Notes under the pieces: generated by a model
Told to the model about the DNA's origin: nothing
Database searches by the model: none
The model's input: the letters and a program-made list of their open reading frames with translations, nothing else
Part shown: in pieces, positions 1 through 64,000 of the stretch
Layout: each line of letters opens with the position of its first letter
Position numbering within the stretch: position 1 is the stretch's first letter
Origin: Cliona cf. orientalis
Lineage: Eukaryota; Porifera; Demospongiae; Clionaida; Clionaidae
NCBI GenBank assembly: GCA_963930775.1
Contig: OZ005699.1
Coordinates: 6,593,501-6,657,500, forward strand
Direction: 5' to 3'
Length of the DNA stretch: 64,000 nucleotides
Translations under genes and position numbers: made by a program

Positions 1-592
1 GCTATACTTGACCAGACTAGACCTGGCACTCTCTAAATGGACAGAAACCCCCACCCCATTTATGTTACCAGGGATGTTGTAATTATTTTTCTTTCCAGGC
101 TTTTCCCATGGGTATAATATTATATAGTTGGCCGTATACCCTACTGAAAATGTGTACAGACTAGATCTGGTACACAGTTATGTTTTCATTGGCCGGCCAT
201 ATAGCTACAAACTTATTCTAGCTAGCTGTTTTATATAGCTATTTGTATGCATTGTGATAGTGTGCTATTGCCACATGCATTACCAATTATAATCATTGAT
301 TGAGAACATGTTGGTAAGTGGGTGCAAGCATGCATGCATGTAGTGGGATATTAGATGAGAGCAACGCTAGACCTGCCATAAAATTTTTATAATATTATGT
401 ACAAAATCAATACTACCACCATACATTTACAGGGTTTCATCTAGCTAGCGACAAACTTTCAGGTGGATTGAAGTGTGATAAATGAGTGTATTGCACCAAT
501 TTCCTTGGGATGTAGCTAGCTTTTGTGATTTATTATGATGCTTAACTAAAATCAAATACTTAGGGGGAAGCTTTCCCTCTTTCCCTCGTCCC

Positions 593-623
<31 letters not shown>

Positions 624-958
624 ACACACCATCAACTGGATGAGACCCTGGTTTATATACAACATGTATAGTATATCGCAAAATAAGACTACAACCGAGA
701 CCACCGCATATACAGTATAGATATATCAGTCGACGATAGCTAGAAGGTGATTGATGAATGATGACTTAAGTGGAGTCGGAAACTCGGTAGATTCATTGAT
801 CAAACTTGCTTCAGTATTGGGGACCATAGTCTGTGTTCAGTAGCTATCAGTAGGTAGTATTTCTGTACATATACTAGCTACAGAGGTTACATGAATAACA
901 TAAAAGCTAAAGTAAACATGAAAACAAAAATTCAGGATGATAGCTACAATAGTTTGCA
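1..958. other. Non-coding stretch with C/CA microsatellite
   Basis: No convincing exon is seen. A run of about 20 C followed by a CA repeat lies at about 590-629. Short palindromic tagctagct-like words, common through the whole window, are scattered across it. Confidence 0.6.
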
Positions 959-959
959 T

Positions 960-1540
960 CAAAGAGGACGGATATACCAGGAGCAATATCGTCCGCAAAG
1001 AATGAGATCTAGCTGACTGCCCATGGAAATCTGGCTGGCTATCATAATAATAATATTATTATGAACAATAATGGCCAAGAACGGAACCCTGTGGCATCCC
1101 CGAGATAACAGACAGAGAAGATGACTGTTCACCACCACCAACACGATCTGAGTGGTAGGTAAGGTAGCTTCGGATCCATTGCACAATCTACGGGCTGTTA
1201 CAATCCCTTCAAGTCTATGTAGTGGGAGTCAGTGAAGAACACTGTCGAATGCCTTCTTCAGATCAAAGAAAATGGAACACATTTCGTTGCCCATTTCAAG
1301 CTGCAGTAACCAGTCGTGTGTAACAGTTAATGAGGCTGAAGCGGTGCATCTACATGTATATATCTGGCAGGAATCCCTGCATTGTCTCATTGATAGGGAA
1401 GAGTTGATACAAAGGAAGTCAAATGATGGACATGGCACTCCAAAAACTTGCAACTTAGAATAGACCAGATGGAGATATGGGACGGTGGACATGGTTGGGG
1501 CAGCAGTCAAATCACTGACTTAGGAACTGAAACAATACGG
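960..1540 (-). mobile_element. Decayed non-LTR retrotransposon reverse transcriptase fragment
   Basis: On the minus strand the frames read, in order, pieces of a LINE-type reverse transcriptase. A block with EMGNEMCSIFFDLKKAFDSV (the RT palm-region signature FDLKKAFD) is followed, after frame changes, by a block resembling the S-G-x-P-Q-G-S-V-L-G motif. Stops and frameshifts separate the blocks, and the YADD region is only weakly recognisable. This matches the order of motifs in the better-preserved element at 28.8-31.4 kb, so it is a dead fragment of a related family. No ends or target duplications could be defined. Confidence 0.7.
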
Positions 1541-1559
1541 GCAATTAAGCTTCTGTGAA

Positions 1560-3020
1560 TGAGGGAAAGATCTAGTAGTATTGGAGATAGATTAAATAAA
1601 AACACTGTGGTAAGAGTGTAGCCTCATCCCCAGTCTCCCCGATCTTGGGACGAGGCTAGTAAGAGTGGGCACTATATATATATGGCATCAAGCAGCTTTG
1701 TGAAAATGCCATCTGGGGCTAGTAAATTTGTTGGGATCAAGATCAACATTTCTATCAGGTCGTACACCTCCACTTCATTGCAAAGCAGTTCTGAGGGGCA
1801 ATATCATGCAGAACCTGGTAGCTAGGTTCAATATGGAGTGTTGGCGAGTGGAGGAGATTTGGTGTTAAAGCAATTGGAGAAGAAGTTATATTCAAAAGAG
1901 ATGCCTTTTACGGTTCGTTGGAGACTTCTGCACCATTAGAGAACATTTTTTTTTAATTTTAAGGATTTCCACTGAGAAGTCATTCAATTGTTACTGTTAC
2001 TATTTTATTATCATTATTATTTAATTTGAATTATAAGACCTCAACTTATGAAAGTAGTATATTATAGTAGGCTTTACTAAGATGCAACGTAGCGGTGACT
2101 TGATTGATTTCTGGCAGCTCGGTATTTTTAATGCATTGAAGTGCTCTTAGACCATTTGTTAGCTTTAAACAATTTGCGCCATCTGATTGCCTGAACGATG
2201 GACTTGGTAGCTAAGCCTGGGTAAGTTTCGTCTTGCTCGTAGGGTAGCTAGACCAGGGGATACACTCCACCATCACTTCCAGGAATCTAGCTTTCCAATT
2301 GGACCAGCAGATATTCATTTCTCTTGAAGTAAATAGCATGTCCCAGTCAATCTCATCAAGGTGTTCACAAGCACTTTCGAATTAAATAGTGAAACAGTAT
2401 CACAAGTATTACTAGCTATCATGTTTTTTAGATGCACTATCTATAGACCTGTTGTGCGCATGAGCAGAAAGTTCATGGCCTGCATGCATTAGCTATGTAT
2501 TCAATGGTAGGCAATGTTGATAATAATTATTATTACTTTTCTCAATTATTCCAGCATAATAATATTTACCTTAGTAATTACCTCTATAGACACATTGAAA
2601 CAAAACTTGCCATCATAAGTTTAGAGAAGCGAAACATGATGGACCACACTAATTAAAACTATTAATAAATACGCCATGCATGTCCACTGTGTGTGCATGC
2701 ATGCCTGTATAGACTACTAATGCCCTATGTCAATCTTCGATACCCATATATTATTATTTTTTCTGATAGCTAATCGCTCTGATTGGCATTAATTTTTATG
2801 CAACGACATTAATTTTTCCTCCTTGAATGTGAATCTGTCAACGAGGGTGGATATCTTAGCTAATTTGAGGACAATAGAATGACAGTCACAGCTAGTGGTA
2901 ATGATGAGCAGGATATAGCTACCCACTGATGAAGATGATTCTAAAGAAGAGGGTGGGAGCAATGTCTTATTAATGAAGGCGCCAACTATGAATATAGTTG
3001 TATGAACAATTTTCAATCAG
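1560..3020. other. Non-coding stretch, nothing recognised
   Basis: No ORF or splice chain with protein-like composition was found on either strand. The longest frames are short and low in complexity. Confidence 0.5.
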
Positions 3021-3022
3021 AG

Positions 3023-3175
3023 AAGTCCATGGATGGAACACACTAGAGAAGGCCATGAATGGGAACACCTCAGAAGGCTGTGGATGGGAGCGCACCAGAG
3101 AAGGCCGTGGATGGGAACGACTCTACCAGAGAAGGCCATGCATGGATGCATGGATGGGAACACACCAGAGATTCT
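3023..3175. repeat. Short minisatellite, about 34-bp unit
   Basis: About five imperfect copies of a unit containing accagagaaggccgtggatg occur in tandem. The units differ by small substitutions and one internal expansion. Confidence 0.8.
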
Positions 3176-3189
3176 GAAGGCATTAGCTA

Positions 3190-4480
3190 ATTGGACGGGA
3201 AATATGGCTTAGAAAGGTTTTGATCCAGGAGAGACCACAAAGAACGCCTTAGGTTGGAACAACCAAAAAACCTCATGAAACAAGAGAGGCTATTCAGAGA
3301 CACTATGTATACAATTCAATTAGAGATTGAAAAAAAGACCCATTGATATTAAGGCAAATCAAGAATGGAGTCATGAGAATGTATGCATGTGTGTGGGGTA
3401 GCTATGTGATATTATAAAGGTTTTCCATCAGTGAAGACAAAAAGGCTGTGGGTTGCAACTGTAATTCCCACGTTGGTTTCGCAGTACATGTACCTGTGTA
3501 AGAGCAACGATAATTATGAATGACTGTTTATTTTATTAATATTAATTGCCATATTATACTCTTGACTAACAATAAAATGTACAATGTCATTACCCCGCGC
3601 GCATGCGCAAGGGGCGCGCATGCGCAAGGGGTAAAGTAATCGGTTGTGTCGTTGTCGTCGTTGTTGTCGTTGTCGTCGTGAGCACAAAAATCGCCATATT
3701 TCGAGATGTAGGCATCTAAGCGACTCGTAAGCACAACGAATCAATCGAACTCGGCGAAAAAATAGCTTCAGTGTGTTTCAAATCAATGGACACGGTCCAC
3801 GGGCGTCACAAATCGTGCCTTTTTTGTGGCTAACGTAGCCACGCCTATCGACAGTGCCTACTCAATGCATAATGCATGCCCATTGTGTTTTCTGCTCATG
3901 CGCACAACTAAGTAGCCAAGAATATGACTGGTAAAGATCGTCGAAATTAATAATGCTCTATAGTCCATCCACATCCGCTGACGGAGCTGAAATCTGCAGG
4001 CCCTATGGCTATTATACTATTACAACAAAATATTGGAAGTATCAGTTCATATCTCCTAGTAGTCTAGATCTGGTGCAGAGAGAGTGCTTTTTATCACCGA
4101 GACTTCTGGTGGCTACATACAATTAAGCAGCACTTTCACTAATTTTCTAAAGTTCACAAACTTATAGCCATGCATACAAAAGCGATTCTATAGATTGCAC
4201 AATGTGCGCGCGGGGTATGTGCTCTACAGAGCTCTAGTTTATATAATAGTTCATGTAGTTATTGTTGGGCATAAATGGCTACATACTGCCATATGTAAGG
4301 ATTTTTCTCTTGTGTAAGGATTTTTTTAAGGACACTTGTCACTGGTAGCTACTCTTGTCTCACAGCCCCATTATATACATGTAGATACAATAACTATGTA
4401 TGTGTAAGGAAATTTCTGTTGTGTAAGGATTTTCAGCATACATGTAGATAGGTATGAACCACATACTACCAGCACACAGA
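3190..4480. other. Non-coding stretch with short repeats
   Basis: It holds a duplicated cgcgcatgcgcaagggg word at about 3597-3631 and a gttgtcgtc-type trinucleotide run at about 3645-3680. No gene is supported. Confidence 0.5.
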
Positions 4481-4484
4481 ATAT

Positions 4485-5225
4485 TTACAATAATGTGTAA
4501 GGATTTTTCTCTTGTGTAAGACTTTTTAAGGGCACATGGGCACTCCTATCTGTCCCTGCACAGCCCCACTGAGCATGGAAGTAATGTGTAAGGATTTTTC
4601 TTTTGTGTAAGACTTTTTAAGAGCACATGGGCACTCCTATCTGTCCCTGCACAGCCCCACTGAACATGGAAATAATGTGTAAGGATTTTTCTCTTGTGTA
4701 AGACTTTTTAAGGGCACATGGGCACTCCTATCTGTCCCTGCACAGCCCCACTGAGCATGGAAATAATGTGTAAGGATTTTTCTCTTGACAATGTGTAAGA
4801 CTTTTTAAGGGCACATGGGCACTCCTATCTGTCCCTGCACAGCCCCACTGAACATGGAAATAATGTGTAAGGATTTTTCTCTTGTGTAAGATTTTTTAAG
4901 GGCACATGGGCACTCCTATCTGTCCCTGCATGCACAGTCCCACTGAACATGGAAATAATGTGTAAGGATTTTTCTCTTGTGTAAGACTTTTTAAGGGCAC
5001 ATGGGCACTCCTATCTGTCCCTGCATGCACAGTCCCACTGAACATGGAAATAATGTGTAAGGATTTTTCTCTTGTGTAAGACTTTTTAAGGGCACATGGG
5101 CACTCCTATCTGTCCCTCAGGCACAGCCCCACTACGTACTGAACATGGAAATAATGTGTAAGGATTTTTCTCTTGTGTAAGATTTTTTAAGGGCACATGG
5201 GCACTTCTAGCCATCTCAATACTAC
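4485..5225. repeat. Minisatellite array, about 90-103-bp unit
   Basis: Eight or so head-to-tail copies each begin with aatgtgtaaggatttttct and continue with a gtaagactttttaagggcac block and a cactcctatctgtccctgc block. Copy starts lie near 4493, 4583, 4674, 4766, 4862, 4957, 5051 and 5154. Degenerate half-units extend to about 4300 on the left and 5340 on the right. Copies are very similar, so homogenisation is recent. ORFs crossing it are repeat read-through. Confidence 0.9.
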
Positions 5226-5764
5226 ATTGTCTAGCTAAGGACTTTTCTCTTGTGTAGCTATATAAGATTTTTGAAGGGATACATACAAGTTTCGGAGGGC
5301 ACAATCATATATACAATATTATCATGAAGTGTAAGGATGTTTTTCCTGTGAATAGGTTCTGAACATATTATTATGCACTCATAAATATTTTATACTAGTA
5401 ATGTATGATTATCGCTCTTGCATGTTACAGTAATGAGGACATGCCCGAACTACTGGCTCAGTATAGCTATATAGGTAATCTTAGAGAAGAAATGATGGAG
5501 CTATTTTGTTGCAGTGGCATCTCAACTCTAAATACAAAATTTAATATTTCTCTACTTCTGGCATTACTTGCATACTCCACCCAGAATCAGAAAACGCAAA
5601 TGTGTGATTATATCTCTCCGTCGGCCGGTTTTATGCAGTATCGCGAACGAACATGTGTACATGTACTTTTGTGTGACGACGGGAATGAAGGCTGCACACT
5701 CGTGTAGCCTTGTAACCTCACCAATATCGATGGCACAATGTAGTCATGCCGAACTATCTCTCTG
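5226..5764. other. Stretch between minisatellite and left duplication arm
   Basis: Overlapping ORFs of 65-100 codons exist but none resembles a known protein or has splice support. I treat this as non-coding. The homology shared with the right arm starts at about 5765. Confidence 0.4.
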
Positions 5765-5909
5765 ATGATCATCCTGGTCCAACTTCCTATCCAAGCTACA
5801 ATTTCCTGGAGGAAGTTATTAGTAATTGCCATCATCGTGGCGCGGGGCTTGGTCTCATACCCTGACACTTCCGGCGCCATTCATGATTTCATCTGCTGAC
5901 CATACACGT

Positions 5910-5962
5910 AAAGGTGGCAGCTAGCAACCAGTTCCAGGAACTTGTCGCTAGCTACCACCTTT
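5910..5962. promoter_or_regulatory. Conserved palindrome upstream of GH5 copy 1
   Basis: Two 26-nt arms with few mismatches (start aaaggtggcagctagc, end gctagctaccaccttt) surround a single central base. A matching palindrome lies upstream of the other GH5 copy at about 48,775-48,830. It may be a cis element or an old foldback element present before the duplication. Confidence 0.55.
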
Positions 5963-6027
5963 ATGCTAGATAGTTGAGTGCTGTCGTAGCTAATTGGCAG
6001 TTTATAGGGTATAAACGCCATGTGTAA

Positions 6028-6050
6028 CCATAGATAGTAGCTATCTATGG
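6028..6050. promoter_or_regulatory. Short palindrome, GH5 copy 1 promoter region
   Basis: A 10-bp arm (ccatagatag) and its inverse are separated by 3 bp. They lie about 115 bp before the ATG and just upstream of the TATA box. A shortened version is present at the same place in copy 2 (48,702-48,720). Confidence 0.5.
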
Positions 6051-6072
6051 TGTAATTAGAATGACCTTCCCC

Positions 6073-6080
6073 TATAAAAG
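6073..6080 (+). promoter_or_regulatory. TATA box of GH5 copy 1
   Basis: TATAAAAG lies 84 bp before the chosen ATG (6164). It is conserved as the reverse complement at 48,672-48,679 in copy 2. Confidence 0.6.
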
Positions 6081-6163
6081 CATTTGCATGCAGGGCCCTG
6101 GTAGACTAGGTCCATCAATACAATATCTTGCCAAAATTTAATAGCTTCTTCAAGTCTGCAGAT

Positions 6164-8644
6164 ATGGCATTTCTTCTATTTTGTGCACTCCTTGCCACAT
6201 CCGGATCCATCTATGCATCTCAAGCCGCAAGCAATATCGATTTTTCTCGATCAGTGACTGCTACAAAGTACCAAGGGTATCTTGGACAAGGATTCAACGC
6301 TAACTACTTCAAACGTGAAGGAGGTCCGCTCCCTAAGTACAACCCTGAAAATATCCAGATTCTCAAAGATTTGGGATTTCGAAATCTTCGAATTCGCTGC
6401 GATGCTTCACTATATGATCAAGATGGTTACCATAGTGAACGCTTCCGTAATGAATTTCTCGCAAATCTGACGAAAGTTGTAGATGATTGCATTAATAACG
6501 GTATTGCTCCCATCGTTACGTTTCGCCACCGCGAAATTGAAAACCGTGCTAACGAAGAGGATCGCCAAAATTACCTGGAATGGTGGAGAATAGTGGCTGA
6601 GGAACTGAAGGACAAGAGCTACCTTCTCTCCTTCAATCTCTTCACTGAGATGGGAGTGGAAATATGCCGCAATAAAAGTCCATTCTGCTGGGAAAACTGG
6701 AGAAATGTGAGTGCAATAATAATAATAATATCAACTCTAGTAGAATGATAGAGCTCTGAAGAGCACATATTCCGTGCACTGCACATCATGGCATCATGAC
6801 ATAATAATGATAATATTATTAATACACTCAAGATTTGAAGAATGAAGTGCTGCATGCCATCCGAACCTAACTGGATCATGCATTTGCTACTATATTGCTT
6901 GAAATAGACTCTATGTACAAGTTAAAGCACCGTAGCGAGTACTCTGTAGTGTGGGGACAGTATCGATATCCCAAAATTTGAAACTTCTAAGCCTGGGTCA
7001 CATTCGCTTTTTGAAAAAAAAAGGCAAGCAAAATGGCTAAGTGTAGCTAGCTCTAGTTTTGATCTTTTGGTGATCGCTCTACATGCAGTAAGAACGAAGA
7101 AGACATGGAGCTTATAAACGACTGCATAGCGAAAAGAGTTTTAAATTAATTGGGAGAAGATGACGAGCAGTGAGATAAGCAATAGCAGTGAGCTAGCTAG
7201 CCGTGGGTATGAATGTTCGTCGGTTTTTCAGGGTTTTACATAATATTTAGTGTAAATTAGAATTTTATACCTAGAGTAACTCATGGGACGATTTTACACC
7301 AGCAAAACCTAGAGTAACTCATGGGAAGATTTTACACCAATACAATTACCTAGAGTAACTCATGGGCACCAGTATATACAACCTAGAGTAACTCATGGGA
7401 CGATTTTATACCAGCAAATTGGTGTAAAATCCTGAGTATTAATTGAATGCCAAGTATATTATTAAGGGAGGATTTTACACCACATCAAAAATAAGGGGCT
7501 TACTCATGTACGATTCTCCTATATCACGCAATCGACAGATCGATTACTGACCACTCGCCCACGCTAATGGGGCCTTACCCTTCAACTGCCTTTGTATCAT
7601 GTGACTTTGCTCCCTGTTTTGAGCGCACGTTTGGAGCTTGAAAAACGGGGAGACTGGCTGTATGTTATAGTGCGTAGAAGTCGCATTCTGGCCATTAATT
7701 TTTAGTGCAGAGGACGACAGACAAGCCGATTGCATTACCCCTCGCGCATGCACGCAGGGTAATTACGTATGCAATAGTTAGTACCAGGATGATGTAAAGC
7801 GAGAGAGGGGAGGAGCGTGACACGACCATGCACTTGATTAAAATTTGCGTATACGCTTATGTACACAGCACGTGAATAAAAACTCAAATTTAAATCAAGT
7901 GCATGGTCGTGTCACGCTCCTCCCCTCTCTCGCTTTACCTCATTATGCGCTCCGGCCTGCTAGTATACAGCTATATTCAATCATTGCTGATGTGATATAA
8001 CTTATAATATCATTATCTGTACCGTACAGTGCTGCGCCGAGGCTCTTAGACTTGACACAGATAAATACCACAGGTGGACATCTGAAGTTATTTCAATCAT
8101 TCGTGGGACCGGTGGTAATAATGCACAACGAATCTTAATCCTAGCATCACCAAGGAAGACAACTTATGGGCTAGAGCCACAGTTCAGCGATACAATAAAA
8201 TCTTACATGGACTCCTACATGATCATGGATTGGCATAATTGGGCTGCTGGACCAAACGGATTAAACTCAAGCCGTAACTACTGGAGTGGAAAAGGCACCG
8301 ACGAACAAAAAGGGCGAATAATAAAGGCAATACTAGATGCAGACAGTTTCACTGCTCGCACCGGTATACCTACTTGCCAAGGAGAATGGATGCCAAGGGA
8401 CTATAGACATGGGCTCTTGAATCAAATGGAAGTCATGAGCTTTGCTAAATACTTTGTTGAGTTATTTAAAGATGCACAAATTCCATGGAGTCTGAATTCA
8501 TTTGACCAATACTATGACACCGAGACGTCCACTAGAAGGACTGAAATGCAGTCCCATTCCTACATACTAGGTGGAACTCGGATCGATTTCATGTTTCCGC
8601 TCAACATGTCTCTTATTCTGGAAACCATACTGGATGCTATGTAA
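6164..8644 (+). CDS. Secreted GH5 cellulase-like glycoside hydrolase, copy 1
   Basis: Two exons, 6164-6706 and 8030-8644, join in phase 0 (donor GTGAGT, acceptor ACAG) to give 385 aa. The ATG at 6164 begins a clear signal peptide (about residues 1-22, core FLLFCALLATSG). The TTG-initiated extension upstream is not needed. The body reads as a family 5 TIM-barrel hydrolase. A conserved RIRC strand is followed by SFNLFTEMG, with Glu162 in the acid/base position, then MIMDWHNWAAGP, then PTCQGEW, with Glu300 as nucleophile. Both glutamates are present, so the enzyme should be active on a beta-linked polysaccharide, though substrate cannot be read from sequence. Related sequences I recall are bacterial cellulase-type GH5 proteins, so an old lateral transfer is possible, but the intron makes it a resident animal gene. 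A nearly identical gene lies inverted at 46,407-48,598. Confidence 0.85.
7270..7500. repeat. Short tandem repeat in GH5 copy 1 intron
   Basis: Four copies of cctagagtaactcatggg are separated by variants of gattttacacca. A rearranged partial unit continues to about 7500. Confidence 0.8.
7795..7937. mobile_element. Foldback (MITE-like) element in GH5 copy 1 intron
   Basis: Two perfect 45-bp inverted arms (7795-7839 and 7893-7937) begin taaagcgagagaggggagg and are separated by 53 bp. It is not seen in the intron of copy 2, so it was inserted after, or lost since, the duplication. No unambiguous target duplication was found. Confidence 0.8.
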
Positions 8645-11140
8645 AGTAGCTGTGAACAAAGCTCTATGATGCATGAAAAATACTTTTTGAACGTTGTATT
8701 AATTAGTATACCCATGTCATTGTATTGTAGTTACAAGTTAGGCCACACAAACTAAATTCACTGTTATATACTGAGTCATAACTCAATCCTATTATAATAT
8801 ACCACCATTGAGATTGACCACAAGTATAGTATATTAATAATAATATTGTATTCATACCTTTGATGGGAAGTCAGTGGCATAATATTATGCATGTGTAACA
8901 ATTAGACATAATATTAATTTGTGAACAATCATTACTATTGCTCTATTTATGGTGTGTGAACCATAATTGGATCTGTGTGTTTCTGTCTTAGACTATATAA
9001 TATTATGTCCTGTGAACTCCGGCTGCTACACAACTGTTACAGCCCTTAACTTTTCTGATTTCTATAAAAATTAATAGTGATATAGCCCTCCGTATGAATC
9101 AGAACTGCAATATAATTCTACATCATAACTTCTGTGCCTAAGTTGATCCCCGCTATATTATAGCTACGTTCCACGGAGGCAGAGCGTTTCTCATGCATGT
9201 AATACGGTATTTCCACAAATTTCGAGGTGAAAATTTGAGGCATCTAGATTTTGAGGGAGCACGATGTCTATCCCTTTCGATCATGCACAAAATTAATCAT
9301 TAGTTTGCAGCAAATATATAATAAGCAAAAAGGTCATGGCACAATAGGTCGGATAAGAAAAGATTTTGTCTTAATTCTATTACACTTGATGCAGTGTCAC
9401 TTCGAATGTTATAAATTTTCAAAATGTTCATTCCTTTCTACCGTTAGCTAGTGTGTAAATATATCACCATAGATCTTACACTATATACATGACTGTTAAA
9501 TTAGGCAGCATAAAATTTAATGATTAGTTCATTGGTCGCTAATAACATGCTGATTACAATAAGTGGCTGATGAATCCAATGCCACTAGGAACAAGGCAAA
9601 CGTTCTCATGATCAGTATTCCCTGCTTAACGAGGACAGGCTCACTCCAAGTATCTATAGATATATGCAACTTAATATCGAATTTAATTAAAAAACGCCTA
9701 TTTTCAGAAAACGACTCTATCTACCCGATCGCGAGTGAATAAATATGGTCATAACTCCACTTGTGATCAATATTTTTCCTTGCAACTTGCACCATTGTAC
9801 TCAGTATAGACAGGGCTATCTATCCATGCTAAAATTTCAATATTCATAAAAATGTCTCTAAGGTCCCTTTTCTCATGCAGAGCAGGTCACATAATATTAA
9901 ACTTCGTTGTGTATAAGAGTTTTAAATTATTATACTGATTTGAAGGACAAAATTAATGCTGCATGACATCGTATTTGTTTACTTACAGTCTGTAGCATGA
10001 TGTACAGAAGGCACAATGTACAACAGCTAGACTACATGCACATGCGCAAACAGGGTTACAATCAAGTCACACCCACTGAATGTATACAGAAGAGCGTTGT
10101 GTGAACATTCAGGCTCTCGATCTCATTTACATATACATACTGTACATTTACTATAGTTATAGCTACAATGTAGTGTCGGCTATATACTGTCCACTGACCA
10201 CTGCACTGTACATGTGGCTGCTAGAAAAAGTGGTCAGGCCATGGCCTGACCGGCCCATATGGGAGCTATGCAATCTAGTCTGTTACAATGTGCTCTACAA
10301 TGAGGGGATCACTGGGAGAGGGGGGAGGGGGTCCAGGGCTTAATGTCATAATGATGCTAATTTTTTAAAAATAGTTTGGAAGTGTCCCCTTATCCAAAGT
10401 CCAGAAAACTATAGCTACATCCATGAAGATGCCTCTATGTTGCTGGATCAACAGACATCAAAGTACGTAGAATCTGAGAACGAGGTACATGTTACAAACG
10501 ATGATAAAACTCCGTTAGTGATGCCTGGTTGAAGTAGCCTATATCCATCCATCCATGTGTGTGATGTAATTTAATAAGCTAGTGGCTCATGACCTGCAAA
10601 GGTACACCCTAAATGCATGTGGGGACAATATCAGCTGGTGTGGATAAATTGCATAAGCAGTTTGTCTAGGTTGTATACAGTTAAACACAATGAAAGTACT
10701 TGTAATCATATTTGTTGTAAGTCACTAAGCAACCAAGTACAGTAGAGTAGTGTTCAAGAGTTTTATAGAACTGGTTGTTGAGCAGACACCCAGAGTACAT
10801 GCCATACACTCTAGCCACAATCCAATTAGGTGTGCAGGATTACATAATCCTACATTACCAACAGTGCTAGATACAACAAAATAGTTATCTGTCAGTGAGT
10901 GAGCAATATGAGCCCTTGCAGGGCTCATATTGCTCACTCACTGACAGATAACTATTATGTACATGTACAAGTAGCCAATATTGTAATGTTTACTAATGTT
11001 GTCACTAGCATAATGGCTTATCAGTGCATGTACAATTGCATGACATTGTACATGTGTGTGTGGCCTTGGTTTGAGTCACAGACACTTGACTATCAAGTCA
11101 TACTCCATTTTATTCTGTAGACACTTGACTGTATGAAGTG
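8645..11140. other. Non-coding part of left arm
   Basis: It holds sequence matching the right arm in inverted order, with no recognisable protein. It includes the palindrome at 10,881-10,955 and an approximately 250-bp segment (about 10,705-10,955) with no counterpart in the right arm. A block at about 10,131-10,225 matches about 45,135-45,235 in direct, not inverted, orientation. Confidence 0.6.
10881..10955. repeat. Perfect 36-bp-arm palindrome
   Basis: Arms 10,881-10,916 and 10,920-10,955 are exact inverse complements around a 3-nt centre (tgc). The arm begins atagttatctgtcagtgagt. The right arm of the duplication lacks it, so it arrived with a left-arm-specific insertion. Confidence 0.92.
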
Positions 11141-11149
11141 AGGTGCTCT

Positions 11150-12650
11150 GTCCCACAGTCCGGACTAAGTACCAACATGAACGCACAGTAATCACGCTCT
11201 CACGCCATCTTCTCCCTGCTCCTCGTCCAGCAGAGACCTTACAAGGCTGTGAATTGATGGAGCGACTTTCCTGTAGCTGTAGTGTGTGCATGCACATCTG
11301 CGCATGCATTGAATCATACCTACTGTAATAGTGGCCATTGTATATTATGAATGAGCAAGTGTGCACACACATACGCTCTCTCTCTCTCTCACACCTGACT
11401 CTTGATGCCCAGTTCACATCCAATGAGGACCAAGAGGGTGGGTGGTGAGTCATCCAGTGAGCAACTAGCTCTTCCTCTTCCTCCAATGATCAGATGGATG
11501 ATTGGGAGCAGCTGAGAGGGCCAAGTTTCATTTTGTTGATCTGGCCATGCAGTTCTGAGAGGCTGAAAAGGATAGGGGCAACAGGGGATAGTGCAAAGGA
11601 TTTAAGGCATATCTCTATCAACTGTGGTTTGGTAAGTTTAGTATTGCATATGAAAGTGGTGGCTGGTAAGGGCCTGTTGGCTACCCCTACATTCTTCTAG
11701 TTAGCTAATTTAGAAGTGCACAACTCTATTATGACTCTACAGTGATAATACATTGTACATGTACCTCTAATAGCTCCATGGCATTGATTTGCATGTATAT
11801 CTACTCCCACATTTGTGCAGCATGCTCTTGGCAATAATATGATCAGTGCTCTTGGAGACAAAGCCAAGTGAGGTAGCTACGTCCCACACAGAGACTCAAA
11901 GCTGTCCTCCAGGCTGATCCAGGACTAGCTCCCTCGGTGGGAACAATTGTACTCTGATCAGTGATAGCCTGCATCAGCCCGACTGACAGAGACTTTATGG
12001 AGACGTACACTCAACACACTCAAGTATGCCAACTGAGCAAGGAACATTAAGAACTTGCAAGATCAGACATACTATATTCGCAATTGCGGATGCCAACATG
12101 TACATCCCATTGTAAGTTTGACCATGTACATGTACTTTTAGCTGGAGTTGTAGTCTGGTAACTTATGTGTATCCTGGAGTTGTAGCTAATCTAGTGCTTT
12201 CAGTGTCGGATCTCATTTTTTTGTCACGTTTTGGCAATCTATCTCCGAATCGCCAAATTTAATTTTAATGTTAATCTGTTATACTCAGACGTCCATGCGC
12301 CATAGTCAATAAACCACCAAGTTTAAATATTACTACATAGCATTTTAAAGGCCACACTGCCAAAATTTTTGACCACCATATTATTTTCGGCTATAATTAA
12401 TGGTAACCGCCAAAATTTTCCAGTTATATATTATACGGTAGTGATATCCATCATATTTCTGCATTAATATTGTTCTTGTCATGCATGTACAATGTACATG
12501 CACATGTGTTGTCATGCACAATGTACATGTACATGTGTATGTGTGGTCATGTCCATGAACAGAGTGCATTTACATGTGTATAGAGACTACATGTACTCAT
12601 TGTGTGTACCAATACATGTACACAGGTCATAGTGAACCAGGATAAGACCA
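11150..12650 (+). pseudogene. Kinesin-4 family (KIF21/KIF4-like) motor-domain pseudogene, left copy
   Basis: Pieces of a kinesin motor appear in correct order with stops and frameshifts. At about 11,172 is MNAQ, a stop, then SRSHAIFSLLL (switch I SSRSH region). At about 11,530 is KFHFVDLA followed after a frame break by SERLKRIGATGDSAK and SINCGL (switch II). At about 11,820 is ALGNNMISALGDKAK. At about 11,895 is DSKL with a broken LIQD block. At about 11,960-12,060 are IACISPTDRDFMET, LNTLKYAN, a stop, then ARNIKN. At about 12,633 is VNQDKTSQQ, the start of the neck/coiled coil, where homology ends. GT and AG sites flank several pieces, so this was a spliced gene. The right arm has matching pieces on the minus strand. 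Both are decayed. Confidence 0.85.
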
Positions 12651-12654
12651 GTCA

Positions 12655-13120
12655 GCAGGTTGGCAGTTTTTGAGTGCAATCTCTTTCATCTTTGAGCACC
12701 TGGTCCAAACACATGGGAAGAGACAAAATTAAAGGCATTGTGTCATGCTATAAGCGCTGATTGCCTGCTAATTGAAGCTGCATGCGCCCACACGGTAAAT
12801 GAATACTGGGCATGGAGGATGGCTGATAAGTTCGCATGTACATTCAAATCTGCCCGCTGAGGCTCTCTCTGCTGGGCGTTTCTAGGCATCGTGTAGGCTC
12901 TCGATCCTATACTTATCAGTATTTTTACTCTTTAGCCGTCCATAAATACAGATTACAGGCTTCTCAACTTGACCGTCACGAACGACCTTTGCGCTGCACG
13001 TGTTTGATTTCCACTTACTCTTATGGACTATACTGTGATACTGGGCTTGCCCATACCACTTTAATCGAAACTTACGCCTTATGTATAGACACAATGTCTT
13101 CAATTATCATGTAGAAGGGT
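12655..13120. other. Non-coding part of left arm
   Basis: No gene is supported. The 92-codon and 73-codon ORFs on opposite strands at about 12,836-13,114 overlap each other and resemble nothing I know. Confidence 0.4.
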
Positions 13121-13680
13121 GTCTACTACTAACTACTGCATGCATGCCTCCTTGATGAGAGAAAACATACTATAGCTATTACACTGTTTGAGCACCTGGT
13201 CCAAATAATTTATAATATGGGAAGAGACAAATTATCATGTAGAAAGGATGTCTACTACTAACTACTGCATGCATGGATGCCTCCTTGATGAGAGAAGACA
13301 TAACTATAGCTATTAAAACTGTTTGAGCACCTGGTCCAAATAATAACATTATGGGAAGAGACAATCATGTAGAAAGGAAGCTGCTACTACTAACTACTGC
13401 ATGCATGCCTCCATGAAGAGAGAAAAATGCTATTAAAATTGTTTGAGCACCTGGTCCAAGTATATGGGAATTAGAGACAAATTATCATGTACAAAGGAAG
13501 CTACTACTACTAACTACTGCATGCATACCTCCTTGATGAGAGAAAATATACTATAGCTATTAAAACTGCTTGAGCACCTGGTCCAAAAAGCCTGCTACTA
13601 ACTCGGACTACATGCATGCCTTCCAAGTTAATGAGAGAAGTTAAGACTAGTAGTTTATTAGCATTCCATCTAGCTACAGC
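13120..13680. repeat. Minisatellite, about 100-120-bp unit, left arm
   Basis: About five copies contain atcatgtagaaaggaag, a ctactactaactactgcatg block, cctccttgatgagaga and gtttgagcacctggtcca. The same unit, inverted, forms a longer array at about 39.95-40.74 kb in the right arm. Confidence 0.88.
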
Positions 13681-13689
13681 AAACTATTA

Positions 13690-13990
13690 GATGGATGGTC
13701 CTCATCACAGAGCCAGCAGACTCCCCGGCCCTCAAAGGAGTGTGAATTGAGCTGGTATATAGGCCATCTCAATTTGTAATACATGTCTTATAAGAGGTAT
13801 ATATACTCAAAATCAAGTTCAAATGGTAACAATGTTCTCACTCTTCTATATTATATCCTTTGATTTGCCTGTACATTCGCAGGTTTCCTGGGTGTGCCCT
13901 CATGGCACTCAGTGCAGTTAAACGAGCATGTGTTGAATAAATATTCCGTACGTACGCGTTACTTTCGCGAATCGCGATCAATGAGGGCGG
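13690..13990. other. Spacer between left arm and P2RX7-like gene
   Basis: No gene is seen. Just before the TATA block there is a CpG-containing stretch with cgcgaatcgcgatc, unlike the AT-rich surroundings. Confidence 0.4.
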
Positions 13991-13991
13991 A

Positions 13992-14015
13992 GTATAAAAG
14001 GGGGGTGGTCAGGCC
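13992..14015 (+). promoter_or_regulatory. TATA/GC-box core promoter block, left copy
   Basis: The 24-bp block begins gtataaaagggg and ends gtggtcaggcc. The same block, with one mismatch, occurs inverted at 19,202-19,225. Each copy faces into the 5.2-kb interval holding two convergent genes, so they are most simply the two core promoters. They could instead be short ends of one mobile unit. Confidence 0.6.
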
Positions 14016-14077
14016 GGAAGTTCTTGACCATGCGCATAAATATGGCGGATGAATTTCAAATTCAAAACTAGTCCAGA

Positions 14078-14996
14078 ATGCCCGCGATTCTCTGTCTTTC
14101 GAGGCTACACAACACGCAAGCGCAACAGGATCGGACACGCTCTGTTAGCTTAGACACGTGTTTACTCCAGCCACATGCACACAAACCAGAAGTCCTTCAA
14201 CCGTCCTGTCACGCTGCCGCTAGTATGGCCTCATCAGCTGACAAGAGAGTGACTACAGTAAGATATTCATAGCAGTACTATCATATAACCAAGAACAATA
14301 ATATAAACATAACACAAAACTACTAAAACTAGGTGAAAGTAGAATATACACACACTCCTCCTCAAGTTTTTGTATCGCGTGTGAACCGTATGGTCCATGA
14401 AAGCCAGCTGCCTGCTTTGACGGTTCAACTGAGATGGGTACGTCTCGAGGAGGATGAGCCACCATCCACTGACAATGAGACCCAGCAGCAGGGTAGCACA
14501 GGTAGCTACATGTACAAACTCAGTAAAAATATACTCAAATATATGACACTTTAGGTGTTACCTTTCCGAGTCACCCCGAAGGCTATCGGCAGTCAAGCAG
14601 TTGTCCGATTCTTCGTGGCAGGAATAATTGCCCCAACTGTTTGTGTTCCCCTTGCGTCATTGCGTTGCCCCCTGACTTCCTGCGCGGCGCCTGCGGTCCC
14701 CATCCGGCGAATGATGAGAAGCGGTACAGATTGTACAAAGCGTTTTGGAAGTTGCTCAACACTCTCGGCGTCTTCCAGGATGAGGAGTACCTCCTGAGAA
14801 AGGAGCGGAGAACTCTAAGGGCAGACAAGAGGGAAATAATTCCGAAATGTGTCATTACAGTAAGCAAGGATTGCACTGTATCAAATAGGTAATATAATGT
14901 TTCTGTCTATAGGAAATCAGAAGAAGATATCCTAGCCATGATGGCGAGTATAAAGATTATATGTCTACTTTCGAAGCTGAAAGTGCACTTGATTAA
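14078..14996 (+). CDS. P2RX7 C-terminal-domain-like zinc protein
   Basis: The best-supported exons are about 14,555-14,859 and 14,913-14,996 (stop TAA at 14,994), joined in phase. Before them lies an exon in about 14,345-14,492 ending QQQ with a G overhang that completes the next codon. The first exon (ATG 14,078 to about 14,259) is less certain because I cannot fix the acceptor phase into exon 2. The C-terminal part has clustered cysteines (NNCPNCLCSPC), then YRLYKAFWKLLNTLG, then IPKCVITEIRRRYPS. That order (Cys cluster, RYxxY, PxCVxxxIRxxYP) is the hallmark of the intracellular C-terminal domain of P2X7 receptors, which many invertebrates carry as stand-alone genes. No channel segments are present. 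A role as a DNA- or protein-binding zinc module is inference. Confidence 0.65.
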
Positions 14997-15111
14997 ATTT
15001 AAGCAAGAGATATAATTATGGTAGTCACCGGGGAAACTGCTGGGGGAGACACACAATAAGAATATCATAACACTGTAATGGGGGGGGACACACAATACGA
15101 ATATCATAGCA

Positions 15112-15145
<34 letters not shown>

Positions 15146-15400
15146 AAATACGAATATCATAATAATATAGCACAGGGGGGGGGGGGAATACGAATATCAT
15201 AGCACTATCCTGTGTGGATGAGATCAGCAATACTGTCCTGTGGACAAGGAGGTCGGTATGGACTCGGTGAGAAAGTGAGGTCAGTGCACATACATATTAC
15301 ATAAACCTAAACAGCAACAAAAGTATATGCAAGTGGAGCCAGTAACACCATATCAGTCAGTGACATAATATTATACATACATGTAGTCTTGTGAAATTGC
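14997..15400. repeat. G-run repeat between convergent genes
   Basis: The word aatacgaatatcat recurs about four times, separated by G tracts. The longest tract is about 31 G at about 15,113-15,143. The ORF crossing it is an artefact. Confidence 0.85.
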
Positions 15401-18400
15401 TTAGTCGTCATCCGATTCTGCCTCGGATAAAAGTGTGCCATCGTCAACTTCTCCATCTAGGTCACCAGTCTCCTCATCTTCAGTCTCCTCATCTTCAATC
15501 TCTCTAAAGATAAAAAACAATTTTCACATAATATATAAAGTATAGGATGATGTACGATACATACCTGATGTCGGGTTTGTTGTCATCAACATATGCTGTC
15601 CACACAAGCTCAACAAACTTGAACGTCTTCTCCACTAGGACCTTCATAGGTGTACGCCTGTCTGGTCGTCGAAGGTCTTTCACCTTGTGTACACTGGTAT
15701 GAGTGCGATTCACATTCTCATTCTGCATAATTTACAACGATATAGATATAAAGATACAAACAGCATAAATCATGCATCTGACCCAGTCCATCACTGCGAG
15801 GTTCATTCTCATATTGAACACCCTGGTGGAAAAGTAAATCCGCTTCGGTAAGTATGTGAGCAGCTGGTGGTTGAAACTCTCCACCCAGTAAGTGTCGCGA
15901 CACTGTATACATGTAATATAAGCTAAATATTGCAAGAGGACTGACTGTGAAAACCATACATACCCGACAGAAGTCATCGGCATAGCGGTACACGTAGGTG
16001 TCCTTCAAACCTTTGAGCAGTGCCTGACATGCTTGAGGGTTAGTGAGCTCCAGCCTACTGGGAATGTATCCAGGATCATGACATGACGAACTTGGATGGC
16101 AGTCAGAGTGGATTCCCTGTAAGTAAATATATATACGTGAACAGCTTCCATATTGTATGACGTAGGACGAACGACTGCTAATACCATATAATGGTTGGGT
16201 ATGTTGAGAATGAGCTTGCGGAGAGCATCTGAACATCCACCACAGTTTTTCATGGCCCAGTAGAGATGAATTTTAATACTTCTTCCTGAAAAAGTACACT
16301 ACATTATCCACATAACTACACAGTACATACAAGTGGCATACGTTTATCCGTAAGCTCAGTAAACCATGTCACATCACGATCTCTTACTCTGCCCTTGGTG
16401 ATTTTGGCGAGCTCCTTGGCAACATTCTTGGTTCCTACACACAATGGTGTAGTCGCATCAATTCAAATATAAAGTATACCATCCATTTCATACCATGCCA
16501 TGTGTCAAAGGAGTTGAGGAGCTTGAGATCTTGCTTCACATAGCGTCCAACAGCAAGCTGCATATCATGTGCAATCTCAACGATTTTCAAACCTGGATGG
16601 ACATACACAAATTTTATACACATACACACAACACATTATAGTATACATCACATTGTATATAACCTACCTCGAGCAATGACTTGGGGCACAACTACCTTAG
16701 TGCATTCAAGTTCACGAGTTTGGGCCACATGATGTTCACTTCGCGAAATGGTAGAAATGCCAACAATCTTCATGGTACTGTATGTACATAGGGTACAATA
16801 GAAACAATTAGTATTGTCAATGAAAAGCATTGTCACCTTCCAGAAAGGCAAGGCACAGTGGTGTGGTAGGCATTAGCAGTTGAGTCATGTCTGGCGTCAG
16901 TGATGACCCACTGTGAACATAGAACATCACTCATTTGTATACATGTACAGTGCTACTGAGCAAGAGAGTACATTTTTTTTATAACTTTGCATGTGCACTT
17001 ATTTTGACCAGTAATCAACAGAAATAGTGATTTTAGCTGCAGTAGTAGTGTATAAGGCTCAAAGGAAGACCGTTCCGTACAGAAGGCATGACGTGTCGTG
17101 ACGTCGATGTAATCATCACGTGCACAATATATAGCCATGTAAATCAAGAAAAAATCGGCCGTTGGAAGATTTGGAGAGCATACGGCAAGACTTAGTAAGT
17201 AGAAAATGCCTAGTATATGCCTATTTCTCTATAATATTAACGTACAAGGCTGATACGAGCGGCCGTCTAGTCAGGCACAAAGTGTCCGCCCTACCACACT
17301 TCTTTTCAGGCTTTGGAGGAAAAAAACGTTATTGACCCGACTATTGCTAGTATCTCACCTCATTTAGATCGATAAGAAGCGATGAGCTTCTCAACGTTCG
17401 ACGTTTACGACGCCATTCTCGCCATCGTCTCGTTTCAGATCGCCAGGGGGCGTGGTCAATTAAAACGTCATTTTAACGCACGTGCGTACAAGGCAACGTC
17501 ATCAATGAGAACCGTGACCCGTCTGGAGCAACTGGCGGAAATGTTTGCTTCCGGATTCGGCGTTTCCTGCAAAACATTCGCAGTTTCATGCACGCATTAG
17601 GATTGTTAATGCATAAGGATGCATAAAGTGCAATATCAGCTCTTAACTAAAAGTTTCATGCAAGATTGAGTGCCTAACTTAAGTTGGCCTTATTTTATAC
17701 TATTTTTGTAAATATCTCCAAGACTGTTTATAGTTAAGACTTCATATTTGGCACAAAGATGTATCCTATTGGTGCCTATCTTCATCTCAAATTGGTGTTC
17801 TTAACTATAATCGAGTGTTGTGATAGAGTGCCTAACGTAAAAATCAATAATTTTCGGACATTTTCGCATGCTGAAGCCCTATGAAAGGTGAGCTCAGCCT
17901 ACCGCTTGAGACGTAAATAGTCCATCCATTGACCTAACTGGGTACCAAGTGAAAACAGAATACATGCAAGTTTCACCCGAAAAATTTGCAATAACCATAC
18001 ACTGGTAATTATGTACTCTCTTGCTCAGTAGCACTGTACATGTACGTTTATACAAACCTCTCCCTTTGTTACATAGTCTGGGAGGGTCTCCACCTCTTCC
18101 ACTGCTTTCTTCATGAATTGCTCGGCCAAACGATCCACTATGCCAATGTACCCACGGCGATTGTATACTGAAATGTTATTGAATTCTTGAAATAAACCAG
18201 TGTATATGCATGACAATTACCTTGTCTGATGTAGCCATGTCCAACACTGCCCATGCCTGAAAACTTGGAAAAGTTGATGTACTGAGTAGGCAACACACCA
18301 GCGCAAGTGAAACCATGAACCAACCTACAACAACACAAACGGTAATATAACCACTCTACTCGACACTAAAATTTACTTCTGATTAGCTAAGTAGAGCCCA

Positions 18401-19010
18401 CTGAGTACTCTTGAACTTGACCATGTCCTCCTTTGCCGATGGCAACGGCGGCAAGAGAACAGCACACGCAACACATGACCTTTCTATGGGACAAGAAGAT
18501 CATGACAAACAGCTTGCTATACTTGACGCTACAATATTGTAACCTGTTTGATAGACTCCACAGCCCATGGCTTTATTGTCAGCCCACAGGGACATGGGGA
18601 GCAGAGTCCTTCAACCAGGTCAGAAAAACAGCACTCTTCGGTCACAAACAATGCTTGGTCTTCCTGGTGCTCATCACTTACATACACTCCTATGTGATGC
18701 ATACACACTTGAACATAGCTATCATATATAGTCTGCACATACTCAGCCTTACCACTGTTTCGTAGAAAGCTCCTTGTTTCCACGCGCTCATTACCCGGGG
18801 AATTGTCCTGTGGTCTCGCATTCCGTTCTACCGCATCCAACAAGGCGCATAACACACCGTGATTGTCTAGAGTGGGGGCTCCTACGGGTTGTAGGAGCTT
18901 GCAAACGGCCTCAAATCGACGCTCAAAGGCTTCCTTCTCCCGGTAAGTCGAGAAAGTCGCTTGTAGAGTGAAGCGATGACGCTTTCGGGAGGAATAATAG
19001 AACTCGACAT
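15401..19010 (-). CDS. DDE-type transposase-like gene, 14 exons (possible 5' frame break)
   Basis: Exons, reading right to left: 19010-18753, 18689-18544, 18483-18377, 18324-18221, 18167-18058, 16910-16837, 16777-16668, 16592-16494, 16434-16342, 16285-16185, 16116-15964, 15902-15783, 15722-15565, 15503-15401. All junctions from exon 1 onward keep phase with GT..AG. The protein is about 570 aa. Motifs in order are WVITDARHDST, a SFDTWHGTKN block, IHLYWAMKNC, DTYWVESFNHQ, and a very acidic C-terminus rich in Asp/Glu. The layout D..D..E with DxWHxxK resembles Kolobok/THAP-type DDE transposases; the exact superfamily is uncertain. The ATG at 19,010 is in a different frame from the downstream part of exon 1, so either the start lies in an unseen upstream exon or the gene has a frameshift. 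So many introns suggests a domesticated or long-resident gene. Confidence 0.65.
16941..18043. mobile_element. Inverted-repeat unit filling an intron of the DDE gene
   Basis: Perfect 33-bp terminal inverted repeats lie at 16,941-16,973 (begin acatgtacagtgctactgag) and 18,011-18,043. They bound about 1.1 kb inside the intron between exons 5 and 6. A tttgtata word just outside is also inverted on both sides. No clean target duplication was seen. The interior includes a short + ORF at 17,382-17,600 without recognised homology. It may be a non-autonomous DNA transposon. Confidence 0.7.
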
Positions 19011-19201
19011 AATATCACAGATCAGCTTCGAAACAAATAATATGCGAACACGTGCAAAAAGTTCTATTTGGAGCGCTCTTGCTTTTATTCGCGTTTTTGA
19101 CAGTTGTTAGTGTGTGTCTATGGGTGTAAAAGTGCGAGAACGGTCACTTGGCAGAAGGCAGCCATTTTGTAAGTTCAAAATTTTAGCGAATGACATTTTT
19201 T

Positions 19202-19225
19202 GGCCTGACCACGCCCCTTTTATAC
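19202..19225 (-). promoter_or_regulatory. TATA/GC-box core promoter block, right copy
   Basis: The reverse complement reads gtataaaaggggcgtgg then tcaggcc. It is identical but for one base to 13,992-14,015. It lies about 190 bp upstream of the ATG at 19,010 of the DDE gene. Confidence 0.6.
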
Positions 19226-19846
19226 GGTGCACTATACCAACTTCTTACACTGCTCCAATTCACACTGTTATTGTATCGGATATTAGTATGTTGCATAGCA
19301 TCAATATCTCGATCTTTTATTAAGGTCAACTCCACTGAACATGCTAGAGTCTACAATAACACACTGTGAGATCTAGAATGAACCATTGCACATTTTTATG
19401 TATGCATCATGGGCCGTAATTTTTCCATTCGAGTGTACATGTATAACATAAACCTACATGCATACACATCCTATGATACACATATGCAAGCACACACGTA
19501 CACACCCACAATGTCATGATGCAGTACACACACACCGTGACACTGACAGTCATGGTAAGCCTATTGAAGTTCATGCTCAAACACTTTAATATACTTTACT
19601 AGTAGTACAGTATTCGATCCTTACACAAGTTGGTAACACCACAGACCGATAGGAATATGCTGAAGCTCCCTGAGCTGTTGACATGTCATGACGGTAACTG
19701 TTAAACATAGACCCAGTTATGTGTACGGTACAGGGTCGACGGACTAATCGGTGTCTATAATCAATAACACACTAGCCCCTCCCCCTTCCTTGCTGAATCA
19801 AAGGGGTGTGCCAGGTCCAACCGCCACGCATGCTTGAAATGTTGAG
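19226..19846. other. Intergenic region upstream of hydrolase-like gene
   Basis: It contains CA-rich and tacatgtac-type simple sequence. It presumably includes the promoter of the gene starting at 19,847, but no TATA box is obvious. Confidence 0.4.
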
Positions 19847-20814
19847 ATGAGGCTTCTCCTTCTTCTAGCAGTAGTAACTGGCATACTTGCCAGTTCGCAG
19901 TCAATTTCAAACGAGCGGATACTGTTGGACATGGTGATGCCAAATCCCGGAGACCCCACAGGATGGCAGATGACCAAGTACTCTGATCCTATGGTGCTTG
20001 CTTCACTAAACTACACTGGCAAAGTAAGCACAGGAGAGAATTCACCATTCCTTGCCGTTAACTTTTCCACGTTGGGAAATTTCTTTGAAGAGAACTCTGT
20101 GGAACTAGCCTGGATGGAGAGCTATGCTATGGGCATTGACGCCTTCATTGAAAGGATCAAGTCAGCTGGACTCAAGGCTTTCTTCTTTGTCGACATGATA
20201 GTCCTGCCTGTCAAAGTTATTGACCACTACAAAGACCAAATTCTCAACAAAGATGGATACATTGTGTTTAATGACGTAACTGCTAAAGTTTTGACAGCAA
20301 TGTTCACTGAAACCTTGCAACGATTCCCTGGTATAGATGGATTCGTTGTTCGAACAGGAGAGACTTATGTTTTTGATACTCCATACCACAAAGGAAACAG
20401 CCCCATCAAAGGAATTAAGTCATACGTTGACCAGCAGCAAATCTGGATACCGTTCATAAAATATTTGAGGGACACTGTATGTGAAGAGATGAAAACTGTT
20501 CTTTTATTCAGAGGATGGTTTAACTTTGGTGAGTTCTACAATGATCGTTGCCTAAATTTGTATACAGCTAACCTGAACTAGTATTATCCTTAAGTGCTTG
20601 GGGGGCAGTTATGTAGCCAACCATGATTATCAGTTGTGAATGTTTCTGGGCTTATCCTCATACAGTGGCGTGTCCGGGAGAGGGGGGGGGGGGCTTAGGA
20701 TGCTCGATCGCCACCCCCCCGGCTCTATCTTTAAGGTTTCAAGAGTGATCAACAGCTGATTATATGATGTCTGATCAGCCAGCGTTTCACTATCAAGAGT
20801 GAACTATTATCACT

Positions 20815-20846
<32 letters not shown>

Positions 20847-23025
20847 TGGGAGAGGTCTTGGGGTTCCACAGATCCTCGCTCCCTTTTGGCTGGATTTATG
20901 TATAGCCTATAGTATGGATTGTGGACTAAGCCTATAACTCACTTCCCTGGCAAAAGGACTCTTGTTATGGTTCACCTTAGCATAATAATATTATGAAAAC
21001 TGCATGGTTGATACCGTATAGCGGGAAATTTTTTATATAGTTCATACGCTCATTCTGTATACGAAAATAAAATTAATGTGCAAAAATTTGAAAACATTGC
21101 GTGAACCTTGACCACACAACACGTATGGAGTATGGGTAGCTAGCTTCGCTAGTGTTTCACCAAATCTGAGTTAATCTCACCCAGAGTCCTTGAGTGAATC
21201 AGTCTGCTCTTGTGCATTTGAGTCGAGTGGGGATACATGTAGGTAGCACTACATTGGGTTGACTCGTATAATATGGTTGCATGCCGTTACAGGTTCAGAA
21301 TCTCCTCCACAGTACTATTTGAACGTCAGTGATCCTATTGATCCTCATCCTCTATTCTACTTCTGTATCAAACACACTTCTGGTGACTTTTGGAGATTCA
21401 ATGACTTCAATGAGCAGTTAGCCGTTGGCAAGCATGCTCAGGTGGTTGAGGTCGAGTGCCAGAGAGAATATGAAGGCAAGGGAGCATATCCCAACTACAG
21501 TGAGTTTGTTTTAGGTACTCTAGATCTAGGTCTAGGATCACAGTATCATGTAACAAAAGTATTATAAAACTAATCCACCATGTAACATCAATGGGGGCTT
21601 ACCTCTGTAAGTCCTTAATTCTAAAGCAGGGTCCAGCTAGGTATATACCATATAGCTGGAAAATTTGGTAGTTTTGCGTTGGCAACCGCCAAATTAAAAT
21701 CCTCCAAAATCTCGCATAATTATTATAATTATAGACATATTATCACAATCCCATATTATACCGATAATTTAAATCCACCAATATTTTTGCAATGGCAATT
21801 TTGGCCCTAATCATCAAATTTAATTCCCGCCAATATTTCCAGCAAATAATATGGTATGTCTCCCATAGCCTGTATTGTTTCTGTGCTGATCAATGTCATG
21901 TGACTTAGATTTCTTCTTCAACAGTTATGGATGGAGTTATCAATGGATTCTCTGAGATGTCTCCCAGTCTGAAAAAGGGATTGAAGGACATAATTGATTC
22001 TCCATTGATTCGTGGACTTTGGACCTGGAGCAGAGGGGGTGGCTGGTGGGGACCGTACATCCATGGATATGAATTCTGGTAAGACAAGTAAGACAAGAGG
22101 GTTGAAATGATTTTTTTTTGGAGGGATGAAAGATCCTTTGTATGGCAAGCAATATTACAACTGACAGTGTATGAAGTGTGGAGCATGCTCTGTTTGTGCA
22201 ATAATCTATATGCAATATTATTATACTGCTACTCTATAGGATTGATGTACACATGTATGTCATATCTCAGTGGTGGACTCTTGGTGGCAAGGAATCAGAA
22301 GAGTCAATATTCACTAGACTGTGTTATGAAAAGCTAGGTCAAACCACTAAGGATTGCAGCGTGCTCCGTGAAATGGCTCTGCTCTCCAGTGATGCTATAC
22401 TCTATGGCCACTACTGCCCGGAAGGTGACCATCCTGCGTGTTGGCTTGGAGTGACGAGGGATGACAGACTTGGTGGACTCGAACAACTTGGTAAAATTAA
22501 TGACAACAAATTTGAAACAAAATTGACTAGCTATCACCTTGAGATCTTGTGACTAGCTGAATGATATTCTCTATGCATGTGCCATGCATTGCAGATAAGC
22601 ATTTTGACTGGTTGAGAAGTAACGGTCTCTTCAATCAATCACTAGCTTACAAACGAAATGCCACCTTTATTTGGAGGCAGATTCAGAGCAAGTTTGACTC
22701 CATCAAAGAGGACATCTCAGATATCAACGTTGCCAGAGAGATGTCTGTCTCCATTCGCTACGGCACTCTACTCTATGACATCATCTGTGCTGGTTGGCGG
22801 GTCATGGTTCAGGGCTACATGCACGACCACCAAATGCCCTCCTTCAACCTAACGGAGCTGCATGATGCCATCATGGACTACGACCTCTGCTGGGCTAGGT
22901 ACAAGGCGTTTGGACTGACAGCACAGTTTTCTGCCAGTCTCTACAGAGGAGTGTATTTTAATTCGCCAGGAGGTACACCTTCACCTGGACTAGATGCAAC
23001 AGTTGACAAGTACAGAAATCTTTGA
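19847..23025 (+). CDS. Secreted hydrolase-like protein, unclassified, 574 aa
   Basis: Five exons (19847-20528, 21293-21499, 21925-22078, 22240-22490, 22595-23025) have GT..AG sites and matching phases. They sum to 1725 nt, exactly 575 codons. The start codon opens a signal peptide (MRLLLLLAVVTGILASS). Conserved-looking blocks are GIDGFVVRTGETY with DTPYHKGNSP, then EVECQREYEGKGAYPNY, then RGLWTWSRGGGWWGPYIHG, then YVISQWW, then LGVTRDDRLGG. The alternation of strand-like segments ending in acidic and aromatic residues suggests a TIM-barrel glycoside hydrolase, and REY-type motifs recall alpha-glucuronidase-like families. I cannot name the family with confidence. Introns 1 and 3 hold simple repeats, including a 31-G run. 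The gene is intact and lies between the two arms of the inverted duplication. Confidence 0.82.
20815..20845. repeat. 31-nt poly-G tract in intron 1 of the hydrolase-like gene
   Basis: An uninterrupted G run lies in the transcribed intron. A CAGTGGCG word at about 20,666 resembles a hAT terminus, but no partner end was found. Confidence 0.9.
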
Positions 23026-23400
23026 AATCCGAACTATTACATAGTTACATACATACCTCTATATAAACACTATAATATTATACAATATCATGCATGTACA
23101 CTAGCTTGCATTCATGATTATACTGTCGTGTAGCTGCTAGGCCTTGATATATAAGAATCTTGAGATGATCCTGACCTTTGCACCCTCCAGTCATTGAAAA
23201 TAATGTGAGCTACATTGGGTGGAAGTGTCCATTGACACAAGTGCTCTTTAGGATGTAGATTGCTTGGGAGCTTACCATTAAAATTTTGTGGTAGCTAGTA
23301 ATGACCTAGCCTCCATGGGTGCTCTCCTTTCATGACATGTAGTACTAGATAAAAATTAATATGGATTAGTATGAGGCCATCCATACTATTAGGTGATACT
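23026..23400. other. Intergenic stretch
   Basis: No gene is recognised. It separates the hydrolase-like gene from the tandemly duplicated Cys-rich protein units. Confidence 0.4.
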
Positions 23401-23439
23401 GACACGTTTTATTGATGCCTCCTGTCCAGCTGGACTGTG

Positions 23440-24310
23440 ATCTATAGCTTGCACCTAACTAAAAAACTATATTATTATACATAGAGATGCCACAGGCTAT
23501 AAAGTGTACTTTAGTGCATGACTGTTAGCTAGTCCTGGTTGTATGCAGTTGTACATACTTTGGTAGGATTCAAAAAGCTTTCAGCTAGAGATTGGAATTC
23601 CTGCAACTGTCATAGACAGCCATGATAAAGGTGATCTTGGAGGTAGTTTTCCATCTAAAGAAGAGCTAGAAATAGCACTAAACAATATTAGAAATTACAT
23701 TTCAGCTGTTGTGCAAGAAATTATAATATTCATTTCTTCTCAAATTCCACTGTATGGAGATGAACTATGGTACCGGGGGTATCATATAGCCGATGTGCAC
23801 CTCAATATGAGCAATCCTTTACAACAGTGTCCATGCATCCGCTTGGAGGGAAATCACAATGGATGGAATAAGAGTTTGTGCATGAGCAACTTTTATATAC
23901 TGAAGGAAGTTGCCCCGGTGTTCTCTACCATGCTAGTGGTCAGTACAGCAAAGTTTGTGGAAGAGTCATTGGCCTTCAGTTTAGAAGTCCATCTATTTTT
24001 GAGAATGAGCATCTTACAATTGATGAAGCCTATGTTGAAGGTGTAAGCATTACCCATGGCCGTAATCCTTGTAAACACATTTGGAGCTATATGCTGCTGG
24101 TTCTAGCGAGCAAAATGGCTGTTCTCATTCTAAATGTCCCTGTGTTAATATTCTAACTATTATGGGACTAACTGTGAGAAAAGGGAGTCCCGGATAATTT
24201 GGGATTTCTTGTTCATATAATATTGTTACATGCATAGAGTGATCATGCAGCCTTATAAACGAAAAAGGACCATTAAAGACGTCGACTTACCGTTCGTAGT
24301 ATGTACCTTA
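23440..24310 (+). pseudogene. Broken copy of the secreted Cys-rich protein gene
   Basis: From about 23,568 the sequence parallels the intact gene at 24,616 onward (for example the segment encoding INSHDNGDLGGSCPS and later CGRVIGYQFGSPS). Several indels shift the frame, some cysteine codons are replaced, and the copy lacks its signal-peptide exon and the last third. After the break at about 24,150 comes a downstream block (gagaaaagggagtcccgg) also found at about 26,005. The upstream flank (agtcctggttgtatgcag) recurs at about 25,712. It is a duplicated, inactivated paralogue. Confidence 0.85.
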
Positions 24311-24558
24311 CTGTATGGAGTAATGTACTCATACGTGTACATGTTTCTGGATCGCACGCTAGCTGATGCACCACATATAGACACAGAGCTATTAATAAAC
24401 AATAGCTATTATAATTATACTTCCATTAGCTTTATGCATCCGCCTGTGTAGTCATCTGTGATTGCTTGCAGTGCCCGACTATAAAACTAGCTGTAGCCCG
24501 AGATACCACAGTCTATAAAGTGTGTTGTGTGAAAGAGGCGAAACAGTGTTAAACTAAC

Positions 24559-25440
24559 ATGGCATGTCTGATATTTGCAATTCTAGCCGCAGCTCTACAG
24601 GTGGCAATTGCTCAGCAGAATCAGTTTGTCATTGGAGTTCCTATGGTCGTCATAAACAGCCATGATAACGGTGATCTTGGAGGTAGTTGTCCATCTAAAG
24701 AGGAGCTGGATACAGCACTAAACAATATTACAAATTACTCTTCAGCTGTTGTGCAAGAAATATTTCAAATTCCACAGTGTGGAGCTGGATTGTGGTATCG
24801 TATAGCCCACCTCAATATGAGCAATCCTTCACAGCAGTGTCCATCCGCCTGGAGGGAAGTCACAATGGATGGAATAAGAGTTTGTGCACGACCAACTTCT
24901 AGTGAAGGAAGTTGTCCCGGTGTTCTCTACCATTCTAGTGGTCAGTACAGCAAAGTGTGTGGAAGAGTCATTGGCTATCAGTTTGGAAGTCCATCCGCTT
25001 TTGAGAACGAGCGTCTTACAATTAATGAAACATATGTTGAAGGTGTAAGCATTACCTATGGCCGTAATCCTCGTAAACACATTTGGAGCTATGCTGCTGG
25101 TTCTAGCGAGCAAAATGCCACTGGCTGTTCTAATTCTAAATGTCCCTGTAATGGTGGCCGTGAACCACCATCATATGTTGGAAACAACTACTACTGTGAG
25201 TCTGCATATCAAGGTACCTGTTATGTAATCGATACATTCTTTCCCGATGATCCTCTCTGGGATGGTCAACAGTGTGATAACAATGAGGGCACATGCTGCA
25301 CTGGTGCCAACACTCTACCATGGTTCAGTGTGGATCTCCCTGATAGCACAAGTGATGATATTGAGGTGCGTATTTGTCATGATCAAGATACTACAGATGA
25401 AGACAGTCCAATTCAGCTGCTGGAACTCTATGTCCAGTGA
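24559..25440 (+). CDS. Secreted cysteine-rich protein of unknown function, 293 aa
   Basis: It is a single-exon ORF. Residues 1-18 form a signal peptide (hydrophobic core LIFAILAAALQVAIA). The mature protein has about 20 cysteines, two or three N-glycosylation sequons, and the blocks CPSAWREVTMDGIRVC, PGVLYHSSGQYSKVCGRVIG, GRNPRKHIWSYAAG, CPCN, PSYVGNNYYCES, DPLWDGQQC, CC, then PWFSVDLPDSTSDDIEVRIC. I recognise this as a recurrent secreted protein type of sponges and some other marine invertebrates, without a known function. It is probably an extracellular disulfide-stabilised protein. Upstream and downstream remnants show it belongs to a local tandem duplication. Confidence 0.85.
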   Translation: MACLIFAILAAALQVAIAQQNQFVIGVPMVVINSHDNGDLGGSCPSKEELDTALNNITNYSSAVVQEIFQIPQCGAGLWYRIAHLNMSNPSQQCPSAWREVTMDGIRVCARPTSSEGSCPGVLYHSSGQYSKVCGRVIGYQFGSPSAFENERLTINETYVEGVSITYGRNPRKHIWSYAAGSSEQNATGCSNSKCPCNGGREPPSYVGNNYYCESAYQGTCYVIDTFFPDDPLWDGQQCDNNEGTCCTGANTLPWFSVDLPDSTSDDIEVRICHDQDTTDEDSPIQLLELYVQ

Positions 25441-26450
25441 ACTGCATGCAGTAAAACTAATTTTAATAAGTTATCGGATATCCATACCCAGTTGTAGCAT
25501 GCATGCATATGACAAACTCTAGCTAATAAAGTATGAGATAATATACTGATTCATCATAAAAGCATAGAGACAAACTATTAATTTGACGATTTGCTTTATG
25601 CAGCCACCTGCATGTGCAGTCACCTACGTATACAATTGCTTGCACGTAACTAAAAAACCTACATAGAAATGGCACAGGCTATAAATCAAAAGTGTGCAGT
25701 ATACATATATAGTCCTGGTTGTATGCAGTACTCATACATACTTCTGCATAATTATATATAATAATATTATTATAGGATTTAAGAAATTCTCTTGCTGTGG
25801 GAAAGAAAATTTATACCAGGGCTATGTATACAGCTAGCTACTTGAGGCTGGGGCTGTAGCCAGTCGTGTCAGTGTGTACAATACAAATAATATTATTATT
25901 GATGATTATAAAAACATACTACAAACATTACAAGTATGCAGCAGAAAGTGCATGTAAATCTGCTCTGGATCTGTGATTGTTCGAACTATTATGTGACCAA
26001 CTGAGAAAAGGGAGTCCCGGACCATTTGGGATTTCTTGTTCATAGTATGTACCTTTGTTACATGCATAGAGTTATCAGTCTTATGAAAAGGGACCATTAA
26101 AGACGTTGACTTCTCGTTCGTAGTATAATTATTATGTATTATTACATACTTGCAACTGGTAGTCTCCATTGTTATCTAAAACAACGCTTAATCGTGAAAT
26201 GTATCCTGCTGGAGGATGATGATGCACCTTTTTTTTAGTTACAATAAGGATTACATTTCCTTCATGAACACACTGATCATAATTCTAGATGTGTTTTTTA
26301 CAATATATATTAAGAATTATGATCATAATTCTAGATGTATTTTGAGAGGATCGATGTAGCTATATTGAAAGGATCGATTCTTGTAAATGTTGTAAATGGT
26401 TTTGAGTACCAAAAAATGCACCTTTAGCAGAAAAAGCTTGTGAAAGTGTA
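25441..26450. repeat. Third, flank-only copy of the Cys-rich protein unit
   Basis: The upstream-type flank (cacaggctataaa and agtcctggttgtatgcag) at about 25,630-25,790 is followed by the downstream-type flank (gagaaaagggagtcccgg) at about 26,003-26,130. The coding part between them is gone. Further right, gatcataattctagatgt is repeated at about 26,275 and 26,319. Confidence 0.75.
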
Positions 26451-28740
26451 ATGTGTTTGGCATGTAAGGAGCTACATAAATGTTTGCGTCAAGCATCCGA
26501 GCGCATTTCTCAGGCACCAACCAGCTCAAAAATGAAGCACATCCAACCATCTTCACATTTCCCCCTCAAATATTTATCTCCTAACAGTCTAAAGGAACGG
26601 AGGATGAATACTCAAGCAGAACGCTCTCACGATAAACGAGCATTAAGAAAGTACGAACCACAAGATGTTGTACTTGACGATTCACAGCATGACGAGATGT
26701 GCCAGGTTGTATCAGCTTTGGAAAGCCATGGACATGGCGAGTTAGGGGATGTTTTTGCAGAGGCTGACGCTCATGGAGTTGGCACAGATATTCAAAAGAC
26801 ATGGAAAAATGACAAGCACAATCTTAAAAAGCAGTTTCAGTCTGATCAACTCACCTTTAAGTTAGATAATGATTGACTATGTCATACACATGTATATTAG
26901 TTTAATCAAGAGTATAATAATACAGAAACCGGGAACCGAGGTAATGGATGGAGCCCTATCACAATACGTATAGATAGGCTAGATATAAATTTATATACAC
27001 ATTCCTGCAATCATTCAATTAGCTCTAGCAGTGTACATACGTAGTCCTGCTGCCTACCAAACATTAAAGAATTTTGGAATCCTTAACCTTCCTTCCAAAT
27101 CAACCCTACAGAGATACACAGGTAATATTGGTTGATATAATTATTATGGACAATACATATAGAAAAAAATCTGTCTATAGTTGTCACCATGGGGCGAAAA
27201 TCAGTGGTTATTAGCTATAGATGTGTCTAACTTAACAAGGTGTATAATGTTTATTGGGGTTGCCACTGAATGGCGGTAATGAGGAGGTGCATGGCTGCAT
27301 GCCTTACACGGTGACCACTATAGCTACACAGGTTTGACCGCACAATGACACATAGGGCACAAAATTAATTTTGAAATTTTTCCAGAACCCTCCATTCTCT
27401 CTCTCTCGCTCTCTCTCTCGAATGTGCATCTATATAATTATTCAATGGGGATGTGTAGATATTGATAATTATGTGCATGTATATAACAGGTGCATTCCTA
27501 TCTGGGCCTGGGGCAATGGAAGAGGCTATTTATAAGCAATCAAAGCTATATGCTGCATTCAAGGAAGAGCCTTGAAGGATTGAAGGTGCCACGAGGAGAC
27601 AGTGTGCTTGTTTTTGATGAAGTGAAAGTTGTATCAAGGCTAATGTGGAATTCCAGGAATCAGCAGATAATTGGTCTAGCAATGAGTCCAGAGGATATGA
27701 GCTCTCTACATGATATCTACATGACATAATATTATGATGAGGACACCAAGACCGAGCAGACTACCTATGTTCTGCAATTTTTATGGAGAGATCTCACATC
27801 CAAATTTGATATCGTTGGGCCATAGTTCACTTCAAGTGGAAGTGTTAAGAGCAAATTTACCATTGCTTGTGTTTTTGAAACAATTAAATTGTTTCAGCTG
27901 TATGGGTTTGAAACCTCGGTTATAGTGTGCGATGGAGCGTCTATAAACCTCACTACTAGCTATCAAGTGCACTTCAGGCGGTCATTCAGGTGCCTATGGT
28001 AGCCACTCCATCCAGAGTGGTTATCCAGTGCCAGCACCATGCTTTGAAAATCTATTCAATCCTCCAAACCTCATCTACTGGATTATATGCCCTACTCATC
28101 AAGTAAACAAAATTAATTAGCAGCCTATTCTTTACAATAATAATACATTTGCACATGTATTATTATAGCTCAAAAATATGATAAATGTCTTTTTTTCTTC
28201 TCGGAGTGGAGGCACTAAGAATTTTGAGTTTAACAGAACAGTATTTGGACGGAGAGCAATACATGCAGGCAAGTCTACAGTATAGCACATTAGCATACTT
28301 ATGGCAGCTGAACTATATGTACTAACAGGACATGTATAAGAGAGAGAATGTGAAAAGATGGCAAAAGGATTGGCAAGAATTGTACCAAGACTTAGAGAGA
28401 TTCATGTCATTCATGATTCCTAAATATAACACCAGCCAAAATTTAATAATGCAGGTACAATTATTAGGCCATTAATTACTATTAACCACATGATATTATT
28501 AGTGAGAGAATGTACTGACCGAGTTACACTCTTACACAACAAGTATAACTGCTTATAATGTTCAAAGTGCTAAGTATTCTCTACAGTTTTTGGAAGCTTG
28601 TAATCTAATTTTTGAAAGAGGATTACTTCACCATAGCGGGGTCATATCAGAGCAACATGAAATACTGACCAACATAGACAAAGGATATGCATTTTTTTCT
28701 GTAGATGGCTAGAAGATAATTATCATCAAACGAGGTACAT
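26451..28740 (+). pseudogene. Decayed P-element/THAP9-like transposase
   Basis: Fragments occur in transposase order. An N-terminal ORF at 26,451-26,876 contains QHDEMCQVVSALE and ADAHGVGTDIQKTW. About 27,050 has AYQTLKNFGILNLPS. At 27,570-27,727 is LKVPRGDSVLVFDEVKV with NQQIIGLAMS, the DE-x-K catalytic-domain start of P-element-like proteins. About 27,740-27,950 encodes EQTTYVLQFLWRDLTSKFD and VIVCDGASINL, interrupted by an in-frame TAG. About 28,040 has FNPPNLIYWIICPTHQ. About 28,330-28,450 and 28,595-28,720 hold FLEACNLIFERGLL and the tail. No THAP zinc finger was seen. Frameshifts and stops make it inactive. Confidence 0.75.
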
Positions 28741-28759
28741 GTATGCACATATACCATAA

Positions 28760-31514
28760 AGTTATGTGATAGTATATCAGATTGTGAATTGTCCATCCCT
28801 GGTTATTGTATCACCCGGTTTGACAGAAACAGGCATGGTGGTGGGCTAGCTTTTTATATCAAGTCACATTTATTTACTGAAGTTTTGTTAAGTTGTCCTA
28901 ATGATCTTGAGTTTGCTTTAGTTTCAGTTGTTAATCCAGGTTTTTCTTATAAAGTGCATGTAGGCCTTTTCTTTCGTCCCCCCAGTGCACCTACAGACAC
29001 TCTAGACTTATTATTTTCTTCATTACTAGATGCAAATGTACATAGTTTTACTAATTTTGTGTTAATGGGGGACTTTAATACTAATTTTTATAACCCATCC
29101 CATCCTTTATTCTCTAATTTGTGTAATATTTTAGATTATTTTTCACTCTCACAAGTAGTATCAGAACCCACCCATACCAGCCCTCAAGGAAACACATCTC
29201 TTATTGATTTAGCCTTGATTTCTGACGCATCCAAGTTAATATCTTGTTCAGTTGTTCCACCTCTAGGTACATCAGATCATAATGGAGTGCAGCTGTCATT
29301 GAAATGGAGATCCACCAATCGTATGAAAGCAGCAAAAAGGAAGATCTGGCGGTATGGCTTGGCTGACTTTGAAACAGCAAATTCTCTTCTAGAAGCCACT
29401 GACTTTGCTGCTCTCATAGATTGCGATATTGACCAAGCCTGGAGCAACTGGAAATATAATTTTTTATCTGTGATGGAGCAGTGTATACCACACAAAATGA
29501 TACAGAAGAAGCGCAACTTACCTTGGCTTAATGCAGAATTAACGAAATCTATGCGTGCTAGGAACCTGGCCTACAAGTGTGCTAAGCGAAGCCGGAAGCA
29601 GAACCATTGGCAAATGTATCGGATGAAACGCAATGAAGTGGCAAACCAGATGAAACGTGCAAAAAGAAACTACTTCAATACTTTGAACTCAGCTGACCAA
29701 AAGGCATTCTGGAAAGCGGCCAAATTCGTTAAGAAAGAGACCAGGATCCCTTTCCTCAGGAATTGCAATGGGGACATTATCTCAGATGATGAAGAGAAGG
29801 CAGCCATCCTAAATAATTTCTTCTCACAATGTTTTAATACTAGCATCCCTGTGCTCTCTGATGATGACATGTCCACCTTTGTTGATAATGACGCTGATGA
29901 ACATGCTGAATTGTTGTGTACAGAGGAAGAAGTTCTTGATATGCTGCGAAATCTTGATACATCTAAAGCAGCAGGGCCAGATGGGATATCAGCAACTATG
30001 CTGAAAGCTACAGCTGAATCAATTGCCAAGGGAATCACAGCACTGTTCAACAAATCCATTGAATCCGGTAAAGTACCAAAGGAGTGGAAAATATCTGCTG
30101 TTGTTCCAGTTCCAAAAGGTGACAATTCAAGTCAACCCAGTAACTACAGGCCTATATCGCTCTTATCTATACTTAGTAAGCTTCTGGAAAGACATATGCA
30201 CAAAATGATTTACAAACACTTGGAATCCACTGTCCCGCTAGCCTTACAGCAGTGGGGTTTCCGCCCCAAACGATCTACTGTATCTGCTCTACTTGATGTT
30301 ACCAATCATTGGTTTCAATCTTTGGATAAGGGCAAAGAAATATGTGCGGTTTTTTTCGACCTGCGCAAAGCTTTCGACTCTGTTCCACACCGAATACTAC
30401 TACAGAAAATACGATCAACTGGTATTAATCAACAGGTCTCAAATTGGTTGTTCTCATATTTACACGATAGAAAACAGTACGTTGTACTTGATGGAAAAGA
30501 GTCTGCACCGGTTCCTGTATTGTCTGGAGTTCCACAGGGATCTGTCCTCGGTCCCCTTTTGTTTTTATTATACATTAACGATGCAACAGATGAGCAGTTA
30601 AATTGCGGAAGTCTCACTACCCTTTATGCTGATGATATGCTTCTATACAGGGAGATCAGCTGCCCAGATGATTATGCTAAGATACAAAGTGATATAAATA
30701 CCCTTTCTACCTGGGTCGACAAGAATAATCTAACATTGAATGGAAGCAAATGCAAGTTCATGATAATATCTCGACTTAAGTGTAACTCGGTGGTAGCTCC
30801 TATTCTAACTCTCCACAACAAGGCTATTGAAAAAGTATCCTCGTATAAGTATCTAGGTGTCATCATTACAAATGACCTATTGTGGTCTGCCCATATCGAA
30901 CGGATAAGGAGTAAAGCGAATAAGATCATTGGCCTTATTTACTGTCAGTTTTATAGCTGGTCTTCACAACAAACTCTACTTAGGCTATACACTTCATTAG
31001 TAAGGCCGCATTTAGAATATGCAACGCAGGTTTGGAACCCGTATTTGATGAAAGATATCCAAAAATTAGAGAACGTACAGAAGTTCGCACTTAAGGTATG
31101 CTGCAAGCGATGGGACTTAACCTATGCTGAAGCCCTGGAGCAAACAGCACTCCCAGATCTCAAGGCACGCAGTACTCACTTAAATCTATGTTATTTTTAT
31201 AAGCTAATTAATGTTTTTTTTTTAGTTTCCCAATTCCCCGCTAACTACTCGCCAGTTAAACTACCCTACTCGTAGTGGTAGAACTAATTTGTACTATCAA
31301 CCTTATGCACATTCTAATTCATTTCTGCACTCTTTTTTCCCGCAAACTATTTCATTATGGAATTCCTTACCTTTTTCTATTGCTTCTGCTCCTACTTTTA
31401 ATTGTTACAAACGTCTATTATTGTCTTATGTTTAGTCTCTATGCTCTGTCAACTTGTCTCTTGTAATTTTTGTTTTGTTTTTGTTTATTTGGTTACATGT
31501 TTATATGATAGTGT
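28760..31514 (+). mobile_element. 5'-truncated non-LTR retrotransposon (LINE)
   Basis: The main ORF runs 28,789-31,275, and its reading frame is open a little further upstream (DSISDCELSIPGYCITRFDR). The N-terminal part of the apurinic-type endonuclease is missing; the remainder has VLMGDFNTNF and SDHNGV. The reverse transcriptase follows with AAGPDGISATMLK, NYRPISLL, QWGFRPKRS, FFDLRKAFDSVPH, SGVPQGSVLGPLLF and the catalytic YADD at about 30,624. Near 31,212-31,222 a T9 run shifts the frame. In the other frame the protein continues through RSGRTNLYYQPYAH and LWNSLPFSIASAPTF to a stop at 31,433-31,435. The LWNSLP tail is typical of CR1/Jockey-like LINEs; the exact clade is not assigned. Confidence 0.9.
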
Positions 31515-31823
31515 CAGGAGTACATTACTAGGAGTGTGCAACACACACAATAGTAGTACAAACATCTCTTTCCAGATTTGACATCACAACCACCCTTGTA
31601 CATGGGCCTGAATATCATTAGAAGGTACTTAAGTTGCAACCACTGAGTTACATTCTGTATAGCTGCAGCTGCAGCTAGTTACTGATAGGACAGTGCAGAC
31701 ACAACCTTCATGGCTTCATGGTTTTAGTGGTTGCATATTAATGATATTCTGTGATGTCAAATCTGGAAAGAGATGTTTGCACTACTCATGTGTGCGTTGC
31801 ACACTCCTAGTAATGTACTCCTG
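31515..31823. mobile_element. hAT-like MITE, 309 bp, with 7-bp target duplication
   Basis: Terminal inverted repeats of about 75 bp begin caggagtacattactagg and end cctagtaatgtactcctg. The flanks are a direct atagtgt repeat (31,508-31,514 and 31,824-31,830). CAGGA-type ends and a 7-8 bp duplication fit a hAT non-autonomous element that landed in or beside the LINE 3' end. Confidence 0.85.
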
Positions 31824-31889
31824 ATAGTGTATATTGCACTTATACATGTATCCCGTGCTAATGCATAAAGATATTATAGAGAAAATTAA

Positions 31890-34800
31890 ACACTAAGTAG
31901 TTACCAACTAAGTAGAAAAAAACAAAATAAAGTAATTCATGGGGGGGTTGGGAGCATCTGGGGAGATAATTTTTACATGGGCACGCAGAATGGGTCGAAA
32001 CTAGAGATTTGACCTTGGGGAATTTTGATTCATATCTTAGAATTAAAGTTACGGCCCTTTGAAGTATCCCCATACGTTTGTATAGGAAGCCATGCATTTG
32101 CAATGTTCTCCGCCCACGCGCTACGTGAGAGGCGTGGCTACGCGCGCACAGTAACGTGACGACCTTTACCCACTTTTGTCAAAATTGAACTTTAGGCTGC
32201 CTGCTTACATTGCATGGGTCTATTGTGCATCCAGCTCAACTATGTGGTAGTTTATGGACTGTTTTTTCCTGCTTAGTTGGTCCGCTTCTTGTTACCAACT
32301 AAGTAGAAAAAAACAAAATAAATTAATTCACGGGGGGTTTGGGAGCATCTGGGGAGATAATTTTTTCATGGGCACGCAGAATGGGTTGAAATTAGAGATT
32401 TGACCTTGGGGAATTTTGATTCATATCTTAGAATTAAAGTTACGGCCCTTTGAAGTATCCCCATACGTTTGTATAGGAAGCCATGCATTTGCAATGTTTT
32501 CCGCCCACGCGCTACGTGAGGGGCGTGGCTACGCGCGCACAGTAACGTGACGACCTTTACCCACTTTTGTCAAAATTGAAGTTTAGGCTGCCTGCTTACA
32601 TTGCATGGGTCTATTGTGCATCCAGCTCAACTATGTGGTAGTTCATGGACTGTTTTTTTCTGCTTAGTTGGTCCGCTTCTTGAAAGAAAAAAAATTTATA
32701 TAATTAATTAATATTTGGGGGGTTGGGGAGCACTTGGGGAGATAATTTTTACATGGGCACGCAGAATGGGTCGAAACTAGAGATTTGACCTTGGGGAATT
32801 TTGATTCACGCCTTAGAATTAAAGTTACGGCCCTTTGAAGTTACCCCATATGCTGTATAGGAAGCCATGCATTTGCAATGTTTTCCGCCCACGCGCTACG
32901 TGAGGGGCGGGGCCACGCGCGCACATCAACGTGACGACCATTACCCGCTTTGGTCAAAATTGATGTATAGGCTGCCTGCTTGCATTGTATGGCTCTACTA
33001 CGCATCCAGCTCAACTATGTGGTGGTTTTCGGACAATTTTTTTTTTTCTGCTTAGTATTCTGGTCGCCTTGTTACACACTAAGTAGAAAAAAAAAAAAGA
33101 TTTCTTCGCAGTAAATAATGTTTGGAGGGATTGGGAGCACTTGGGGAGATAATTTTTATATGGGCACGCAGAATGGGTCGAAACACGAGATTTGACATGA
33201 GAAAATTTTGATTGACAACTTAGAATTAAAGTTACGGCCCTTTGAAGTATCCCCATATGTTTGTATAGGAAGCCATGCACTTGCAATGTTTGCCCATAAA
33301 AAAAATTACGGGCGCGCGGGGTACGTTGACGACCCCCTACCAAACATTGCATATATGGCTATTTTGATGCCTGCTTGCATTGTATGGCTCTACTATGCAT
33401 CCAGCTCGACTGTGTGGTGGTTTTGGACCATTTTTTTTTCTGCTTAGTGTGTGGTCCCCTTGTTACCAACTAAGTAGAAAAAAACTAAGTAGAAAAAAAC
33501 AAAATAAATTAATTCACGGGGGGTTTGGGAGCATCTGGGGAGATAATTTTTACATGGGCACGCAGAATGGGTCGAAACTAGAGATTTGACCTTGGGGAAT
33601 TTTGATTCATATCTTAGAATTAAAGTTACGGCCCTTTGAAGTATCCCCATATGTTTGTATAGGAAGCCATGCATTTGCAATGTTTTCCGCCCACGCGCTA
33701 CGTGAGGGGCGTGGCTACGCGCGCACAGTAACGTGACGACCTTTACCCACTTTTGTCAAAATTGAAGTTTAGGCTGCCTGCTTACATTGCATGGGTCTAT
33801 TGTGCATCCAGCTCAACTATGTGGTAGTTTATGGACTGTTTTTTTCTGCTTAGTTGGTCCGCTTCTTGTTACACACTAAGTAGAAAAAAAGATACAAAAT
33901 TAATTCATGGAGGGATTGGGAGCACTTGGGAACGTAATTTTTACATGGGCACGCAGAATGGGTTGAAAAACGAGATTTGACATGAGAAAATTTTGATTCA
34001 CGCCTTAGAATTAAAGTTACGGCCCTTTAAAGTTAATCCATACGTTTGTATGGGGAAGCCATGTCTTTGCAATGTTTTGAGTCCCGGTGTGCATTATTTA
34101 GAAAATCGCTAGGCCAGTACCAGCATAGGCTACCATGCAGCTGGTATTGTATCCAGAGGCTTGCTGAATGGCTTGCTGAATGGATGAAGAATCAGCCACA
34201 ACAGTAGCTCTCCCGTTTTTGCTGAGAGGTAGGTGGCATAATACAGCTACAGTTTTATATTGTACATGCATGCATGGATGTGTGGGAAAGTACATAGAGT
34301 TGAGAAACATAACTAAAATTGTTTTGTTGTGCTTTTCCCCTAGCCTTGTGTGTGTGCTGTGGTGATCTTGAGTATTAGTACGAAGTAACGTGTTGCAGGG
34401 GCCACTGGTACTGAACCTCTCAACACTGATCATAATACTCTGAGTTTTCTAGGCTCTACTAGGAGCATAGACGGCCTGCTTTCATTGTGTGGGTCTACTA
34501 AGCATCCAGCTCAACTATGTGGTGGTTTCTGGACAATTTTTTTCTGCTTAGTGTGTGGTCTCCTTGAAAAAAAAACAACAAACTTTAATTAATTAATTCA
34601 GGGGGGAATTGGGAGCACCTGGGGACATAATTTTTGTACCGGCACGCAGAATGGATCAAATGCAGAGATTTGACCTTCAGGAATTTTGATTCACGCCTTA
34701 GAATCAAAGTTACGGCCCTTTGAAGTTTCCCCATATGTTTGTACAGGGAAGCCACGCGTTTGCAATGTTTCCGCCCACGCGCTACGTGAGGGGCGGGGCC

Positions 34801-34985
34801 ACGCGCGCACATAAACGTGACGACCTTTACCGACTTTTTGACAAAATTAAAATTTAGGATGCCTGCTTGCATTGTATGGTTCCACTATGCACCCAGCTCG
34901 ATTATGTGGTGTTTTTGGACAATTTTTTTTTCTGCTTAGTGTTCTGGTCGCCTTGAAAAAAAAAAAAAGACACTTCACATGATAC
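31890..34985. mobile_element. Tandem array of about seven ~390-bp TIR elements
   Basis: Each unit starts near actaagtagaaaaaaa and ends near ttttttctgcttagt, its inverted counterpart. The core is conserved: a gggagcatctggggagat block, gggcacgcagaatgggt, agaattaaagttacggccc, gtataggaagccatgc, then CpG-rich cgcccacgcgctacgtgagg. Units start near 31,896, 32,294, 32,673, 33,070, 33,464, 33,870 and 34,565. The sixth is interrupted by unrelated sequence at about 34,085-34,445. Two more copies lie inverted at about 62,050-62,880 and an end fragment at about 38,888-38,935. Minus-strand ORFs across it are shadows of the core. Confidence 0.88.
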
Positions 34986-35387
34986 ATTAGCAATTTAGAT
35001 CCTAATTTTTCCAGTACCAACCCCAAGCAGAAGAAATTCCTCTCATGGCAAAGTATGTGCACTCTCTAACACTGAATGCACACCCCATACTTACACGCAC
35101 ACAAACATCATGAGTACATGCACACACATGATATCACAATGTGCAAACATCACATAAATAATGTGCACACATCATAATACAACCACTATACACACATGCA
35201 GCATGGGATCTCTTGAGGATTGACGTACGTACAGGGCTTCAGAGACCTCTGCAGAGATTTTCTGAAGAAGCACCCACGTGGCTACTATCACTGACATCAA
35301 AAATGCATTAGTCTAGCTGCCGACTCTCATCACCTTTAAACCACATCATGTTCTAGGGCCAAGATTCTTAGAATGTGTGTAGCTAAA
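34986..35387. other. Intervening non-coding stretch
   Basis: It contains CA/TG-rich words (acacacatgatatcacaatg and similar). Nothing is gene-like. Confidence 0.4.
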
Positions 35388-36169
35388 AGCATAGATCATA
35401 TAGACTACGTAACCGGGATTGGAAACTGCTCACGTGAGCAATAGAGTCCACTGTACTGGTGCAATCCGTGTCGCACGGAAAACCACAAAAATGCACAAAA
35501 ATTGCGAAAAAATCACAAAAAATGGCCAAAAATCACACATTTTTCTAATACTTTTGACAATAGCTACTAAATAGAAATACTTACAACTGTATAACTTAGC
35601 TATCCTCGTGGACAAGGGCTTCTTCTAACTATTTATAGTGACGAGAAGTTCCTTGGTTCAGTATCTGAGGTGTTCTAGTCCCAACAACAAGGCGACTTCA
35701 AAATGGCGTCTTTTTTGGTGCTTTTGACAGTTTCTGGCTCAGCGGTAGCAGTATATCCTCCAAATAGTGGCTATCCTAGTGCAGAGGCACCATATTTTGA
35801 CTTAGAACTTCAGTTTTTGGTAGCTGCTGCCACGGGACTCGAGATACAGGTCCAAAAGTTGTTTTGTACAGCGTCCTATGGGGCAAGTATGGGCGAAGGC
35901 GGCTGAAATAGCAGTGAACAACTTCGTACCCCGAAAAGACTGCCGTAGATAGTTGCGCTCTTCAAAAATTTTTGCTAGTAGTATTCTTCCATCATAGAGC
36001 TTTACTTTCGTTGCCTCCACTTAGCTACAGCACTAACACAGGCTGCAGTAGAGCCATGTTCAGCTGCCTCGGTCTAGGGGACACGGAGTGCCCGCCATGG
36101 ATTGCATTAACTCTATTGCTCACGTGAGCAGTTTCCAATCCCGGGTACGTAGTCTATATGATCTATGCT
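35388..36169. mobile_element. Foldback element of about 780 bp with a small ORF
   Basis: Inverted ends of about 58 bp begin agcatagatcatatagac and contain gctcacgtgagcaatagag; the inverse closes at 36,169. Inside, a + ORF at 35,703-35,906 encodes 67 aa with a signal-peptide-like start (MASFLVLLTVSGSAVAVYPP). I do not recognise it. The ends differ by one or two bases, so the insertion is moderately recent. Confidence 0.75.
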
Positions 36170-36635
36170 AAAAGGGTTACTTAGCTAGCTAGCTTCCTAC
36201 GTCTAGTACTGACATCAAGTGCATTAGTCTAGCTGCTGACTCTCCCTCACCTAATTAATGTGAACTTCCCTCCTGTTCAGTCACTGAATATACACTGGAT
36301 AACCTCCTGTTCAGTCACTGAATATACACTGGATAAAGTAATTTTTATTATGAAAGGACTATTGCTGTAGATTCTTCCCTAGTATATAGCAACCATGCAT
36401 ATAAAATGAAATTAAAATTGCTACCAAGTGTAGCTGGTGTTTTGGGTCTGGGGATTGGATCTGGAGATGCAGCAGCTGTTGATATGTTATTTGAATTGAC
36501 AACAGGGAGTGTGATTGTACATGTACATGTGTGCATAAAGGGTGTGTGTGTGTTTATGAGCTTGTGTTCGTGTGTGACTGTGTGTACATGATGTGTATAT
36601 ACGCATGTATGTGTGTTTAAAGTTACTAAGCTTTA
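36170..36635. other. Non-coding stretch with a 34-bp direct duplication
   Basis: Two copies of a unit beginning cctcctgttcagtcactg stand side by side at about 36,268-36,335. A + ORF at 36,406-36,591 reads KLKLLPSVAGVLGLGIGSGD but then enters a TG microsatellite and has no other support. Confidence 0.45.
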
Positions 36636-37128
36636 GGCTTGTCCCAATTATGCTGGCATAATTTTAGAATAATAGGTATCATTGTGAGGGATGCTGGAAT
36701 AATAGGTAAATGTTGGGAATAATAATTATTTTGGAACAATAGGGAAGGTTTGCCCCATGCACACAGTAGATAAGAAACACTTGAGGAAAGGAATTATGAG
36801 GAATATGATACTTTCCAGCGAGTAAGGCATGCAAGAGTGTGCTCAGTGATTCTTGTACAGCCATCATTAGCTGCGGCTGAAAGAGTATTTCAAGAATACG
36901 CGCTAAGAGATTACATTGATACCTTGGTTATGTATAATTTGTTTAGTGTGTGTGATGCACATGTTCATATACCGGTAATAATATGATGGATCGTGTTGAA
37001 TGATGAAACATTGCATTGGAATGATGGAGAATATAATGGGCAACTGTCATTAGAACAATAGGCAATGACTTAAGAATGATAGAATAGAATAATAGGTAAA
37101 GTTAGAGCATAATTGGGACAAGCCTACT
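36636..37128. mobile_element. Deleted hAT element with dimerisation-domain remnant
   Basis: Ends aggcttgtcccaattatgct (about 36,636) and its inverse (37,108-37,127) bound about 490 bp. Inside, on the + strand near 36,845-36,930, the frame reads SVILVQPSLAAAERVF and then RDYI, the C-terminal hAT dimerisation motif (PSxAAAERVF). Flanks actaagct and actaaact are a plausible 8-bp target duplication with one mismatch. TG/CA-rich sequence outside the element is itself inverted on both sides. Confidence 0.7.
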
Positions 37129-38880
37129 AAACTCGATCTACACACATACACATGTACATGCACACACACACACACGAATAAAAGCTCATAAACACGCATA
37201 CATGTACATATACACACGTCATGTACACAGTCACACACACGAACACAAGCTCATAACAGGGATTCATACAGAGCTAGGGAGGGGCACACTGGGATCTCCC
37301 ACCCTAAGAATCTGAGAATCATGATGTCATAACAATGATTGCTAGGGCATAATATAATACACTGACCATACACAATGGTTTGAACACAAAATAATTAATA
37401 GTATACTACATGTAGCATTGCGGTGACTAGATACCTCCCCAAACCCACCAAAATCAACCTCAAGACGGCAAATTTTCCAAAATTTTCCTGGGGGTGCATG
37501 CCCCCAGACCCTCTAGAGGGGTGGCACGCCACATTGTCCAAACCAAAAATACCCCCTGGTAACAAAATCCTGTATGAAACCATGCATAAACACATGTGTG
37601 TACATGTGCATTGGTGTAACAATGTACATGTGTGCATACAGGGTGTATGCAACATACACAATAATATTATTACACATGTACACAGTACGCACACACGCTG
37701 CAGATCAGAATAGTGAATCAGTGATACTCGTAACCATATAAACTATTAATTGTCTTGGAGTCGACTGGGGCGCCAAATGACGATAGAGTGGCTTGGGCCA
37801 GTTCAGTTGGTATATAGGGCAGTCCGACGCTGCAACTGTACATGGAACATAGTATTAGGCACAATAATTATTAATACTGATTCACACTGCACTATCATTG
37901 CAAGTACTCTGCACTGTTAAGTAAATGCATTTGTGAGTTAGCTATATAGGGTGTAGGGTTATACATTTTTCATACATGTATATGCACCTTTCTTGAGTCA
38001 CCAGGATCAGTACCTTCCAGGTCTAGTTGCGGTGAAGGGCTGGTATTGATGACATTGTGTTCTGATCACTTCTCAGGAAACTCAGAGCGGATGGGTACAT
38101 TGATTGCCATAATGGCTAATGATGCCACTTCTGTATACACCTATCAAACTTCTGGTCTTAGGTTCTGGACTTGGTGTGAAAGCTGACCATACAGCTTGAA
38201 TAAAGTATTGTGGGGAATACCTTACCAGTATTACCAGTTTAGTTGTACTATGCACAAAACGGTGATTTCTTCTGGATCGACCCTTAACCATGTGAAAGGA
38301 CACGCAGTTATGGGCAGCATGCAGTCTATGTTTACATCTATCTATAGTGTATGGATTACTTATCAGTCACTTAGAAGTTGAAATGTTGCATTTTGTCGAT
38401 TTTCTAGGTAAAAAAGTGAGTCCAGTACTACTGGCAGTAGTTCAGTCCACTAGTCCTGTTGTCACAGCCTTAAGGTAGCACCTTAATGAGAGTGGGTGGA
38501 AGCTTGGAATTGTACCAAAACCATCATTGGTGTGCAAGCTATCCAACCACGCCCACTTCATTAACTCAATCACTGGAGTGTGGCTGCTATAGCCCAAAGT
38601 GCTCAATTAATGTATTCTATGGACCCGGAAGCCAGGCCGGAAGGGAGGCAGAATGGGAAAAAGTAAAAAGAAGCTTGATCAGCCGGATTTTTGATTTTCA
38701 CTTTCAGAACGGAGAAATGGCAATATTAATTTTATGCCATACTTTTGCAACGAAACGCGCCCACACTCTACATACGTGTACACCGGATCATCCGATATGT
38801 GACGACTCTTTACTATTCGTGAGTGGTAAATTGCCCAGCATGCACTGTTGACAGCACATACGTAGCAATGCCACTGGCTC
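37129..38880. other. Repeat-rich intergenic region
   Basis: It includes a segment at about 37,420-37,570 with ctgggggtgcatgccccc, a word typical of dispersed repeats. A block at 38,570-38,650 (ggacccggaagccaggc) resembles 61,440-61,515. The 121-codon ORF at 38,486-38,851 lacks recognisable domains. No gene is supported. Confidence 0.45.
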
Positions 38881-38935
38881 CAAGAAGTTTTTTTTCTACT
38901 TAGTGTGTAGGTCTTATTACACACTAAGTACCGGT

Positions 38936-39945
38936 AGTTACACCCTAAGATAAAAGAAAATCCAGATGAGTAATTAATTAAGCTTTTACTTAGTTACCAG
39001 GGTCAATGCATAGCAACAGCCAGTTAATACAATGTCTACTGCAATTTAACGAACATCTATAAGAATGCATATACTGAAATGAAGTAACAATGAAAAAATG
39101 CTACTGAGGGGGCAATGACACTTCAATAATAGCTGTAGCATACATGTTTTCTCTCATCAAAAAGGCATGCATGGCGTAGTTAGTAGTAGACTTTCTGACA
39201 GTTTGTCCCTTCCCATAGATTTGCTCTTTGCTATCCAATGCAGACATAACATAGCTATAGCATATACATACTCCTAAACTCCTACACTGGAGGTTACTAT
39301 TTTATGACAATGGTTCTATGATAGGATGATAGTATACCATAATATATTATGTACAGAGAGACCCTAGCTGCTGAAGACTATATCTTGGAATGCTAATGAA
39401 CTACTTACACTTCTCTTGTCAAGAAGGCATGCATGTAGCAGTCTTTTGTCTGCTTGTATTTGTCTTTTCCCGTGTATCTAGACCAGGACCAGGTTCTCAA
39501 AAGACATAATAGACTACTCAAAGCTTGCCAATACACATAAGTAAGAGAAAGTGAGAAAATTAATAGGAGAAAGAAAGAGAATTTATGAGAGAAGGATGGA
39601 CAGAAATGACCTAATTTAAACAATAAAATAAAATATAATATGTACCTGCTTAATTAAAGTGGAGATTTCCAGCATCTACATAAGTTTGAAATCAATTAAG
39701 GAGTGAGTGTTTGTGTGAATAATAATAGGGAGATAGATGAGAAAGAGATGAATCTATACTGAAATTATATGAACAAAGTACCTGTTTTAACTGGGGCATT
39801 TCTTAAAATACACAGTGCCTACTGCACTCTAAGGAGCGAAATTTCTAATTAATACACAGGCTCAAGTTGAGAATAAGTTTGGGCTTACAGACAGTCAACA
39901 GTTACTTTGTTACTTCCATAGGTTGACAGCTTTGTCATCTCCCAC
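38936..39945. other. Inner edge of right arm, degenerate minisatellite units
   Basis: Isolated diverged units of the 100-120-bp minisatellite (tctctcatcaaaaaggcatg and relatives) occur at about 39,150 and 39,410. No gene was found. Confidence 0.5.
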
Positions 39946-39949
39946 CACA

Positions 39950-40740
39950 CATGTATGCACAGTATAATAGCTAATGTATGCATTGTTTTCTCTCATCAAG
40001 GAGACATGCATGTACTAATACTTAGTATAGTAGCTTCCTTTCTACATGATAATTAATTTCCCATGTATGCAATTGGACCAGGTGCTCAAACCGCCATATA
40101 ATGGCTATAGTATGTTTTCTCTCATCAAGGAGACATGCATGCAGTAGTTACTAGTAGCTTCCTTTCTACATGATAATTTGTCTCTAATTCCCATATATTA
40201 TTTGGACCAGGTGCTCATGAAAAACAGTTTTAATAGTTATTAATAGTATATTTTCTCTCATCAAGGAGGCATGCATGCAGTAGTTATTAGGAGTAGCTTC
40301 CTTTCTACATGATAATTTGTCTCATCCCATATAGTATTATTTGGAGCAGGTGCTCAAACAGTATAACTATTTCTCTCATCAGGGAGGCATGCATGCAGTA
40401 GACGTTAGCAGTAGCTTCCTTTCTACATGATAATTTGTCTCTTAATTCCCATATTATTATTATTATATATTTGGACCAGGTGCTCAAACAGTTTTAATAG
40501 CTATACTATGTTTTCTCTCATCAAGGAGACATGTATGCAGTAGTTATTAGGATTAGCTTCCTTTCTACATGATAATTTGTCTCTAATTCCCATAACAATA
40601 TTATTAGCTATTTGGACCAGGTGATCAAACAGTATTTAATAGCTATATATAGTATAATATATGTTTTCTCTCATCAAAGAGGCATGCATGCAGTTAGTTA
40701 TTAGGAGTAGCTTCCTTTCTACATGATAATTTGTCTCTAA
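39950..40740. repeat. Minisatellite, right-arm array
   Basis: About seven units of 100-120 bp contain ttttctctcatcaaggag, gcatgcatgcagtag, gcttcctttctacatgat and ttggaccaggtgctca. They are the inverse of the left-arm array at 13,120-13,680. Confidence 0.9.
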
Positions 40741-40999
40741 ACACTCAAAAACTGCCAATCTTCATGAATGCTGTAGCAGATTTCTCTTTACCAGTTTCTA
40801 ACCATGTAAACATAATAATGCGTACACCTAACATTGGAGGTTACTATTAATTTTTTATGAGAATGGTGTTATGATAGCATACTAAAATTAGTTTACTGAG
40901 AGATTTTATGGACTCTGTATCTTGGAATGCTAATAAACTACTAGTCTTACACTTCTCTCATCAACTTGGAAGGCATGTATGTATACATAGTCGTTAGTA

Positions 41000-41560
41000 T
41001 ATTATAGCAGGCTTTTTGTCCATTGGCAAATGTCATTACTTGTTAATGTACATGTGCATCATAGAAAGTTAATCACTGCATAAACACACACCATAGGAAA
41101 TAATTATTATGAAGGTGGAGGTGCTAATTGTGCTATAGTACCCACGCAAAGCGCGCGCAAAAAGTTTTAGACCCACCCCTAATAAAATCCGAGCAGACTT
41201 CGTGAACTCCACGAGTTAAACGCGCGCAAAATTTTTAGCCATGCTCCCAAAATGTTGACCACACCCCTAATTAAACACGTTCAAAGAAGGCTGTTTAGCA
41301 TTGATAAACTGCTGTTTTGGGAGCGAATTTTAAGTTGTGCCAGAGCTGATGGGGGTGCTCCAGCACCCTGAACCGTGACCCCCCTGGGTACATCACTGCA
41401 CACACACTCACACACACACTAAAGAGCACATGTTACACTCACATAAATGTCAATGTATTAATTGTACAATGCATATGTATTACATGTATTCACACAACGT
41501 ACATGTGGATTCAGCCTAGCTACTGACACGTATATTAAATTATACACGTAGAAGGCCACA
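41000..41560. other. Non-coding part of right arm
   Basis: It holds a dispersed-repeat-like segment (cccacgcaaagcgcgcgc) at about 41,140-41,400 that ends gggtacatcactgca, resembling a hAT terminus. It has no gene. Confidence 0.4.
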
Positions 41561-42323
41561 ACTTACTTGTCATTCTCTGTTCTGAGCATGGTGATTTCAT
41601 TTGCCATGTCGTTGACCACCACTGAGCCATCCTCACTGACTACCATCCTGCCAGACTTAAGCTTAAACTCCTGTAGCTCAAGTTCTAGTTCCTGAATCCT
41701 GGTTCTCATCATGGCCAGCTGCTGACAGGTCTTACCCTGGTTCACTACCACATGTAGCTACATATTGGTACACACAATTAATGAGTACATGTAGTCTCTA
41801 TACATATTGGTACATATCATGTAGCTACACTCTGTTCATGGACATGACCACACATACACATGTACATACATGTATACATTGTACATGCATGACAAGGACA
41901 ATACTAATGCAGAAACATTATGAATATCACTACGGTAACCATATATTATATTATAGCCAGAAAACTTGATGGTTACCATAGTAGCTATTATAGCCGAAAA
42001 TATGGTGGTGAAAAATTTGGCAATTTGGCATTCAAAATGCTTTGTAGTAATATTAGTGAAATTTAAACTTGGTGGTTTATCGACTATGGCCCATAGGCGT
42101 CTGAGTAAAACAGATTAACATTAAAATTTGGCGATTCGGAAATAGTCTAAGATTACCAAAAACAAAATGAGATCCAACATTGAAAGCACTAGATTACAAC
42201 TCCGGATACACATAAGCTGCCAGACTACAACTTGGCGAGCTAAAAGTATACATGTACATGGTCAAACATACAATGTAATGTACATGTTAGCATCCGCAAT
42301 TGCGAATATTATACATATGTCTG

Positions 42324-42512
42324 CAGGGGCTGATCCAGGGGGGGTGGATAGGGTGGCTATATAGCCACCCCCCTTCACCAGTTCTTTTATGTAACGTAGT
42401 ATAGGAGATGTCCACCATTATTAGCCAGCCACCCCCCTTGCACCAGTATGGTTTACTATGCGTAGCCACCCCGTCAGCCACCTTCCATGCAAATTTTCTG
42501 GATCAGCACCTG
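42324..42512. mobile_element. 189-bp MITE with 5-bp target duplication, copy A
   Basis: Ends caggggctgatccag and ctggatcagcacctg are imperfect inverted repeats. Flanks are gtctg on both sides (42,319-42,323 and 42,513-42,517). The corresponding left-arm site (about 12,048) has a single copy of the target and no element, so this is an insertion. A second copy is at 59,534-59,719. Confidence 0.92.
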
Positions 42513-42832
42513 GTCTGACCTTGTTCTTGATGTTTCTTGCTTGGTTGCTATACTTGAGTGTGTTGAGCGTCTCCATGCTATACTTGAGTGTGTTGACCGT
42601 GAGTCGGGCTGATGCAGGCTATCATCAGAGTACAATTGATCATGCTAGCAAAGAATGTGGCGTACTGGTGAGTTTATTTTTCTTATACCACTGCATTGTC
42701 TGTGTACATGTACCATTGTCTATATTTTAGTCTATAAACCCCTCCTTTAGATTTGTGACCCCATTGCCTACCTTGTTCAAAATAGTCAGTTAATTCATAC
42801 AACCAAAAATTAGTTCCTCGGTATAGTTAAGG

Positions 42833-43292
42833 GGCCTTGTCCAAATTCCTTATGGAAAAATTAACGTCATTATGACGTTAATATTTTACCTCCTTCCCCC
42901 CCTCTCTTAACGTCACAGCATTTCAGCATAGATTAAATACTGAAACTCTGATTCTGCTCCATTTAGCCTACACATTCAGTATTCACATTCAGTATTCACT
43001 TGTATTCTACAGTGCTAGCTATATCTTCATTGCATAGCTACCAGGTAACATTGTGCTTCTTGAACAGTTTCTCGCTTGCCTGTAGCTATGTACACACTTT
43101 TAGCTACATAGTGCTTGACACAGCTGTCACAAAATGCAACTTTTGACACTGCTGGAGGTAAGAATGCATAATCATAACTAAAGCTAAAATCTGCTGACAA
43201 TGCAGTTGTATAACATCATGGACCAAGACCCCCTCCCCCCTAACGTCATAATGACGTTAATTTTTCCACAAGGACTTTGGACAAGCCCCCTA
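42833..43292. mobile_element. TIR element of about 460 bp in right arm
   Basis: Ends of about 50 bp begin ggggccttgtccaaattcc and include attaacgtcattatgacgtt; the inverse closes the element. A taa on each side could be a Harbinger-type 3-bp target duplication. A related end occurs at about 10,340-10,400 and about 44,255-44,330. Confidence 0.7.
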
Positions 43293-43729
43293 AGATGGAT
43301 AGAGTAAATATATTACAGATTTATTTACCTTATCCTTTAGCAGTATAGTTACAAATACACAGATATGCTCTTCCCAACCATGTGACTTTAATGATATGCA
43401 GTGTGGGCCATGTGCTGCTCAGCATGGGGTTATCACCTAGTTTATTTATCCATACACATGGTTACTGTGTGTATGTGTGTGCCAGCTAGTGTGTGTGCAC
43501 ACTTGCTCATTCATATACAATGGCCAATATTATAGTATGTATGATTCAATGCATGCGCAGATGTGCATGCACACACTGCTGTAACAGCTACAGGAAAGTC
43601 GTTCCATCACTCACAGCCTTGCAAGGTCTCCGATGGATGATCGAGGAGCAGGGAGAAGATGGCATGAGAGCGCGTGATGACTATGAGTTCATGTTGGTAC
43701 TGCCAACACTGTGAGACAGAGCACCTCGC

Positions 43730-46400
43730 TTCAAACATTCAAGTGTCCTCAGAATAAAATGGAGTGTGACTTGATAATCAAAGTGTCTGTGACTCAAACC
43801 AAGTGCATACATACGTGTACAATGTCATGCAATTGTACATGCACTGATAAGCCATTATGCTATTACAACACCAAGAAGATTAAAACATTACAATGTTGGC
43901 TACATGTACATGTACATGTGCATACATGTGTAATAATATTAAGTTACAAGTACTTCCATGTACATGTGTTTAACTACAACCTAGAAAAATTGCTTATGCA
44001 ATTTATCCACACCAGCTGATATTGTCCCGACAATCATGCATTTAGGGTGTACTTTTGCAGGTCATGAGCCACTAGCTCATTTAATTGCATCACACACGAT
44101 CGATGGATGGATAGGCTACTTCAAACAGGTATCACTAATGAATTTTTATCATCGTTTGTAACATAATATGTACCTCGTTCTCAGATTCCACTTTGATGCC
44201 TGTTGACCCAGCAACGTAGATGTTCCGAAGGCATCTCCATGGATGTGTAGTTTTTTTGGACTTTGGATAAGGGGACACTTCCAAACTATTTTTGAAAAAT
44301 TAGCATCATAATGATTATGATATTAAACTCTGGACCCCCTCCCTCCTGCCCCTTAGGGTCATGACAAAGGAACTGATAGTCATACCTGGACATGAAGACA
44401 GTGGCAGATATACATGTAAATCGTTCACAGGACCTTCAGCATTATAAACAGCATGAGCTAAATGCATAGTCTACAAGCTCAAGGATAGTTTGAAGTTTAA
44501 TAGCGACATGCATGGACCTATTTAATGCTTTGCCTTCATGAGATCTCAAAGATTTAAGGGACTGTGTTTATGTATACTATGAGAAAGAGGATTCTAACTG
44601 GGGTACTTAAAAAATTAAGGATAACATGTTAACATTAAGAAGTGATGATCCAAATAGCTTAACTACCACATGAAATTTTTTTTAATGTTACCTAACTTAT
44701 TATTCCCCCTCCCCCACCCTACCCCACCCTCCACACCCACACACACACTGATACACACCATCGTGATACATACATACTCGTACAGTGTTCTCAGTGGAAG
44801 CTGATGATCCATGTGGTAGTGTCACTTCACTGATTCAGAAGACATTAAATTTTGACCATTTTCGGTCTGTGACTTCCTAAAGGTATGAGGAATTTGTGAA
44901 AAAAATTCATCTCCATGGCTACAACTTCACTGACGACCATTAATATTATTACCATTATGAATAAGTGCCATTTATACCAATATAGCCTATTGCCGTTTGT
45001 CTTGTGCAGGCTCAAAGCATAATATAATATCATTTACTGTAGCTACAGTGGCGTATCTATAATAGGATTGGCAACTTGGACCCACATATTGCATGCAGCT
45101 ATTTGTAATTTTTAATATTTGCGCATGCATGCATATACATACTGTACATTTATACTTGTAACTACAATGTAGTGTCTGCTGTACATGTACTTGTACTGTA
45201 TACTGTCCACTGATCACTGCACTGTACATGTCTACATGCACATGTGCATGTAGTCTGTACGTTGTACACTGTGCCTTCTGTACATCATGCTACAGATTGA
45301 AGTAAGTAAACAAAATACAATGTCATGCAGCATTTGTCCTTCAAATCAATGACAGTATAAACTCTTATACACAACAAAGTTTAATATACAACTGTATATA
45401 ATTCCATGGCAGTTAGAACCTTAGTATAGTACATTATTCTCCAACTACATGCATGTGCATTGAAACAATAAAAGTACAACGCCAATATTAATGCATGCAG
45501 CAGTCATGCAGAGCACTGAAGGTGACTACAATTCAAAGTACTGGCATTGTTACAAAATGTATGACTGAAGAATAACTAGTATAGCTACTATATAATATAC
45601 TGATGTCAAACACCCAACCAAGAATGCCCCTGCATATATTAAATAATAGAGCTTCAACAATCAGGACATATGTAATACAGCAAGACATAGCTACTTGGAG
45701 TGAGCCTGTCCTCATTAAGCTGGGAGTACTGATCATGAGAACGTTTGCCTTGTGCCTACTGCGGCAGCATTGGATTCATCAGCCACTTATTGTAATAAGC
45801 ATGTTATTGGTGACCAATGAACTAATCATTTATGCCGCCTAAAACCATGTATAGTGTAATGTATTTGCACACTAAGTAGAAAGGAATGAAATTAAGTTTT
45901 GAAAGTTTATAATATTCAAATTGACGCTGCATTAAGGGTAACCGAATTTAGACAAAACCTTTCTTATCCGACCTATTGTGCTTAATTTCGCTGCAAACTA
46001 ATGATTAATAATTTTGTACATGACCGAAAGGGATATATAGACATCGTACACCCTCAAAATCTATAATAGATGCCTCAAATTGTCACCTCGAAAATAATAA
46101 GTTGTGCCATCATGATGGTGAGATTTCATGGAAATACTGTAGATGGTAGCTATGTTTCATTACATGCATGCATATTATTATTATGTCACTGACATGTATG
46201 AATATAATATGTATTATAATATATTTGTGGTCAATCTCAATGGTGGTATATAGGATTGAGTTAATATGGCTCAGTATAACAGTGAATTAAGTTTGTGTGG
46301 CCTAACTTGTAACTATACAATACAATGACATGGGTATACTCGTATAATTAATACAATGTTCAAAAGTATTTTCATAAAGAATCATAGAGCTTTGTTCACT
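43730..46400. other. Non-coding part of right arm
   Basis: Blocks match the left arm inverted. About 44,340-45,130 is private to this arm and includes cagtggcgtatctat at about 45,049, which resembles a hAT end. No gene is seen. Confidence 0.5.
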
Positions 46401-46406
46401 GCTATT

Positions 46407-47138
46407 CTACATAGCATCCAGTATGGTGTCCAGAACAAGAGACATGTTGAGCGGAAACATGAAATTGACCTTTTTTCCACCTCGTAAGTAGGTGCTCTTC
46501 TGAATTTTAGTAATTCTAGTGGACGTCTCGGTGTCATAGTATTGGTCAAATGAATTCAGACTCCATGGAATTTGTGCACCTTTAAACAACTCAACAAAGT
46601 ATTTAGCAAAGCTCATGACTTCCATTTCATCCAAGAACCCTCCTCTATTGTCCCTTGGCGTCCATTCTCCTTGGTAGGTAGGTATACCGGTGCGATGAGT
46701 GTAATTTTTTGCCTGTTGCATTGCCTCTTCTATTAGCCCTTTTTGTTCGGCGGTGCCTTCTCCACTCCAGTACTTACGGTGCCCTTCTATTTTGTTTGGT
46801 CCAGCGGCCCAATTATGCCAATCCATCATCATGTAGGAGTCCAAGTAAGATGTATCGGTGAACTTTTGCTGTAGCCCAGCAGCTGTCTTCTTTGGCGATG
46901 CTAGGATCAAGATTCGTTCTGCATTATTACCACCGGTCCCACGAATGAGTGAAATAACTTCAGATGTCCACATGTGGTATTTCTTTGTGTTAAGTCTAAG
47001 AGACTCGGCGCAGCACTGCATGGTGCACGTGCAAACAATATAAGTTACACATATCATAAAATATTATATCACATCAGCAATGATTGAGTATAGCTTTATA
47101 TACTAGCAGGACAAGGGCGTAGGCATGACTTACAAAGT

Positions 47139-47172
<34 letters not shown>

Positions 47173-48598
47173 GGTTGTGATAACTGCTCACGAAAATTTT
47201 TATCCTATTGTATCCAGAACCTTAAAAATGCATTAAAATCAGCTATTTTCAGCAATTATATCTCAAAACTTTGCCAAACAAGCGCTTCCTTTGACAACAG
47301 AGAGAGTTGAAAGGCATTAAGCAACAGGGTTACTACCTTGCTGAAAAACCGACGAGCCAAATCAATATGGTACGTGGAACGGCGGAATGGAATAGTGGAA
47401 TGGTGGAACGGTGTATCAGCTGGAATGGGCAACTATGACTAACGACCCTGTTTCACACGAACTTATTCGCATGTGCGCACTATGCAGCTCAGCTTGAACA
47501 GAGTCAGAAAGCGAAAGAGAATAGGTCAGGGATGCAGACTTGGAGATGGACAGAGAGGCAAAAGCCACAGAACACATGCTCATAGTCTAGCTATAGATCT
47601 AGATCTACCGCTAGCTACTTCCAGCACAGATAGTATAATATCTGCCATAGTATGGTGCCTATTTGATTTGTTGCTCAGCCTATTGCCATGCCACAATAGC
47701 TATTATGGCCTTGAATGCTACCCTGGTACTTGCTTTTTTTTCAAAAATCCACGAATGTGACCCAAGCTCAGATTTTTCAAATTTCGAGATACTGTCCCCA
47801 CACTACAGAGTATGTGCTACGGTGCTTTAACGAGTACAATGTCATAATTATTACAAGCAATATAGCAACAAATGCAGTTAGGTTCTGATGGCAGCACTTC
47901 ATTCTTCAAATCTTGAGTGTAATCTTATTATGTCATGCATTATGGTACTTAATATAAAGGGTAATAGATGTGCAGCGCACGGGGTATGTGCTGTTCAGAG
48001 CTCTATCATTCTACTAGAGTTGATATATTATTATTATTATTGCACTCACATCCATCCAGTGCATGTCGTCCGTGCAGGAGGCCTCATTGCGGCATATTTC
48101 CACTCCCATCTCAGTGAAGAGATTGAAGGAGAGAAGGTAGCTCTTGTCCTTCAGTTCCTCAGCCACTATTCTCCACCATTCCAGGTAATTTTGGAGATCC
48201 TCTTCGTTAGCACGGTTTTCGATTTCACGGTGTCGAAACGTAACGATGGGAGCAATACCGTTATCAATGCAATCATCTACGACTCTCTTCAGATTTGCGA
48301 GAAATTCATTACGGAAGGGTTCACTATGGTAACCAACATCATCATATCGTGAAGCTACGCAGCGAATTCGAAGATTTCGAAATCCCAAATGTTTGAGAAT
48401 CTGGATATTTTCGGGGTTGTACTTAGCGAGCGGATCTCCTTTTTTACTTTTGAAGTAGTTAGCGTTGAATCCTTGTCCAAGATATCCTTGGTACTCTACA
48501 GCAGTCACTGGTCGAGAAAAATCGATATCGCTTGCGGCTTGAGATGCATAGATGGATCCAGATGCGGCAAAAAGTGCACAAAATAGAAGAAATGCCAT
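46407..48598 (-). CDS. Secreted GH5 cellulase-like glycoside hydrolase, copy 2
   Basis: Exons 48598-48050 and 47015-46407 join in phase 0 (donor GTGAGT, acceptor GCAG) and give 385 aa, the same length as copy 1 despite compensating two-codon indels at the exon junction. The signal peptide (FLLFCALFAASGSIYA) and both catalytic motifs are kept: SFNLFTEMG (acid/base Glu) and PTYQGEW (nucleophile Glu). Differences from copy 1 are scattered and mostly conservative, with no stop or frameshift, so both copies appear to be under constraint. The intron is shorter than in copy 1, lacks its foldback, and holds a 33-G run. The promoter palindromes and TATA box are conserved, so the two genes are probably regulated alike. 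Confidence 0.87.
47139..47171. repeat. 33-nt poly-G tract in GH5 copy 2 intron
   Basis: It is an uninterrupted G run in the intron. The left-arm counterpart lacks it. Confidence 0.9.
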
Positions 48599-48671
48599 AT
48601 CTGCAGACTTGAAGAAGCTCTTTGGCAAGATATTGTACTGATGAACCTAGTCTACTAGGGCCCTGCAGATG

Positions 48672-48830
48672 CTTTTATAGGGGAAGGTCATTCAAATTAC
48701 ACCATAGATAGTATCTATGGTTACACATGGCCTAAACTGCCAATTAGCTACTGACAGCACTCAACTATCTGGCGTAAAGGTGGTATAGCTAGCGACAAAT
48801 TCCCGGAATTTGTCGCTGGCTACCACCTTA
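48672..48830 (-). promoter_or_regulatory. GH5 copy 2 promoter: TATA box and two palindromes
   Basis: TATAAAAG (minus strand) lies at 48,672-48,679, a ccatagat palindrome at 48,702-48,720 and a longer palindrome at 48,775-48,830. All three have counterparts in the same order upstream of copy 1. Confidence 0.6.
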
Positions 48831-50270
48831 AATAGCGATGTCCAACCTCCAAATTTTACTGATTTTTCCGCGGATTAGCTTTTAGTGGACCGGAATATCA
48901 ATGTTCGAGTATCAGAAGGTAGCTCTCCACGAGCTCTATCCAACGGTGCTTGTAACGTGTCCGTAGATAAAACCGTTACGTAGCCACGCCCACCTAAACT
49001 TTCCTCATAGAAACTTAATACAAACAAAAACGAAGCTAGCAGCGGTTCCGCGGAACCGATTTGCACGGTTAAGGCGTCAGTAGATAGCTCATTTAGTGAG
49101 CTATCCAGCGCATTTTTTTTCGTGAGTGTACTCCTAGCCAGAGCTGAGATATTTTCGATTTACTGGAGGCCCTTGGAGGTTGGATATCACTACCTTAAAT
49201 TTTACGTATATTATGGTCAGTAGATGAAGTCATGAATGACGCCGGAAGTGTCTGGGTATGAGACCAAGCCCCGCGCCACGATGATGGCAATATTACATCC
49301 CCAGTATAAATTTACTTTTTTGCGGTTATTAGGTAATTATGTTGTAATTATGATGTAACCTATGTCGTCATAGCGCTAAAATTCAGAGCCTTTACAGAAC
49401 ACTTCTGAGACCTGAAAATTCACAGAATCATATATTAACTTACATACATATCCAGCGAATACATTAAAAGCTGAGTGCTACTTTCTCCGACAAGTAATGC
49501 CGGCCGAACTTCTCGCGTTCTCTTGGCTGACGTAATCCTGTGGATAAATAAAGCTAGCCTTGCGCTATTTATAGCATGCGTCATGCCACGACCGATCTGA
49601 AGTTTGGAAGCTGTACTGTGCTGTCGAGTTCATCTCCTTTGATTGAAGCATCGAAACTCGAAGTCGAAAGTTGATCTTAGACTCCATCTCTGCGATTGAG
49701 GCCCCGGCATCGATGTGTGTATTGACGACCTTTACCACATGCACCATTAGAACTATGCAGCCACTGGGGATGTGGTCAAGGGTTCATACTAGTACAAAGT
49801 ACAATGCATGCATATCATCGCATCATATATGTTGTAGCTTAGCAGCTATATTATGATCAGAATAATATTTATAACAATATACCTAAGTTCATCTGTTAAT
49901 AACTTCCTTCCAGGAAGTTGTAGCTTGGATAGGAAGTTGGACCAGGATGATCTAAAGATGATCATAATAATAGCTATGAAAACTCAGCTGTTATAACTTC
50001 CAACGTGATCTGTGAGGATATGACGCTTCTGGTACTGATACCATCAATTGCAAGCTGATTGCTTTGCTTCATGCACTGATTGAACATGTAGACATTAAAG
50101 TGCAATAATAATAATATTATGTCTGTGGACATGGGGATATATTTTATACGAACCACAATTATTAAATATATTCTAAGTAACTCAAAACTATTATTTCATG
50201 TTGTTCCTAGTTAGCCCAGTCTTTCATAAATTCAAATTACATGTAGCGCTACTTAACTACGTAGTCATAT
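48831..50270. other. Outer end of right arm and flank
   Basis: About 49,230-49,292 and 49,897-49,955 match the left arm; the 0.6 kb between is private to this arm. About 50,000-50,045 repeats a piece of the acidic ORF at 50,577-50,625. No other coding signal is convincing. Confidence 0.45.
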
Positions 50271-50276
50271 CTCTAT

Positions 50277-50726
50277 CTACCTAGGTGTGTCCTTCAGAGT
50301 ATTGAGTTTTACTATAATCCTGTGCCACTCGGACAGTGGGATAGTTCCATGCTTGCCAGTTTCACCTTCACTGATTTCATGATCACCATCATGTGCAATA
50401 CGTTGTTCGTTGGACACTGCTTCCTCATCTTCCACCTCGGCTTGGTACTGTGAAATGATATCGGACAGCTTTACTTTAGAAGCTGACAATTTCTTCCCTT
50501 CATCTCCCGGACCCACGTTCAACATCTTCTCGAACAAATCAGCTCGAACGCTTTCGACATGACTCGTTAGCATCTGCCAACGTGATCTGTGAGAATCTGA
50601 TGCTTCTGGTGCTGATGCTCGTTCACCCTCATAGCTTCCTGGATCCTCTTCATATTCTTCATCCTCTTCGGAGGTTTCTTCCTCAAATCCATCTCCCTCT
50701 ATTCTTCTTAATTCTATATTATCCAT
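50277..50726 (-). CDS. Small acidic protein, 149 aa, unknown
   Basis: The ORF starts MDNIELRRIEGDGF and has an N-terminal Glu/Asp run, a Ser/Ala-rich linker, a helical middle (LFEKMLNVG, VKLSDIISQYQAEVE) and a C-terminal HGTIPLSEWHRIIVKLN segment. There is no signal peptide or membrane segment. A possible splice acceptor (CATCAG) lies just upstream, so it could be the last exon of a longer transcript. It does not keep frame with the ABCG gene that ends at 51,041. No family recognised. Confidence 0.5.
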   Translation of the reverse strand: MDNIELRRIEGDGFEEETSEEDEEYEEDPGSYEGERASAPEASDSHRSRWQMLTSHVESVRADLFEKMLNVGPGDEGKKLSASKVKLSDIISQYQAEVEDEEAVSNEQRIAHDGDHEISEGETGKHGTIPLSEWHRIIVKLNTLKDTPR

Positions 50727-51040
50727 TGACCCCTCTCTGCTGCTTGCTTCCTCTGATGTGGGCGAGAATTAGGTATTAGTCACTAAAATACACATGCAGT
50801 CATGTATTATACGTAATACAATGTCATAATATTATTATACAGTATAATAATATAGTATACATGTATAGTATTAGTATACGTACGTGTGTACACGTATATG
50901 TACGTACGTACGTACGTCTTTCATTCAGCTGCCATGCCATCAATATTCATGCATCTATTCCATAGTTATGTATGAAATCAGAACAATGCAGTATAATTAT
51001 TTTAATAGAGTTCTTCTGTATACAGCCTACTACATAATTT

Positions 51041-54000
51041 TTATACCCATGTCATATTCAGGTTGCCCGGCTGGTCCTTTCTGATGATGATTCTTCTTTC
51101 TTGTACATGTACATGCATGTTTAACACCAGTTAATCTACAAATAAATGTTTTTTATCATAATAATTATTATTACACCTAAAGTTATTGTGGAGAATTACT
51201 AGTTATATATACTTACTTTGCTTTGAGTTTGGAGATGAATGTGGCACAATAGGTGGTATGCTTTAGCCAGTTAGTAAAGATGGCTAGAAGCAAGTAGAAG
51301 ACTGTGAAAGCCAGTAAAACCTTCATATGTATGTGTATTGTATAAGGTTCACATAATATAATAATATTGTAGCTGAGAGTCACACAAGGTCAGCGAGAAA
51401 TTTGCACTCACTATGAGGTGAATATAGGGATTGATGCTGTCAAAAAAGAACTGGTTTAGAATGTAAGATCCAGAAGAGATGTAGCACTCAAGCTGGTTGC
51501 CATTGCAGCCAGTTTGGAATTCAGATAGCACAAAGAAAGCTATGGAAGAGAGACCAAAATAATTAGGATTGATGTAGACCATCCAGCGGTACCTGTATAG
51601 TAATTAAAGCAACAGAACGTGAGCTAACTCTGAGTGTCATCTATATGGGAAGTTTTCTTGTAAGACTCACCCCCAATGCAGTACACCAATAGGGATGAAG
51701 AAGCCACTGGTGAATCCAGCAATGGCTGAAATAATAGGAGAGAGACGAAATGCTACCCCTGGGAAGGCACAGATGAGGGCAGTGAGAAGAGCTATCCAAG
51801 TCTGATTCAGGGCAATGTTGACAAGAAGGACTTGAAGGTAAACAAACAAATCATAAGATTCATGGTTCACCAACTATGCATAGGGATAATGTGTGTGCAT
51901 ACATGTGTGTGTGTGTGTGCGTGTGCATGTGTGTGTATATGTGACCGTCCACGAGAAAACCATGCATAATGCGCTGGATATCAATCTGAGATACAGGCCA
52001 AAATAGTTACCTATGGTGATAACTATCGATTTTCACTTTTTGGTATAGATCGATAGAGGAATCATTCCTCTACACAAAAATCTGCTTCGTAGCTTCTAGA
52101 ACGCTATACGTACCGAGTTATGGCTCGAAGAAGTCGGCCGTGTAGCTAACATTGACCGTCCATGATACGGAGCCGTTGCCATAGTTGCAGGTAGGCAAGC
52201 ACGGCAGCTGCACAGAAAAACTCTCCAGCCACTTCTTTCTCCGATTCTGTGTATTAATGATCTTTAGAAACGTTTGTCTTCTTGTTCTTTCCCATCGAAA
52301 CGTTGGCTGCTGCTCTCCTTCGAGCGTTTGGCAGCCAGCTAGCTCATTGACTTTGTGGGCGGGGCCACATATTTACCATAAACGGCGAGTATACGGACTT
52401 CCGCGTGCAACGTACGTAGCCAAGTTCATTGCAATTTTTTGCAATACTCGAGTACGGGCGATCCGGGTATATTTTTGCTCATATCTCCATGACTACACGG
52501 GCTAGAGACTTCAAATTTGCTGGAGCAATAGTTCAAAGGTTGTAGTTGGTAATGGTGGCCTTAACTCAAAAAATTTTTTCAGCGCATTATGCATGGTTTT
52601 CTCGTGGACGGTCACATATATGTGTGCGCACGTGAGTGTATGAATGTGTGGATATGTGAGTGTGCATGTATGGGACCAGGGTATGATGCAATGTAATTAT
52701 TATGAGAAAAAGAGAGAGCTTACCAAAAAGTAGATCACCGTTACTGCTATGACAACAGGAAAAAGAGCAAAAGACACAAATCGTATGAAGCCCTGAATCA
52801 CAATCTCAAATCCAATGTATCCAATACCATCATCTTTTTCTAAGCGATACAGGTCTAATGCTCGTTGGTAGTATAGATACATTGCTGGGAACATGAATAT
52901 ATAGGGCACTTGCTGTTGAGAACACACACATCCCAGAGACAACTAGAAAAGCTTGATTTACTTGTATGTATGTTGTGCCTGACAGAAAAGAGAGTAGGGT
53001 AAAATTACAGCACATAAGTTTCCATCCATGATATTCAGGTCATGACAGCTAACTTTCAGAAGCATAAACAGTAGATTCAGAACTCCCGTACAATTTTTGT
53101 TTCACTTTGTACAGGAAGCAGTATAGGATGTATTAGCTAACTTCTAGCTGCAGGTAATAACGTGCATGCCCAGTGTTTCTACACAGGCTCCCCTAATATG
53201 GAAATGTAAATAAACTAACCAAGAGTAAATCCAAAGATGAGGAACATAATTGGCAGGAAGAGCAGAACCATAATCGTAGCTCTCTTGTCTGCTCTAGCCT
53301 CCAAAACAGCCATCCGAGTAAATGCGGAACTTCGGTTGCCACTGTTGTTAGCTATATTATTCGTACCTCCATCTTCTGTACGTCCATCGGGCAGGTCTGT
53401 TATTACTTGGCTACTGTTTCTCCTTATTCGGAGTAGTATACACTGATAAACCAACTTGCATTTCTGAGGTACTCACCTTGCAAATTTGATGGCTTTCTTA
53501 ACAGACTTTGCCTTGTTTGAATTCTGATAACACTCTACAAATAGGTGACGTATTCTTGGATTGCCTAGCATGTCCATGATCAAATCTGTGAGTGATTGGT
53601 GAAGTTAAGTATTATGATATTCATGTGTGCTATAACTTTTAATCACCTGCTGGATTATGGTCATCTACTAGAGAAAATAGAACTTTCTTATGAAGTAGAT
53701 ATCTATCAGCTAGAGCATTCACAAACACTTCATGATAGGATACCTGCCAGTACGTACATGTACAGTAAATCATAACAAATGTGTAGTACTTATAGTCTAT
53801 TATTATTTTTTTATTACTTTTCCATTAGAGAGTAGGATGAGCTTGCGGAACATGTGGAAGATCTCCAGACGAGGCTGGTGGATGGTGAGGATCACTGTGC
53901 GGTTGGATGCAGCCAGCTTGTCCAGCTGTTTCAACAGCTTTAATGATGCAGTAGCATCAAGACCTATATTATTATGTAGTATTATTATATACCTATCTTT

Positions 54001-57000
54001 CACATAATTATGTAGCTATTCCTTATTGTAGAATTATTAATTCACCAGAGGTTGGCTCATCAAGGAAGATGACGCTTGGAAGGTTTAGTAACTGGAGGGC
54101 AATAACCAAACGTTTCTTCTGACCACCACTTATGGCTAGCCCGGTAGCTCCACCCACTTTTTTCGTAGCAATCTTTAGCAGACCAGTCTGTGTGTGTGTA
54201 AATTAAGTATTATTACAACAAGATACAGTATCTACTATACAGGCACATACCATTTGCATAACCTGTTCCACTCTTTTAAATTTCTTATCAAGATTGAAGC
54301 TTTCAGGTAGTTTCAACTGAGCGGCCAGAGTGAGGTTTTCTCTCACTGTCAGCTCCTCATAGTAGGGTGTGGCCAACTGGAGGACATAGCCAGTGTTAGA
54401 ATTGTACCATTCAAGATTATTATCATCAAGTAATTTTCCATTGATATAGATCTTTCCCTGCAGGTAAGATTGTCAGAGTGTGGTTAACGCGCTATATTAC
54501 TGAACCTTTCCCAACAACGTTGTATGCACTGGACCAAAACTAAGATTTCCTTATGTCGTGCATGCTTTACCAAAACATGAGCTTTCCTGCACCTGTTTGT
54601 CAGAGGATAGGACAGAATTTTTGTAAAATAAATAAACATTATGTAGAAATTAAAATTTTGCCCTATCCTACATATTTCCTATATTATATGCATGAAATTC
54701 ATATTTTCATTTAGTGATGTTCATCTAAACTTAACCTTAAATCCAGACTTTCTACGTCCAGCCAAAAAGTCAAGTGTTGTCTTGCCACCACCTGATGGTC
54801 CCATTATGCCAACCAAGTCTCCAGGTTTGAAGTGCACTGAAACTTTATCGAGAATAACATGTTCACCTTGTCTTTCCTGTCCCAGATCCTGTATCTATAA
54901 TAGCATAATATTATATGCATGCAATGCCATGTAGACATCAAGTACTCAGCTCAGCCTACTAGAGAATTTAATATCACCGCCCCGTTGTTCCTGTGTTCTC
55001 AGAGGTTTTTGTTGGGGGAGGGGGGGTGGGGTTGAGGCGAATTCCATTATGTATTAGCTACCACATAAATACACTAACTTCAATTTCTGCAAATTTGAAG
55101 TATGATAGCTATAGTACAGCATAATTAAGCTGAGATCTCAAAATCACACTCTAGTCACTGGTGCATGGTGGCATGGTCAGTACTATAACATCATACATCA
55201 ATGGTGGTGCATGGTTGTTTCTATATGTACATTATGGATGCAGAGTATGCAAACCTAGTATACCTAGGATTTGGCAGCCACGCATTATGTCAGGCCCCAT
55301 TAACTTCATAAAACTCCCTGTATACCTGTCCGAAGGCTTCTCCCATTAGGTAAATGAATTGAACTGATGCCCGGCATGCATGCACCTGTATACTATATAG
55401 CTATATTATACTGTACACCACTCCCTATAGAGTAGAGCAGATCCCCAATCAATTTTCAAGCAAACTTATGTTACAGTAACAGTAGTGGTGACCTGTGGCA
55501 ATAGAAGTTGTTCTTCTGAAGTTAAATGTAGCGTGACAAAATCTGTCTCTTCTTCTGTCTCATCCTTGAAAGCTTTCCCTTCAGTGGGCTCAACTGAGTA
55601 GCTGAGGTCAAGGCATGATACAGATATCGTCTGTGGACATGCATGTGTATTATGTGTGTGTGCATGCTTGTAAGTGTGGTTGTGCACATCACATCTGTTA
55701 CAGTAGTCTATAGCTATCATAGGTATAAACGTGATTAGTGCCTCACACAAACTAATATCTTGAACTGAACTAAACTAGCTATTATTAATATCGACACACC
55801 GACAAACTGACTCAGTATAACAGCGCTGAAATACTAGCTGTATGCTATAGTTTTATGTTGTATAGTTAATATCGTAAAGACTGTGTGATAAATAAATATA
55901 ACTGATTGATCTTTGTTGACTTGTCTCATGAGCTCGTGACATTTCCTGGTGTATCCTGGCCTGCTAACTACATGTTTCTCAGCGATCTCGTTCCTTCTGT
56001 CTATGACTGTGAAGTCATGGAGGTCAGCTCTTTTTGATGTTCAGCAAATCTACTATGCAGAGCTAGCAGGCTGAAAACAAGACCATATCATGGACGTGGC
56101 TTGCGCATGCACAGTATAGCTACTGGTATATATGTAGTTTCTTAGTGATTATGTATATGTAATATCTATGGAGTAGATTCAACTAATGTATGACCATTAA
56201 TTTTATTCACCTTCTTTGTAGAAAAATCAGTGCTGCTCTCATCACATGACTGAGATGATTCAAGAAGACTTTTCTGTTTTTTCTCTAACCAATGGCGCCA
56301 GAAGAAAAACAGAACCTTAATGATCACACACAAAACCGTAAAGCTAGTGATCAGGGCAGCAATGAAGATCTTGATCCCAGTGTGCCAGTTGTTGGATGTG
56401 AGCTCAGTTAATTGGAGCTTATCAGGACACTGAGAATTGCAGAGGATACCTTGTTGAGCGTGTATGTAGGTATCATGTACAAATTGCAGTATTAAAACTC
56501 AATTAGACACAGATATTAGGAAACGCATGTACTGTTACAGTAGTATCCCGGATAAGTGTCTACTCCTGGGAAAGCGCCCAGGAGCTGCTTTGCAGGGGTG
56601 CATGAATGACATCTATGGTATTTATTATTTTGAATTTCTACTCAAAAAACAGAACAGTGGTTAACATGATTAGCTGGAGATAGCTAAAACTAGCATGTAA
56701 CCTATGGAGGAAGTACAAGTAAGTATGAGTTAAAAATTAAAATGCTGACTGAGGCCCGATTTAAACGAATTGAGAGAGAGAGATGACAGAAGTGATGAAG
56801 GAAGAGAGTTCCAGAGAGCAATGGTTTTTGGGAAGAAAGAATGATAAATCTGGTTGATTCTAGCCTGGATGTTGACTAACTGCAGGGATTGGTGTGCCCG
56901 TTTACATAAACAATGTCAGGAAAGTCACATAAATTGTTTACAATTTTGAATAGTTTTTTTTAAGTATGCAAGCGTCCATGCATGTGGGCAAAATTATGAG

Positions 57001-60000
57001 CTATGAAAAAGCGCTCACTGTATGATGCATGCTTACCCAGGAGACTAGCATAATATTGACTATACACATGCAAGGAATGGCACAATGTACACATTACCCT
57101 ATGCAGTGCATCATACCTTGGCAGAGATCAGTGTATCCAACAGAACTAGAACTATTGAGACCCATCCATGAGGTGAGGGCATCAAAGATGGTAGCTGGAT
57201 TCCTTGAGTGATCAGCAGCAAGAGAGAGTGTGGTCCAGCGGCCAGAAGAGATGGAGTGTCTGTGTACACATCATATTATTCAGGTATAGCTAGATCATTA
57301 TTATCATTTATCCTACCTGAAGGAAGTTGTGTCCCTTGTGAATTCAAAAGAGTCAGAACCAAAGACACTTTGACCATCAGCTCCCCATAGTGTGGATGTT
57401 GCCAGGTAGATATGTTGGAAACACTGGGTCACATAGTAGCTCAAAAATGATACCTGAATTTATATAGTGCACATGATGCAAACAAGTTCTCTCAATAATA
57501 AATTAAATAATATTATGGGTATAGATTGCCATACTGATGTACATGCACAACTCATTAATATAATATACACATACATTGCACCAGGCTCAGGCAGGCATCA
57601 TGCACATAGCACTCTTATACATACACACACACTTACATACCTGGGTGGTGATTGTGTCCAGTGTGCTGTTCATTGTTCCTCCGTACTCTCCGATGACCCT
57701 CAAAAAGTCCAGCACAATACCACCATTACCATCACCAGTGTTGGATGTCTCTTGCACTGACTCTAAATTGGCTACACTTTCCAGTCCCGGAGTCATAAGG
57801 TAAATATCATAGATACTAAATAGAGCAAATGTTGGGGTGTCCTCAGGGTAATACTGCAACTCTCCATCACTATTTCGTTGTGTCATGATACAGTGAGCTG
57901 AAATGCAACAAGGATATCCAAGACGCTCTGTATCACTGCAAGCAGTGTTTGACTTCAAAACATCAAGCAGACGTTCATTGTTGCTTGTGGAAGAACTAGA
58001 TTTTGTTACTCCATTAAAGATGGCCTCAATGCCATCCTGAAAATCAATAAACCAGGCTAAATCAAATAAAACTTTCAGTTCAGTGCTAGAGTTTAGTATT
58101 TCATGGGTCCACTTGGCATGGTTGACGGCCCCTAGACCTCCTGCACTAGAGCCAGCTAGAATAACCCTGTCCGCGTTCATCATGTCATAATCAGCTAAGA
58201 GCTGTCGGATGATGCTCTGAAAGATAATCTTACCACGAAAGGTAAACTGGAGATTCTCACTGTTTGGGTTGAAATTAAAACAACCATTCTGCATGGTTGG
58301 CTGATGTTGTGTAGTTGAAACAGTCACACTGGGAATCACTCCTCCCATGGCCAACAGCTTCTGTGTTAGTGATATCTCCTCTCCCAGCCAAACATCACTA
58401 CTGCAGTAAGGTATGACTACATGGTTATAGCTGTGAAACAGACGGTTCTTTATTGGATCCATGTCCAAATTATCTCTTCCTTCAATGGAGGAATTCAGTC
58501 CATTCGGAAAGAACTCGGGTACACTTTCAAAACACTTCATTGATGTCATGAGAGGTGATATGAGCTGGATCTCTGTCACTCAGAACAGTTTCATTCCAAG
58601 CTCTGGATGGATCAAATGATCCATATGGAACCACCTCAGGAATTCCGTCATCGTTGACTTCCTCACGGATCTATACAAATCGAGGATGACATGCTCATCA
58701 GTGGCGTCGCCAGGGGGGTGCATGTGGGTTCATTTGCACCCAATCCATGCGCCAGTGCACCCATCCTATGCATAATGTAGTTTTAATACCTACATGTATA
58801 GCCTATCACAGTATGCATATTTCACTACACTGTCACAACTAGTAATGTAACGTGTTATGTATTATAACAAGACTATCTACATGGAAAACTTAATTGATAC
58901 CTAATAGTGCTACATTCATACTCAATTCCGCTATAATAGATATAGCTAGCTTTATGAATTTGCCTGTTTAGTGATTTTCAATGACATGATACCTAATAGT
59001 GCTACATTCATACTCAATTCCGCTATAGCTAGCTTTATGCATTTGCCTGTTTATAGTGATTTTCAATAACTTGCACCCAGTTAAACAGCTACCTAGAGAC
59101 GCCATTGATGCTCATGTTTTGTTATTGAAGTGGGTGAGGCCACCATGAAACTACCAAGCGATCCTAGCGAGAGAGGGTCTAGCTCGCTAGAAGCTGACAG
59201 ACTCATGTATGGCTGGCACTGCAGTCCTTGAAGCCATACCGAATCGTGCTAGTGGCTAGTGTGAACACTGATGATTAACTAAGTGGTGATTACACGCACC
59301 ATATCCAGTAATAGTGGGCTTGCCTGGGAATGAATAAGGGACATTGGGTATGTGTAATGGCCTGGCACCATATTAGCACAGCTATAAGTGCACAAACATG
59401 GCATAAGTTTGACATAATTATTATGAGCTATATTTGAATGAACTCTAACTTGCAGTACCTATAAACTGGCCAATAGCTATTGCCACATAGTAGCTGCATG
59501 TGTGCATGGGGATTTTACTATAGGGCCCAATTACAGGGGCTGATCCAGGGGGGGTGGATAGGGTGGCTAGCCACCCCCCTTCACCAGTTCTTTTATGTAA
59601 CGTAGTATAGGAAGATGTCCATCATTGTTAACCAGCCACCCCCTTTGCACCAGTATGGTTTACTATGGGTAGCCACCCCGTCAGCCACCTTCCATGCAAA
59701 TTTTCTGGATCAGCACCTGAATTATTATAGCATAATAAATGGTATGAGTGCCTATTAGCTAGCTATGAACTTGTCATTAGTCACACTGTCAGGTAGCACT
59801 CACCGTTGGTCTAGTACGCATTAAGATGGTGGAGATGCCCAATTTCAAGCTAGGGCTTCAACTTGAGCCCCAGGGGTATGGCCTCACATGACTGTCTATA
59901 ACATTCATTACGTGTTAAAATTAATGAGGAAAACATGCTCAGAATTCATGCACATTGAAAACAAGGAAAGAAGTCTTCTCCACATGAATCATGTCAAAGT

Positions 60001-60720
60001 CTACCATAGAGGTATATACGTTATGAGAATTCATAAATGCTACGTTAGATTGGATCATACGTTGTATTCGATTAACTATGGCATAATATTATTATTATAA
60101 TGACATTGTAGTACTTCTGGAAAGAGGAAAAGATAACTATGCTCTGGTAAACTATTCACTCTATACATGTGAGAGGCCACATCACGGTCCTCAGCATACT
60201 TTGCCACTTGTAGACTATGCAAACCCATGCATGCTAGAAATATTTTGGTAACCTTATTGTTGACCCGTTAACATGCCAATGACCCTCCGGTTCCCTCGAT
60301 AACGTGAGGAGTAATTCCTGCTCCTATGGTGATGGATACCAATGAATGAATGGAAAAATCTGTCATCAATGCAATGTGTACAACCATAGTAGATAAAAAA
60401 AAAACTTGTGTCACCAATAAGAATCCTACCTTTCTGACAAAGAAACGTCTGTTACAGCTCTCTGTGCTGTAGCAGAGTCCTCCGCTCTCCAGAAACACCA
60501 CCCAATTCTTAGAGGATGGATTTTGTCGTATGAAGAATCCTGCTTGAGTGAAGTCATTACAGAGGGCTGTGGAATTCGAAGCAGATGCCCACACCATGTT
60601 ACTACTGACAGATGTTGTAGTGTTTTGAGCTTGGGTGACTGGCAGCCATGGAGGACATACAATGACCACCGCGACAATCAACAGCAACCATGTTGCTGCT
60701 TGTACTCTCTGAGCTTTCAT
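51041..60720 (-). CDS. Pectinacetylesterase/Notum-like ectodomain fused to ABCG half-transporter
   Basis: Nineteen exons: 60720-60430, 58670-57641, 57453-57317, 57259-57117, 56449-56211, 55630-55493, 54894-54736, 54457-54251, 54187-54046, 53963-53818, 53743-53647, 53585-53477, 53422-53220, 52978-52962, 52912-52724, 51873-51671, 51592-51412, 51320-51217, 51080-51041. All phases fit except one extra base in exon 2, giving about 1257 aa. Residues 1-31 are a signal peptide. About 35-590 form a serine hydrolase ectodomain ([24 protein letters not shown], nucleophile in GSSAGG about Ser272, YDIY about Asp385, CFQH about His454). One membrane helix follows ([19 protein letters not shown]). The cytosolic ATPase has Walker [10 protein letters not shown], signature SGGQKKR, Walker [11 protein letters not shown] and H-loop TIHQPR. 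The ABC2-type membrane domain is C-terminal. Half-transporters of this type dimerise. Introns carry at least three transposons. Confidence 0.85.
51936..52620. mobile_element. 685-bp TIR element in ABCG intron, copy A
   Basis: Perfect 41-bp terminal inverted repeats begin tatatgtgaccgtccacgag. The interior contains gaggaatcattcctc and agctaacattgaccgtcc. A second, inverted and diverged copy lies at about 62,998-63,675. It sits in the intron between exons 15 and 16. Ends in TATA hint at a TA-type target. Confidence 0.9.
58699..59107. mobile_element. hAT-like MITE of 409 bp in first ABCG intron
   Basis: Ends cagtggcgtcgccagg and cctagagacgccattg are imperfect inverted repeats. Flanks atgctcat (58,691-58,698 and 59,108-59,115) are a perfect 8-bp target duplication, the hAT signature. 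The interior has a direct duplication of about 90 bp (acctaatagtgctacattc unit). Confidence 0.92.
59534..59719. mobile_element. 186-bp MITE with 5-bp target duplication, copy B
   Basis: Same element as 42,324-42,512, same orientation, flanked by aatta on both sides (59,529-59,533 and 59,720-59,724). It also lies in the first intron of the esterase-ABCG gene. Confidence 0.92.
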
Positions 60721-61004
60721 TGGTGCCTGGTAGCTAGCTATATTTAATATCTTACATTGAACTTAATTGGAGTTGACAGCGCCAAATCCTAGCAGCTACC
60801 ATATAAGCAGCTACACAGGCACTAGCAAGCGAGCACGGTAACGCTATCTCTAGCTCTGCCCCGCACAAACCCCAAACGTAACTCGGAAACCACGCCCACT
60901 CCACCTCCCACGGACTTCGGCGTAATCATACAAGCTGAGCTATAAACTCCTTTAAAGTATCACCACTACCACGAGCAGAAATCATAATGGTGTTACTGTA
61001 ACAA
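60721..61004. promoter_or_regulatory. Presumed promoter region of esterase-ABCG gene
   Basis: This is the upstream sequence of the minus-strand ATG at 60,720. It includes a CpG-containing cacgcccactccacctccc stretch at about 60,892. No clear TATA box. Confidence 0.35.
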
Positions 61005-61116
61005 TAGTCTCGTGAACCAGACCACTCCCTCTGCAGCGCTGGATGATTGCATCTCCGCGTGCTGGTGATGCAATACATCCAGCGCTGTGGAGGGAGTGGT
61101 CTGGTTCACGAGACTA
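61005..61116. mobile_element. 112-bp foldback element
   Basis: Arms of about 50 bp (begin tagtctcgtgaaccagacc) are near-perfect inverse complements around a short centre. The word ggtgttac occurs close to the left end and directly after the right end, a possible 8-bp target duplication. Confidence 0.8.
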
Positions 61117-61439
61117 GGTGTTACATAAGGCCACACAAACTAAATTCCCAGTCACCCAGTTTTGCGTGTTTACGTAAAAGTAGGATAATTGCCATGATTC
61201 TTCCTCATATTTGCTACAATACTAGCTATTTCAAATTGTACAGATAGTAGCAGCCACAAAAATTCCATTCATTACATATGGAAATGGTCGAGAAACTTGT
61301 CTATCAACATATGCATTAAGGTACCATTAAATTGCGTGGGCGTGAGGTGGGGAATATGACACCTAAACCACATCAAAGTCATAAGTGAGGTGCATGCTGT
61401 GTAACCACGCCCTTTTAATTGCCCAGGTCTCAGGGGTGT

Positions 61440-62040
61440 GGCTGCTAGAGCCGGAAGTGTTCATTTAATATCCTCAATGGACCGGAAGCCGAGCCGGAAG
61501 GGAGGGGCCAGGCCACGCCCAAAACAGCACCACCCTGTGCCTCAAGGAGCACCATTCTCAATCAAGTGCCGACTCGCCACCGAGTGTCCACCGGAAGCCC
61601 ACAATCAATCCCAATTAAAACACACAGCTTCCTCAAGGCCAACACACACACAAACACTTCAAGGCCGTTCTGCCACACAAGAGCTCACCTCATTTCCTGT
61701 GTGGGCGGGGTGACAACACGTCATCGCAACCACATCCGCTTCAAACCATCGTCAGCTTCCGTCCAGCCGTACGGTCCCCTCGATCCCACCGGCGTACAGT
61801 GCCTCATTAACTGACATGGCCTCACCTTTGACCTCCTGCCACGCCCCCAAAGCCTCCTCGCGGGGTCACCACCGCTTCCGGGACACGCCCACCTATCGCC
61901 GAGGCCAAGTCCCATGCGCCGATATCCAAGCACTGGCCCGTGAAGCCACGCCCAATCGGAAGCAATAAAACCTGCATTACGGCACACGCACACACTCCAC
62001 ACAGTGCCAGGAACACGCCCACATGCTTAATTAGGCCTAA
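61440..62040. other. GC-rich block of unknown nature
   Basis: A sharp GC increase over the surroundings, with repeated ccacgccc and ccggaag words. Overlapping ORFs of 80-90 codons are open on both strands only because AT-rich stops are rare. The left edge (ggaccggaagccgagccgg) resembles 38,625-38,650, so at least part is a dispersed repeat. Confidence 0.55.
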
Positions 62041-62049
62041 TGAGCTTTT

Positions 62050-62880
62050 TTTTTTTTTTTTTTTTTTTTTCAAGGGGACCACACACTAAGCAGAAAAAAA
62101 GATGGTCCGAAAACCACCAAATAATCGAGCTGGATGCATAGTAGAGCCATATGATGCAAGTAGGCATCCAAATACCCATATATACAATGTTTGGTAAAGG
62201 GTCGTCAACGTACCCCGCGCGCCCGTAATTTTTTTTATGGGCAAACATGGCTTCCTATACAAACATATGGGGATACTTCAAAGTGCCGTAACTTTAATTC
62301 TAAGGTGTGAATCAAAATTCCGCTTCCAAGAATTTTCCAGGTGTGAGCCATTCTGCGTGCTCATATGAATAGTTTGTCATGAATGGCTTCCCAGAGTCTC
62401 AAACATTATTTAATTAATTACATTTTCTTTCTTTTTTTCTACTTAGTGTGTAACAAGCAAGCCTATACACTAAGCAGAAAAAAAAATTGTCCGGAAACCA
62501 TCATATAATAGAGCTGGATGCATAGTAGAACCATACAATGCAAGCAGGCAGCCTGAACTTCAATTTTGTCACTAGTTGGTAAAGGTCGTCACGTTTATGT
62601 ACGCGCGACGCCCCGCCCCTCACGTAGCGCGTGGGCGGAAACATTGCAAATGCATGGCTTCCTATACAAACATATGGGGTAACTTCAAAGGGCCGTAACT
62701 TTAATTCTAAGGCGTGAATCAAAATTCCCCAGGGTCAAATCTCTAGTTTCGACCCATTCTGCGTGCCCATGTAAAAATTATCTCCCCAAGTGCTCCCAAA
62801 CCCCCCAAACATTAATTAATTATTTAAATCTTTTTTTTTCAAGCTACCGTGCACACTAAGCAGAAAAAAAATTGCGGCAC
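62050..62880. mobile_element. Two inverted copies of the ~390-bp TIR element
   Basis: Two adjacent copies of the element arrayed at 31.9-34.98 kb lie here in opposite orientation (gccgtaactttaattctaag, catggcttcctatacaaac). A 26-nt or so T run precedes the first. Confidence 0.85.
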
Positions 62881-62997
62881 ATAATTATACGTACCCACAT
62901 TGTATAGGTTCATACAAATTAATATGCACTTAGGCTTACTTTATATTGATTGTTTACCATGCAGATACATACACTGCAATACTTTATATACATTTGG

Positions 62998-63675
62998 TAT
63001 ATGTGACCTTCCATGACAAAATCAACCATATTGCGCTGACAATCGATTTTTAGTTAAGGCCACCATTACCAAGTACAACCTTTGAACTATTGATCCTGCA
63101 AATTTGAAGTCTCTAGCCCGTGTAGTCATGGAGATATGAGCCAAAATGTACCCGGATCGCCCGTAATAAAAATGTTCAGCAAGCTCAATGAAACATTGCT
63201 ACGTACGTTGCACCCGGAAGTCCGTATACTCGCCGTTTATGGTAAATACGTGGCCCCGCCCACTAAGTCAATGAGCTAGATGGCTGCCAAAGCGTTGGAA
63301 AGAGAGCAACAGCCGGCGTTTCGATGGAAAAGAACGAAAAGATAAGCGTGTCTATAGATCGTTAGTATACAAAATCGATGAAAGAAGTGACTGGAGAGTT
63401 TTTTCTGTGCAGCTGCCGTGCTTGCTACCTGCAACTATGGCAACGGCTCCGTATCATGGACGGTCAATGTTAGCTACACGGCCGACTTCTTCGAGCCATA
63501 ACTCAGTAAGTATAGCGTTCTAGAAGCTACGAAGCAGATTTTTGTGTAGAGGAATGATTCCTCTATCGATCTATACCAAAAAGTGAATTATCACCTTGGG
63601 CAACTAAATAAGCCTGTATCTCAGATTGATATCCAGCGCAATATGGTTGGTTTTGTCATGGACGGTCACATATAT
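62998..63675. mobile_element. TIR element, copy B
   Basis: A diverged, inverted relative of the 685-bp element in the ABCG intron. The ends atatgtgaccttccatgac and gtcatggacggtcacatat pair imperfectly. The interior words gaggaatgattcctc and ggacggtcaatgttagct match copy A in reverse. Confidence 0.85.
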
Positions 63676-63839
63676 TACTATGGTAACAACATCTAATGTC
63701 ACTAAAACCATTCTTCAGTAGAGTAGAGCATCCATAGTCAAGTCATGTTCAAAACAGCTACCCTAGCCCACAATAATTTAATCAGTGTACAGTGCCTGTA
63801 CGATTTAGCATTGGTATACCATAGTAACAATACCAAGTA

Positions 63840-63909
63840 CCTTAGATGATTTCCACCCGCTCTAACTGCGCCGCAGGCGCAGTTAGAGCTTGCTGGAAAT
63901 CATCTAAGG
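63840..63909. repeat. 70-bp hairpin
   Basis: Arms ccttagatgatttcca and tggaaatcatctaagg enclose a second inverted pair, ctctaactgcgcc and its inverse. It is followed by gcacactaagcacaaaaag, which resembles the end of the ~390-bp TIR family. Confidence 0.8.
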
Positions 63910-64000
63910 AGCTACCATGCACACTAAGCACAAAAAGTTCCACATAATTAGAAACATGCATGTATATAATATTCACACGCTACAGTATAATAATATTATT

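Follow-up and report, generated by a model that had tools for sequence, protein, structure and literature searches.

An esterase of the Notum type joined to an ABCG half-transporter in the sponge Cliona cf. orientalis

Introduction

ABCG half-transporters such as ABCG1, ABCG2, ABCG5/8 and plant ABCG25 dimerise, and they have no signal peptide, no ectodomain and no membrane helix ahead of the ATPase. NOTUM is a soluble, secreted enzyme that acts on lipid-modified Wnt. To our knowledge, enzymes built onto the exterior of ABC transporters are unusual in eukaryotes. The window analysed here, a 64,000-nucleotide stretch of the Cliona cf. orientalis genome, was predicted to encode both kinds of protein in one chain. 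This raises the question of whether the two parts belong to a single polypeptide and, if so, what an esterase would do on the outer face of a transporter.

Layout of the window gene

The gene lies on the minus strand from 60720 to 50277 and consists of 19 exons (Table 1). It encodes a signal-peptide-like start, a hydrolase of the Notum/pectinacetylesterase (PAE) type (PF03283), one membrane helix, an ABCG ATPase, a membrane domain and an acidic tail. Profile searches with Pfam bear out the predicted domain order from 60720 onwards. PF03283 matches in two pieces (E 1.5e-24 and 3.1e-08; 87.2 and 33.5 bits against a curated cut-off of 26.6), ABC_tran matches at 2e-23, and ABC2_membrane (PF01061) matches a window piece at 4.2e-06, exactly at its cut-off of 26.9 bits. 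The predicted signal peptide and membrane helix are seen as hydrophobic segments, the basis for these and the other membrane helices being hydropathy; the ABC membrane domain has several such segments, and hydropathy does not give a reliable helix count. The predicted gene end at 51041 has to be moved, since exon 18 ends at 51047 and a missed 19th exon (50752-50277) codes for a tail that is also present in a close paralogue. The introns are of the GT/AG type. Their phases fit as predicted except inside two exons, where the single base thought to be out of place gives way to several insertions and deletions relative to the closest paralogue, L019.

Table 1 Exons and other features of the esterase-ABCG gene in the window
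Feature	Position	Strand	Basis or comparison
Exon 1: ATG, hydrophobic signal-peptide-like start, esterase start	60430..60720	-	PF03283 match 36-92 in first piece
Exon 2: main esterase exon, GSSAGG nucleophile and Asp	57641..58670	-	PF03283 1.5e-24; comparison with L019
Exon 3: esterase, catalytic His (CFQH)	57317..57453	-	
Exon 4: esterase, towards end of domain	57117..57259	-	
Exon 5: C-terminal Cys motif and single membrane helix	56211..56449	-	helix by hydropathy
Exon 6: cytosolic linker	55493..55630	-	
Exon 7: Walker A; one Leu after motif missing relative to L019	54736..54894	-	
Exon 8: nucleotide-binding domain (NBD)	54251..54457	-	Pfam
Exon 9: NBD signature ISGGQKK, Walker B FLDEPTSG	54046..54187	-	
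Exon 10: D-loop, H-loop (TIHQP)	53818..53963	-	
Exon 11: past NBD; 21 nt shorter than L019 counterpart	53647..53743	-	
Exon 12	53477..53585	-	
Exon 13: first hydrophobic segment of ABC membrane domain	53220..53413	-	hydropathy
Exon 14: membrane domain; 4-nt TATA insertion (52903-52900), frame broken	52724..52978	-	
Exon 15: membrane domain; acceptor TAG/TTGGTG	51671..51873	-	
Exon 16: membrane domain, Cys-bearing loop	51412..51592	-	
Exon 17: last hydrophobic segment	51217..51320	-	hydropathy
Exon 18: tail, donor GG/GTATAA	51047..51135	-	
Exon 19: stop codon and acidic C-terminus	50277..50752	-	also in L019; L026 matches weakly and in part
Intron 14 insertion (perfect 41-nt terminal inverted repeats; not in L019)	51936..52620	.	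comparison with L019

One gene or two

Two neighbouring genes could have been wrongly joined in the gene model. Introns part the esterase exons from the ATPase exons (e.g. 56211 to 55630), and the inferred splicing of the window gene could not by itself exclude such a joining. However, the C14 copy in the same genome has one uninterrupted 707-codon frame that runs from the esterase to Walker A and shows the fusion independently of any inferred splicing. Fused proteins also occur in other sponges (Ephydatia and Oscarella, the domain order being the same), in the ctenophore Bolinopsis and among environmental sequences; with about 8000 candidates scored per protein search, these results are no basis for absence from other animals. 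P0004, whose name is in transcript-assembly style, is a complete fused ORF, P0028 is an uninterrupted fused ORF of 660 aa, and P0043 and P0061 are fused ORFs as well. The homologues are thus fused, one of them within a single exon, rather than always being two separate genes. For 15 fused proteins, the tree of the esterase part and that of the ABC part have 8 of 12 splits in common; this correlated descent of the two halves likewise speaks against a joining error. Two separate genes are ruled out by the C14 frame and the P0004 and P0028 ORFs, and a wrong joining in the gene model is highly improbable. Because there are eight fused loci, a frame crossing the junction and fused homologues in other sponges, the fusion is more than chance. 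We put the probability that it is real and yields a single polypeptide, as originally predicted, at about 97%, and the fusion is probably old.

The PF03283 matches of the Cliona genome group into 14 loci, namely eight esterase-ABCG fusions, four plain genes and two 5'-only copies. The last two, L011 and L015 (C4:9.80 and 9.86 Mb), contain esterase exons 1-3 only in the DNA examined, which leaves out 2.5 kb before L015, and are excluded from the fused count. The four plain PAE-type genes (C14:705-710 kb and C18) carry a YCDG motif in place of YCSSD, and no ABC part lies next to them in about 4 and 6.6 kb downstream. A search of the genome with PF01061 gave 11 matches, just one of them within a fused gene, and is therefore too insensitive to show absence. 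Some gene models depend on the query. The C4:6.36 copy has one frameshift with the window read-through query and none with four other queries, and the query P0003 gives one frameshift each in C4_913 and C14_105. The C4_988 and C4_960 models contain one stop each, in the tail past the last helix and in a poorly conserved linker, which we read as probable exon-choice errors.

State of the window copy

L019 is a fully open gene of 1459 aa, 95% identical to the window gene and 0.9 Mb away from it. Relative to L019, exon 2 of the window copy lacks 5 nt at ~58564, leading to a stop at 58529-58527, and contains a set of 2-, 6- and 4-nt insertions at ~58375, ~58353 and ~58295 that leaves about 26 aa out of frame. 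Two frame breaks are uncompensated, the 5-nt deletion in exon 2 and the 4-nt insertion in exon 14. A 49-nt intron inside exon 14 was considered as a phase repair and rejected, since it would remove a membrane stretch alignable with the paralogues and L019 shows a 4-nt insertion instead. Slips in homopolymers (TTTT, CCC) are ruled out by the same comparison, in which 5 nt are deleted at one break and 4 nt (TATA) inserted at the other. When the window read-through protein was the query, the aligner called two frameshifts in L019; these mark the out-of-frame stretch of the window copy, and the frame of L019 itself is open.

Together with the alignment gaps, 17 of 21 being multiples of three, the dN/dS of 0.40 between the two copies (dS 0.11, dN 0.044; 1409 codons) indicates that the window gene was under coding constraint for most of its history. 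Both values would also suit an intact gene whose frame breaks are assembly errors. This is improbable, because the non-triplet differences of 5, 2, 4 and 4 nt do not resemble homopolymer slips, a 3-nt deletion has removed the Leu just after Walker A (GPSGGGKT), and the six further paralogue models chosen have no frameshift. The sequence comparison makes it likely that the window copy is non-functional, probably a recent pseudogene of L019.

The esterase half

Alignment with a plain PAE gene of the same genome places the catalytic triad at S271, D384 and H455 (L019 numbering), all present in the window copy too, so that the Ser, Asp and His noted in the original prediction do stand at family positions. 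Among members with letters at these positions, Ser is kept in 20 of 22, Asp in 23 of 23 and His in 22 of 22, the triad being conserved across sponges, a ctenophore and a protist-like protein. Gly replaces the nucleophile in two of the 22, the C13 copy and P0043; in the C13 copy the ABC signature is degenerate as well. Most family members probably have an active hydrolase.

The fused esterase shares the triad positions with the PAE family (PF03283, CE13), whose Pfam profile it matches above the cut-off; it differs from the plain PAE genes of this genome in having YCSSD where they have YCDG. With NOTUM (PDB 4UYU family) it has in common PYCSSD, GSSAGG and a C-terminal DxCxxxxCNxxCP motif. Consistently, all eight PDB matches of the esterase profile are NOTUM, the only PDB family at E up to 0.001, in an alignment that takes in the Ser and leaves out the Asp/His part. 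Unlike NOTUM, the fused esterase forms the N-terminus of a transporter, joined in frame to a helix and the ABC part.

The ABC half

One NBD precedes one membrane domain, which is the order of ABCG half-transporters, and the motifs are common to both; the signal-peptide-like start, the ectodomain and the extra helix set the fused proteins apart. Walker A, signature, Walker B and H-loop are complete in six of the seven intact sponge paralogues. By sequence, the NBD matches fungal Pdr5/Cdr1 first, with ABCG half-transporters then among the best; by fold, the best matches of the predicted NBD model are the solved structures of ABCG1, ABCG2, ABCG5/8 and plant ABCG25. The first structure model (A4, P0029) has a mean pLDDT of 41.9, too low to be informative. 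All matches listed for the second are to the NBD, with no Notum row among them. An exporter of hydrophobic cargo is the somewhat better bet for the function of this half.

The closest plan known to us is that of Adp1, a yeast ABCG half-transporter with a TMH1-NBD-TMH6 order and an N-terminal domain of EGF repeats (PMC6647914). Both have an extra N-terminal domain and one membrane helix followed by the NBD and membrane domain, whereas the N-terminal domain of the sponge proteins is a Notum/PAE-type hydrolase with a triad. EGF repeats were not found in it by Pfam at E up to 0.001, and PAE was found instead. Judged by sequence, the fused protein varies the Adp1-type ABCG plan by bearing a putative enzyme as its ectodomain. 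No description of an esterase-ABCG fusion was found in the open-licence literature, in agreement with the original remark that a described protein with this domain order was not known to its author.

Neighbouring clades

In the tree, which contains neither human ABCG1/2/5/8 nor Adp1, the ABC halves of the fused family are separate from the sampled fungal and plant ABCGs. In this midpoint-rooted tree, PAE-headed protist-like and animal proteins are joined with a support of 67, and two hydrolase-headed clades with a support of 53. In the neighbouring clade, 5 of 11 proteins have a phospholipase-A2 (PLA2)-like head; the models of the other six have no head, two of them starting at the NBD. Of the 120 ABC relatives listed, five contain the PROSITE pattern PA2_HIS, against 0.02 proteins expected in shuffles. 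A second motif, CGxYCGxGWCxG, was drawn from the same five proteins, and its coincidence with PA2_HIS is no independent test. The five best of 10 PDB profile matches of this head are PLA2 (best 3.9e-4), and Pfam gives 0.043 for two of the five members, below the cut-off. An esterase is also absent from the models of coral P0036, Clytia P0041, Sycon-like P0047 and algal P0056/P0057. The P0041 model starts inside the NBD, and others may be truncated. More distant relatives (P0108, P0141 and P0090) have Cys-rich heads with no recognised enzyme.

Possible functions

In the proposed mechanism, the single chain carries an outward-facing carboxylesterase of the Notum type, linked by one membrane helix to an ABCG half-transporter. 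By analogy with ABCG half-transporters, dimerisation through the ABCG half would bring two esterase domains to the outer face. ATP would power the movement of a hydrophobic ester (a lipid, an acylated metabolite or a sterol ester) through the membrane or out of it. Cleavage by the esterase at the exit would then keep the product from slipping back. That the hydrolase acts on what the ABCG dimer moves is the preferred reading, at slightly less than even odds, and the coupling of hydrolysis to cargo, proposed from sequence features, is a degree more tentative. Coupling gains some weight from the PLA2-like heads in the neighbouring clade and loses some from the two Ser-to-Gly replacements and the six headless neighbours.

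The esterase may instead be a tethered ectoenzyme for extracellular acylated substrates, e.g. lipid-modified ligands, with the ABCG half mainly an anchor or dimeriser or serving an unrelated cargo. Its Notum-like character (PYCSSD, the NOTUM matches) suits this idea, as do the PF03283 loci, where the four plain genes have YCDG and the other ten are the eight fusions and two 5'-only copies. The nearly always complete ATPase motifs would be needless for a mere anchor, and we consider this idea unlikely. Less likely still, the esterase fold serves chiefly in binding, gating or folding, as an ectodomain whose catalysis is dispensable. The loss of Ser in P0043 and in the C13 copy, with its degenerate ABC signature, implies that the domain can persist without catalysis, and the Cys-rich heads of distant relatives point the same way, as does the EGF-repeat N-terminus of Adp1 (PMC6647914). 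However, the triad is kept in 20 of 22 members from sponges to a protist-like protein, and the neighbouring clade has a second type of hydrolase.

If the coupling of hydrolysis to transport is correct, the ABCG pump and the ester hydrolase on its outer side would share one cargo, and knowing the hydrolase would give a clue to what a whole ABCG group carries. In a broader and rather doubtful reading, hydrolase-headed ABCGs would form an ancient eukaryotic family, with a Notum/PAE head in animals (sponges, ctenophore) and some protists and a PLA2-type head in related protists, each secreted head being carried on one helix ahead of the ATPase. At the exit mouth, such a head would process the cargo or its lipid carrier, hydrolysis and transport forming one machine, and early animals would already have had a Notum-type esterase built into a lipid transporter. 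With two kinds of hydrolase head, the coupling idea can be tested directly. Notum is a brake on Wnt signalling. Its history is touched by the observation that the Notum-like type, assigned from the motif and the PDB profile rather than from a tree, was found in no genes of this sponge other than the fused family and the partial copies of it.

The fused gene and its paralogues in Cliona

The window spans C11:6593501-6657500. Its fused gene encodes, from the N-terminus, a hydrophobic, signal-peptide-like stretch and a PF03283 (pectinacetylesterase, PAE) hydrolase; a single membrane helix and a linker lead on to an ABC ATPase (NBD) and a membrane domain of the ABC2 type, and the C-terminus is an acidic tail. 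Membrane helices were called from hydropathy alone. The original prediction ended the gene at 51041, which is contradicted by exon 19, since this exon carries the tail and has a counterpart 3' of the same gene in L019, a paralogue on the same contig. Intron borders are GT/AG and phases fit, the exceptions lying inside exons 2 and 14. Intron 14 holds an insertion that is absent from L019, and a short palindromic element precedes the start codon by about 290 nt.

In the Cliona genome (217 Mb, 149 contigs), PF03283 gave 34 matches, which we grouped into 14 loci, eight of them fusions with ABCG. The strongest single fact for fusion is the C14:1.05 Mb copy, in which one stop-free frame of 707 codons takes in the esterase motifs ALCNDF and GSSAGG, crosses helix and linker and reaches GPSGSGKTTLLDVLLGRR; because this frame is uninterrupted, the fusion needs no splice inference. 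Six further fused models were each built from four query proteins, and 22 of the 24 runs were frameshift-free; those requiring frameshifts (C4_913 and C14_105 with P0003, an Ephydatia protein, as query) were not adopted as final models. The C4:6.36 Mb copy showed one frameshift when it was queried earlier with the read-through protein of the window gene, and two of the six models contain a single stop each, within the tail or linker. Open copies of the esterase exons alone (L011 and L015) may be partial duplicates or alternative 5' exons. No ABC part was found in the approximately 4 and 6.6 kb of DNA examined downstream of the plain PAE-type genes.

Features of the window and PF03283 loci of the genome
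Feature	Location	Strand	Remarks
Fused gene, window	60720-50277	minus	19 exons
Exon 19	50752-50277	minus	acidic tail
Intron 14 insertion	51936-52620		685 nt; perfect 41-nt terminal inverted repeats
Palindromic element	61005-61116		41-nt arms, 95% complementarity, 30-nt spacer
GH5 gene	6110-8644	plus	cellulase-like
GH5 gene	46407-48646	minus	cellulase-like
LINE-type element	28720-31275	plus	851-aa open frame
Fused locus L019	C11:5.75 Mb		1459 aa
Other fused loci	C4:6.36, C4:9.13, C4:9.60, C4:9.88 (9881 kb), C13:2.24, C14:1.05 Mb		
Exons 1-3 only, L011	C4:9.80 Mb (9802 kb)		upstream of fused gene at C4:9881 kb
Exons 1-3 only, L015	C4:9.86 Mb (9865 kb)		upstream of fused gene at C4:9881 kb
Plain PAE-type genes	C14:705-710 kb		three in tandem
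Plain PAE-type gene	C18		

Probable decay of the window copy

L019 is 95.3% identical in nucleotides to the window copy and its reading frame is open across all 19 exons. Relative to L019, exon 2 of the window copy is short of 5 nt and reaches a stop about 12 codons further on, a +2/+6/+4 set puts about 26 residues out of frame, exon 14 has gained 4 nt (TATA), and 3 nt are gone directly after Walker A. Paralogues covering the stretches hit by these indels agree with L019. Long constraint followed by recent loss is suggested by a dN/dS of 0.40 for this pair of genes and by gap lengths that are multiples of three in 17 of the 21 gaps of their alignment. Assembly errors are a less probable source of the frame breaks.

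Fused proteins in other organisms

The first protein search (27 matches among 7997 candidates scored) gave sponge proteins as the closest annotated relatives and found both parts in six proteins. Four are from Ephydatia, P0002 by its name and P0001, P0003 and P0006 by Em gene names; P0002, P0003 and P0006 may, given their close likeness, be models of one locus, and P0006 lacks a precomputed ABC_tran call. The others are P0005 of Oscarella lobularis and P0004, a complete fused ORF of 1778 aa with a name in transcript-assembly style. A profile search (30 matches among 7995 candidates) added P0028, whose 660-aa ORF, on a contig of 2592 bases, is unbroken from the esterase into the NBD. A search with the ABC half listed 120 of 4775, the longest proteins being excluded by length limits; among those listed are the fused Bolinopsis microptera P0046 (PF03283, 1.3e-36) and the environmental fused fragments P0043, P0044, P0061, P0078 and P0111, of which P0044 and P0111 were recognised as carrying the esterase by our own profile, P0111 by its C-terminal motif only. 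The Oscarella, Bolinopsis and Ephydatia proteins are uncharacterised or hypothetical in the databases.

Trees of the two halves

For 15 fused proteins, the esterase and ABC trees have 8 of 12 splits in common, some poorly supported; 2000 label permutations averaged 0.22 shared splits and reached at most 4. In a midpoint-rooted ABC tree of 59 sequences, the sponge, ctenophore, cnidarian and some environmental proteins form a clade (support 98), to which the PAE-headed, protist-like P0078 and P0111 attach at 67 and, outside these, the algal P0056 and P0057 at 100. The neighbouring clade of 11 proteins (support 100) includes all five relatives with another secreted N-terminal domain, or head; the node uniting the two clades has support 53. 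FastTree on 120 sequences places most of these proteins within one 39-member clade (0.876).

The esterase and its putative role

In the PDB, all 8 matches of the esterase profile at E up to 0.001 are NOTUM chains (best 4.7e-37); the alignment shown for them is confined to the region of the Ser and to the Cys motif at the C-terminus, without the Asp/His part. Ser, Asp and His line up with those of a plain PAE gene from the Cliona genome. A published comparison takes human Notum as the template for modelling plant PAEs, with the same triad in both (PMC5465549). When 24 members were aligned to a profile built from five of them, Asp was conserved in 23/23 and His in 22/22 rows with a letter at the position, and the nucleophile was Ser in 20/22 and Gly in 2/22 (the C13 copy and P0043). 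The triad is complete in six of the seven intact Cliona paralogues. The C13:2.24 Mb copy also has a degenerate ABC signature (DGGVR) and is perhaps an inactive dimer partner.

Five of the 120 ABC relatives listed (P0062, P0065, P0074, P0081 and P0088) have a Cys-rich, secreted-looking head followed by one helix and a related ABCG, a layout that parallels the esterase fusion. All five heads contain the PROSITE pattern PA2_HIS (0.02 proteins expected from shuffles) and have in common the motif CGxYCGxGWCxG, in which one of them has F in place of Y. Among ten PDB matches of the head profile at E up to 10, the top five are secreted phospholipases A2 (PLA2), with the rice enzyme at 3.9e-4 and that of the bee at 3.4e-3, and complement C5 comes next (0.23); Pfam gave a weak match (0.043) in two of the five. 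The head is variable, because the gene models of the other six of the 11 clade members have none (two of these models begin at the NBD), and in more distant relatives the head is rich in Cys and of no recognised type. In two lineages, the head looks like an ester hydrolase.

ABCG half-transporters act as dimers on hydrophobic cargo and transport mostly outward. Coupling of esterase and transport has a probability of roughly 40% in our estimate: the esterase, predicted to be active and held at the outer face, would act on the cargo of the pump, and export followed by cleavage would trap the product outside. Action on pump cargo is the best explanation because an outer-face esterase and a pump occur together in sponges and a ctenophore, and a phospholipase-like head replaces the esterase in a related group. 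A less probable alternative is that the protein is a tethered Notum-like ectoenzyme; a binding or gating ectodomain, which the two Ser-to-Gly members favour, is slightly less probable still. Searches of open-licence papers turned up no account of a protein that joins PAE/Notum or PLA2 to ABCG. The fused family has a plan like that of Adp1-type ABCG proteins but differs in having an enzyme as ectodomain.

Other features of the window

The two GH5 (PF00150) genes are closely similar and lie in opposite orientation; two of their four pieces score above the PF00150 cut-off, 46407-47063 falls just under it and 7991-8644 has no match. The LINE-type open frame encodes endonuclease and reverse transcriptase domains.
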